Origin: an uncultured Bacteroidales bacterium
GTDB taxonomy: Bacteria > Bacteroidota > Bacteroidia > Bacteroidales > UBA4417
NCBI GenBank assembly: GCA_903946925.1
Contig: CAJAXK010000493.1
Location: forward strand, 1-44,212
Direction: 5' to 3'
DNA length: 44,212 nt
Shown: positions 1 to 44,212 of the stretch, piece after piece
Numbering within the stretch: the stretch's first letter is position 1
How the letters are laid out: each line of letters opens with the position of its first letter
Translations under genes and position numbers: made by a program
Notes under the pieces: model-generated
Database searches by the model: none
The model's input: the letters and a program-made list of their open reading frames with translations, nothing else
What the model was told of the DNA's origin: nothing

Positions 1-1
1 A

Positions 2-697
2 TGCGGCATTACCAATGCTTTTAGCTACGACATGAACGCGGCTTGTTCCAGTTTTTTGTATGCACTTACCGTGGGGCAAAAATTTGTTGAATCGGGAACC
101 CACAAAAAAGTAATCATCGTAGGTGCTGATAAGATGTCAGCTATTACCGACTATTCTGACCGGGCTGTTTGTCCGTTGTTTGGCGATGCATCTGCCGCAG
201 TTATGCTGGAACCTTCAACCGAAGATGTTGGTATAGTTGATTCTATTTTCAGGACCAATGGCGTTGGCCGTCATCACCTGTACATGAAAGCTGGCGGATC
301 GCAGCGCCCGGCAACACACGAAACCGTTGATAATAAAGAGCATTTTATCTATCAGGATGGGCAAACCGTTTTTAAATGGGCCGTATCGAAAATGGCTGAT
401 ATTTCAGTCGAAATGATGGAAAAACACAACCTGAAACCGGAACAACTTGCATGGTTAGTCCCCCATCAGGCCAATATGCGGATTATTGACGCAGTTGCCA
501 ACCGCATGGGACTTGAAAAAGAAAAGGTTATGATTAACATCGAGCGGTACGGAAATACTACAAGTGCAACTATTCCGCTATGTTTGTGGGAGTGGGAATC
601 CAAGCTGCATAAAGGCGACAATGTAATCCTTGCTGCTTTTGGCGGTGGTTTTACTTGGGGCTCGACTTTGCTCAAATGGGCGTATGATACTAAATAA
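2..697 (+). CDS. fabH: 3-oxoacyl-ACP synthase III (FabH), 5' end cut by window
   Basis: Condensing enzyme that starts fatty-acid synthesis by joining acetyl-CoA (or a branched acyl-CoA) to malonyl-ACP in the cytoplasm. The frame is open to the left edge, so the N-terminal third is missing; the first in-frame Met (base 32) lies inside the protein. The three catalytic elements of the family are visible in order: the nucleophilic Cys in NAACSSF, the His in PHQANMR and the Asn in GNTTSATIP, followed by the usual [10 protein letters not shown]-terminus. It ends with TAA at 695-697 and is followed by a purine-rich repeat and a hairpin with a T-tract. The next gene converges on it. The assignment is secure; substrate preference cannot be read from sequence. 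Confidence 0.96.
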
Positions 698-720
698 GTA
701 GATTGGTGGATAATAAGAAA

Positions 721-780
721 AGGAGAGGGGAGACTGGGAGAGGGGAGACTGGGAGAAAGGTGAAGTGGAGAGGGGAGATT
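721..780 (+). repeat. Purine-only tandem array (7/8-nt units) after fabH
   Basis: About 60 bases of almost pure A/G. A 15-nt unit (GAGAGGGGAGACTGG, an 8+7 composite) occurs twice and then degenerates. Bases 740-757 recur as an exact 18-nt reverse complement at 41979-41996, after trpF. In both places the purine-rich strand is the sense strand of the upstream gene. Confidence 0.8.
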
Positions 781-804
781 TTGTAACAAGAAATATTTTA
801 CAAG

Positions 805-834
805 CCCTGCCGTTTTTGGTGGGGTTTTTTATTT
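805..834 (+). terminator. Probable intrinsic terminator of fabH
   Basis: CCCTGCC and GGTGGGG form a 7-bp stem (two G-T pairs) with a GTTTTT loop, followed directly by TTTTTT. It lies between convergent genes. Confidence 0.6.
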
Positions 835-850
835 ACAGTTGCCTCATTTC

Positions 851-1891
851 TTAGGCCCCGACCCAATTAAATTCATCAAAAACAAGAGAAACAGCATCTT
901 CATATTCGTCAAAACGGTTTACTTTTTTCAGTTTCTTAAAAACTTTGTGCGGGTCGTTAAACGACATCGAAAGATAAGACCAGTATTCTTTCAATACGCT
1001 GATTGCTGACAGGTTATCGTTCATTTGCTTCCGGTATGCAAAATACAAATCGTTGATAAATTGCCTGATATGTTCCTGTTGATTGTCAACAATAGTTAGG
1101 TCTTTGATTTTTGCGGGTAAAAACGGATCCCATAACAAGCCACGCCCAATCATAAACGAATTGATCGTATTGAATTGTTTATCAAAGCATTCAAAATCTT
1201 TACGGAAAAAAATATCCCCATTATACGTCAGTGGTGGCGAAATCAGGGGAATTAGTTTTTCAAAAGTTTCCAGATCGGTTTTCCCTGTATAAAGTTGCTT
1301 TCCGGTGCGGGCATGTATGGTCAATCCAGAAATAGGATAATGGTTGAAAATGGGGACAAGATCAAAAATTTCGTCAGCCGAAACATAACCCAGCCTACAC
1401 TTAATGGAAAACTTGATATTGATTTCATTCATTACTTTGCCTAAAATATCTTCCACCATCACCGGAAACGGCAACATCCCTGAGCCACGTTTCTTGTTGG
1501 CAACCTGCGGATAAGGACAACCCAAGTTCCAATTCAACTCATCGAAACCAAGTCTTTCGCAGAAATTTGCAAAGCGGATAATTTCATCCGCATCTTTGCT
1601 TAAAATTTGTGGCACAACTGGAATCCCATTTTCGTAAGGATGCCCAAGTTCAGCAAGTTTTCGGGGCGGAAGTTTGCTGCTGTGGTGAATAGTTGTGAAA
1701 AAAGGTGTAAAAAACTTGTCAACTCCCTGAAAATGCTTTGCATACACCAAGCGGAAGGTAACCCCTGTAATTCCCTGAAAAGGGGCTAAATATATTATTG
1801 GAAGTTGCTGCAAGATATAGTTTAAGGTATTTGATGATAGGTGGGATTTATAACTAAGTTTTGCGAAAAAACAAAAGTACAAAGTTTTCAT
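851..1891 (-). CDS. tRNA-dihydrouridine synthase family protein
   Basis: FMN-dependent enzyme that reduces uridine to dihydrouridine in the D-loop of tRNA. Family signatures in order: the N-terminal FMN-binding strand (IYLAPFQGITGVTFR), the NLGCP motif whose Cys is the catalytic acid (NLGCPYPQVANKKRGSGML), IKCRLGY, the IHARTGK motif, YNGDI and the phosphate-binding GRGLLWDP. At 346 aa it is of normal length, but the first ~30 residues before the first strand are unusually long and hydrophobic. The ATG at 1891 is the only Met upstream of the core; an in-frame TTG just before QQLPIIYL is an alternative start. It converges on fabH and diverges from the next gene. The Dus subgroup is not assigned; it does not look like classical DusB. 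Confidence 0.9.
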   Translation of the reverse strand: MKTLYFCFFAKLSYKSHLSSNTLNYILQQLPIIYLAPFQGITGVTFRLVYAKHFQGVDKFFTPFFTTIHHSSKLPPRKLAELGHPYENGIPVVPQILSKDADEIIRFANFCERLGFDELNWNLGCPYPQVANKKRGSGMLPFPVMVEDILGKVMNEINIKFSIKCRLGYVSADEIFDLVPIFNHYPISGLTIHARTGKQLYTGKTDLETFEKLIPLISPPLTYNGDIFFRKDFECFDKQFNTINSFMIGRGLLWDPFLPAKIKDLTIVDNQQEHIRQFINDLYFAYRKQMNDNLSAISVLKEYWSYLSMSFNDPHKVFKKLKKVNRFDEYEDAVSLVFDEFNWVGA

Positions 1892-1905
1892 TTTCGATTA
1901 TTGCT

Positions 1906-1913
1906 TACTTTTG
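1906..1913 (+). promoter_or_regulatory. Bacteroidota-type -7 box upstream of the DUF1905 gene
   Basis: TACTTTTG matches the TAnnTTTG consensus and lies about 128 nt before the ATG at 2041. No clear -33 TTG is visible, so support is moderate. Confidence 0.45.
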
Positions 1914-2040
1914 AACACACTGGGTGCGTTCGGTATTGCAGCAGATTTTTGTTCCGTTCAGCTATCAATGCTCTTTTTCAAGAGGCTGGAGCAAAAACCT
2001 TTTTGAAAACAATCGTTTTGGAACCTGTAATTGCGTAGAT

Positions 2041-2520
2041 ATGAAAGAGTATAAATTTGAAGCAGTGATTATTAAACACGAAACACTCGATTCAGGTTTC
2101 ATTGAATTCCCTTATGATGTTCAGAAAGAATTTGGTAAAAAGGGTCAGGTAAAAGTGAAGGCATTTTTCGATGGGTTCGAATACCGGGGATCGCTGGTGA
2201 AAATGGGCCACCACTGTCATATAATTGGCCTAAACAAAAAAGTTCGCGGGGCAATAGGGAAGGCTCACGGCGAAAAAGTGGGTGTGGTAATTTATGAGGA
2301 TATTGAAGAACGTAAAGTTGATTTGCCCACCGATTTGGAAACAGCCCTGAAAGCGTTTCCAGCCGCAAAAACATTTTTCGATAGCCTTTCGATTACTCAT
2401 AAAAAGGAATATATCGAATGGGTTACATCCGCAAAAAAATCAGAAACCAGAATTTCAAGGATTGAAAAATGCATTAAAATGCTTGATGCAAAAATGAAAG
2501 AACGCAAACCAAAAAAATAA
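2041..2520 (+). CDS. DUF1905 / YdeI-like (OmpD-associated family) protein
   Basis: A 159-aa cytoplasmic protein. The N-terminal ~95 residues match the DUF1905 small beta-barrel (KYEFEAVIIKHE-type start, GSGFIEFPYDV-like segment, GKKGQVKVKAFFDG, then HHCHIIGLNKKVRGAIGKAHGEKVGVVI). The C-terminal ~60 residues match the YdeI 'bacteriocin-protection/OmpD-associated' helical domain (LETALKAFPAAKTFFDSLSITHKKEYIEWVTSAKKSETRISRIEKCIKML). The ATG at 2041 was chosen because the conserved fold starts there and upstream codons look non-coding and lie near the promoter. Biochemical role is unknown for the family; the names reflect weak genetic associations. It ends in a lysine-rich tail. Confidence 0.82.
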   Translation: MKEYKFEAVIIKHETLDSGFIEFPYDVQKEFGKKGQVKVKAFFDGFEYRGSLVKMGHHCHIIGLNKKVRGAIGKAHGEKVGVVIYEDIEERKVDLPTDLETALKAFPAAKTFFDSLSITHKKEYIEWVTSAKKSETRISRIEKCIKMLDAKMKERKPKK

Positions 2521-2610
2521 AAGCTCACAAACCCAGCTCCAAAACTAAAATCGAAGAACAGGTTCTATCCAAAAATCAGATTGCCATTTTTTTTATGTCA
2601 ATTTCAGAAA

Positions 2611-3240
2611 ATGGTGGATGAGCAAGCCGTTTTAAGTTTAATTACCAATAAAATTATTGCCAAAACCATGATCCAGCCACCAATCGAAAACAAAGTTTTT
2701 GATAAAATAGACTTTACTACAACCCGCATAGCAAGAGTAGAATATGACAATTGTATATTCAAAAACTGCAATTTTTACAGTACCAATTTGTCCAACATGA
2801 TTTTTCGCCAATGTAGTTTTGATGGTTGCGATTTCAGTTTGTCAGAATTCAAAAACACAACTTTACACGACATTAATTTCACAAATTGCAAATTGCTGGG
2901 TGTACAATTTAGCGAATGTAACAGTTTTTTGCTTTCGGTTAGTTTTGAGGATTGTGTGCTGAATATGGCAGTATTTTACAAGCTGAAACTAAAAAAAACA
3001 TCCTTTAAAAACTGCAATCTCCATGAATCCGATTTTACTGAAACGGATCTAACAAGCTCAATATTTGATAACTGTGACCTTCAACGAGCCATATTTTACA
3101 ATACCAACCTCGAAAAAGCTGATTTCCGGACATCGTACAACTATACTTTCGACCCCGAACGCAACCGAATTAAAAAGGCCAGGTTTTCACGCTTAGGTGC
3201 AATCGGATTGCTGGAGAAATATCAAATTATAATTGAATAG
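2611..3240 (+). CDS. Pentapeptide-repeat protein
   Basis: A 209-aa protein (start ATG 2611; ATG 2668 is also possible). From about residue 25 to 180 it has a five-residue periodicity of the form A(D/N)(L/F)xx, here with many NC/DC pairs: CIFKNCNF, CSFDGCDF, INFTNCKL, TSFKNCNL, SIFDNCDL, AIFYNTNLEKADF. Such repeats fold into a right-handed quadrilateral beta-helix. No signal peptide or membrane segment is seen, so it is probably cytoplasmic. The family includes gyrase-protecting proteins (Qnr, MfpA), but most members have no known role and nothing here points to gyrase. The abundance of Cys at repeat positions is notable. A TTG at 2581 would add ten residues of non-homologous sequence and is less likely. 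Confidence 0.88.
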   Translation: MVDEQAVLSLITNKIIAKTMIQPPIENKVFDKIDFTTTRIARVEYDNCIFKNCNFYSTNLSNMIFRQCSFDGCDFSLSEFKNTTLHDINFTNCKLLGVQFSECNSFLLSVSFEDCVLNMAVFYKLKLKKTSFKNCNLHESDFTETDLTSSIFDNCDLQRAIFYNTNLEKADFRTSYNYTFDPERNRIKKARFSRLGAIGLLEKYQIIIE

Positions 3241-3336
3241 AACAGAAATAAGCTTTCCATGGATGATTTGAATTAACAGAATCCAGAATCCTGAAATAAA
3301 TCCAACAGTATGGTTTGTCAGGAAATGTAGATCAAC

Positions 3337-3406
3337 CCGCAATCCGACATCCGCAATCCGCAATCCGCAATCCGACATCCGACATCCGCAATCCGACATC
3401 CGCAAT
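3337..3406 (+). repeat. Ten-unit heptamer array abutting a stop codon
   Basis: Exactly ten 7-nt units, each either CCGCAAT (A) or CCGACAT (B), in the order A B A A A B B A B A, with no other variation. The array touches the TGA stop (3406-3408) of the minus-strand deacetylase-like gene. Confidence 0.95.
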
Positions 3407-4719
3407 CAACTCCCCTCAACCGCTTTTTCCACCATTTTTATATACACATCTAACCAGCCTTTCCACTCATCCTCGTTGGTCAAAGTTGAATTGTGCCATA
3501 AAGGCATAAAGGTTCCGCCCACTTTTTTAACTTCAGTAATAAGCTCGCCAATCTCTTGGTTTGCCTGTTCGGGTGTAAGCTTCATGTATTGGTTCAGGGT
3601 TCCATCCATAACAGTAAAAGGGTGCAAAATCAAATCGGTAGGCAAATCCTGATCCAGATCGTAGAAAGGATAAGGGGTACAAATGGATGCCCTAAACCCG
3701 GCGACTTCCGCGTAACCCATTGTATAATCGTGTGTTATGTCGTTGTTTATAAGGTTTCGGTAAGTTTCGGGAAGTATTAGTTTCAAGAAATGCTGACGGC
3801 TGTGGTTTACCTCGCGTTTCAGGATTTTGGCAAGCCTAGCAATTTCAGTCGAGATGAGCGAAGGCTGTAACGATGATGCATACGAAGGGTGGATCCCAAT
3901 TTCGGAATAATCGGCCAAAAGCCGGATCAAAGCTCTGAAATACCTATTGTTGTGAGGGATATTTTTATCGTTGGGGCCATAATCGGCCAGAAGTATGAAA
4001 TAAGTAGCCCTGTATTTGTATTTTTTCTGCAACATCATCTGTAGTTCGAAAGTGTCGAACGGATCGTGTTCCAATCCCACTAAAACCCTCGCCCTTTGTT
4101 TGACATTATCGAAATCCTTCTTTTGCAAAGCTTTAAAAATGCCGCCAATTGCACGGGTCAGCCCTTTATTTTTATATGCGTAAGCAGCATCCACATCAAT
4201 GGTAGGGGCAAATTCGTATTTTGGAAGCCTAAAAACCAAATCGGGGAACCGGGTTTGTAGAATCTCTTTCAACATGAGTGACCAAGTATTTACCACTGGT
4301 TTTTGCAGGTATCCTTTCTGAAACGCATCGCTTCCAGATGCCAGAAATCGGTTATGCTCATCACGGAGATGTGGCAAATATTCTTCGTATCGGCTTGTTA
4401 AATAGAAACATGCAGCAAATAAATCGAAGGGTAGAGCAGATTTATCGTCATGACAAGGAAAGAATACAATCCCATTCTTGAAAACGAAATGCGTAAGATC
4501 AATTGCTGAGATTTTACTCTCGAAAAGCAAATGGTTGGACGCGAAAAACAGAAATTTGGGATCAACTTTAACCCCATAAGAAAATTTTGCTCCTGAATGG
4601 GATTCAAATTCTGAAACATCCTTTGTAAACTTTATGGGAAGCCCTAACAAGCGCACAAGCACTAGCTGCATGGCATAATGCAAGCGGTTGGTTTCTTTAG
4701 GGACAAGGATTAATACCAT
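3406..4719 (-). CDS. Polysaccharide-deacetylase-like protein (DUF7033 type)
   Basis: A 437-aa protein of a type common in Bacteroidota, with an N-terminal ~150-residue domain of unknown function and a C-terminal NodB/polysaccharide-deacetylase-like TIM-barrel. The deacetylase part shows a FAPTIDVDAAYAY motif (metal-binding Asp region), then EIGIHPSYAS (His-containing motif 2) and a late PLWHNSTLTNE segment (His near the active site). The ATG at 4719 was chosen over one at 4767 because the extra 16 residues would form only a short hydrophobic leader that overlaps the divergent promoter zone of rsmG. Likely substrate is an envelope polysaccharide, but this is inference. It has its own transcription unit, divergent from rsmG. 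Confidence 0.75.
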   Translation of the reverse strand: MVLILVPKETNRLHYAMQLVLVRLLGLPIKFTKDVSEFESHSGAKFSYGVKVDPKFLFFASNHLLFESKISAIDLTHFVFKNGIVFFPCHDDKSALPFDLFAACFYLTSRYEEYLPHLRDEHNRFLASGSDAFQKGYLQKPVVNTWSLMLKEILQTRFPDLVFRLPKYEFAPTIDVDAAYAYKNKGLTRAIGGIFKALQKKDFDNVKQRARVLVGLEHDPFDTFELQMMLQKKYKYRATYFILLADYGPNDKNIPHNNRYFRALIRLLADYSEIGIHPSYASSLQPSLISTEIARLAKILKREVNHSRQHFLKLILPETYRNLINNDITHDYTMGYAEVAGFRASICTPYPFYDLDQDLPTDLILHPFTVMDGTLNQYMKLTPEQANQEIGELITEVKKVGGTFMPLWHNSTLTNEDEWKGWLDVYIKMVEKAVEGS

Positions 4720-4790
4720 AAACAAAAAAGTTATTAAGCAAAAGTAAGCTTTTTGTTGGGTAACCAAATGCCACTGAATGCAAATCCTTT

Positions 4791-4798
4791 ATTTTTGC
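4791..4798 (+). promoter_or_regulatory. -7 box of rsmG promoter
   Basis: TATTTTTG matches TAnnTTTG and lies 18 nt before the rsmG ATG, giving a very short leader. No -33 TTG at normal spacing is obvious. Confidence 0.5.
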
Positions 4799-4816
4799 AG
4801 TTCACCGTAACCCTCT

Positions 4817-5440
4817 ATGATGGAACTACTCACTAAATATTTCCCTGAAATAAATGCGGATCAAATTGAAAAATTCAAGCATCTCGAAGAGCTTTACCAG
4901 GACTGGAACAGTAAAATCAATGTTATTTCCAGGAAGGATATGGATTATTTTTATGAACACCATGTATTACATTCGTTGGGAATTGCCAAAATACAGCGGT
5001 TTCAGCCCGGATCGGCAGTTTTGGATGTTGGAACAGGGGGCGGTTTTCCTGGAATTCCGTTGGCTATCCTATTTCCGGAAACCGAATTCCTTCTTGTTGA
5101 TTCGATAGGCAAAAAAATAAAAGTAGTGCAGGAAGTAGCAAAATCGGCAGGCATCCACAATGTGGAAGCAATACAGTTGAGGGCTGAGGATGTGAAGCCA
5201 AAATTCGATTTTATCGTAAGCCGTGCCGTAACCACTTTGCCTGAATTTATAAATTGGGTAGGGAAAAATATTAAAAAAGAAAGCAAACATGAATTAAAAA
5301 ATGGGATCCTTTATCTTAAAGGTGGTGATTTGGAAGCAGAATTAGCCCCATTTAAGTCAAAAAGCAAAGTCTATCAACTTAGTGAATTTTTTGAGGAAAG
5401 TTTTTTTGAAACGAAAAAAGTGGTTCATGTTGGCTTATAA
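4817..5440 (+). CDS. rsmG: 16S rRNA (guanine-N7) methyltransferase RsmG/GidB
   Basis: Transfers methyl from S-adenosylmethionine to N7 of the G527-equivalent in 16S rRNA. The 207-aa length fits. The N-terminal helical part (LYQDWNSKINVISRKD.DYFYEHHVLHSL) is diagnostic, followed by the SAM-binding motif VLDVGTGGGFPGIPLA (residues 68-83), the acidic residue after FLLVD, and SRAV at 135-138. The C-terminus ends VVHVGL. There are two ATGs in tandem (4817 and 4820). Loss of RsmG confers low-level streptomycin resistance in other bacteria, which is family knowledge only. It appears monocistronic. Confidence 0.96.
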   Translation: MMELLTKYFPEINADQIEKFKHLEELYQDWNSKINVISRKDMDYFYEHHVLHSLGIAKIQRFQPGSAVLDVGTGGGFPGIPLAILFPETEFLLVDSIGKKIKVVQEVAKSAGIHNVEAIQLRAEDVKPKFDFIVSRAVTTLPEFINWVGKNIKKESKHELKNGILYLKGGDLEAELAPFKSKSKVYQLSEFFEESFFETKKVVHVGL

Positions 5441-5493
5441 CTTGCCTTTCTGAATAAAGTGCGCAATTCTTCAGTTTTCTGAAAAACAAGTCC

Positions 5494-5525
5494 CTTTTTT
5501 AGTACTTTTAGCGCAGCTAAAAAAG
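5494..5525. terminator. Inverted repeat after rsmG, possible terminator
   Basis: CTTTTTTAG (5494-5502) and CTAAAAAAG (5517-5525) are perfect 9-nt inverted arms with a 14-nt loop, about 50 nt after rsmG. The stem is AT-rich, so function is uncertain. Confidence 0.35.
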
Positions 5526-5642
5526 TGCGATTAAACAAAGTTAAATAATTGCTTCAAAGTTGATATTGAGGTATTTAAGGTTCAATCGCATTGATTTTTT
5601 GGGGAGTAAGCTTAAAATAGTATTGGGGATAGAAAGAATACA

Positions 5643-6146
5643 ATGCAATTGCAAATCATACAAAATAAGATTTATGACATCAGAGGTCAGAAAGTGATGC
5701 TTGATTTCGACCTTGCAATATTGTACGAAACTGAAACCAAAAGGCTTAAAGAAGCAATAAGACGGAATATTGACCGTTTTCCCTCTGATTTCATGTTTGA
5801 AATCACTAAAAGTGAATTTGAGATTTTGAGGACGCAAATTGCGACCTCAAAACGAGGAGGTGTCAGGTATCTCCCTTTTGCATTTACAGAACAAGGGGTT
5901 GCCATGCTATCAAGTGTATTGAACAGTTCTAAAGCAATACAGATTAATATGCAAATTGTAAGGGCTTTTGTTTTCGTTCGACAATATGCCTTGTCACATC
6001 AAGACCTTACTGAACGACTGATGGAATTAGAGGGTAGATATGACCAGAAATTTAATGATGTTTACGAAGCATTGAATTATCTTCTGGAAAAAGACACATT
6101 GACAACAGAACAGAAAGAGCGCCAAAGGATAGGATATAAATTATAA
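5643..6146 (+). CDS. ORF6N domain protein (phage-antirepressor type)
   Basis: A 167-aa protein. Residues ~5-90 match the ORF6N domain: IIQNKIYDIRGQKVMLDFDLAILYETETKRLKEAIRRNIDRFPSDFMFEIT, then RTQIATSKRGGVRYLPFAFTEQGVAMLSSVLNS. This domain is found in phage antirepressor-like proteins and in many chromosomal copies in Bacteroidota. The remainder is a helical, likely coiled-coil tail (LTERLMELEGRYDQKFNDVYEALNYLLEK). No toxin or phage partner lies beside it; its neighbours are rsmG and pepD, so it looks like an isolated, possibly horizontally acquired gene. DNA binding is inferred from the family. Confidence 0.88.
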   Translation: MQLQIIQNKIYDIRGQKVMLDFDLAILYETETKRLKEAIRRNIDRFPSDFMFEITKSEFEILRTQIATSKRGGVRYLPFAFTEQGVAMLSSVLNSSKAIQINMQIVRAFVFVRQYALSHQDLTERLMELEGRYDQKFNDVYEALNYLLEKDTLTTEQKERQRIGYKL

Positions 6147-6184
6147 ATACCAACAACTCACAATAAATAATCCATTTACATAAA

Positions 6185-7645
6185 ATGAACAAAGAAATCT
6201 TTAACCTGGAACCCACAACTGTGTGGAAAAATTTTTACAGCCTTACCCAAATCCCACGTCCTTCGCACCACGAAGAGCGCATCCAGAAATTTATGTTTGA
6301 TTTCGGCACCAAGCTTGGCCTCGAAACCATAAAAGATGAAGTTGGGAATATCATCATCCGCAAACCTGCTACACCAGGAATGGAAAACCGTAAAGGCATT
6401 GTACTGCAAACCCATCTCGACATGGTGCCGCAGAAAAACAGCGACAAGGCACACGATTTCGCTACAGATCCTATCGAAGCTTATGTTGATGGCGATTGGG
6501 TTACTGCTAACGGTACAACGCTCGGCGCTGACAATGGAATGGGTGTTGCGGCAACCATGGCTGTTTTGGAAGCAAAAAACCTTGTTCATGGCCCTATTGA
6601 AGCCTTGTTTACATGCGATGAAGAAACAGGTATGACAGGAGCTTTTGGGCTGAAACCCGGAATTTTTCAAGGCGATATTCTTTTAAACCTCGATTCGGAA
6701 GACGAAGGCGAATTGTATGTGGGCTGTGCTGGTGGAACCAATGCCAACGCAGCTTTCGATTATACTGAAGAACCCGTGCAGGAAGGTTTGGCTTCGTTCA
6801 AGTTGTCAATTACCGGCCTTAAAGGAGGCCACTCAGGCTTGGAAATTATTCTTCAGCGTGGCAACAGCAATAAACTGATGAACCGCTTTTTACAACATTC
6901 GGTTGTTGAACATGGCCTCCGCTTGGCATCAATAGAAGGCGGCAGCCTACGCAATGCCATCCCACGCGAATCTTTTGCAGTGGTAACGGTTCCCTCTTCC
7001 AAAGCCGACGAATTTGTTAAATGTGTTGGCGAATTCGAAAAACTCTACCGCAGCGAGCTTTCAGCAACAGAACCCGATCTGAAATTTGCCATTTCGGCCA
7101 CATCAACACCTAAATCGGTAATTGATGCAACTTCGCTTGATAAAGTTATGAAAGCTATCAATGCTTGCCCTAATGGTGTTATGCGCATGAGCGACGACAT
7201 GATTGGGCTTGTGGAAACCTCTACCAACCTTGCCAGCGTAAAATCGGACAACGGTAAAATTTTTGTTCAATGTTTGTTGCGTAGTTCGGTAGATTCGGCC
7301 CAGCAGGATTTGGGCGGGATGATTAAAGATGTGTTTGAACTTGCAGGTGCTAATGTTGTGCTTGATGGAACTTATCCAGGCTGGAAACCAAACATGAAAT
7401 CGGCCATATTGATTACCATGCAGGAAGTATATCAGAAACTATATGGCCGCATCCCAGAAATAAAAGCTATACATGCAGGCCTCGAATGTGGGCTGTTAGG
7501 TGGGGTTTATCCAAACTGGGATATGATTTCGTTTGGCCCAACAATACGTTACCCACATTCGCCAGATGAAAAAGTGCATATAGCATCAGTCGAAAAATTC
7601 TGGAACTATCTGGTTAACACACTACAAGATGCGCCGATAAAATAA
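6185..7645 (+). CDS. pepD: Aminoacyl-histidine dipeptidase / cytosol non-specific dipeptidase (M20)
   Basis: Zinc dipeptidase of family M20 that hydrolyses a broad range of dipeptides, including Xaa-His, in the cytoplasm. Length of 486 aa is typical. Motifs: QTHLDMVPQ with the first zinc His (77) and catalytic-site Asp (79), GADNGMG with the bridging Asp (116), CDEETGM with the general-base Glu pair (146-147), LNLDSEDEGELYVGCAGG, the dimerisation-domain GLKGGHSGLEI, and the C-terminal HAGLECGLLG and PHSPDEKVHI. There is no signal peptide. It begins 38 nt after the ORF6N gene and ends before a strong terminator hairpin. Confidence 0.96.
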   Translation: MNKEIFNLEPTTVWKNFYSLTQIPRPSHHEERIQKFMFDFGTKLGLETIKDEVGNIIIRKPATPGMENRKGIVLQTHLDMVPQKNSDKAHDFATDPIEAYVDGDWVTANGTTLGADNGMGVAATMAVLEAKNLVHGPIEALFTCDEETGMTGAFGLKPGIFQGDILLNLDSEDEGELYVGCAGGTNANAAFDYTEEPVQEGLASFKLSITGLKGGHSGLEIILQRGNSNKLMNRFLQHSVVEHGLRLASIEGGSLRNAIPRESFAVVTVPSSKADEFVKCVGEFEKLYRSELSATEPDLKFAISATSTPKSVIDATSLDKVMKAINACPNGVMRMSDDMIGLVETSTNLASVKSDNGKIFVQCLLRSSVDSAQQDLGGMIKDVFELAGANVVLDGTYPGWKPNMKSAILITMQEVYQKLYGRIPEIKAIHAGLECGLLGGVYPNWDMISFGPTIRYPHSPDEKVHIASVEKFWNYLVNTLQDAPIK

Positions 7646-7672
7646 TTTGAAGTATCTTAAACAAATCGTAAA

Positions 7673-7717
7673 ATCCTTGCTTTCGATAAATATTTTGAGG
7701 GCAAGGATTTTTTTTAC
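7673..7717 (+). terminator. Intrinsic terminator of pepD
   Basis: AAATCCTTGC (7673-7682) and GCAAGGATTT (7703-7712) form a perfect 10-bp stem with a 20-nt loop, running into a T-tract. Confidence 0.8.
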
Positions 7718-7726
7718 AAAGCTCTT

Positions 7727-7754
7727 GGTTATATGGATACTTTTTATACCTTTG
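7727..7754 (+). promoter_or_regulatory. rpmH promoter (-33 TTG, -7 TACCTTTG)
   Basis: TACCTTTG at 7747-7754 fits TAnnTTTG; TTG at 7727-7729 lies 17 nt upstream. The ATG follows 21 nt after the -7 box. Confidence 0.65.
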
Positions 7755-7775
7755 CACCCTTAAAAACTACCAATC

Positions 7776-7925
7776 ATGAAAAGGACTTTCCAGCCATCAG
7801 TAAGGAAAAGAAAAAACAAACACGGATTCAGATTAAGGATGTCAACTGTTAATGGACGCAGGGTATTAGCTGCACGCAGGGCACGTGGGAGAAAAAAATT
7901 GACTGTTTCCGACGAAGGGAAATAA
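7776..7925 (+). CDS. rpmH: 50S ribosomal protein L34
   Basis: A 49-aa, strongly basic ribosomal protein of the large subunit. The translation starts [18 protein letters not shown] and continues with [22 protein letters not shown], the near-invariant L34 sequence, plus a short VSDEGK tail. Coordinates were read directly from the nucleotide sequence because the gene is short. It has its own promoter and terminator. In many bacteria rnpA (RNase P protein) follows immediately; here a REP array and a transposase-like gene follow instead, with no rnpA in the window. Confidence 0.97.
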
Positions 7926-7982
7926 TCTTTCCTTACAAGACTGTTCGTTTACTTAACGGGTTTATATAGTATTACGCATCTC

Positions 7983-8016
7983 GGAGGAGGCTCACAAGCC
8001 TACCTCCTTTTGTTTT
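7983..8016 (+). terminator. Intrinsic terminator of rpmH
   Basis: GGAGGAGGC (7983-7991) pairs with GCCTACCTCC (7998-8007) with one bulged base, followed by TTTTGTTTTT. Confidence 0.7.
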
Positions 8017-8050
8017 TATATCTATGTCAAAATTGTATCAGGTTTGTTGT

Positions 8051-8313
8051 TGGGAATTGAGAAACGCCCACTGACTAAAGTCAGTGGGAATTGAGATATT
8101 GCTTTAAGTGTTCAAGGAGCAAGTTTTGATTTCCATTGCCACTGACTTTAGTCAGTGGCAATAATAGAATGAAGTACATGACTAAAGTCAGTGGGAATTG
8201 AGCCACTAACTAAAGTCAGTGGGAATTGAGGGATATTAACATTTAGTGTTCAAGGAACAAGTTTTGTTTTTCTATTGCCACTGACTTTAGTCAGTGGCAA
8301 TAATAGAATGAGC
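8051..8313. repeat. Doubled composite REP (BIME-like) array
   Basis: Five copies of a palindrome with arms CCACTGACT / AGTCAGTGG. Type 1 has an AA centre, outer Cs and a GGAATTGAG tail (8067-8088 complete; 8178-8195 and 8203-8222 partial). Type 2 has a TT centre and TTG/CAA outer pairs (8136-8161 and 8275-8300, identical). Types 1 and 2 alternate, with near-identical spacers (AGTGTTCAAGG followed by A, G or A, CAAGTTTTG), so the block is two tandem copies of one composite unit. A lone TGGGAATTGAG at 8051-8061 is a remnant of another copy. It lies directly downstream of the RAYT gene, as expected for REP units mobilised by such enzymes. The remainder of the 7926-8362 gap shows nothing else. 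Confidence 0.9.
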
Positions 8314-8362
8314 AACTGTTTATTGTAAGCAGCAGTATATATGATTGAAGTTGTCCACAAGA

Positions 8363-8800
8363 TTAATCATTGAATTTCTGGAAACCATACCTGATAATAA
8401 ATTCATCATATTCCTCCTTAAAGGTTTTTATCCTATGATGCTCTTCCTGATTTTTAATGTAGTTTCTCACTTTTTCAATAATTGATTCCGATACAGACAC
8501 AGCAAAATATTCCTCCTGCCATTCAAATTTTAGTGCAGTCAATTGATTTTTGTTAATCCAGAACGACGATTCCCCTTTTATCAATTGCATCAATTTTTGC
8601 AATGTTTGGTCAGAACCTAATGAAATCAAACAATGACAATGATCGTCAAATCCATTAATGTAATCAATGAAAATACCCTTCTCTTTTGCATTTTCGCGGA
8701 TGTGCTTCCAAACCATTTGTCTTAATTCCTTTGAATCAAGAAATGGGACCCAGTTTTTTGTGCTCCAAACAAAATGAATGTAAACTTTGATAAAGGGCAT
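8363..8800 (-). CDS. REP-associated tyrosine transposase (RAYT, Y1/HUH family)
   Basis: A 145-aa single-domain HUH transposase-like nuclease of the IS200/IS605 Y1 superfamily. Visible features: MPFIKVYIHFVWSTKNW N-terminus typical of RAYTs, the HUH motif as DDHCHCLISLG (His54, His56) and the catalytic Tyr114 in VRNYIKNQEEHH. Start at 8800 was chosen because homology begins at MPFIKVY; upstream codons in frame to 8884 are AT-rich and unlike the family. There are no terminal IS ends; instead the gene has REP palindromes just downstream, matching the RAYT/REP arrangement in which the enzyme nicks REP hairpins. It is apparently intact. Activity is inferred. Confidence 0.92.
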   Translation of the reverse strand: MPFIKVYIHFVWSTKNWVPFLDSKELRQMVWKHIRENAKEKGIFIDYINGFDDHCHCLISLGSDQTLQKLMQLIKGESSFWINKNQLTALKFEWQEEYFAVSVSESIIEKVRNYIKNQEEHHRIKTFKEEYDEFIIRYGFQKFND

Positions 8801-9070
8801 AATGTGTAGATTTAGCAACATGTTTTTAACCAACCGAATGTCAATATTTTTTACAATCGAAAATTTTAGTTTTTCACATATCACATATTTCTATAAATGA
8901 AGTATGTAATATGTTGATTACATGAAGCATGGATAAATTCAAGTAAGTTGAAGCCCTTATTTGACGCTGTTTTATCCCGACTCCAACCTCCGTAAACGCA
9001 CTAAATTTGCTCCGCCCCCCAATCTCCCACCCAGTTTTCATCAAATTTTTAGCTTGCCTGCGCAATACAC

Positions 9071-10180
9071 TTAGCCTTTATGCTCACACTTTCTCACAGT
9101 ATATTTCTCCAAGGCTTTCAAGTTTACTTCCACGCCTATGCCGGGGCCAGTAGGAACTGTTATGGTTCCATCAGGGTTGAGGTTGAACAACGGTTCTACA
9201 ATATCTTCGGTATAGTATTTCTTGTTAGGCGAAAGGTCGCTGGGAAGTATGAAATTAGGCAAGGAAGCCAGCGCAACATTGCCTGCCCGACCTATGCCCG
9301 ATTCGAGCATACCGCCATGCCAAACTGGGATATTCATGCTTTCACAATAATCGTGGATTTTAATTGATTCGGTATATCCTCCAACGCGTCCAGGTTTTAT
9401 GTTGATAATGCGGCAACTTTTCATTTCGATTGCTGCACGGGTATCGCCTAATGAGTGGATGCTCTCGTCAAGGCAGAGATCGGTTTTTATTTCGCGCTGC
9501 AGTTTGGAATGATCGAAAATATCGTCATATCCAAGTGGTTGCTCAATCAGCGAAAGATTGTATTTATCCATCTCTTTGAAAACAGGTAGATGTTCGAGGG
9601 TATAAGCCGAATTGGCATCAACTTGTAGCAACATATCAGGATATTCGCGGCGAAGCGCTGCAATAAACTGCAGGTCGCGGCCCGGGGCAATTTTAATTTT
9701 GATCCGCTGATAGCCTTCTTTCATGTATTTCTCCATAACATGAAGCAAATCAGGAACCGTGTCGCTTATGCCAAGACTAACCCCAACTTTTATCTTTTTC
9801 TGCGTTCCGCCTAACATTTTCGACAAAGAAATCCCTTTCGATTTTGCGAAAGCATCGTATAATGCAGCCTCAAGTCCTGCTTTAGCCATCATGTGGCCAC
9901 GAACTTTTGCATAGCTGCCAATGGCTTCTTCAACACTCGAAATATCCTTCCCAATTATAGAAGGGATTAAGAAATCGTTGAGGATATGCCAAGCAGTCGG
10001 CACGGTTTCGTAAGAATAAAAAGGGGTTTCTTCGGCAACGCACTCTCCCCAGCCGGTAATGCCTTCGGCATCAACCCGCACCATAATGTGCTGTTCGTCA
10101 TATTCGGTTCCCATTGAGGTAACAAAAGGGGTTACCAATATCATTTTTGTGTGGCGTAGTTCGATTCGGTCAATTCGCAT
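9071..10180 (-). CDS. menC: o-Succinylbenzoate synthase / N-acylamino acid racemase family (enolase superfamily)
   Basis: A 369-aa member of the muconate-lactonising subgroup of the enolase superfamily. The catalytic Lys pair is in RIKIKIAPG (Lys161, Lys163), metal ligands are Asp188 (QVDANSAY), Glu213 (IEQPLGYDD) and Asp238 (CLDESI), and Lys262 lies in INIKPGRVGGYTES. The segment PVWHGGMLESGIGRAGNVALASLPNF is characteristic of the OSBS/NSAR branch rather than dipeptide epimerases. OSBS makes o-succinylbenzoate for menaquinone; some relatives racemise N-succinyl amino acids. No other men genes are present, so the biological reaction is open, and a racemase role is plausible next to a peptidase gene. 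It is probably cotranscribed with the M14 gene upstream (115-nt gap full of short repeats). Confidence 0.82.
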   Translation of the reverse strand: MRIDRIELRHTKMILVTPFVTSMGTEYDEQHIMVRVDAEGITGWGECVAEETPFYSYETVPTAWHILNDFLIPSIIGKDISSVEEAIGSYAKVRGHMMAKAGLEAALYDAFAKSKGISLSKMLGGTQKKIKVGVSLGISDTVPDLLHVMEKYMKEGYQRIKIKIAPGRDLQFIAALRREYPDMLLQVDANSAYTLEHLPVFKEMDKYNLSLIEQPLGYDDIFDHSKLQREIKTDLCLDESIHSLGDTRAAIEMKSCRIINIKPGRVGGYTESIKIHDYCESMNIPVWHGGMLESGIGRAGNVALASLPNFILPSDLSPNKKYYTEDIVEPLFNLNPDGTITVPTGPGIGVEVNLKALEKYTVRKCEHKG

Positions 10181-10200
10181 GATGGTTAGTTTTTTTTTGG

Positions 10201-10248
10201 GTTTAGGCTGTTAGGCTTTTAGGTGTTTAGGCTGTTAGGCTTTTAGGT
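10201..10248. repeat. Octamer array, two 24-nt super-repeats
   Basis: Six 8-nt units of the form nnTTAGGn (GTTTAGGC, TGTTAGGC, TTTTAGGT) given twice in exactly the same order: two perfect 24-nt direct repeats. It lies between the M14 stop and the menC start on the minus strand. Confidence 0.9.
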
Positions 10249-10273
10249 AGATAAGAAATATGAATTGGTAAAC

Positions 10274-10295
10274 ATCCAAAATTCAACATCCGACA
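10274..10295. repeat. Short heptamer run touching the M14 stop codon
   Basis: Units ATCCAAA, ATTCAAC, ATCCGAC followed by ATT, adjoining the stop codon at 10296-10298. On the coding strand the unit reads GATGTnG-like, as after the 3406-4719 gene and after the RND gene. Confidence 0.6.
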
Positions 10296-11795
10296 TTATT
10301 TTTTCATCACCCTCAAAACCGGGTAGAGTTCGCCAATTTTCAACAAATGTGCATACTGCTTGTAGGTTACAAGTCCAAGTTCCGATTTTGGTTCAAGTGC
10401 CAAAACCAAGAGGTTGCCTTTTGGCTGTGCAGTTGGGATATATAAGTATTCAGAAGCAGATATTCCGCCCTGAATTTCCATTGTTTCAACCTTTGGGTTA
10501 ATAATTATATCCCGTTCAAAATCAATTGAATCTATGGCACTGATAAAATACTGTTCAATTTTTACATCCTTCAAATCTTTAAATTCGGCTGTGGCGAAAG
10601 CATGTAATCCTGCCCATTCAACCAGTTCCTTCATTTGTTTCGGAATTAGATACCCCTTAGGTTTCAGCACATCAAACATGGATTTTACAACCGGGCGGTA
10701 ATCGTTTACCACTACCACAGTATCTTTCTTGGTTGAATACGAATACAATGGCAACCTGAGTTTTTCGCCGTTTGCAACATGCTCCGATTGAATGGATACC
10801 TGCGAATCAGCTTTGCCTTTTACCAATAATTTGCGTTCGGACAAAACCAATTTTTGAATTTCCTTTTTATTATGATAAACAAACTCCAGTATTCCACGCA
10901 TTCCGGTAAATTGCCCTTCGGAACGGAGTTTTAGATTTTCAAGGTAGTTATCGGAGCCGTTCATGCCTTCCTGTATAAACGAAAGAGTGTTCTGTATCCC
11001 GAAACTTTGCCGCCCATCGTTGATATCGAAAGTGCTATGCCTGAAATAATCCACTTCGGGCGGGCCGCCAGGGCAGTAAACAAACGAACTGAAATTGTTG
11101 TCATTCAGGTAATTCAGCCAATAAGGAAACACTTTTTCTTTCGACAATCCCCTTATTTTTTCCGAAACATTCGGATTGGTCGTAATGCCAAGTGTTTCCA
11201 TAGAGTTTTTGCGGTAACCGTATTTTTTCCATTCATCGCTGTAAGGCGAATATTCATGCACATCCATAGTTACTTCAAACAGATATTTATCGAAAAATAA
11301 GTGCAAAGCCCTGGTTTCATGCTCACTGAGGATGAGGTGGTTGCGGTTAAGGTCGGCATTGTTGCCATTTCGCCTTGTATTGGTTTCCGAACCATCGGGG
11401 TTCATTTGCGGAATGATGGCAAAATCGATTTTATCGAATAAATACTTGTTTTCGGGTTTAAGCAAGTCTTGTGCCAATAGCAATGCGCCTTCTTTGCCCG
11501 ATTGCTCGTTGCCGTGCTGCTGTGCTAAAAACAGCACTTTAAGCTTGGATTTATCCTTGCCAAATTCGGATGCGGAAAATTTTAACGCATACAGGTTTCG
11601 CCCCAGCACCGATTGGCCAATAGTTTCGACTGTTAACAAATCCGAACTTTTATCCAATTGCAAAATAAAATCGGTTAATTCCTGATAAGAAGTTACTCGG
11701 GCAAACTTGTTTTTTTCGGCAGGAAGGGGAATTTGCTGTGCGAAATTATTCCCAAAAGCTAAAAATACTAAGACAAGGCAAATGGATAGTTTCAT
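10296..11795 (-). CDS. Secreted M14-family zinc carboxypeptidase
   Basis: A 499-aa protein with a signal peptide (MKLSICLVLVFLAFGNNFAQQ) for export. The peptidase domain has the M14 zinc motif HxxE in QQHGNEQSG (His94, Glu97), the substrate-binding NADLNRNH segment (Asn-Arg-Asn ~150) and the third zinc ligand in TMDVHEYSPYSD (His180). Start at ATG 11795 was preferred over an upstream TTG. It probably acts in the periplasm or outside the cell, removing C-terminal residues or cleaving cell-wall peptides; specificity is unknown. No C-terminal sorting domain is evident. It has its own promoter divergent from aspS and reads into menC. Confidence 0.88.
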   Translation of the reverse strand: MKLSICLVLVFLAFGNNFAQQIPLPAEKNKFARVTSYQELTDFILQLDKSSDLLTVETIGQSVLGRNLYALKFSASEFGKDKSKLKVLFLAQQHGNEQSGKEGALLLAQDLLKPENKYLFDKIDFAIIPQMNPDGSETNTRRNGNNADLNRNHLILSEHETRALHLFFDKYLFEVTMDVHEYSPYSDEWKKYGYRKNSMETLGITTNPNVSEKIRGLSKEKVFPYWLNYLNDNNFSSFVYCPGGPPEVDYFRHSTFDINDGRQSFGIQNTLSFIQEGMNGSDNYLENLKLRSEGQFTGMRGILEFVYHNKKEIQKLVLSERKLLVKGKADSQVSIQSEHVANGEKLRLPLYSYSTKKDTVVVVNDYRPVVKSMFDVLKPKGYLIPKQMKELVEWAGLHAFATAEFKDLKDVKIEQYFISAIDSIDFERDIIINPKVETMEIQGGISASEYLYIPTAQPKGNLLVLALEPKSELGLVTYKQYAHLLKIGELYPVLRVMKK

Positions 11796-11852
11796 TTTGT
11801 TCAAGTTTTTATCCCCAAAAGGTTGTTCGATTTACATCGATAATGGGAACTT

Positions 11853-11881
11853 CAAATTTAGAATATTAATTGTTTTGCAAA
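11853..11881 (-). promoter_or_regulatory. Promoter of the M14 gene
   Basis: On the minus strand TAAATTTG (11860-11853) fits the -7 box; TTTG (11881-11878) lies 17 nt upstream as the -33 element. Confidence 0.6.
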
Positions 11882-11956
11882 CAATATTCTTTGTCCAGAT
11901 TTTCTGCCATAAACAGAAGCAAAAGACAAGCTTTTTCCAGTCTTCCGAAAAATTGC

Positions 11957-11964
11957 TACTTTTG
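11957..11964 (+). promoter_or_regulatory. -7 box of aspS promoter
   Basis: TACTTTTG fits TAnnTTTG and ends 24 nt before the aspS ATG. Confidence 0.55.
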
Positions 11965-11988
11965 CGCTCTTTATAAAATAAAACACTT

Positions 11989-13734
11989 ATGCTTCGTACT
12001 CACACTTGTGGAGAATTGAATATGGCCCATGTGGGCAATACTGTTACGCTTACCGGCTGGGTGCAGCGTTCCCGCGACCTTGGCGGCATGACTTTTATTG
12101 ATCTTCGTGACCGATATGGCATTACCCAGTTGGTTTTTAACATGGAAACCCACGCCGCTTTGTGCGACCAGGCACGCAAGGTGAGCCGCGAATATGTGAT
12201 CCTGGTTTCGGGTTCCGTGTCCGAACGAAGCAACAAAAACGCCAAGATGAAAACCGGCGACATCGAAATTACTGTCGAAAAGCTGGAAATACTCAACGAG
12301 TCGAAAATCCCTCCCTTTACCATCGAAGACAATACCGATGGCGGCGATGAACTTCGTATGAAATACCGTTACCTCGACCTTCGCCGCAACACGGTGAAAC
12401 GAAATATGGAACTTCGCCACCGACTGGCTTTCCAGACCCGGAACTATATGGATAGCCTTAATTTTATTGAGGTAGAAACCCCTGTTTTGATAAAAAGCAC
12501 CCCCGAAGGCGCCCGCGATTATGTTGTGCCATCACGCGTAAACCCCGGCGAGTTTTATGCTTTGCCCCAATCACCGCAAACTTTCAAGCAATTGCTGATG
12601 GTAGCCGGCTTCGACCGGTATTTTCAAATTGTAAAATGCTTCCGCGACGAAGACCTGCGTGCCGACCGCCAACCTGAGTTCACACAAATTGACTGCGAAA
12701 TGTCGTTTGTTACCCAGGAAGATATTTTCGATACATTCGAGGGCTTGACCAAACACCTTTTTAAAACAGTTAAAGGCGTTGAAATCGAAAAACTTCCGCG
12801 TATGACCTGGGCCGATGCCATGCAAAACTATGGCTGCGACAAACCGGATATCCGCTTTGGGATGAAATTTGTTGAACTAACAAAACTTGCCCAGGGCAAA
12901 GAGTTTAAAGTTTTCGACGATGCCGAATTGGTTGTTGGTATAAATGCCGAAGGCTGTGCCGAATACACCCGTAAACAATTGGACGAACTTACCGATTTTG
13001 TGAAGAAACCTCAGATTGGTGCTGGTGGTTTGATTTATGTGCGTTATAGTGCTGATGGGACTTTTAAATCGTCGGTTGATAAATTTTTCGCGCCTGAAGA
13101 CCTGAAAACATGGGCGGAAGCCTTTGGTGCCAAACCCGGCGACCTTTTGTTGGTATTGGCAGGAAAAGCCAACAAAACACGAAAAGCCCTAAATGAACTC
13201 CGCCTCGAAATGGGGACACGTTTGGGCTTGCGGAACCCTGAAACCTTTGCACCTCTTTGGGTTTATGATTTCCCGTTGTTGGAGTGGGACGAGGATTCGC
13301 AGCGTTTTTATGCCATGCACCACCCGTTCACATCGCCCAAACCAGAAGATATTGCACTGCTCGATACCGACCCGGGTGCCGTGCGCGCAAATGCTTACGA
13401 TATGGTTATAAATGGAGTGGAAGTTGGTGGGGGTTCCATACGTATCCACAATAAACCTTTGCAGCATAAGATGTTGCAACTGCTTGGTTTCAGCGAGGAA
13501 GATGCACAGGCACAGTTTGGTTTCCTGATGAACGCTTTCGAATTTGGCGCACCACCCCACGGAGGTATCGCTTTTGGCTTCGACCGTTTATGTTCCCTGT
13601 TCGGTGGCAGCGAGTCCATACGTGATTATATTGCATTCCCAAAAAACAATGCCGCCCGCGATGTGATGATAGATTCCCCTTCGCGCATATCCGACGATCA
13701 GCTTAAAGAATTGAGCTTGAAAGTTTCGATTTAA
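11989..13734 (+). CDS. aspS: Aspartate--tRNA ligase
   Basis: Class IIb aminoacyl-tRNA synthetase that charges tRNA-Asp in the cytoplasm. The 581-aa protein has the N-terminal OB-fold anticodon domain ([11 protein letters not shown]...[26 protein letters not shown]), motif 2 region [23 protein letters not shown], the bacterial GAD insertion region in the middle, and motif 3 [21 protein letters not shown] near the C-terminus. Length is near normal for bacterial AspRS. Whether it is discriminating or non-discriminating (also charging tRNA-Asn) cannot be settled by eye. It is monocistronic, with a promoter just upstream and a clear terminator after it. Confidence 0.98.
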
Positions 13735-13786
13735 GGTAAGAATCAATATGTCTGGTTTATAACTTAGATTGTACTCTTTTCCAATT

Positions 13787-13824
13787 AAACCCCATTTCAA
13801 TAAGAAGTGGGGTTTTTAGTTTTT
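13787..13824 (+). terminator. Intrinsic terminator of aspS
   Basis: AAACCCCATTTC (13787-13798) and GAAGTGGGGTTT (13804-13815) form an 11-of-12 stem with a five-base loop, followed by a T-rich tract. Confidence 0.85.
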
Positions 13825-13960
13825 GACTATTCCTGAAATCTGCAAATATTGTTTGAAAATAAAAATCAGGGCTAAAAATATACCCTTACTTCAACTTACC
13901 ACATTCAGATACCCTTCCACCAAATTTATCAACACAACCATATAAAATTCCAATTTGGCT

Positions 13961-13968
13961 TACTTTTG
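13961..13968 (+). promoter_or_regulatory. -7 box of ssb promoter
   Basis: TACTTTTG fits TAnnTTTG, 35 nt before the ssb ATG. Confidence 0.5.
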
Positions 13969-14003
13969 TAAAAATATAAATTATAACCTACAAATAAAAT
14001 GGT

Positions 14004-14468
14004 ATGGCACGCGGCGTTAACAAAGTAATCCTGGTAGGAAATTTGGGCAAAGACCCAGAAGTTCAAACATTTGATACATATAAAAAGGCAAGTTTTTCGC
14101 TTGCCACAACCGAAAATTCGCGCGACAAGGACGGGAATGATGTGCAACATGCCGAATGGCACAATATTGTTATGTGGCGTGGATTGGCCGAAATAGCCGA
14201 ACAATACCTACATAAAGGCAGCCAGGTTTATATTGAAGGGAAAATCCGTACACGCTCTTTTGATGGTAAGGATGGAACAAAAAAATACATTACCGAAATT
14301 CAAGCCGATAACCTTGTGCTCCTAGGCGGGCGCAGGGAAGGCGGTGGCGAGCATGGTTCGCAGCCTCAGTCCACAACAACTCCTTATCCGCATCCTGCAA
14401 ACCCTGTTGTGCCACCTTTTACCGAACCATCGGCACAAAAGAACGATCATGAGGACTTGCCATTTTGA
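14004..14468 (+). CDS. ssb: Single-stranded DNA-binding protein
   Basis: A 154-aa SSB that coats single-stranded DNA during replication and repair. Residues 1-~110 form the OB fold (MARGVNKVILVGNLGKDPEVQTFDTYKKASFSLATTE, then EWHNIVMWRGLAEIAEQYLHKGSQVYIEGKIRTRSFDGKDGTKKY shortened here by position). A Gly/Pro/Gln-rich linker follows, and the acidic tip ends DLPF, the docking site for partner proteins. Gene order ssb-gldE-gldD is the common Bacteroidota arrangement. It is followed by a 351-nt gap with a separate promoter, so it is probably not strictly cotranscribed with gldE. Confidence 0.97.
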   Translation: MARGVNKVILVGNLGKDPEVQTFDTYKKASFSLATTENSRDKDGNDVQHAEWHNIVMWRGLAEIAEQYLHKGSQVYIEGKIRTRSFDGKDGTKKYITEIQADNLVLLGGRREGGGEHGSQPQSTTTPYPHPANPVVPPFTEPSAQKNDHEDLPF

Positions 14469-14819
14469 TTAGTTTAAATTGAAACAAAAAGTAAACTTTT
14501 CAACGTCTATAAAAGGGGGAAGAAACTGGCTGGTAGCATTTTTAAATCAAAAGTGGCAAGCTATTGTAAAACAGCAATTTGTCCATACTACTGACCATCC
14601 TTGCACCAAATGGTGAATTTTATTCAAACCTTAACTGGTTTTCTGAACGTTGTCCTCCATTTTCAACCCTTCTTTTTTTAGCTTTTCAAATTCATTTCTA
14701 CCACATTTCTAATTCTATTTTAAACCAAATTGGCTGGTGTGAAATTTCATGTATCACACGATTTTCCGTTTATTTTCGGTTTTTACTATCTTTGCAGTTC
14801 TAAATCAATTTTTTATACC
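14469..14819. other. 351-nt gap between ssb and gldE
   Basis: AT-rich sequence without a convincing reading frame or repeat. The only signal is the promoter box at 14787-14794. Confidence 0.6.
14787..14794 (+). promoter_or_regulatory. -7 box of gldE promoter, decides the start
   Basis: TATCTTTG fits TAnnTTTG. It lies downstream of the ATG at 14730 and 25 nt before the GTG at 14820, so the GTG is the more likely start. Confidence 0.55.
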
Positions 14820-16178
14820 GTGGCCGACCCACTTCCTGAAACTTTTAACGCTCTGGTTTTATTAAATTTTACTGCTTCTGATTTGGCTGCTTCCGCTAGT
14901 CTGATCGGTGGCATTGTTGCGGTTATGGTTCTTTTGTTGTGTTCGGCTGCCGCATCAGCTGCCGAAACCGCTTTTTTTTCGTTCTCGCCATCGCAGTTAA
15001 ACGAAATACGTTCGTCAAAATCGGCTGCCAGTCAACGGATCATGCACCTACTTTCCAACTCTAAACTTTTGTTGGCTACTATATTAATTGTCAATAATTT
15101 GGTAAATGTGGGGATTGTAATTATATCAACTTTTTTGGTGAACGGCTATCTCGATTTTTCGGCAAACCCACTTCTTGGGTTCCTGTTCCAGGTTGTGATT
15201 ATCACATCCCTGTTGCTTTTGTTGGGCGAAATCATGCCAAAAGTAATTGCAACCCGCAAGCCTGTGCAAATTGCATCTTTTCTATCCATGCCGCTCACCG
15301 TTTTGCAAAAGGTTTTGTACCCTTTCAGCAAAGTATTGGTGAGCTCCACACGGTTTATTGATAAAAAGCAGGCTTATCAAAACCATAATATTACCCTCGA
15401 CGACATTTCCAACGCCATTGATATTACCGCCGATGGAAAAGTGGATGCCGAAGACAGGAAAATAATGAAAAGCATAACCCGTTTTGCAAACATCAATGCC
15501 CGCGAAATAATGACCCCAAGGGTTGACCTTACAACCCTCGAAAATTCATTGACACTTAGTGCGGTGCGAAAAATAATTGTTGATTCAGGCTATTCCCGCA
15601 TACCGGTTTATAACGATACGCCCGATACCATTACAGGTATTTTGTATATAAAAGATTTGCTGCCATTTCTTTCTGAAAACGATTCCTTTAATTGGGGAAA
15701 GCTGGTAAGACCTCCGTTTTTTATTCCCGAAAACAAACCAATCAACGATTTGATGCAGGAATTCCAGGAAAAAAAAATCCATTTGGCTGTTGTGGTTGAC
15801 GAATATGGCGGAACCTCGGGTATAATTACCCTGGAGGATATTATCGAAGAAATTGTTGGCGAAATAAATGATGAATTTGATATTGAGGCCGAAAACGTAT
15901 TCTTTTCGCGGATTGACAAACAAAACTATGTTTTTGAAGGGAAAACCTCCATTAATGATGCCTGCCGTGTGCTGGGTATTGACGACCGCATTTTCGACGA
16001 AGCAAAAGGCGAAAGCGAATCTTTGGCAGGCTTAGTCCTTGAACTTGCCGGAAAAATGCCTTCCACAGGCGAAGTTTTTACCCTCGGCGAATATTCTTTT
16101 AGGGTGGAAGCTTCTGATAAACGCAGGATTAAGAAAGTGAAAATCACCATCCCGGTCCTACCTGAACAAGAGGATTAA
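14820..16178 (+). CDS. gldE: Gliding motility-associated protein GldE (CNNM/CBS/CorC family)
   Basis: A 452-aa inner-membrane protein. The N-terminal half is a CNNM (DUF21) membrane domain with about four hydrophobic segments (IGGIVAVMVLLLCSAAASAAE, LLATILIVNNLVNVGIVIIS, LLGFLFQVVIITSLLLLLGE, and SFLSMPLTVLQKVLYPF shortened). It is followed by two CBS domains (REIMTPRVDLTTLE; HLAVVVDEYGGTSGIITLED) and a C-terminal CorC_HlyC domain. Close relatives are magnesium/cobalt exporters; in Bacteroidota the copy between ssb and gldD is GldE. Start is GTG 14820, because an upstream ATG (14730) precedes the promoter box. It reads into gldD. Confidence 0.9.
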   Translation: MADPLPETFNALVLLNFTASDLAASASLIGGIVAVMVLLLCSAAASAAETAFFSFSPSQLNEIRSSKSAASQRIMHLLSNSKLLLATILIVNNLVNVGIVIISTFLVNGYLDFSANPLLGFLFQVVIITSLLLLLGEIMPKVIATRKPVQIASFLSMPLTVLQKVLYPFSKVLVSSTRFIDKKQAYQNHNITLDDISNAIDITADGKVDAEDRKIMKSITRFANINAREIMTPRVDLTTLENSLTLSAVRKIIVDSGYSRIPVYNDTPDTITGILYIKDLLPFLSENDSFNWGKLVRPPFFIPENKPINDLMQEFQEKKIHLAVVVDEYGGTSGIITLEDIIEEIVGEINDEFDIEAENVFFSRIDKQNYVFEGKTSINDACRVLGIDDRIFDEAKGESESLAGLVLELAGKMPSTGEVFTLGEYSFRVEASDKRRIKKVKITIPVLPEQED

Positions 16179-16304
16179 AACCTGATTTTGCAAATTTTGA
16201 GGGTTAAAAACATTCGTTTGCATAACTTCGTGCCAAAAGGCTTGCACTCCCGCAAAGCAATAAACAATTACAAGTGCCGTTTTAGCCTTTTAAAGCTATT
16301 TGAA

Positions 16305-16907
16305 ATGTGTTTTCGAAAAACATCTTTATTGGCAGCAACGGTTTTGGTTTTTATTGCCGGAATATTCTCGATGCAATCGTGCGACAGCGATTATACCCCA
16401 AAACCGCGCGGATATTTCCGGATTGCACTGCCCGAAAAAAAATATTTCCTTCTCGATTCTATTTATCCTTATACATTTGAATATCCGGCTTATGCCAAAA
16501 TTACAAACGACCCAATTTCACCGGAAGAAAAAAACTGGATAAATATCGAAATGCCTGTTTTTCACGGCCGATTGCACATCAGCTATAAGCCATTGACCGA
16601 TAAAAGCAGTCTGGTAAAATACAATGAAGATTCCCGCACCCTTGCCCTCAAACACATGCCAAAGGCGAGTGGAATCAGGCAAATTGCCATTTCGGACCCA
16701 TCACGAAAGGTGTATGGCCTTGTATATGAAATTAACGGTTTAAGTACTGCATCGCCCTACCAATTCTATCTCACCGACAGTACAACCCATTGGTTGCGTG
16801 GCTCTTTATATTTCGATGTAATCCCGAACAACGATTCCCTTGCCCCAATTATTGATTTTGTAAAATTGGATATCCAGCATTTATTCGAAACAATAAACTG
16901 GAAATAA
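16305..16907 (+). CDS. gldD: Gliding motility lipoprotein GldD
   Basis: A 200-aa lipoprotein. The N-terminus MCFRKTSLLAATVLVFIAG ends in a lipobox FSMQSC with the lipidated Cys26. The mature protein begins with the family signature YTPKPRGYFRIALPEKKYF and contains PYTFEYPAYAKI and NWINIEMPVFHGRLHISYK, as in GldD. GldD is needed for gliding and for type IX secretion in Flavobacterium johnsoniae; many non-gliding Bacteroidota retain it. The ATG at 16305 was chosen because it places the signal peptide at the N-terminus; an in-frame TTG at 16188 would add 39 poorly fitting residues. Confidence 0.92.
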   Translation: MCFRKTSLLAATVLVFIAGIFSMQSCDSDYTPKPRGYFRIALPEKKYFLLDSIYPYTFEYPAYAKITNDPISPEEKNWINIEMPVFHGRLHISYKPLTDKSSLVKYNEDSRTLALKHMPKASGIRQIAISDPSRKVYGLVYEINGLSTASPYQFYLTDSTTHWLRGSLYFDVIPNNDSLAPIIDFVKLDIQHLFETINWK

Positions 16908-17005
16908 GGCTAAGAAAGACCCTACTAACAATTCGCCGATATTTCTCATTTACAAGGATAATGCTTTGGAATTATTACTTTTGGAACTGTTAAACCATTT
17001 GAAAG

Positions 17006-19363
17006 ATGAAGAAATCCCTACTCACTGTTTTCCTTTTCAGTTTAAGCCTTTTGCTTGCAGCCCAGCAACCCACCTATTCGAGGGTGAAAATATTTGCAGG
17101 TTCCAAAACCCTTGCCCAGCTACAATCCACCGGTATAGAGATAAACTCAGTTAATGCAAAGGATAACAGTTATTTAGCTGAAATTTCGGAAGCAGAGCTA
17201 AGCAAACTGGATGCCGCTGGTTTCCGTTATGAAATCGTGATACACAATATTGCGAAATATTACTCAGAAAGGGCATCCGAAAAAGTCCCGGAATCAAAAA
17301 CCAAATCACTCTTAAACGAAACCTGGCCACAGCCTGCAAATTTTGCACTTGGTTCTTGTGGCGGTTTTAGCACAGTTGACCAAATGCTTGCGCAAATAGA
17401 CCTTATGCGTTCGCTTTACCCTTCCCTTATTTCGGTTAAACAAGCTGTAAGCGATACCGTTACAACCATCGAAGGCCGGACAATGTACTATGTTCGCATA
17501 AGCGACAATCCCGATATAAACGAAACGGAACCTGAAGTGCTTTACACCGGAATGCACCATGCCCGCGAACCTATCGGGATGCAGCATTTGCTTTATTATA
17601 TGTGGTATTTGCTCGAAAATTATGGCAGCGACCCTTCCGTAAAACATTTGGTTGACAATACCGAAATGTATTTTATCCCTGTTATAAACGTTGATGGATA
17701 TACCTACAACATTACCAATAACCCCAATGGCGGTGGGCAATGGCGAAAGAACCGCCGAAACAACAATGATGGAAGTTTTGGGATAGACATTAACCGGAAT
17801 TATGGCTACGAATGGGGATACGATGATATTGGGTCTTCACCCGAGCCTGCAAGCGATACCTACCGTGGCACCGCAGCTTTTTCGGAACCCGAAACCCGTA
17901 TGATGAAATATTTTTGCGAAAGCCACAATTTCCCTATTGCGCTCAACTATCACTCTTACAGCAATTTGTTTCTGTATGCCTGGGGCTGGACAAGTTTCCC
18001 GTCGCCCGATAATACCATATTGGGGGCTTATGCCAAATTGATGACGAAAGAAAGCGGTTATACCTTTGGGCCGGGATCAACAACCATTTATCCAACCAAC
18101 GGTGGTTCCGACGACTGGATGTATGGCGAGCAAACCACCAAGCCTGCAATTTTTTCCTATACCCCCGAAATTGGCAATAGCGACGATGGTTTTTGGCCGA
18201 TACCGAGCCGTATTGTTCCGCTTTGTCAGGAAAACATGCTGGCAAGCATTACGGCTGCACGTTTGGTTGGGAATTATGCGATAATAAATGATAATAGCCC
18301 ATTGTTTGTGTGGGAACAGAGTGGCTATTTGCCTTTCGATGTTCAAAGGATGGGCATGCAGGAAGGAAGTTTTACGGCAACAATTATCCCTTTGGGCAAT
18401 AGTTTTGAACAAGTAGGGAGTCCAAAATCATATCAGGGATTGGCTTTGCTCGAAAAACAAACAGATTCAATAAGTTATCAGTTCAGCAACAACTTGCACG
18501 TTGGCGATACTATTCGCTATGTTTTAAGTGTTGATAATGGTTATTTTACCGAAAACGATACAGTTATGCGCATTTTTGGCTATCCGGTTACCGTTTTCGA
18601 AGACAAATTTTCGTCAAATGCAAACTGGACTGGAAATTGGGCGTTAACCAACTCGCAATATTTTTCACCAAATTCGTCCATGACCGATTCTCCAAATGGG
18701 AATTATACGGCCAATGCAAACAAAACCATTACTTTGAAGAATGAGATTGCCCTTAACAATACACTTTTGATGGTATTGCAGTTCATGGCTAAATGGGCAC
18801 TTGAACCTGAATACGATTATGTTCAGGTAGGTATTTCGATAGATAATGGTGCAAGCTGGTTGCCATTACAAGGAAATTATACCAATCCCGGATCGATTTA
18901 TCAGCCTTTTGGCCAACCGCTTTACGATGGCTCCGAATCCGATTGGGTGCGCGAAATCATTTCGTTGAACGAATATATGGGGCAAAAAATTAAACTACGC
19001 TTTCAACTGAGATCAGATATGGGAACTGAAATGGATGGGTTTTATTTCGACGATTTCAATATCAGCATGGTGTTGGACCCTACCACCATTAATGAAGCCG
19101 AAGCAAGTTCTGGATTTTTGGGCATTCCTTTCCCTAATCCGGCTACCGGAAGTTTTGAAATAGAATACAAATTACCGGAAAACACAGGGGATGCTGTCTT
19201 ACAAATAGTAACTGCTGCAGGTTCAGAAGTACTCAAAACACATCTTTCCACACCAAATAGCTCTGCATTAATTGATATTCGAAATCTGAGTGCAGGAATA
19301 TATTTTGTAAGCATTGTGTCCGAAAAATTCAATTCGCCGGTGCGTAAGCTTATTGTGAAATAA
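17006..19363 (+). CDS. Secreted M14 carboxypeptidase with type IX sorting domain
   Basis: A 785-aa extracellular enzyme. Signal peptide MKKSLLTVFLFSLSLLLAAQ; a short N-terminal prodomain-like region; M14 catalytic domain at ~120-420 with the zinc motif MHHAREP (His185, Glu188), substrate-binding INRNYGYEWGYDD (Arg264), third zinc ligand His316 (NYHSYSN) and catalytic Glu388 (YTPEIG). A complete active site is therefore present. The region ~530-690 resembles a MAM/jelly-roll-type beta domain (WDNWTGNWALT-like, FYFDDFNIS). The last ~80 residues (FPNPATGSFEIEYKL...LSAGIYFVSIVS...RKLIVK) are a type A sorting domain for type IX secretion and surface attachment. It lies just after gldE-gldD. Trypsin-like processing of the prodomain is inferred. 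Confidence 0.93.
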   Translation: MKKSLLTVFLFSLSLLLAAQQPTYSRVKIFAGSKTLAQLQSTGIEINSVNAKDNSYLAEISEAELSKLDAAGFRYEIVIHNIAKYYSERASEKVPESKTKSLLNETWPQPANFALGSCGGFSTVDQMLAQIDLMRSLYPSLISVKQAVSDTVTTIEGRTMYYVRISDNPDINETEPEVLYTGMHHAREPIGMQHLLYYMWYLLENYGSDPSVKHLVDNTEMYFIPVINVDGYTYNITNNPNGGGQWRKNRRNNNDGSFGIDINRNYGYEWGYDDIGSSPEPASDTYRGTAAFSEPETRMMKYFCESHNFPIALNYHSYSNLFLYAWGWTSFPSPDNTILGAYAKLMTKESGYTFGPGSTTIYPTNGGSDDWMYGEQTTKPAIFSYTPEIGNSDDGFWPIPSRIVPLCQENMLASITAARLVGNYAIINDNSPLFVWEQSGYLPFDVQRMGMQEGSFTATIIPLGNSFEQVGSPKSYQGLALLEKQTDSISYQFSNNLHVGDTIRYVLSVDNGYFTENDTVMRIFGYPVTVFEDKFSSNANWTGNWALTNSQYFSPNSSMTDSPNGNYTANANKTITLKNEIALNNTLLMVLQFMAKWALEPEYDYVQVGISIDNGASWLPLQGNYTNPGSIYQPFGQPLYDGSESDWVREIISLNEYMGQKIKLRFQLRSDMGTEMDGFYFDDFNISMVLDPTTINEAEASSGFLGIPFPNPATGSFEIEYKLPENTGDAVLQIVTAAGSEVLKTHLSTPNSSALIDIRNLSAGIYFVSIVSEKFNSPVRKLIVK

Positions 19364-19438
19364 GCCGGAGTTTCATTCTGTTTGTAAAATAATACCATCG
19401 CTTTGGGTATGATAGCGTGCTACCGAAATACATCTTGC

Positions 19439-19468
19439 TTGAAAATAACAAGATAAACAGTACTTTTG
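19439..19468 (+). promoter_or_regulatory. Promoter of the cysCDN operon
   Basis: TTG (19439-19441) and TACTTTTG (19461-19468) are separated by 19 nt, close to the Bacteroidota consensus. The cysC GTG start follows 28 nt after. Confidence 0.65.
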
Positions 19469-19496
19469 TAACTTCTTACAAAAACGTAAAACTGAA

Positions 19497-20099
19497 GTGG
19501 AGCAAGGCAAAGTATATCCCCTTTTCGAGAAATTAGTGAGTCGCGAAGCCAAGGAACAAAAACTTGGGCAACGCGCAAAGGTAATCTGGTTCACCGGGCT
19601 GCCATGTTCGGGCAAAACCACACTGGCTCTGGCACTGGAAAAACATCTTTTTTCGAAAGGCATGTTTTGTCAAGTGCTTGATGGCGACAATGTTCGGTGC
19701 GGAATCAACAACAACCTGGGTTTCAGCAACGCCGACAGGTTAGAAAACATCCGCCGGATAGCCGAAATTTCAAAACTTTTCCTCTCGGCTGGTATCATCA
19801 CCATAAATGCTTTTGTAAGCCCAACCAACGAAATCCGTGATCTTGCCAGAGGAATTATTGGCGAGGACGATTTTATTGAGATTTTCCTAAACCCTTCCCT
19901 TTCGTCATGCGAACAGCGTGATGTGAAAGGCATGTATAGGAAAGCCCGTGCCGGACAAATTGCAGATTTTACCGGTGTTAATGCCCCATTCGAAATACCG
20001 GAAAATGCACAACTGGAAATACATACCGATACCGAAAACGTAGAAACTTCGTTACAACAAATCCTTGATAGCATCCTGCCAATCCTTTCGTTGGCATAA
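19497..20099 (+). CDS. cysC: Adenylylsulfate (APS) kinase
   Basis: Phosphorylates APS to PAPS, the activated sulfate donor. The 200-aa protein has the P-loop GLPCSGKT (34-41), the DGDNVR motif (62-67), RLENIRRIAEISKLFLSAG, the AFVSP motif and RDVKGMYRKARAGQI, with the lid segment NAPFEIPENAQLEIHT. Start is a GTG at 19497, the first in-frame initiator after the promoter. It is a stand-alone enzyme, not fused to CysN, and it leads the operon cysC-cysD-cysN; the next gene begins 48 nt later. Confidence 0.96.
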   Translation: MEQGKVYPLFEKLVSREAKEQKLGQRAKVIWFTGLPCSGKTTLALALEKHLFSKGMFCQVLDGDNVRCGINNNLGFSNADRLENIRRIAEISKLFLSAGIITINAFVSPTNEIRDLARGIIGEDDFIEIFLNPSLSSCEQRDVKGMYRKARAGQIADFTGVNAPFEIPENAQLEIHTDTENVETSLQQILDSILPILSLA

Positions 20100-20147
20100 G
20101 AATACGACACTTTTCAAAGCATCCTTTTTAGCACCAAAATTTCAAGC

Positions 20148-21053
20148 ATGACCAACTACAATCTTTCACATCTCGACGAACTTGAAAGCGAATCCATTTT
20201 TGTGATCCGCGAAGTAGCAGCCCAGTTCGAACGCCCGGCAATTCTTTTTTCGGGTGGCAAAGATAGCATTGTAATGACATACCTGGCCCGCAAGGCATTC
20301 TGGCCTTCCAGAATTCCTTTTCCATTGCTCCATGTTGATACAGGCCACAATTTTCAGGAAACCATTGATTACCGCGATAATTTGGTACAGGAACTTGGCG
20401 TAAAACTCGTGGTAGGATCGGTCCAGGAATCAATTGATACCGGGCGTGTTGTTGAAGAAAAAGGCTACAGTGCAAGCCGCAATTTGTTGCAAACCGTTAC
20501 TCTTCTCGATACCATCGAAAAATACAAGTTTGATGCTTGCATGGGCGGTGGCCGCCGCGACGAGGAAAAAGCACGTGCCAAAGAACGCTTCTTTTCGCAC
20601 CGCGATGAGTTTGGCCAATGGGATCCTAAGAACCAGCGCCCTGAATTGTGGAATATTTTTAATGGCCGCAAACATATTGGTGAGCATTTCAGGGTGTTCC
20701 CAATCAGCAACTGGACCGAAATGGATGTTTGGCAATATATCCTCAAAGAAAATATACCCATGCCAAGCATTTATTATACACACGAGCGCGAAGCCTTCCT
20801 TCGCGATGGGGTGTGGCTTGCAAATGCCCCTTTCATGAAACTGAAGCCAAACGAAAAACTCGAAACCAAGGTTGTAAGGTGCCGCACCATTGGTGATGTT
20901 TCCTGCACAGGGCTTAACCTTTCGACAGCCAATTCATTGGAGGAAATAATTGCTGAAATAGCGGCAACTAGGGTAACCGAACGTGGCAGCCGAGCTGACG
21001 ATATGCGCAGCGAAGCAGCCATGGAAGACAGGAAAAAAGAAGGATATTTTTAA
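20148..21053 (+). CDS. cysD: Sulfate adenylyltransferase subunit 2
   Basis: Catalytic subunit of ATP sulfurylase; forms APS and pyrophosphate from ATP and sulfate, driven by GTP hydrolysis in CysN. The 301-aa length is usual. The PP-loop ATP-pyrophosphatase motif FSGGKDSIV is at 34-42, followed by PLLHVDTGHNFQETIDYRD and the GGGRRDEEKARAKERFFSHRD signature, and NWTEMDVWQYI. The C-terminus RSEAAMEDRKKEGYF is typical. It sits 58 nt before cysN. Confidence 0.97.
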   Translation: MTNYNLSHLDELESESIFVIREVAAQFERPAILFSGGKDSIVMTYLARKAFWPSRIPFPLLHVDTGHNFQETIDYRDNLVQELGVKLVVGSVQESIDTGRVVEEKGYSASRNLLQTVTLLDTIEKYKFDACMGGGRRDEEKARAKERFFSHRDEFGQWDPKNQRPELWNIFNGRKHIGEHFRVFPISNWTEMDVWQYILKENIPMPSIYYTHEREAFLRDGVWLANAPFMKLKPNEKLETKVVRCRTIGDVSCTGLNLSTANSLEEIIAEIAATRVTERGSRADDMRSEAAMEDRKKEGYF

Positions 21054-21111
21054 CGCCAATATTTGAAACCAACCTGGCGATTGACAAAAACAGAAAAGTA
21101 AAAGTACTAAA

Positions 21112-22386
21112 ATGACCGAATTTTCATCCAAAGGATATCTGAATATGGAGCTGTTGCGATTTACAACAGCCGGAAGCGTTGATGATGGCAAGAGTACGCT
21201 CATCGGCAGGCTTTTATACGACAGCAAATCAATTTTTGAAGATCAGCTCGAAGCTGTGAAGCGTGCAAGCATACAACGTGGGAATGAACATATTAATCTT
21301 GCATTGGTAACCGATGGCCTCCGTGCCGAACGCGAGCAGGGCATAACCATTGATGTGGCTTACCGCTACTTTGCAACGCCAAAACGCAAATTTATTATCG
21401 CCGATACGCCGGGCCATATACAATATACCCGCAATATGGTTACCGGTGCTTCCACTGCCAATGCCGCCCTAATACTTATTGATGCTCGAAACGGTGTAAC
21501 CGAACAAACTTACCGCCATACCTATATCGCCACGCTCCTGCAAATACCTCACATCATTATCTGTATCAACAAAATGGATCTTGTTGGTTACAGCGAGGAG
21601 GTATATAATGAAATACATGAGAAATTTGTTGCTTTCGCACTTAAGCTGAACGTGAAGGATTTCCGGTTTGTTCCTATAAGTGCATTGCATGGCGATAATG
21701 TGGTGGAACCTTCGACAAACATGGGCTGGTATAATAATGGCACTTTGCTTGAAGTGTTGGAAACTTTGCCTATTGATCACGATTACAATCTTACCGATGC
21801 ACGATTCCCGGTTCAATACGTAATCAGGCCAATTTCGGACGAATACCACGATTACCGTGGGTATGCCGGACGTATCGATGGAGGTGTTTTTAAAACCGGC
21901 GATAAAGTGATGATTCTTCCAGGTGGTTTCCACTCCACAATTAAATCTATCGAATTGCAGGACAAGCAATTGCAACAGGCTTTCCCTCCCATGTCAGTTA
22001 CCATGCAGCTTACTGACGATATTGACATTAGCCGTGGCGATATGATTGTGAAAGCAGATAACCGTCCGCAGGTAAGCCAGGATATTACCCTTATGGTTTG
22101 CTGGATGAGCCCGCGGCCTTTACAGATTAATGGAAAATACGCCTTAAAACATACCACTCGCGATGTGCGTTGCCTGGTGAAAGAAGTTCATTACAAAGTA
22201 AATGTAAATACGCTCGGACAGATTACCGATGATACCGAGGTGAAAATGAACGATATAGCACATATCGCCATCCGTACCACAAAACCATTGCTTTTTGATT
22301 CGTATAACCAAAACCGTATAACCGGAGCCGTAATTTTTATTGACGAAGGAACAAACGAAACGGTAGGAGTGGGGATGATAGAATAA
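21112..22386 (+). CDS. cysN: Sulfate adenylyltransferase subunit 1 (GTPase)
   Basis: EF-Tu-like GTPase that couples GTP hydrolysis to APS formation by CysD. G1 GSVDDGKS (21-28), G2 region GITIDVAYRYF, G3 DTPGH, G4 NKMD, and then two beta-barrel domains (FPVQYVIRP...; VNTLGQITDDTEVKMNDIAHI). At 424 aa it ends before the APS-kinase domain found in fused CysNC proteins, which fits the separate cysC. No cysH, cysI or sulfotransferase is in the window, so PAPS could serve assimilation or sulfation of surface polymers. Confidence 0.97.
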   Translation: MTEFSSKGYLNMELLRFTTAGSVDDGKSTLIGRLLYDSKSIFEDQLEAVKRASIQRGNEHINLALVTDGLRAEREQGITIDVAYRYFATPKRKFIIADTPGHIQYTRNMVTGASTANAALILIDARNGVTEQTYRHTYIATLLQIPHIIICINKMDLVGYSEEVYNEIHEKFVAFALKLNVKDFRFVPISALHGDNVVEPSTNMGWYNNGTLLEVLETLPIDHDYNLTDARFPVQYVIRPISDEYHDYRGYAGRIDGGVFKTGDKVMILPGGFHSTIKSIELQDKQLQQAFPPMSVTMQLTDDIDISRGDMIVKADNRPQVSQDITLMVCWMSPRPLQINGKYALKHTTRDVRCLVKEVHYKVNVNTLGQITDDTEVKMNDIAHIAIRTTKPLLFDSYNQNRITGAVIFIDEGTNETVGVGMIE

Positions 22387-22673
22387 AAGTTCAAGAAGTG
22401 CCAAACCGCACTTTCCGTTATTGGGTCTTAAAAGAAAGTCAGCCAAAAATGCCTTTATTGGTAGGTTTGGCTGATATTTAGTTTATGAGGTTAATTTATT
22501 TGGGATGTTCTTTTTGAATGGAGAAAAGCTAATTTGTTGTTTATAAACACCTGTTTTGCAATAAAATCTGTTTCAAATAAACAAAAATATTATCTATACT
22601 ATTCATTATTAACAATTTGAGTGTGGTAAAGAATATTTTTCAAAAATATTTGCATTTGCCTAACAAAATAGCT
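22387..22673. other. AT-rich gap between cysN and the efflux operon
   Basis: No gene. A hairpin with arms AGCCAAA/TTTGGCT (22441-22472) could end the cysCDN transcript but lacks a T-tract. A perfect inverted repeat AATATTTTT-C-AAAAATATT at 22632-22650 lies just upstream of the next promoter and may be a regulatory site. Confidence 0.5.
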
Positions 22674-22700
22674 TACCTTTGTGAGCGAATATTCACTTAC
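22649..22700 (+). promoter_or_regulatory. Promoter and probable TetR operator of the efflux operon
   Basis: TTTG (22649-22652) and TACCTTTG (22674-22681) form the promoter. Overlapping its end is the 20-nt palindrome GTGAGCGAATATTCACTTAC (22681-22700), 8 of 10 positions matched between halves, covering the expected start of transcription. This is the classic placement for a TetR-family repressor site, and a TetR gene is second in the operon. Binding is inferred. Confidence 0.65.
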
Positions 22701-22731
22701 TCTTTTTTGTCCATCAATCCATCCCTACAAA

Positions 22732-23070
22732 ATGATAATCACCAAATACCAGCAGCAGTTAATTAAAGATACTCCCCACAAAATTGATGTTAGGGAAATG
22801 TATAACAAGGAATCGGCTCAGGCAATGCTTATGGCATTAAAACCCGGCGAAAGGCTGAAACCGCATAAAACCCCGGTTGATGTGTTTTTCTTTATACTTG
22901 AAGGAACGCCAACTATTCATATTGGCAACGAAAGTGCGGTGTGCGAAGCTGACACACTTGTAGAAAGCCCTGCCGATATTGTACATTACATCAACAATAA
23001 TTCCGAAAGTTCAGCCAGGATCTTGGTTGTAAAAGCTCCTAGGCCAACAAGCCCAACAAAAGTGCTTTAA
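22732..23070 (+). CDS. Small cupin-domain protein
   Basis: A 112-aa single-domain cupin: MALKPGERLKPHKTPVDVFFFILEGTPTIHIGN (first cupin motif region, shortened by position) followed by ADTLVESPADIVHYINNNSESSARILVVKAP (second motif region). The metal-binding His pattern is degenerate: one His in KPHKTP and one in IVHYI are visible. The start at ATG 22732 is chosen because an upstream in-frame GTG (22681) overlaps the -7 box and the operator. First gene of the operon; 61 nt separate it from tetR. A ligand-sensing or small-molecule role is possible, but none can be assigned. Confidence 0.8.
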   Translation: MIITKYQQQLIKDTPHKIDVREMYNKESAQAMLMALKPGERLKPHKTPVDVFFFILEGTPTIHIGNESAVCEADTLVESPADIVHYINNNSESSARILVVKAPRPTSPTKVL

Positions 23071-23131
23071 AAAATTTACTTTTGACAATTAAACAAAAAC
23101 ATACTCCGAACGCCAAAAACACTTATTAAAA

Positions 23132-23719
23132 ATGGAAATAACCCCACGTCAGACAGAGATCATTGAGGCGGCTGGTAAAATACTTACAAGCTCAGGAGTT
23201 AGTGGCTTGACGATAAAAAACCTGGCTAAAGAAATGGGTTTTTCTGAAAGTGCAATCTATAGGCATTTTAAAAGCAAAGAGGAAATTATAGTGGCTATGC
23301 TAAATTACCTGGCTGATGATATTGACAAAAGGTTAACGGATTTGAACAAACCTGTGGAACCGGATGAACAGTTCAAATCCCTTTTCCGGGAACAATTCAG
23401 GTTTTTTAGTTTAAAACCGCATTTTGTTGTGGCCGTTTTTTCGGATGGGTTAATGGAGGAAAGCCAACTCATCAATAAAAACATCCTTAAACTAATGAAT
23501 GTAAAGATTAAGCACCTTATGCCCATAATAATGGAAGGGCAACAAACAGGCAGTTTCACCAATGCGCTTACAACCGATGAACTTATGCACATAATCATGG
23601 GCACATTTAAACTTCAGATGTTCAAATGGCGGATTGCCAATTTTGAATTTGACATCAAACGGAATGGCGAGAATATGGTGCAATCAATACTTACCCTTAT
23701 AAAAACCAAAGCAGCATGA
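23132..23719 (+). CDS. TetR/AcrR-family transcriptional regulator
   Basis: A 195-aa repressor-type regulator. The N-terminal helix-turn-helix is at about 24-52 (SGLTIKNLAKEMGFSESAIYRHF then KSKEEII); the C-terminal ~140 residues form the helical ligand and dimer domain, which is too divergent to predict a ligand. Its ATGA end overlaps the ATG of the following secreted-protein gene (23716-23719), so they are translationally coupled. As the second gene of an RND efflux operon with a palindrome on the promoter, it probably represses its own operon and is released by a pump substrate. A weak -7-like TACTTTTG at 23078-23085 might give an additional internal promoter. Confidence 0.92.
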   Translation: MEITPRQTEIIEAAGKILTSSGVSGLTIKNLAKEMGFSESAIYRHFKSKEEIIVAMLNYLADDIDKRLTDLNKPVEPDEQFKSLFREQFRFFSLKPHFVVAVFSDGLMEESQLINKNILKLMNVKIKHLMPIIMEGQQTGSFTNALTTDELMHIIMGTFKLQMFKWRIANFEFDIKRNGENMVQSILTLIKTKAA

Positions 23720-25317
23720 AAACCACCCTTTGCTTCCTAATGTTTTTGCTGTTCCTTTCAGAGGTAAAATCGCAGAATGCCCCTTTTCAAATTGCGCTCG
23801 AACCAATCAGTATAAGTGGGTTAACAGGATTGCAGACTTTTGCTTTTGGTCAGCATGAGGGTAAATGGCTAATACTTGGAGGACGCTTGGATGGCTTGCA
23901 CCGCCGCCAGCCCTGGGCAACATTTAATGTGGAAGGACAAAACAAACAACTAATTGTTGTAGATCCAGTTTCAAAACAAAAATGGTCAGTTGCCATAACA
24001 TCATTACCTGTTGCCATGCAGGAGCAACTTAGTTCGACCAATATGGAATTTCATCAGGAAGGTGATTATTTGTATATTATTGGTGGTTATGGATACAGCA
24101 ATACTGCTGGCGACCATATAACTTATCCTAACATGATTGCAGTTAAAGTTCCTGATGTTATTGATGCCATTCTAAATGGAGGCTCAATAGCCCCCTATTT
24201 CAGGCAAATATCCGACGAATTGTTTGCAGTAACTGGCGGTTATTTGAATAAAGTATATAATACCTACTATCTTACTGGTGGACAAAGGTTTGATGGAAGA
24301 TATAACCCGATGAATAATCCTACTTTTACCCAGGAATATACCAATTCAATACGAAAGTTTACTATTTCCGACAATGGAACCGATTTGATTGTAACACATC
24401 TACAGGCAATTACGGATGAAGTAAATCTACATCGTAGGGATTATAATGTGGTTCCTCAAATACTGCCAAACCAACAGGAAGGGCTTACTGCTTTTTCGGG
24501 TGTATTTCAGGTGGGTGCAGATTTGCCTTTCCTGAATTGTGTAAATATTGACAGTTCAGCTTATTATGTAAACAATGATTTTTCCCAGTATTATAACCAT
24601 TACCATTGTGCAAATATCCCATTATACAGTTCTAATGCCAATGAAATGCACAACTTGTTTTTTGGCGGTATTTCCCAATATTACGATAGTGCGGGAGTAT
24701 TGGTGCAAAACAATGATGTTCCTTTTGTGAAAACTATTGCCCGGGTTACACGCGATGCTAATGGAACTATGGCCGAATATAAATTGCCCATCGAGATGCC
24801 ATCCTTGTTAGGCGCTGGTGCCGAATTTATTCCAACAGATGTACCTGTATATCCCAACGAGGTTATTAAACTGGATGACCTAACTTCGGATTCTACCCTT
24901 TTGGGCTATATTTATGGCGGAATCAATAGCACGGAGCCTAATATATTTTGGGTCAACGATGGAACACAAAGCATTGCCAGCAACGGGATTTTCAAGGTTT
25001 TTCTTATAAAAAGCTCACAGGTTGGTATTGATGAACTCAATACACAAAGTATTGGTTCATTGCATCTTCAGGTATATCCTAACCCGAACGATGGGGTCTT
25101 CAGTTTGAAATTTAACCTTAAAGGCATGACTGAAATTCGCCTCATCATTTCGGATATGAATGGTAAAGTATTGGAAGATTCTGTTGTCGCGCAACTTAAC
25201 ATAGGTGAAAATACTCTTTTACGAACTGTTGAAAACCATTCCAAAGGAGGTATTTACTTTATCACCGTGGAAACTTCGTACGAAAAAGCAACCCAAAAAA
25301 TAATTATTGAACCCTAA
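23716..25317 (+). CDS. Kelch-like secreted protein with type IX sorting domain
   Basis: A 533-aa protein with a signal peptide (MKTTLCFLMFLLFLSEVKSQ). The body has repeated Gly-Gly blades typical of kelch beta-propellers: WLILGGRLDG (55-56), LYIIGGYGYS (123-124), FAVTGGYLN (174-175), YYLTGGQRFDG (188-189), LFFGGISQYYD (317-318) and YIYGGINS. The C-terminal ~85 residues (LQVYPNPNDGVFSLKFNLKGM...GGIYFITVETSYEKATQKIIIEP, in two pieces) are a type A type IX sorting domain, so it is probably exported to the surface. It overlaps tetR by 4 nt and is 22 nt from tolC, which makes it an integral operon member. Its function is unknown. A secreted propeller between regulator and pump is unusual. Confidence 0.8.
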   Translation: MKTTLCFLMFLLFLSEVKSQNAPFQIALEPISISGLTGLQTFAFGQHEGKWLILGGRLDGLHRRQPWATFNVEGQNKQLIVVDPVSKQKWSVAITSLPVAMQEQLSSTNMEFHQEGDYLYIIGGYGYSNTAGDHITYPNMIAVKVPDVIDAILNGGSIAPYFRQISDELFAVTGGYLNKVYNTYYLTGGQRFDGRYNPMNNPTFTQEYTNSIRKFTISDNGTDLIVTHLQAITDEVNLHRRDYNVVPQILPNQQEGLTAFSGVFQVGADLPFLNCVNIDSSAYYVNNDFSQYYNHYHCANIPLYSSNANEMHNLFFGGISQYYDSAGVLVQNNDVPFVKTIARVTRDANGTMAEYKLPIEMPSLLGAGAEFIPTDVPVYPNEVIKLDDLTSDSTLLGYIYGGINSTEPNIFWVNDGTQSIASNGIFKVFLIKSSQVGIDELNTQSIGSLHLQVYPNPNDGVFSLKFNLKGMTEIRLIISDMNGKVLEDSVVAQLNIGENTLLRTVENHSKGGIYFITVETSYEKATQKIIIEP

Positions 25318-25339
25318 CCCCTAAAAAATTTGTTAAATT

Positions 25340-26680
25340 ATGTTAGTAAACATTCACTCACCCTTATCTGGACAAGCAAGGTTTTTACTTATTTTAATTA
25401 CTTTTCTGGTTCCAGCTATTGTTCCGGCCCAAACACTCTCACTAAACCAATGCGTTGACACCGCACTGATTTACAACCGAAACATCAGGTTAGCCCAGCA
25501 GGATGGCTTGATTGCCAACGAAAAAAACCACGAAGCTAAAAGCACTTTGTTGCCTAAACTTACCGGGTTCGCCGACTACCGTTATTATACTGATCTGCCC
25601 TACCAGATCATGCCCCAGGAAGCTTTTGGCGGACCGGCAGGCACCTACAAGGAAATTCAGTTTGGAGTGCCACAGAACCTGAGCACCAACCTGCAACTCG
25701 CCATGCCACTCTTTAATCCCACGGCGTTGAGCGCGATTAAAAGCACCCACATCGCCAGTGAACTCTCGGAAATACAAAAACGCAAAACCGATGAGGATGT
25801 AGTGATTGAAGTTTCCAATGCTTACTACAACGCACAGGTGCTTTTGAATCAACTGGCTTTTATGGATAGCAATATCACAAATACCAACAAACTGGTGCAA
25901 ACCACAAGCTTGTTTTACCAGCAACAATTAGCCAAAGGCACTGACGTTGACCGGCTGAAATTGCAACTGGAACAGTTAACCACGCAAAGAAGCACAATTT
26001 CTTCCCAACAAAAGCAGGTGTTAAACGCGCTTAAATTCCTGATGGGAAAGCCTATTTCCGATTCCATCCAGGTTCAGATAAACGAAATATCCAAAGCTGA
26101 AACTACTTTTCAGCCTAAAACCACTACAGATATTTTATTGATTGACAAGAAGATGGAGTTGAGTCTTTCGGAGTTAAGTGGTCTTAAAAATTCCCGTTTG
26201 CCTTCACTGAACGCTTATGGAGTATATGGCACCAACGGTTTTGGCACTACCGGAACAAACAGCTTTTTCAATTTCCATCCAATAGGATACGTAGGCGCCC
26301 AGCTTTCGGTTCCTCTTTTTAATGGAATGGTTACAAAGAATAAAATTGACGGGAAAAAGATTGAAGTGAACAAAACGATCATTCAAAAGGAAATTCTAAC
26401 CGAAAAGGCCAACCTTGACCTGGTGAATGCCGAAATGCAATTAAGCATAGCAAACACAACCATTGCCACCGTGAATACACAAATAGAACTTGCTAAAAAG
26501 ATTTATGACAACACTGTATTGCAAAATCAGCAAGGAATGGCCAATATTACCGACTTGCTTCTGGCCGAAAATTCAGTGCGCGAATCCCAGCAAAATTATA
26601 TCGTGGCATTAATAAATCTCCGCAGGGCAGAGTTGGAATACAAAAGGGTGACAGGTAACCTGATTGTAAATAAGAAATAA
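25340..26680 (+). CDS. TolC-family outer-membrane efflux protein
   Basis: A 446-aa outer-membrane channel of a tripartite pump. An N-terminal signal sequence (FLLILITFLVPAIVPAQ) is followed by two OEP repeats: LNQCVDTALIYNRNIRLAQQD...TKLPKLTGFADYRY-type segment, long helices with STISSQQKQVLNALKFLMGKPI, then LPSLNAYGVYGTNGF and the final helical pair GMANITDLLLAENSVRESQQNYIVALINLRRAELEYKRVTG. The latter is diagnostic. A TetR-site-like sequence overlaps codons 2-8 (25343-25361). A 65-nt gap to the next gene is filled by heptamer repeats. Confidence 0.93.
   Translation: MLVNIHSPLSGQARFLLILITFLVPAIVPAQTLSLNQCVDTALIYNRNIRLAQQDGLIANEKNHEAKSTLLPKLTGFADYRYYTDLPYQIMPQEAFGGPAGTYKEIQFGVPQNLSTNLQLAMPLFNPTALSAIKSTHIASELSEIQKRKTDEDVVIEVSNAYYNAQVLLNQLAFMDSNITNTNKLVQTTSLFYQQQLAKGTDVDRLKLQLEQLTTQRSTISSQQKQVLNALKFLMGKPISDSIQVQINEISKAETTFQPKTTTDILLIDKKMELSLSELSGLKNSRLPSLNAYGVYGTNGFGTTGTNSFFNFHPIGYVGAQLSVPLFNGMVTKNKIDGKKIEVNKTIIQKEILTEKANLDLVNAEMQLSIANTTIATVNTQIELAKKIYDNTVLQNQQGMANITDLLLAENSVRESQQNYIVALINLRRAELEYKRVTGNLIVNKK
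25343..25361. promoter_or_regulatory. Second operator-like sequence at the tolC start
   Basis: TTAGTAAACATTCACTCAC matches the reverse complement of the promoter palindrome at 15 of 19 positions. It overlaps the first codons of tolC. It may be an auxiliary repressor site, or chance similarity. Confidence 0.35.
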
Positions 26681-26682
26681 GA

Positions 26683-26745
26683 ATTTACGAATAACGATTT
26701 ACGAATAACGATTTAAAATTCACAATCAACAACAAATCAAAGAAT
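26683..26745 (+). repeat. Heptamer array from tolC stop to adaptor start
   Basis: Period-7 sequence beginning 3 nt after the TAA of tolC: ATTTACG and AATAACG twice each, then degenerating units (ATTTAAA, ATTCACA, ATCAACA...) up to the ATG at 26746. Confidence 0.8.
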
Positions 26746-27798
26746 ATGAAAAAGATACTCTACATCATCGCTGCCGTGGCAATTATTGCCATACTAATCA
26801 TCCGCCTCAAAGGCAATAAAGAAACCACCAAAAACAGGGTTTTTCAATACGATAAAGAACAGGCAATTGGCGTGCAGACGCTTACAATAAAACCGGAGGG
26901 CACATCGAACAATACGTTTTATGCCGGTACTTTTGAACCCAATAAAGAGACCCGGCTCAGCGCTGATATACAGGGGAAAATAAATTCAATAAAGGTTGAT
27001 GCAGGAAGCATCGTTAAAGCTGGCCAGGAACTAATTCAATTAGATAATTCCTTGTTGAAGTTACAGCAGCAGACCGTCGAAATTCAGATTGAAGGATTAG
27101 AAGCCGATGTAAAGCGTTATTCCGTTCTGGCAAAGGCAGATGCTATCCAGGGAGTGCAGTTGGAAAAATCGGAGCTGGCACTGAAATCTGCCAACGTTCA
27201 AAGGGCAACTTTGCTCGAACAAATCAGCAAAACCACTATTGTTGCTCCTTTTAGCGGAATTGTAACCGCCAAACTTACCGAAGTAGGTGCTTATGCTGCA
27301 CCCGGTGTTCCCCTACTCCAGCTTACTGATATTTCGCTGCTGAAGTTCACGGCCAATGTGCCCGAAAAAGAACTTAGTCAGTTTAAAATGAACCAGTTAT
27401 ATACACTTTCAGCCGATGTGTATTCCGAAACTCCTCTCACCGGAAAAGTAACCATGACGGGAAGTAAATCCAATATGGGTAACAGTTATCCTGTACAGCT
27501 TTCGGTTAGCAATACTTCTGATCTTAAAATCAAGGCAGGGATGTTCGGGAAAGTTCAAATGAAAAGTTCCGATACTGAAAATCACATCATTATCCCTGCT
27601 TCTGCAATTGTTGGATCCAATATCCAGCCACAGGTTTACTTGGTAAAAAACGGCAAAGCAGTTCTGCAAAGCATCACCCTTGCGAACAGGATACAGAACA
27701 AAGTTATAGTGGCAGCGGGTTTGGTGGCAGGCGATATTATTGTTACCAACGGGTTTATAAATTTATTCGATGGAGCAAATGTTTCAATTACGAATTAA
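26746..27798 (+). CDS. RND efflux periplasmic adaptor (membrane-fusion protein)
   Basis: A 350-aa adaptor linking the RND pump to TolC. N-terminal membrane anchor (ILYIIAAVAIIAILIIRL). HlyD-type domains in order: beta-barrel start (NTFYAGTFEPNKETRLSADI), lipoyl half (GKINSIKVDAGSIVKAGQELIQLD), a short alpha-hairpin (KLQQQTVEIQIEGLEADVKRY), second lipoyl half (TIVAPFSGIVTAKLTEVGAY), barrel (LKFTANVPEKELSQFK) and membrane-proximal domain. The stop codon lies inside an AT-rich heptamer array, which supplies the last residues (ITN). The substrate is unknown. Confidence 0.93.
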   Translation: MKKILYIIAAVAIIAILIIRLKGNKETTKNRVFQYDKEQAIGVQTLTIKPEGTSNNTFYAGTFEPNKETRLSADIQGKINSIKVDAGSIVKAGQELIQLDNSLLKLQQQTVEIQIEGLEADVKRYSVLAKADAIQGVQLEKSELALKSANVQRATLLEQISKTTIVAPFSGIVTAKLTEVGAYAAPGVPLLQLTDISLLKFTANVPEKELSQFKMNQLYTLSADVYSETPLTGKVTMTGSKSNMGNSYPVQLSVSNTSDLKIKAGMFGKVQMKSSDTENHIIIPASAIVGSNIQPQVYLVKNGKAVLQSITLANRIQNKVIVAAGLVAGDIIVTNGFINLFDGANVSITN

Positions 27799-27814
27799 AA
27801 ATTAAAAATTACGA
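27787..27814 (+). repeat. Heptamer array over the adaptor stop codon
   Basis: Four units: ATTACGA, ATTAAAA, ATTAAAA, ATTACGA. The array contains the TAA stop (27796-27798) and ends 2 nt before the four-helix-bundle ATG. Confidence 0.85.
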
Positions 27815-27816
27815 AA

Positions 27817-28176
27817 ATGAAAACAGATAATATTGTTCAAGAAAAGTCATTTGCTTTTGCCATAAGAATTGTAAACTTCTACAAATTCCTGATAGCAGAA
27901 AAGAAAGAATATATTTTATCAAAGCAACTGTTAAGAAGCGGAACTTCTATTGGAGCGAATGTTGAGGAAGCAATTGGCGGTGTATCGGACAAAGATTTTT
28001 TGAATAAATTGGGCATTGCATACAAAGAAGCAAGAGAAAGTATCTATTGGCTCATACTTTTATATGCCACAGACTACATTACAAAAAACGAATTTGAAAG
28101 CCTGTTTAATGATGCAGAAGAAATCTGTAAAATTCGCTGTAAAATTCAAATAACTCTAAAAAACCGTAACTCGTAA
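27817..28176 (+). CDS. Four-helix-bundle protein (23S rRNA intervening-sequence type)
   Basis: A 119-aa all-helical protein: VQEKSFAFAIRIVNFYKFL, KKEYILSKQLLRSGTSIGANVEEA, DFLNKLGIAYKEARESIYWL and the final helix. The LLRSGTSIGANVEEA motif is the signature of the four-helix-bundle/S23 family (TIGR02436), originally named from intervening sequences in 23S rRNA and related to the Avd protein of diversity-generating retroelements. It interrupts an otherwise standard adaptor-pump pair and is flanked by short repeats in opposite orientation (TTACGAA before, TTCGTAA after), consistent with insertion as a cassette. Its last codons and stop lie inside the downstream array. No retroelement is seen. 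Function unknown; nucleic-acid binding is inferred. Confidence 0.9.
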   Translation: MKTDNIVQEKSFAFAIRIVNFYKFLIAEKKEYILSKQLLRSGTSIGANVEEAIGGVSDKDFLNKLGIAYKEARESIYWLILLYATDYITKNEFESLFNDAEEICKIRCKIQITLKNRNS

Positions 28177-28213
28177 TTCACAACCCGTAATTCGTAATTC
28201 GTAATTTTTAATT
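28165..28213 (+). repeat. Heptamer array over the four-helix-bundle stop codon
   Basis: Seven units: CGTAACT, CGTAATT, CACAACC, three CGTAATT, TTTAATT. The TAA stop (28174-28176) lies in the second unit. It ends 8 nt before the RND ATG. Confidence 0.9.
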
Positions 28214-28221
28214 GAAAAAGG

Positions 28222-31200
28222 ATGAACATTACTCAAATATCAATCAACCGCCCTTCGCTGATCATCGTTATTTTCAGCGTATTCGCCTTATTGGGAATAA
28301 TTGGTTTTAAAAACCTGGGGTATGAACTGTTGCCCGACTTTAACCAGCCTGTGGTTGTAATAAAAACAATGTATCCGGGGGCCGAACCCAATGAAGTGGA
28401 AACTTCTGTTTCACGAAAAATAGAGGATGCGCTTTCAAATCTCGAAGGTGTGGATTATTTGGAAACCAAATCCATGCCCAATGCTTCCATTATTATCGCC
28501 AACCTGAAATATGGAACGGATCTGAACATAGCCATGCAGGATGCCCAGCGCTATATCGACAATATCAAAAAAGACCTTCCGGCAGATATTCAAAGCCCGG
28601 TAATGAGCAAGGTTTCGCCCAACGATTTGCCAATCATTTCGATTAGCGCAACCAGTAATTTGCCGGGAACGGAATTTTATCAGAAAATGAAGGATGAAAT
28701 CCTGCCGCAAATCCAGCAATTAAAAGGGGTTGCCGAAATTACCCTGCTTGGGGGCGAAGAGCGCGAAATACAGGTGAAAGCTGATCAGGACAAGCTAAAA
28801 CTGTATAAAATTTCACTTTACCAGGTTGTGGATGCCATTAACCGTTCGGGTATTGATTTGCCTGCCGGGAAAGCGCAAACCGACAAGGAAAGTAATTCAG
28901 TAAGGCTAACTGGTAAGTTTTCGACTGTAGATGACATTATGAATGTTCAGGTAGCGATGCCTGCCCCAGGAACTCCCGTTTATGTTAAAGATGTGGCATC
29001 TGTGATTGACGGAGTGAAAGAAATAAGTTCGGTAAGCCGCTACAACGGAGTGAACGGAATAGGCCTTTTATTGAAAAAGCAAGGTGACGCCAATGCCGTG
29101 GAAGTTTCGAAATTGGTTCATGCTAAACTTACCCAGATTGAAGCTTCTAACGCCAAATCCGGGGTGAAATTTATAGTTGCCGACGATTCAACCGACATGA
29201 CCATTGCCGCTGTAAATTCAGTGGTTGACGACCTGATCCTGGCAGTAATCCTTGTTTCATTGGTTATGTTCCTGTTTTTACGAAGCTATCGTAATTCTTT
29301 GATTGTATTAATCGCAATCCCAACCTCGTTAATTACCGCCTTTGCCGTGATGTGGCTGATGGGTTTCACCTTAAACCTGATGACCTTGCTCGCTATGTCG
29401 TTAATAATCGGGATACTGGTGGATGATGCCATTGTTATCCTGGAAAATATTCAGCGGCACATTGATATGGGAAAAGATAAACGGGATGCCGCTTTGGAAG
29501 GACGTATGGAAATTGGTTTTTCGGCCATATCAATTACCCTGGTTGATGTGGTTGTGTTTCTGCCCATACTGTTTTTGCAGGTGTTTGTAGCCGATATGCT
29601 CAAACAATTCTCCATCGTAGTAATAACCGCCACGCTCACCAGCTTGTTGGTAGGTTTTACCCTGGTGCCCTGGCTGGCTTCGCGGATTGGAAAAAAGGAA
29701 GACTTACAGCCAACCAACTTCATGAACCGTTTTCTGCTTTGGTTCGAAAGGCAATTAACCTCATTTATTGATTGGTATGGCCATCAGTTGGAATGGGTAC
29801 TCAGCCACAAGCTTATCTTTTCAGGAATAGTGATTTTCCTTTTGATAATGACGGGTGCAATGCTGAAACAAGGTATTATTGGTAAGGAAATGATGTCAAC
29901 CGGCGACCAGGGAAAATTCCGTTTGAACCTCGAATATGATAAAACCACCACCGTTCAGGAAAACAATATCAGGACCCAGCAGGTTGAGAATTTTATTCTG
30001 CAGCAGCACGAAGTGTCAACACTTTTCAGCAACATTGCCGGGCCAAGCACAGGCATCGGAAGTTTGGGCGTTGGTTCTGCCAATATATCGGAGTTTACCA
30101 TTCAGTTGAAGCCGGAAAAGGAAAGGGGCATTAAAACGGAGGCGTTTATGAAATTGCTTCGCGAAGAGCTGAAAAAAGAATTTTCGGGCGTTAACTTTTC
30201 GATGGCTGTTTTGGGCTTATTGCCAAAACAAGCACCCATAAAAATAACCCTGAGCGGAAACGACCTGAATCTAATAATGAAAACAGGAAATGAATTGAAA
30301 GCAGCTATTGAAAAAATACCCGGCGCCGATAATGTTCAGTTATCGGTTGAAGAAGGAAGCCCTGAATACAAGGTGATTCCTGACAAAGATAAAATGCAGC
30401 GTTTGGGATTAACCACGGCTTATGTAGGCTTAAATCTTAGAACAGCCATAACCGGTAACGATGATGCCACCTTGACCGAAAATGGCACCGAATACCCGGT
30501 TCGTATATGGCTCGATGACTTCGACCGGAGAAACTTTGAGGATGTGCAGCACCTTTCCATAGTAAATCCAATGAACATCCCTATTGAAGTATCACAATTT
30601 GCAGAAGTAAAACAGGATAATTCACCTTCACTGCTCGAACGACTGGACCGTCAACCCTCCGTTACCATTACCTCGGAATCGTTCGGCAGGCCTTCGGGAA
30701 CTTTGGCTGACGATGCGATAAGCTTCCTGGAAACGCGCCCGTTGCCCGAAGGTGTAAAACTTACATGGGGTGCCGATATAAAAACGCAAAATGAAAGTTT
30801 CGGGGCCTTAGGCTCGGTTCTACTCATCTCATTTCTACTCATTTACCTGATTATGATTGCCCTTTACGACAGCTATATCTATCCTTTTGTAGCTTTATTT
30901 GCCATACCTATGGCTGCTATCGGCGCTTTCCTGGCTTTAAACTTATCGTTAAACGATTTAACCTTGTTTGCACAACTTGGATTGATCATGCTTATGGGTT
31001 TGGTAACAAAAAATGCCATCCTTATTGTGGATTTCACCAACCAGTTGAAAGCCCAGGGCATGTATTTTAAAAAAGCTTTACTTATTGCGGGCAAAGAACG
31101 CATGCGGCCTATTTTAATGACAACCCTGGCTATGGCCATCGGGATGTTGCCCATTGCATTGGCACAGGGAACAGCCAGCGAGTGGAAAAACGGCCTGGCA

Positions 31201-31350
31201 TGGGTTATTATCGGCGGCCTGCTTTCGTCAATGATTCTGACTGTTTATTTAGTCCCGATGATGTATTACATAGTGGATACGATAAAGGAGAAAATTGCAA
31301 ACCGCAAGGTGGGACGGAATGTAGATAAAGCGAATTTGAGTGGGGAGTAG
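28222..31350 (+). CDS. RND-family efflux permease (AcrB/HAE-1 type)
   Basis: A 1042-aa inner-membrane proton antiporter with the full 12-helix RND plan. The first helix is at ~9-30, a large periplasmic loop follows, helix 4 has IIGILVDDAIVILENIQRHID with the proton-relay Asp401/Asp402, and the second half has a matching loop and MLMGLVTKNAILIVDF with the relay Lys. The GFALVPW-like and RMRPILMTTLAMAIGMLPIALAQG motifs are family hallmarks. Substrates are probably hydrophobic or amphiphilic compounds, but metal-exporting relatives cannot be excluded; no Met-rich or acidic metal motif is visible in helix 4. The 3' end is inside a GT-rich heptamer array. Confidence 0.95.
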   Translation: MNITQISINRPSLIIVIFSVFALLGIIGFKNLGYELLPDFNQPVVVIKTMYPGAEPNEVETSVSRKIEDALSNLEGVDYLETKSMPNASIIIANLKYGTDLNIAMQDAQRYIDNIKKDLPADIQSPVMSKVSPNDLPIISISATSNLPGTEFYQKMKDEILPQIQQLKGVAEITLLGGEEREIQVKADQDKLKLYKISLYQVVDAINRSGIDLPAGKAQTDKESNSVRLTGKFSTVDDIMNVQVAMPAPGTPVYVKDVASVIDGVKEISSVSRYNGVNGIGLLLKKQGDANAVEVSKLVHAKLTQIEASNAKSGVKFIVADDSTDMTIAAVNSVVDDLILAVILVSLVMFLFLRSYRNSLIVLIAIPTSLITAFAVMWLMGFTLNLMTLLAMSLIIGILVDDAIVILENIQRHIDMGKDKRDAALEGRMEIGFSAISITLVDVVVFLPILFLQVFVADMLKQFSIVVITATLTSLLVGFTLVPWLASRIGKKEDLQPTNFMNRFLLWFERQLTSFIDWYGHQLEWVLSHKLIFSGIVIFLLIMTGAMLKQGIIGKEMMSTGDQGKFRLNLEYDKTTTVQENNIRTQQVENFILQQHEVSTLFSNIAGPSTGIGSLGVGSANISEFTIQLKPEKERGIKTEAFMKLLREELKKEFSGVNFSMAVLGLLPKQAPIKITLSGNDLNLIMKTGNELKAAIEKIPGADNVQLSVEEGSPEYKVIPDKDKMQRLGLTTAYVGLNLRTAITGNDDATLTENGTEYPVRIWLDDFDRRNFEDVQHLSIVNPMNIPIEVSQFAEVKQDNSPSLLERLDRQPSVTITSESFGRPSGTLADDAISFLETRPLPEGVKLTWGADIKTQNESFGALGSVLLISFLLIYLIMIALYDSYIYPFVALFAIPMAAIGAFLALNLSLNDLTLFAQLGLIMLMGLVTKNAILIVDFTNQLKAQGMYFKKALLIAGKERMRPILMTTLAMAIGMLPIALAQGTASEWKNGLAWVIIGGLLSSMILTVYLVPMMYYIVDTIKEKIANRKVGRNVDKANLSGE

Positions 31351-31415
31351 AATGTGGGATGTTGGATGGCGGATGTGCGATGTGGGATGGTGAATGTGGA
31401 AAGTGGGAGTAGGAT
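31339..31415 (+). repeat. Heptamer array over the RND stop codon
   Basis: About eleven 7-nt units of consensus TGTGGGA (sense GATGTGG), beginning within the last codons of the RND gene and including its TAG. Units drift: TGTTGGA, TGGCGGA, TGTGCGA, TGGTGAA. It is the same sense-strand family as the arrays ending at 3406 and 10295. Confidence 0.8.
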
Positions 31416-31505
31416 GGTAATTTTAGATGTGGAAATCAACATTTTGGTAAGTTCCCGCCTTCTGACTTCCACCCTCACAAATACAGCATTCTTAAACCAA
31501 AAATA

Positions 31506-31955
31506 ATGAAAACAGTACTCAATCTTCTTCAATTAATCTTAATCATACTGCTCCTTTCTTCCTTTCAAAATCAAAAGCAGGAAACATACAATTTAACAAT
31601 TGAGGTGAAGGAATTACACAATTCAAGCGGAACTGTGCTTTTTGTTTTGTATAACAGGGAAGATGCGTTTCCCGACGAGCATTATAAAAAGTGCCTTAAA
31701 AAAGTTACAGGGAAAATTGTGAAAGGGACTTCAACCGTAACGTTCGAGAGCCTTCCGGCTGGAAAATATGCAGTCACTATCCTTCACGATGAAAACAACG
31801 ATGGAAAAATTAAAAAGGGAATGATCCTGCCAAAAGAAGGAATCGGATTTTCCAATTACCAATCCATCGGCTTATCCAACAAGCCTTCATTTTCGAAGGC
31901 ATCATTCGATTTACAAAGCGATAAAGCGATAAAAATCAAAATCATTTATTTATAA
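31506..31955 (+). CDS. DUF2141 secreted protein
   Basis: A 149-aa protein with an N-terminal signal or anchor (VLNLLQLILIILLLSSF). The mature part matches DUF2141: LTIEVKELHNSSGTVLFVLYNREDAFP, then KYAVTILHDENNDGKIKKGMILPKEGIGFSN. The HDENNDGK segment is a candidate Ca-binding loop (DxNxDG-like). The family is secreted, of unknown role, and common in Bacteroidota. It follows the RND gene by 155 nt and precedes the phospholipase-like gene by 8 nt, so it pairs with the latter. Confidence 0.87.
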   Translation: MKTVLNLLQLILIILLLSSFQNQKQETYNLTIEVKELHNSSGTVLFVLYNREDAFPDEHYKKCLKKVTGKIVKGTSTVTFESLPAGKYAVTILHDENNDGKIKKGMILPKEGIGFSNYQSIGLSNKPSFSKASFDLQSDKAIKIKIIYL

Positions 31956-31963
31956 GTGATAAA

Positions 31964-32860
31964 ATGAAAAGGAAACCGGGTTTAATACTGTTTTTACTTA
32001 TTGCTATCTTTCGTGGTTTTGCACAGGAAGGCAAGTCGTTACATGGGATTGGCCTTACCGTAATATCGCAGGTAAACCAGGGCAGCAGCTATATCACTTT
32101 TCCTACCGATATTGGTAATATTGAGCCGCTGATGTTCGAAGCGAATTTGATTCCCAATTTTTACATTCGTAAAAGTAAGAATGCCCGTTTACTGGGTGTG
32201 CTCACGCCACAAATTATCCTGCGGATGTATGATGAAAGGTCCTATCCTGTCCGTACACCAAGTTATATGCCTCAGGTAACTGTATATTATATGCTTACAG
32301 AGTCCGGAAGTTCCCGAAATCTGAGTTTATACGGCCGCTTCGCACATCACTCCAATGGACAGGATGGCGATTTCTTCATGGATAATGGTGAAGTGAATTT
32401 ACTGACAGGTGATTTCGCTACGAATTATTTTGAAACCGGATTTATTAAAACACATTTTAACACCCGCTTCAATGCGTACCAGTTTTTCAAAACATCAATC
32501 GAAATTCACCCGATGGGCTGGGGCAGCGATGAACTCCAGGGCATTTACAGCAGGTACCGCTGGCATAACGCAGTCTCCATTTTTAAACTGCCAAACAAAG
32601 ACACCCGACATTCAAAAAATGATGCTGATATATCGTTAAAAGGCGAAGCTACATGGATGTTTGGCGATGTAAACCATTCGAACACGTTTTCGGCTGACAG
32701 ACTTAACCTGAGTCTTACCTTCTTTTACCATCCAAAGTTCCTGGAGGATATCGGGCTTTTTGTGCAGTATTATCATGGCTCCGATTATTACAATATGTAT
32801 TTCGGACATAGGCTGGATGTGCTACGGTTTGGATTGATGACAGAAAAGTTGAGGTTTTAA
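31964..32860 (+). CDS. Outer-membrane phospholipase A-like beta-barrel (PldA type)
   Basis: A 298-aa protein with a signal peptide (MKRKPGLILFLLIAIFRGFAQ). Aromatic-rich alternating strands and a C-terminal Phe indicate an outer-membrane barrel. The key motif is GRFAHHSNGQDG: His128 and Ser130 occupy the positions of the catalytic His142 and Ser144 in the HDSNG motif of Escherichia coli OMPLA. Asn154 in TNYFETGFIKT is a candidate for the catalytic Asn156, after a longer loop. The C-terminal segment LSLTFFYHP...LFVQYYHGSDYYN...RFGLM resembles the end of OMPLA. Inferred reaction: hydrolysis of phospholipids that reach the outer leaflet. The match was made by eye, not by search. Confidence 0.68.
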   Translation: MKRKPGLILFLLIAIFRGFAQEGKSLHGIGLTVISQVNQGSSYITFPTDIGNIEPLMFEANLIPNFYIRKSKNARLLGVLTPQIILRMYDERSYPVRTPSYMPQVTVYYMLTESGSSRNLSLYGRFAHHSNGQDGDFFMDNGEVNLLTGDFATNYFETGFIKTHFNTRFNAYQFFKTSIEIHPMGWGSDELQGIYSRYRWHNAVSIFKLPNKDTRHSKNDADISLKGEATWMFGDVNHSNTFSADRLNLSLTFFYHPKFLEDIGLFVQYYHGSDYYNMYFGHRLDVLRFGLMTEKLRF

Positions 32861-33567
32861 AACTCCCAATGCCGAAATTGAAAAAGGCAATAACGAGTCC
32901 GCTCCGAAAAGTCTTTTTTTGCCACAAAGGCACAAAACCTCTAAGTTTACTCACAATTGCTTGTTTTCAAGGTGTTCGTGATACCGCTTCGCTGAGTTCA
33001 CAAAATTTATAGTGCTGATTAACAACACTCTGTGTGCCTCTGTGTCCTCTGTGCTGCTTCGGAAAGCTCAGCACATCGCTCCGTGGTTTTCTTTTTTTGA
33101 GGGTTCTCGGAGCGGATTCAATATTCCTTTGGCCGACCTTGGCTTAAAGAAAAACTAAAAATATGTATCCTGAAAATTATTGTAGAATAATAAGCTGCCC
33201 ATAATAAACGCTATAGCAAAAGCGGGCATCTGTGCTCGTTGAAACATTTGAAATCTTTATATACATTTGTGCTGACAGGCTTTGTGCTGCAATTTATCCA
33301 CCTACACCAGACCTTCAACCTTTTTACCAGTGTGCAACTATCTCCCGCACCAGCCAATAAATACTTGATATAGGTTAGCCACAGCTGCATCGATGAAGGC
33401 GAAGCAGAATAATGCAACCATAAAAGCCCAGTCAATTAGCGCTTGGTTTTAGCTCAACCATTTTTTAATCCCTTGTTGTTGGCAACAACCTATATTGTTT
33501 TGTTTGCCTATTTGCTGCTATATACATTCGGCTTAACTACATGTCCTTTGCATGTAACAAAATATCG
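32861..33567. other. Gene-free gap with one dispersed element
   Basis: The 738-nt gap before the amylase start contains the 225-bp element (32895-33119), then ~450 nt with no recognisable gene. It ends in the promoter of the GH13 gene. A TTGTTG/CAACAA inverted pair is at ~33473-33488. Confidence 0.55.
32895..33119. repeat. 225-bp dispersed element, copy 1 (MITE-like)
   Basis: Terminal inverted arms GAGTCCGCTCCGA (32895-32907) and TCGGAGCGGATTC (33107-33119) match at 12 of 13 positions. The interior has TTGCCACAAAGGC near the left, a CTCTGTG-rich run and CCGTGGTTTTC near the right. Copy 2 is at 38450-38673. No coding capacity. Confidence 0.85.
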
Positions 33568-33575
33568 TAAATTTG
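33547..33575 (+). promoter_or_regulatory. Promoter of the GH13 gene
   Basis: TTTG (33547-33550) and TAAATTTG (33568-33575) with a 17-nt spacer; the ATG at 33599 follows. It lies inside a possible longer reading frame, which supports the later start. Confidence 0.6.
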
Positions 33576-33598
33576 CCTCAGTTAAACCCCGTATCAGT

Positions 33599-36406
33599 AT
33601 GAAAAAGATTTCCTTCCTGCTATGTATCCTCTTTGTGTTGGCCCACAGCGGTTTCAGCCAGGTTATTACCGTAACGCCTCCTTTGCCGAACGACCAAAAC
33701 AGTGTTGAAGTGGTTTTTGATGCCACGCTCAGTAGTGGCGGATTGCTTGGATATACCGGCGATGTGTATGCGCACACAGGGGTAATCACCAACCTTAGCA
33801 CAGGCAATTCCGACTGGAAATACGTTAAATCGGGCTGGGGGGTAAATATTCCGGCATGTAAACTAACTTCCTTGGGCAACAACAAATGGAAATTGGTAAT
33901 CGGCCCCTCCATCCGTTCGTATTACGCTGTACCGGCTGCCGAGGAAATCCAGAAAATGGCTTTCGTTTTCCGTAGTGGCGTGCAGGTAGGCGGCAAATGG
34001 CTCGAAGGTAAAACAGCAGAGGGAGGCGACATTTTTTACGATGTGTTCCCTTCGTCGCTGAGTGTAAAAATAACCAATCCTGCCGATAATTTCATGTTTG
34101 TTGACCTTAATGCGAACCTACATGTGGATGTTTCGTCGCTGCAAGCCGATACTACTATTTTGTTTGTTGACGGGCAAAGGAAAACCAGCACAACAGGTGT
34201 TTCCATTAGCTACGATATTACGGCAAATGCGTATGGCCGCTACCTTGTTAAAGCTATTGCCAAAAACGCAACTGCAGCCGTTGCCGATTCCTTTTACTAC
34301 TATGTGCGCCCACCTGTAACAGTTGCCGAAATCCCGGCTGGGATGAAAGATGGGATTAACTACCTGAGCGGCACTTCGGTATTGCTTTCGTTGTATGCGC
34401 CATTGAAACAATTTGCTTTTGTTATTGCCGATTTTAACAACTGGCTTCCCGATGATATATGCTACATGAAACGTACGCCCGATGGCAAACGCTATTGGTT
34501 GCAGGTTGATGGGCTTACCCCCGGCAAAGAGTATATTTATCAATATTTGGTGGATAACAATATCCGCATTGGCGATCCGTATGCCAACAAAGTAAGCGAC
34601 CCATGGAACGATTCTTATATCACATCAGCTACTTATCCTGGAATGTTGGCCTATCCGGCAGGCAAAACCCAAGGTGTGGCTACCGTGTTGCAAACCAACC
34701 AGCCAACTTATACTTGGACATCGGGCACTTTTGTAGCTCCCAAAGTTACCGACCTGGTGGTTTACGAATTGTTGGTACGCGATTTTGCCAGTGCCCAAAC
34801 TTTCCAATCGGTTATTGATACCCTTGGATACCTTAAAAAACTTGGCGTCAACGCCATTGAGCTTATGCCTGTTGGCGAATTTGAGGGAAACCTCAGTTGG
34901 GGCTATAACCCAAATTATTATTTTGCAGTTGATAAATTTTACGGCCCGGCAAACAAACTGAAACAATTGGTCGATAAATGCCACCAAATGGGCATTGCCG
35001 TTATTGGCGATATGGTTTTGAACCATGCTTTCGGCACTTCACCTTATGTGATGCTTTATTGGGACAAAACCAACAACCAGCCTTCTGCCGAAAGCCCATT
35101 TTACAACCCTGTTGCAAAGCACGATTATAATGTTGGCAGCGATATGAACCACGAATCGGCTGATTCAAAGGCATATATAAACCGCATACTCCGTTACTGG
35201 CTCGAAGAATTCCGTTTCGATGGTTACCGTTTCGACCTCTCGAAAGGGTTTACACAAAAAAACACGCTTGGCAACACTGCTGCCTGGGGCAATTACGACC
35301 AAACCCGTGTTGATATCCTAACGGCGTATTACAACACAATTAAAAGCGTGAACCCCAATGCTTACCTTATTTTGGAACATCTTGCCGACAATAGTGAGGA
35401 AAAAGAACTCGCCAACAAAGGCATGTTGCTATGGGGAAATATGAACAACAGTTATAACCAATCGGCGATGGGTTACAGCACAGATAACGACCTTTCGTGG
35501 GGTTCGTACACTTCGCGTGGGTTTAGCCAGCCAAATTTGGTAACTTATATGGAAAGCCACGATGAAGAAAGGCAGATGTTTAAATGTATTTCATTTGGCA
35601 ATGCAAATGGCGGATACACCATTAAAGACACGGCAACCGCATTGAAAAGGGCTGCCCTTGCCGCTACTTTCTTTTACACTCTGCCAGGGCCAAAAATGCT
35701 CTGGCAATTTGGCGAGTGCGGCTACGATTATTCCATCAACTATCCTTCGGGCACATCATCCAGCCGTCTCGACGCAAAACCTCCACGCTGGGATTATATG
35801 AAAAACCCGAACAGGCAAAAACTTTACGATGTTGTTAGGTCGTTGATAAGGCTTCATACCGAGGATCCTATCTTCGAAACAACCGATTTCGATTTTATCC
35901 TTTCGGGTGTTTTGAAAAGGATACGCCTCCATACCGCCGAAAGTTCCATGGTGGTTATCGGCAATTTCGATGTGAAGGATGGCATGATAAAACCGGGATT
36001 TTATAACACAGGCAAGTGGTACGAATTATTTACCGGTGATTCGCTCGATGTTACCAATACCGACGTGAGCCTTAGCCTCAAAGCTGGCGAATACCGCATC
36101 TACAGCAACAAAAAAATGCCATTCCCGTATAAGATTGACAACAACCCAGCCGAAAATGCTATTGTAACCATTTCGCCAAACCCGGTTAGCGATCTTTGTT
36201 ACATTGATATTTCCAGCCCGGGAATTTCACGCTGCAGCGTTGAAATATACAATACCAATGGTTCGCTTATCGAAAAGCTGTATAATGGAAAGGTTGAAAA
36301 TCACATCAAACTTACATGGCAGCCTGTAGTTTCAGGTACCTTTATTGTAAAAACCCAACTTGGCAGCCAGGTTATTGTCAGAAAGATTGTTTCGGTGAAA
36401 CGGTAA
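33599..36406 (+). CDS. Secreted GH13 alpha-amylase-family enzyme with type IX sorting domain
   Basis: A 935-aa extracellular glycoside hydrolase acting on alpha-glucans. Signal peptide MKKISFLLCILFVLAHSGFSQ; N-terminal Ig-like and starch-binding-type region; a CBM48/E-set-like module (FAFVIADFNNWLPDD...YIYQYLVDNNIRIGDPYANK, abridged); GH13 barrel with region I GDMVLNHAF, region II GYRFDLSKGF (nucleophile Asp), region III LILEHLAD (acid/base Glu) and region IV MESHDEER (transition-state Asp). The last ~85 residues (ISPNPVSDLCYIDISS...IVRKIVSVKR) form a type A sorting domain. ATG 33599 is chosen because it gives a clean signal peptide just after a promoter; an upstream frame to 33443 lies before that promoter. 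The convergent LacI gene may control it. Confidence 0.93.
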   Translation: MKKISFLLCILFVLAHSGFSQVITVTPPLPNDQNSVEVVFDATLSSGGLLGYTGDVYAHTGVITNLSTGNSDWKYVKSGWGVNIPACKLTSLGNNKWKLVIGPSIRSYYAVPAAEEIQKMAFVFRSGVQVGGKWLEGKTAEGGDIFYDVFPSSLSVKITNPADNFMFVDLNANLHVDVSSLQADTTILFVDGQRKTSTTGVSISYDITANAYGRYLVKAIAKNATAAVADSFYYYVRPPVTVAEIPAGMKDGINYLSGTSVLLSLYAPLKQFAFVIADFNNWLPDDICYMKRTPDGKRYWLQVDGLTPGKEYIYQYLVDNNIRIGDPYANKVSDPWNDSYITSATYPGMLAYPAGKTQGVATVLQTNQPTYTWTSGTFVAPKVTDLVVYELLVRDFASAQTFQSVIDTLGYLKKLGVNAIELMPVGEFEGNLSWGYNPNYYFAVDKFYGPANKLKQLVDKCHQMGIAVIGDMVLNHAFGTSPYVMLYWDKTNNQPSAESPFYNPVAKHDYNVGSDMNHESADSKAYINRILRYWLEEFRFDGYRFDLSKGFTQKNTLGNTAAWGNYDQTRVDILTAYYNTIKSVNPNAYLILEHLADNSEEKELANKGMLLWGNMNNSYNQSAMGYSTDNDLSWGSYTSRGFSQPNLVTYMESHDEERQMFKCISFGNANGGYTIKDTATALKRAALAATFFYTLPGPKMLWQFGECGYDYSINYPSGTSSSRLDAKPPRWDYMKNPNRQKLYDVVRSLIRLHTEDPIFETTDFDFILSGVLKRIRLHTAESSMVVIGNFDVKDGMIKPGFYNTGKWYELFTGDSLDVTNTDVSLSLKAGEYRIYSNKKMPFPYKIDNNPAENAIVTISPNPVSDLCYIDISSPGISRCSVEIYNTNGSLIEKLYNGKVENHIKLTWQPVVSGTFIVKTQLGSQVIVRKIVSVKR

Positions 36407-36484
36407 ATTGATAAAACTGTCTTTGTTTTCTGAATAATAATTGGAGATTACAAAGCAAAAACTACACAACCTAAAAAAACCTGA

Positions 36485-37495
36485 TTAGGCTGATTCGCGA
36501 ATTTTCAACACAGGTTTAAATACTTTGGTCTGGAAGTTAATATCGGCTGCGGGGTTGTTCAACCTTTGCAGCAGCAGTTTTACGCTTTCGCGCCCCATTT
36601 CGTAGCCTTTTTGCACAACCGTAGTCAGCTCAGGGTTAATGATAGAAGCGTTGGGGCCATCGCCAAAGCCAACCACCGAAATGTCCTCCGGAATCCTGAA
36701 ACCATTTTGTTGCAAAACTTGTATAGCCGCAATCGCTGTGCTATCGTTCACAGCAAAAATACCATCTAATTCAGGGGCAAGGTTTAGGATGTGCTGTTTC
36801 AACGTCTGAACTTCCTCGCGGGTATCGCATTTCAGTATCCTGTCTTCACGTACTTCGATGCCTGCTTTTCGCAGTGCCTCGCAATAGCCGTTCCGCCTTT
36901 CGCGGCCAATTACAAGGTTTTGGGGTGCTGCCAGATGGATGATATTTTTACAACCTTTTTTTATCAGGTATTCCGTCGCAATCAGCCCACCTTCGAAATC
37001 ATCGGTAATTACCTTGTCGGCTTCCAGTTGCTCGCAAACCCTGTCGAAAAAAACCATGGGCATGCCGCTGTTGAGTGCCTCGCTAAAATGTTCGTACGAT
37101 TGAGTTGTTTTACTCAACGAAACCAAAATGCCATCCACGCGGTGGTCAATAAGCGTTTGCAGGTTTATCATTTCGCGGTACTGGTTTTCGTTCGACTGGC
37201 AAATAATGAGGTTATAGCCTTCCTTGTGGGCAAGTTCCTCGATGCCGCTGATTACCGAAGAGAAGAAATGATGCACAATGGCTGGTATTATCAACCCTAT
37301 TGAATAGCTCCGCTGCCTACGTAAGCTAAGCGCCAGCACATTAGGTCTGTAATTGAATTTTTCGGCATAATTGCGAACCAAATCTTTTGTTTCCTGGCTA
37401 ATATCAGGATGGTCTTTCAACGCCCGCGACACGGTGGAAATAGAAACATTAAGGCTTCTGGCAATATCTTTAATCGTGAGTTGTGGCGTTTTCAT
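36485..37495 (-). CDS. LacI-family transcriptional regulator
   Basis: A 336-aa sugar-responsive repressor. N-terminal helix-turn-helix and hinge: LTIKDIARSLNVSISTVSRALKDHPDIS (residues 6-33, abridged) followed by YRPNVLALSLRRQRSYSIGLIIP. The C-terminal periplasmic-binding-like domain has VDGILVSLSKTT, PMVFFDRV, VITDDFEGG, GIFAVNDSTAIAA and SVVGFGDGP. It converges on the GH13 gene, so control of alpha-glucan use is a reasonable inference, although no operator was identified. A weak minus-strand -7 candidate, TACTTTTA, lies at 37533-37526. Confidence 0.93.
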   Translation of the reverse strand: MKTPQLTIKDIARSLNVSISTVSRALKDHPDISQETKDLVRNYAEKFNYRPNVLALSLRRQRSYSIGLIIPAIVHHFFSSVISGIEELAHKEGYNLIICQSNENQYREMINLQTLIDHRVDGILVSLSKTTQSYEHFSEALNSGMPMVFFDRVCEQLEADKVITDDFEGGLIATEYLIKKGCKNIIHLAAPQNLVIGRERRNGYCEALRKAGIEVREDRILKCDTREEVQTLKQHILNLAPELDGIFAVNDSTAIAAIQVLQQNGFRIPEDISVVGFGDGPNASIINPELTTVVQKGYEMGRESVKLLLQRLNNPAADINFQTKVFKPVLKIRESA

Positions 37496-37632
37496 ACAGT
37501 TTAGGATAAGGGATAAAATTTCAGATAAAAGTATGGAGAAAAAGGATAAGCGGCCGATAAATTATAAAATGTTGCAAAAAATGCAATCTAATCCCTATTG
37601 GCCGATCCGAAATTGCTTCAGGCATAAAAAAC

Positions 37633-37659
37633 AAAAAAGTCCCACTTTGGAGCAGGACT
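37633..37659 (-). terminator. Intrinsic terminator of the small secreted-protein gene
   Basis: On the minus strand AGTCC (37659-37655) and GGACT (37642-37638) form a stem, followed by TTTTT (37637-37633). It lies ~95 nt after the 37754 stop. Confidence 0.55.
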
Positions 37660-37753
37660 CAATGAATTTTTTTCTTCTAAACTTATGATGATTATACGTT
37701 TTAACCGGCTATGTGTTTTGGCGATAGAAGGCCTCAATGCAACTAATAAAGCA

Positions 37754-38002
37754 TTAATCGGTTGAAAGCGTTTTTTTGTAACCATACACTTTTCTGCCTG
37801 CATATAATCCAGCCAAACCAATCAGGATGTACATGCCATCTCCAATTGGGCCTGATGGGCCGGCAGGGTTGTTTCCAGTTTGGCCATGACCATTTGCAGG
37901 CGGTGGTGGTGGCGGTGGGGTTTGGGCTAAACCGCAAATACTTATGCTTACAAACAGCACTAAAATCAATAAGGCTTTCGATGCATTGAAATGTTTTTTC
38001 AT
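37754..38002 (-). CDS. Small secreted proline/glycine-rich protein with C-terminal anchor
   Basis: An 82-aa protein in three parts: a signal peptide (ALLILVLFVSISICGLAQ), a Pro7 stretch plus Gly/Asn/His-rich linker (residues ~28-53), and a C-terminal GDGMYILIGLAGLYAGRKVY segment that is a short membrane helix followed by basic residues. Similar short proteins with a PIGxG-hydrophobic-basic ending are common in Bacteroidota, with unknown role. The tripartite ending is reminiscent of sorting signals recognised by exosortase-like enzymes, but no such enzyme is in the window. It has its own terminator. Real coding is supported by the coherent architecture. Confidence 0.72.
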   Translation of the reverse strand: MKKHFNASKALLILVLFVSISICGLAQTPPPPPPPANGHGQTGNNPAGPSGPIGDGMYILIGLAGLYAGRKVYGYKKTLSTD

Positions 38003-38077
38003 CTGCTATTATTTATTTTTTAGGGGTCAGGTGGAATTATTAACGACTTAATTGATTTTAAAGGTGTTAATGAAATC

Positions 38078-38130
38078 GCTACGCTAAGTTACTCATTCCT
38101 TGCTTGTTTTTTATAGGTATTCGTGAGCTA
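38078..38130. repeat. Degraded fragment of the 225-bp element
   Basis: CTAAGTTACTC, then TTGCTTGTTTT and GGTATTCGTGA, matches copy 1 around 32941-32972 with several changes. Confidence 0.5.
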
Positions 38131-38318
38131 AAGGTTCGCCAGATTGATTATAATATCATCTTCGGTTGGTGATTTATACCAATCATGGCTATTTCATGAT
38201 ATATTTTGTGTTTCCGTTCCGACTATTTTACAAAGCAAGTTTGCAAATATAGTACATATTAAATTATTTTGGCGCACAATTTCTACTTTTTTTTCGATAC
38301 AAATATTCAAAAAAAAAC

Positions 38319-38356
38319 TGCCGCAAAGGTTCAAAAACCTAAAGTTTGCCTTCACT
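38319..38356. repeat. Second degraded fragment of the 225-bp element
   Basis: TGCCGCAAAGGTTCAAAAAC then CTAAAGTTTGCCTTCAC resembles the left interior of copy 1 (TTGCCACAAAGGC, CTAAGTTTACTCAC). Confidence 0.45.
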
Positions 38357-38449
38357 TGCAGTTTTAATCTGTTGTTTGCTATTTCGTTTTTCTGTTTTCA
38401 ATGGTTTATTTAATTGTTAAAACTGGTTAGGCGGAGGCATTTTAAAACT

Positions 38450-38673
38450 GAGTCCACTCCGATAAGTCTTTTTTGCCACAAAGGCTCTAAATCTCTAAGT
38501 TTACTAATAATTGCTTATCCTTAAAGGAATTCACTTCGGCAAGCTCAGTACATCGCGTAATATCGCTTCGCTTTGTTCACAAAGTTTAAAGAGAGATTAA
38601 CAATACTCTGTGTACCTCTGTGTCCTCTGTGCCTCCGTGGTTTTCTTTTTTTTAGGGTCTTCGGAGTGAACAC
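38450..38673. repeat. 225-bp dispersed element, copy 2 (MITE-like)
   Basis: Arms GAGTCCACTCCGA (38450-38462) and TCGGAGTGAACAC (38661-38673) pair at 11 of 13. Relative to copy 1 the seventh base of the left arm changes G to A and its partner changes C to T, so pairing is kept. A 23-nt internal module (38534-38556) occupies a different place than in copy 1. Confidence 0.85.
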
Positions 38674-38720
38674 ATTCTTACAATTTTATTTGTCAACAGA
38701 AAGCCAAGTAAAACCAGTAT

Positions 38721-39731
38721 TTACCCACAAATACCCGCGGCCTCCAACTTTTTGATTTTCGCTACCAATTGATCCGATTCGAAGAAATTGAGGGTTTGCT
38801 GCCCGTCGGACAAGGCTTCTTCGGGTTTTTCGTGTACTTCGTAAATTACACCATCGGCACCACTTATAATGGATGCAAGCGCCAGTTTGGCTACATAATT
38901 CCGTATGCCAACGCCATGTGAAGGGTCAGCAATAACGGGCAGGTGCGATTTTTCCTTCAAAACCTGAATCGCATTTATATCGAAGGTGTTGCGGTAGGCG
39001 GTTTCGAAGGTACGTATGCCCCTTTCGCATAAAAGCAGCTTTTCGTTGCCTTTGCTAAAAACATATTCGGCCGAATGTAACAATTCCTCAATCGTGCCGC
39101 TGATGCCCCTTTTTATTAGCACTGGTTTGTCAATTTCGCCCAAGGAATCTAACAGGTTGAAATTTTGCGAATTGCGTGCGCCCACCTGGAAAATATCAAC
39201 ATAAGGCATCATTTCCTCTATTTGTGAAACCTGCATCACCTCGGTAATAATTTTTATGCCCAGAGGTGCACAGAGTGAATGCGTCATTTTCAACCCTTCC
39301 ACACCCGCGCCACGGAATGCGTAAGGCGAGCTCCGGGGTTTAAAAACACCTCCACGCATGATCCTGATGTTGTTTTTTACAAGGTGCCCAACAATTTTTT
39401 GCATTTGTTCTTCACTTTCCACCGAGCATGGTCCAGCCATGATGCTGATGCCGTTGCCACCAATTGAAACACCATCGCCCAAATCAATGGCTGTGTTGTT
39501 TACCTTCCATTTTTTACTCACCAATTTATAGCTGTCGGAAACAATATGCACATCTTTTACACCTGGCATATTGCCGATGTTGCGTATATCAATCTCCTTT
39601 TTCCCAATACAAACCAAGTAGTTTTCGGCCTGTGTTTTTACTTCCGTGATATTGTATTTATCGCTGCTCAGGGCTTCGCTGAGCAGGTTTTTCTGTTCCG
39701 TTGTGATGTCGCTTTTTAGTTGGATGATCAT
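38721..39731 (-). CDS. aroF: 3-Deoxy-7-phosphoheptulonate (DAHP) synthase
   Basis: First enzyme of the shikimate pathway: phosphoenolpyruvate plus erythrose 4-phosphate to DAHP. The 336-aa type I-beta enzyme has an N-terminal ~70-residue ferredoxin-like regulatory domain (MIIQLKSDITTEQKNLLSE...) and a barrel with MAGPCSVESEEQM, RGGVFKPRSSPYAF, TEVMQ, QVGARNSQNF, LLCERGIRTFETAYRNTFD and VIADPSHGVGIR. The N-terminal domain is typically the site of aromatic amino-acid feedback. It begins 12 nt after trpA and so closes the tryptophan operon. Placement with trp genes suggests its output is dedicated to tryptophan supply (inference). Confidence 0.95.
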   Translation of the reverse strand: MIIQLKSDITTEQKNLLSEALSSDKYNITEVKTQAENYLVCIGKKEIDIRNIGNMPGVKDVHIVSDSYKLVSKKWKVNNTAIDLGDGVSIGGNGISIMAGPCSVESEEQMQKIVGHLVKNNIRIMRGGVFKPRSSPYAFRGAGVEGLKMTHSLCAPLGIKIITEVMQVSQIEEMMPYVDIFQVGARNSQNFNLLDSLGEIDKPVLIKRGISGTIEELLHSAEYVFSKGNEKLLLCERGIRTFETAYRNTFDINAIQVLKEKSHLPVIADPSHGVGIRNYVAKLALASIISGADGVIYEVHEKPEEALSDGQQTLNFFESDQLVAKIKKLEAAGICG

Positions 39732-39743
39732 TTCATAATGGAA

Positions 39744-40511
39744 TTAAATGTTCTTTATCTGATTGATAAATTGCAGGATATCATCCTGTAAATTATTGCT
39801 TTGTGCAATAATATCAATAAAAGCACTCCCGATAATTGCCCCATCGGCTAAAGTACAGGCTTGCATGTAATCGACCCTATGCTTTATGCCAAAACCGATG
39901 ATAACGGGGTTTTTCAGATTCATTGCTGTAATTCGTTGAATTGCTTCGGTTTGCATTTCCGATTGGTTGCCGGTGGTGGTATTTCCCGAAACAAGGTAAA
40001 TAAAGGCCTTGCTGATACCATCAATTTCGCGGATCCGTTTTTCGGAAGTGGATGGCGTGATCAGGAAGATCGGCGAAACTCCGGATTTAGCGGCAAAGGG
40101 TTTGTGTTCTTTTAGGTATTCTTTTATTGGCAAATCAGGAATAATAATATGGTGTACACCGCTTTCGTCGCAATTTCGATAGAACGTTTCAATACCCATA
40201 GCTAACAAACTGTTCAGGTATCCCATCAGCAGATAAGGCTTCCTGATTTTATCTTTAACAGCTCTGAGTTGCGAAAATAAAAGTTCCAGTGTCATCCCAT
40301 TTTGTAAGGCAATGGTACTCGAGTGTTGGATTACAGGTCCATCAGCCAACGGGTCAGAAAATGGTATTCCAATCTCTATAAAATCAACCGCCGTGTTATT
40401 TAAGATTCCCAAAATATCGGTTGTACTGTCTATTGTAGGAAATCCTGCAGTAAAAAATACCGAAAGGTTATTGTGGTGGTTGCTGAGAATATTTTTTTTT
40501 AAAGTGTTCAT
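39744..40511 (-). CDS. trpA: Tryptophan synthase alpha chain
   Basis: Cleaves indole-3-glycerol phosphate to indole and glyceraldehyde 3-phosphate within the alpha2-beta2 complex. The 255-aa length is usual. The signature FIEIGIPFSDPLADGPVIQ holds the catalytic Glu and Asp. HHIIIPDLPIKE, FIYLVSGNTTTG and VIIGFGIKHR (phosphate-binding) follow. It is separated from trpB by 94 nt of heptamer repeats, whereas trpA-aroF are close (12 nt). Confidence 0.96.
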   Translation of the reverse strand: MNTLKKNILSNHHNNLSVFFTAGFPTIDSTTDILGILNNTAVDFIEIGIPFSDPLADGPVIQHSSTIALQNGMTLELLFSQLRAVKDKIRKPYLLMGYLNSLLAMGIETFYRNCDESGVHHIIIPDLPIKEYLKEHKPFAAKSGVSPIFLITPSTSEKRIREIDGISKAFIYLVSGNTTTGNQSEMQTEAIQRITAMNLKNPVIIGFGIKHRVDYMQACTLADGAIIGSAFIDIIAQSNNLQDDILQFINQIKNI

Positions 40512-40516
40512 GGGTG

Positions 40517-40590
40517 GTGGATGTTGAAGTGGTTAGGGGTGCCGGGTTCAGGGTGCCAGGTGCCGGATGCCGGGTTCAAAGTGCCGGGTA
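40517..40590 (-). repeat. GC-rich heptamer array between trpB and trpA
   Basis: Seven-nt units for about ten turns: plus-strand GTGCCGG, GTTCAGG, GTGCCAG, GTGCCGG, ATGCCGG, GTTCAAA, GTGCCGG at 40539-40587, with more degenerate units back to 40517. It begins just upstream of the trpA start codon. Confidence 0.85.
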
Positions 40591-40605
40591 AAAGACCAAG
40601 AATTA

Positions 40606-41784
40606 CTAAAGCTGTTTTAAATACGTTTCCATATCCTTGTCGCCACGGCCTGAAAGGTTTATTACAACAATATCATCTGGTTTGAATTTCATTTTTGGTA
40701 AAACGGCAAAAGCGTGGGCCGATTCAAGTGCGGGGATTATGCCATCCAATTTTATCAATTCCTTTGCAGCATCTAAAGCTTCATGATCAGTAATGGCAAA
40801 ATAGCTTGCTTGTTTTGTTTCGTGCAGGTGAGCGTGCAATGGGCCGATGCCCGGATAATCAAGCCCAGCCGAAATACTATACGGTTCGGTAATTTGTCCA
40901 TCCTTGTTTTGCATCAGGTATGTTTTTGAACCGTGAATGATGCCAACCGAGCCTATTGTGAGGGTTGCAGCGGTTTCGTGCGAGTCAATTCCTTTTCCGG
41001 CGGCTTCGGCACCAATCAGTTTCGTTTTTTCCGATTTCAGGAAATGGTAAAAAGCCCCGGCAGCATTGCTGCCTCCACCCACACAAGCAATTACATAATC
41101 AGGCTCTGCTTCGCCAGTTTGTTTCAGCAACTGCCTTTTTATTTCTTTACTGATAACCGACTGGAAATGTGTTACCATATCGGGATATGGATGTGGCCCA
41201 ACTACCGAACCAATGATATAATGTGTGTCGGCAGCGTGGTTGATCCAATACCTGATGGCATCGTTGGTAGCGTCTTTCAGCGTTTTTGTTCCGCTTACCG
41301 AAGGGATTACAGCAGCACCTAACATTTTCATCCGGGCAACATTCGGGGCCTGACGGGCAATATCGGTTTCGCCCATAAACACCACGCACGACAGCCCAAG
41401 CAAAGTACAGGCGGTTGCCGTTGCCACACCGTGCTGTCCGGCACCGGTTTCGGCCACGATTTTATGCTTGCCCATCATTTTTGCCAGAAGTGCCTGTCCA
41501 AGGGCATTGTTTATTTTATGCGCACCGGTATGGTTGAGGTCTTCGCGTTTTAGGTAAATACGGGCCTTGTACTTTTCTGATAATGCTGCTGAAAAGTAAA
41601 GCGGTGTTGGCCGGCCAACATAATCTTTGAGCAGCGATTTCAACTGTTTTTGAAATTCAGCGGAAGCGATAATCCGTTTATAGTTTTTACGCAGTTCTTC
41701 CACATTGTTATATAGAAGTTCGGGGATATAAGCCCCTCCGAACCTGCCGTAAAAGCCATCGCTTGTTTGGGTATATGCTTTCAT
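40606..41784 (-). CDS. trpB: Tryptophan synthase beta chain
   Basis: PLP enzyme that condenses indole with serine to tryptophan. The 392-aa protein has KREDLNHTGAHKINNALGQ with the PLP-binding Lys, GAGQHGVATATACTLLGL, the GGGSNAAGAF phosphate-binding loop, and ISAGLDYPGIGPLHAHL. ATG 41784 (MKAYTQTSDGFYGRFGGAYIP) is chosen over the frame start at 41808, because homology begins there. It is a TrpB1-type enzyme, as expected with trpA adjacent. A 216-nt gap with palindromes and a pyrimidine-rich array (plus strand) separates it from trpF. Confidence 0.97.
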   Translation of the reverse strand: MKAYTQTSDGFYGRFGGAYIPELLYNNVEELRKNYKRIIASAEFQKQLKSLLKDYVGRPTPLYFSAALSEKYKARIYLKREDLNHTGAHKINNALGQALLAKMMGKHKIVAETGAGQHGVATATACTLLGLSCVVFMGETDIARQAPNVARMKMLGAAVIPSVSGTKTLKDATNDAIRYWINHAADTHYIIGSVVGPHPYPDMVTHFQSVISKEIKRQLLKQTGEAEPDYVIACVGGGSNAAGAFYHFLKSEKTKLIGAEAAGKGIDSHETAATLTIGSVGIIHGSKTYLMQNKDGQITEPYSISAGLDYPGIGPLHAHLHETKQASYFAITDHEALDAAKELIKLDGIIPALESAHAFAVLPKMKFKPDDIVVINLSGRGDKDMETYLKQL

Positions 41785-41804
41785 ATTTTTTTTCCGTGCG
41801 CTGC

Positions 41805-41845
41805 GCACACGATTGGTATATTACGCCCTTTCAGGGCTGGGTTAT
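41805..41845. repeat. Two adjacent palindromes between trpF and trpB
   Basis: GTGCGC-T-GCGCAC (perfect) is followed ~19 nt later by CGCCCTTTCAGGGCT, a hairpin with arms GCCCT/AGGGC. Possible transcript-level structure before trpB, or a REP-like remnant. Confidence 0.5.
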
Positions 41846-41921
41846 TATTGTTAATTAATTTGCGACGTCTCATTAGTAGAGCGGGAAATGGTTTAGCAAT
41901 AAAGCTGCTTCATTCACTATA

Positions 41922-41999
41922 AATCTCCCAATCTCCCCTCTTCCCATCTCCCAGTCTTGTCCCATTTCTCCGCTTCCCTTCTCCCAGTCTCCCCTCTTA
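41922..41999 (-). repeat. Purine-rich (coding strand) 7/8-nt array after trpF
   Basis: On the minus strand, units of GGGAGAn type such as GAGACTGG, GGGAGATG and GAGATTGG. It begins directly after the trpF stop. It shares an exact 18-nt segment with the array after fabH. Confidence 0.8.
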
Positions 42000-42000
42000 T

Positions 42001-42624
42001 TTACTCCTCATTCATCTTATCAACTAAGAGCCTTATCTTTTCAATATCTTTCCTCCCGGGTGCGCTTTCAAACTTTGAATTGACATCTATCCCAATCAGT
42101 TTTTCATGCCTTATTTTTTTAATATCGTCAAAGTTTTCCAGACTTATCCCACCGCTTAAATAGAACGGTTTATCCAATTTATAAGCTTCAAGCCATTGCC
42201 AGTCAAAGGCTTTCCCGGTTCCGCCATACTTTTCGCTTTGCGTATCGAAAAGGAACAAATGGCACGATTCGTTGTACAATTTTGCTGTTTCAAAGGAGGT
42301 TTCATCCTTTATCGAAATGGTTTTTATCACCTCAGTTTTATCCATGAAATAATCACCAAATACCGGCGGTTCATCACCATGTAGCTGGATACTATCCAAC
42401 CGAAATGTTTTCAGGATTTGCTCGACTTCAGCAATTTCGGCATTAACAAATACACCGGTTTTTTTGATATGGTTTGGCATTTCGTTCATACCCTCTTCAA
42501 TCAGCTTTCCATACACATAGCGTGGCGAGCGGTGGTAAAAAATAAAACCCAACCTCGAAATTTTCATCGGTATCAGTGCCCTGATGGTTTCGGTATTGGT
42601 TATGCCACAAACTTTAAGCTGCAT
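42001..42624 (-). CDS. trpF: Phosphoribosylanthranilate isomerase
   Basis: Isomerises phosphoribosylanthranilate to the carboxyphenylamino-deoxyribulose phosphate (CdRP). The 207-aa TIM-barrel has the catalytic Cys6 in LKVCGIT and the catalytic Asp in LFLFDTQSEKYGGTGKAFDW, then FYLSGGISLEN and IGIDVNSKFESAPGRKD. It overlaps trpC by 11 nt, showing translational coupling. Confidence 0.96.
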   Translation of the reverse strand: MQLKVCGITNTETIRALIPMKISRLGFIFYHRSPRYVYGKLIEEGMNEMPNHIKKTGVFVNAEIAEVEQILKTFRLDSIQLHGDEPPVFGDYFMDKTEVIKTISIKDETSFETAKLYNESCHLFLFDTQSEKYGGTGKAFDWQWLEAYKLDKPFYLSGGISLENFDDIKKIRHEKLIGIDVNSKFESAPGRKDIEKIRLLVDKMNEE

Positions 42625-43423
42625 GGGTTTCCTTTTTTAGCTTATTGATTTGGTTGATAAATTCGGCACAGGCTTTTTCCGGTTCAGGATGTTTCATAAA
42701 GTAGGAACCTATTAAAAAACCGTTGTATCCCAACTGTTTAAGTTCGAGTACGATTTCAGGATTTTCAATACCGCTTTCTGAAATTTTCATAAACCCATTG
42801 GGAATAAGGTTTGCCATTGATTTTGAAGTTGCAACATCAATTTTCATGGTTTCGAGATTACGATTGTTTACACCGATTATGTCGATTTCGGGATTGATTT
42901 TCTCCAGTTCGTGTTCCGCATGAAGTTCCAGAATTACTTCCATTCCAAGCTTATGTGCAAGGGCCGAAAGTTTTGCTATTTCATACTTGCTCAATATGGC
43001 GGCGATGAGCAAAATAACATCTGCCCCAATAGATCTGGCTTCAATAACCTGATATTCGTCGATAATAAAATCCTTGCGTAAAATCGGGCAGAAATTGTAT
43101 TTTCTCGCTGTTGTAAGATCAGCATTGCTACCCCCGAAAAACTTTTTGTCGGTGAGTACCGATAAGGCACTTGCCCCGGCTTGCATGTACCCGATAGAGA
43201 GCTTTTCGACCTTTATATGCGGGTTTATTGCACCCAAAGCCGGCGACTTTTTTTTGATTTCGGCAATAATGCCGTTTTTATCGCTACGGGCAAGGTATTT
43301 CTTCATCGAAACACATTGGCTGTTAAAATAAATGGATCGTTCCAGCAATTCCACAGAAAACAACAACTTCTCATCCTGCACTTGTTTGCGTTTTTCCAAC
43401 ACAATCTTTTCAAGTATATTCAT
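42614..43423 (-). CDS. trpC: Indole-3-glycerol-phosphate synthase
   Basis: Closes the indole ring, converting CdRP to indole-3-glycerol phosphate. The 269-aa barrel shows IIAEIKKKSPALG (catalytic Lys region), LSVLTDKKFFGGS, ILRKDFIIDEYQ with the second Lys, ILELHAEHE (Glu), IIGVNNRNLETM and ISESGIENPE. It begins 2 nt after the trpD stop and overlaps trpF at the other end. It is monofunctional, not fused to TrpF as in enteric bacteria. Confidence 0.97.
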   Translation of the reverse strand: MNILEKIVLEKRKQVQDEKLLFSVELLERSIYFNSQCVSMKKYLARSDKNGIIAEIKKKSPALGAINPHIKVEKLSIGYMQAGASALSVLTDKKFFGGSNADLTTARKYNFCPILRKDFIIDEYQVIEARSIGADVILLIAAILSKYEIAKLSALAHKLGMEVILELHAEHELEKINPEIDIIGVNNRNLETMKIDVATSKSMANLIPNGFMKISESGIENPEIVLELKQLGYNGFLIGSYFMKHPEPEKACAEFINQINKLKKETHAA

Positions 43424-43425
43424 AA

Positions 43426-44212
43426 CTAATTCTGTATAATACGGTTAAACAATTGAAGTGCCCTCTTCGACTCTATGCTTTCGGCACAAAGTGATATACA
43501 TTCGTCCAGGGGTTTGTTTGTGTAACATTGCATGGCATAAGCGCTGTTAATCAACACAACATTTTTCTGTGCCTCGGTAGCCTCATTTTTTAAGACTGCA
43601 AGAAATATTTTTGAAGCATCCTCAATGCTGTTTCCTGCATTTATTTCCTCCGCTTTTATAGGTTTAAATGGCAGTTCGTTTTTTGAGACCACTTGCTGGC
43701 TGTTGTGGGTTGCTATTAATACATCGGAAGTCAGGCTTATTTCGTCGTAACCATCCAGGGAATTCACGAGGCAATACTGCGTTTGGCCGGTTTGCAGGAA
43801 GAAATTATACAGCCGGGCAACAGAACGGTTAAAAACACCAACATACTTGAATTCGGTTTGCGCCGGGTTTACCAAAGGGCCCATAAGATTAAATAAGGTA
43901 TTGGTTTTCAATCCTTTTCGGACTGGAACCAAATTTTTCATAGCCGGATGGAAATTGGGTGCATGGATAAAGCACAGGTTGTATTTTTCCAGATCATCGT
44001 TCAATTCATGTTCAGTAGTTTTGAATGTGTATCCAAAATATTTCAAAATATCCGATGAACCGGAAATAGATGTGGAAGCAAAATTTCCATGTTTTGCGAC
44101 TGGAACACCTGAAGCGGCAAGCACAAAAGCCGACAAAGTGGAAATGTTGAAAGTGTTTTTATTGTCGCCACCGGTTCCGCAAACATCAATGGTAGGTTTA
44201 TGCAATTTAACA
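43426..44212 (-). CDS. trpD: Anthranilate phosphoribosyltransferase, 5' end cut by window
   Basis: Transfers phosphoribose from PRPP to anthranilate. The visible 261 residues are open to the right edge (reading VKLHKPTIDVCGTGGD), so about 70 N-terminal residues lie outside. Motifs: DVCGTGGDNKNTFNIST (PRPP loop), AKHGNFASTSISGSSD, HAPNFHPAMKNLVPVRKGL and TLFNLMGPLVNPA. The stop TAG is 2 nt before trpC. trpE and trpG would be expected further upstream, outside the window. Confidence 0.97.
   Translation of the reverse strand, partial: VKLHKPTIDVCGTGGDNKNTFNISTLSAFVLAASGVPVAKHGNFASTSISGSSDILKYFGYTFKTTEHELNDDLEKYNLCFIHAPNFHPAMKNLVPVRKGLKTNTLFNLMGPLVNPAQTEFKYVGVFNRSVARLYNFFLQTGQTQYCLVNSLDGYDEISLTSDVLIATHNSQQVVSKNELPFKPIKAEEINAGNSIEDASKIFLAVLKNEATEAQKNVVLINSAYAMQCYTNKPLDECISLCAESIESKRALQLFNRIIQN

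Follow-up and report, generated by a model that had tools for sequence, protein, structure and literature searches.

How does a bacterial genome come to contain a tandem array whose units are spelled in exactly two ways? The question is raised by ten consecutive heptamers at positions 3337–3406 of a 44,212-nucleotide stretch of DNA from an uncultured Bacteroidales bacterium—the window, by which we mean the whole stretch analysed. With unit starts at 3337, 3344 and so on to 3400, the plus strand reads CCGCAAT, CCGACAT, CCGCAAT three times, CCGACAT twice, CCGCAAT, CCGACAT and CCGCAAT; on the minus strand the same units are GGATTGC and GGATGTC. Writing A for CCGCAAT and B for CCGACAT, the order is ABAAABBABA. 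The initial annotation had described ten such units with no third variant and no indel, in a block ending at a stop codon, and direct reading of the window bears this out: there are zero third spellings and zero indels, and the last base of the array, 3406, is the A of a minus-strand TGA stop codon (3406–3408), so that the tract overlaps the stop. Tandem Repeats Finder gives the tract as 3333–3407 with a period of 7, and no other stretch of the window reaches 32 of 40 matches at an offset of seven bases. Because base 3407 also agrees with the unit that would come next, the array itself provides the stop codon's GA.

The gene that ends in this stop (3406–4767, minus strand) is found in 14 of 16 same-genus genomes with the source genome counted; it has a domain match to DUF7033 (PF23019), and we take its product to be of a polysaccharide-deacetylase-like kind. 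Its convergent neighbour, a pentapeptide-repeat protein gene on the plus strand (2581–3240), ends 96 bases before the array. A search of window positions 3150–3500 returned zero terminator-like sites, and an intrinsic terminator here was rejected on that ground; a known RNA family was likewise rejected, with zero matches at the gathering score within the window. Nothing at the locus suggests a new enzyme or system.

The array has a great deal of company. Eight arrays scoring at least 50 are found in the window versus none in Markov-resampled sequence, and a 20-contig sample of the same genome (175,530 bases), the one set picked blind to arrays, contains 27 versus two in its resampled counterpart. 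In the source genome, a 498-contig draft that we denote G000, a search for three consecutive CCGMMAT units gave 257 overlapping matches (141 + 116) and the reversed control gave none; the 100 matches listed correspond to about 40 separate arrays by hand count. From 481,327 bases of this genome, in stretches mostly selected for containing the CCGMMAT word, we assembled a set of 36 arrays, whose 274 units fall into 19 spellings: CCGCAAT is the commonest (130 units), followed by CCGAAAT (40), CCGACAT (38), CCCACAT (12), CCACAAT and CCCCAAT (10 each) and CTGCAAT (9), with others rarer. The array at 3337–3406 is therefore one of many similar intergenic heptamer loci, and is not unusual in its genome.

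Two fixed spellings, which the initial annotation had considered a special property, are not supported as one. Having exactly two is no rule of the genome: it holds for 14 of the 36 arrays and for four of the 18 with at least seven units, and for five of the 13 arrays of three related genomes. If ten units are drawn at random according to how often each occurs in the 36 arrays, the probability of at most two spellings is 0.019. Other arrays do carry ordinary point changes, and the altered units sometimes stand in runs—CCCACAT, for example, three or four times consecutively—so such changes arise and then seem to undergo amplification. Two neighbouring bases separate A from B, and the intermediates between them, CCGAAAT and CCGCCAT, are both absent from the ten-unit array; judging from these spellings, the B units more likely came into the array complete than evolved there stepwise.

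On the opposite strand each unit consists of GGAT followed by a variable triplet. GGAT (complement ATCC) forms the most 7-nt chains among the 256 tetramers, with 42 in the DNA fetched from the source genome, although this ranking is favoured by the choice of stretches. The triplets that follow GGAT in 229 units are mainly TGC (108), GTC (34), GTG (25) and TTC (23). Many arrays also abut other short-unit words, such as GGTTATT, GGTTGATG and CCCACAT, forming composite tracts; a single genome holds many different word families.

The placement of these arrays is far from even. Between genes lie 86 of 105 arrays, though open reading frames cover 84.4% of the 467,491 bases concerned (p = 6e-51); genes were taken as greedy open reading frames of at least 100 codons, and several of the 19 arrays inside frames look like over-long starts. 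A flanking stop lies within 10 nt at 24 of 89 flanks and a flanking start at eight of 79 (Fisher p = 0.006, a somewhat generous value because arrays sharing one gap were counted apart). Divergent gaps hold eight of 84 arrays (p = 0.026 when set against their share of gap length). Of the 14 arrays found no further than 40 nt from a stop, 10 carry GGAT on the coding strand; with p = 0.18, a strand rule is not demonstrated.

The genus has many arrays whose units can be recognised by their triplet, so unit order can be used as a record of growth. In the source genome, units two apart (lag 2) are identical in 89 of 200 pairs, versus 69.5 (sd 5.5) after permutation, and none of 2000 permutations reached the observed count; a replicate set of 25 arrays from the related genomes G006, G008 and G009, drawn from listed matches, gives 75 of 145 versus 48.0 (sd 4.9), again with 0 of 2000 permutations reaching it. 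The lag-1 excess is weak in the source genome (96 of 234 versus 83.1, p = 0.0175) and absent from the replicate set (54 of 170 versus 57.4). Lag 3 shows no rise in either set and lags 5 and 6 show none in the replicate set; lag-4 identity is 37 of 132 versus 42.4 in the source genome and 38 of 98 versus 31.4 in the replicate (p = 0.065). With the lag-2 excess present in both sets and lag 1 weak or absent, duplication seems to involve two-unit blocks more often than single units. The initial annotation had proposed unit-wise copying, by shuffling, conversion or templated addition. The lag-2 excess, the unit and spelling differences between orthologues described below and the recurrence of composite tracts speak for copying of this general kind; templated addition, in contrast, found no evidence. 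We also observed, in a GGAT array of G009 (locus L209, contig C76), a cycle of four triplets, TTG GTC TTC GTT, that repeats as a 28-nt higher-order unit.

Comparison of related species shows how changeable these loci are. At the site of the ten-unit array we examined the 150 bases past the DUF7033 stop in 13 relatives, a comparison at species level. Arrays of the same type follow the gene in four of them (G011, G012, G008 and G001), with differing spellings and unit numbers; one, G014, has other short words there, and eight (G002, G003, G004, G005, G007, G009, G010 and G013) have no array behind the gene. G011, whose locus is identical to record CAIRHD010000503.1 (uncultured Bacteroidales bacterium), reads GGATTGG GGATTGG GGATTT immediately past the stop, and in G001 (the contig of record DGQJ01000143.1, Bacteroidales bacterium UBA4417) the units, GATTGCG and GATGTTG, begin within the stop codon just as the window's array does. 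Between G012 and G008, about 89% identical in DNA, the site differs by 25 nt, G012 being the longer; this is not a multiple of 7. The initial annotation had asked for unit-level changes across strains, and had named their lack, in relatives without the array, as the outcome that would count against it: the number and spelling of units do differ between species in the four, but the eight empty sites are part of that adverse outcome.

Another orthologous array numbers 15 units in the source genome and seven in G011. The former reads A four times, B, CCACAAT, B, A, B, A, B, B, CCACAAT, B, B; the latter reads A, CCCCAAT and A five times. On one side of this locus conservation reaches the array; on the other it begins only some tens of bases away. 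B is absent from the G011 array, yet it is present elsewhere in that genome. Among the length differences between species, those of 25, 20, 33 and 93 nt are not multiples of 7, whereas one of 56 nt at the site of the ten-unit array is.

Array DNA also recurs between loci. A 31-base composite pattern is found six times on three contigs of the source genome and once in G011, and is absent from the other 14 genomes searched. When the loci with composite tracts on contigs C59, C135 and C170 of the source genome and C214 of G011 were compared (about 3 kb each, one 1.6 kb), matches were confined to the array tract; that they end there fits the copying of array DNA between sites, without proving it, and a tract common to different contigs could also descend from an older duplication. 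More broadly, 12-mers are shared among 61 of 79 array clusters, versus 23 to 33 of 79 size-matched pieces, which is a weak contrast. One pair of loci, L012/L070, aligned at about 71% and was left out of account.

Within the genus, the CCGMMAT word has matches in 11 of 16 genomes, the source genome counted, and none in five. Two of the genomes that lack it hold arrays of other kinds: a GTGATGA/GTGGTGA heptamer array of 26.6 copies in G007 (locus L126, 15284–15469), and 21.1 tandem copies of CCATCTCC/CCATCTCG-like octamers in G002 (locus L120, 16610–16778). In a sample of the order, by hand count, the word was found in 16 of 393 genomes (13 outside the genus) versus 10 of 393 for the reversed control, and on these numbers we rejected it as a mark of the whole order; outside the genus the only clear standouts are G311, G235 and G377, with 94, 40 and 27 matches. 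The looser GGATNNN pattern was present in 56 of 392 genomes of a phylum sample versus 44 for the reversed control (the control by hand count), so mere presence says little; at least 20 matches, however, were found in 12 genomes versus two for the control (hand counts). Among the matches listed, other lineages of the phylum use other triplets. In a collection of viral contigs, 69 stretches (loci L128–L196) carry three GGATKKC units followed by GGAT; these stretches may be host DNA.

What process would produce such arrays? We consider it likely that units are added and removed by slippage or by unequal exchange, one or two at a time, with mutation supplying new spellings and with occasional copying from array to array. 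Replication slippage or unequal exchange would change an array by a single unit or, especially, by a pair (14 nt); new spellings would arise from point mutations, some of them amplified afterwards; and array DNA would now and then be copied into other loci by recombination or template switching at short matching stretches. A two-spelling array would then be the expansion of a seed that held only those two units, and arrays may persist near stop codons because length changes there do little harm. MutS repair is expected to miss loops of 7 or 14 nt. Loss of mismatch repair, considered as a cause, was rejected: a MutS domain is found in 15 of the 16 same-genus genomes, the source genome included, so mismatch repair has not been lost, and the exception, G006, is an array-rich draft that is 90% complete. 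In the source genome there are two MutS_I matches, at 18096 on contig C405 and at 1027 on contig C472; the latter is a short frame with an internal stop, possibly a fragment or contamination. Several observations stand against slippage. The ten-unit array itself has no lag-2 excess (4 of 8), the lag-1 excess is weak or absent, several of the length differences depart from multiples of 7 and the site lacks an array in most relatives examined, and the data are drawn from comparisons between species only. Moreover, slippage alone leaves unexplained the recurrence of the same words at many sites and in some other families.

That recurrence could be given more weight. If gene conversion between arrays were the main engine and local slippage minor, one would understand why composite tracts reappear on separate contigs, similar only as far as the tract extends, and why B is in the second array of the source genome and missing from its G011 orthologue while present elsewhere in G011; however, the lag-2 excess and the four-unit cycle are traces of local block duplication, and array lengths and unit orders vary widely from locus to locus, so we find this reading rather unlikely. 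A bolder reading, which we hold to be unlikely, is that the arrays form a self-spreading vocabulary: an active process would copy short composite tracts (GGAT-triplet plus other 7–8 nt words) between unrelated intergenic gaps and rewrite arrays in 14-nt steps. Each lineage of Bacteroidota would have a word list of its own, and this copying would keep the words of one genome alike. Selection on a functional element—a protein-binding site, a weak two-layer G-quadruplex or a transcript-end signal, with GG every 7 nt on the strand of the preceding gene—is in our judgement quite improbable. The arrays do lie near stop codons, and the available text of PMC4692102 describes heptamers of Xanthomonas and Nostoc that lie on the coding strand near stop codons, some overlapping the stop, with oligonucleotides that form G-quadruplexes; but the coding-strand preference is the 10 of 14 given above, the terminator search around the ten-unit array came back empty, the units have GG pairs only, and arrays come and go between related species while their spelling changes freely.

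Templated addition, in which an RNA-templated or dedicated polymerase would write the units in the manner of telomerase and a degenerate template would yield the two spellings, seems to us very improbable. A small set of exact words is common to many sites and several species, the variable triplet is strongly restricted, mainly to the four forms counted above, and the array-rich genomes G000, G006 and G009 have reverse-transcriptase matches. Array-rich G015 (a 93% complete draft), however, is without a PF00078 match, G002 and G005 have one and three such matches without having the CCGMMAT word, a single genome holds many word families and the runs of altered units are not what a fixed template is expected to give. 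We rejected templating by a reverse transcriptase because PF00078 matches do not track array abundance in the 16 draft genomes, which speaks against this enzyme class; a templating enzyme of this kind does not accompany the repeats there. An assembly artefact or chance has almost nothing to recommend it—the source genome is a many-contig draft and tandem repeats are prone to mis-assembly, but the family's arrays turn up in genomes assembled independently of one another, in contig interiors and at orthologous positions, and the Markov controls yielded 0 to 3 arrays per group.

Heptamer repeats of several kinds are available for comparison. Cyanobacterial short tandemly repeated repetitive (STRR) sequences are heptanucleotide tandem units dispersed in the genome, with CCCCA(A/G)T as one consensus; one of its two forms, CCCCAAT, accounts here for 10 of 274 units, whereas the main unit, CCGCAAT, is another and so is the phylum. 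According to the available parts of PMC4679880 and PMC4692102, an earlier survey of longer simple repeats found that in many bacterial genomes heptamers are the class that is most abundant or over-represented. The available part of PMC4692102 describes GGGAATC (heterogeneous, GGGANTN) in Xanthomonas and GGGGA(C/T)T in Nostoc/Anabaena as dispersed, mostly intergenic, often near stop codons and varying between related species. The arrays studied here resemble these in being dispersed and intergenic, in having a fixed G-bearing core with variable positions, in lying close to stops, with some overlapping the stop, and in varying in length and sequence between related species; the Nostoc heptamers also have two spellings, as the ten-unit array does. 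In contrast to the GGG or GGGG of those repeats, the core here is GGAT plus a variable triplet with GG only, and other word families share gaps with it and form composites. The G-tract of at least three per unit that marks the G-quadruplex heptamers of Xanthomonas and Nostoc is thus lacking in GGATNNN units; GTG and TGG triplets do give GGG or GGGG at unit junctions, but these are a minority (25 and 7 of 229) and there are none in the ten-unit array.

Heptamer repeats have already been described in Bacteroidota: the available text of PMC4679880 reports TAACTGA direct repeats in Beggiatoaceae, Cyanobacteria and five Bacteroidetes. As in our case, these are intergenic, patchy in distribution and in some Bacteroidetes found beside other heptamer repeats; in the available account, however, they have one nearly invariant unit, placed in the main genome mostly just upstream of starts, whereas the units here vary and lie closer to stops than to starts. 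The TAACTGA unit, in which single-base variants are rare, does not match our units or spellings. In lake Planctomycetota populations the available part of PMC9426551 describes intergenic tandem repeats with deletions, for which its authors invoke polymerase slippage; they are likewise intergenic, tandem and varying, and belong to a different phylum. Our literature search found no repeat closer than the Xanthomonas/Nostoc and TAACTGA ones, and we make no claim of absence from print. The tested features of intergenic heptanucleotide repeats—head-to-tail 7-nt units in several copies, dispersal over many loci mainly between genes, and unit number that differs at the same site between related genomes (here at species level)—are all present, while the unit is the family's own. 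The available text of PMC4692102 cites the idea that heptamers favour polymerase slippage, which both it and PMC4679880, as far as their accessible parts go, give only as a hypothesis; the two-unit step, which appears both in the source genome and in the replicate set, offers a concrete, testable clue to how such arrays grow.

The window contains further arrays and repeats. The tandem-repeat scan found a short-unit array of GGAGAGG/GGAGACT words (722–778), an octamer-type array of TTAGGCTG words (10203–10247) and a CGTAATT heptamer array (28165–28206). The octamer-type array, read as TTTAGGC over 10191–10248, matches about twenty short places on G011 contigs. A plus-strand array of GGATGTG/GGATGGC-type heptamers, of the GGAT-plus-triplet class (31352–31416), is about 20 bases longer in G011, a GGGTGCC/GGGTTCA array (40537–40589) is missing from the same site there, and of a AATCTCCC-type array (41922–41957) a 33-base piece at 41940 is missing in that relative. 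Two copies of a dispersed repeat of about 220–240 bases, about 69% identical, lie at 32895–33112 and 38450–38666. The former matches many contigs of G011, and its ends look inverted by eye (TCCGCTCCGA ... TCGGAGCGGA); the ends of the latter (TCCACTCCGA ... TCGGAGTGAA) show a partly paired change. With a CTCTGTG array in its middle, this repeat may be a MITE-like or structured element. The window also encodes, at 5643–6146, a protein with an ORF6N domain (PF10543), a domain common in phages and mobile elements.
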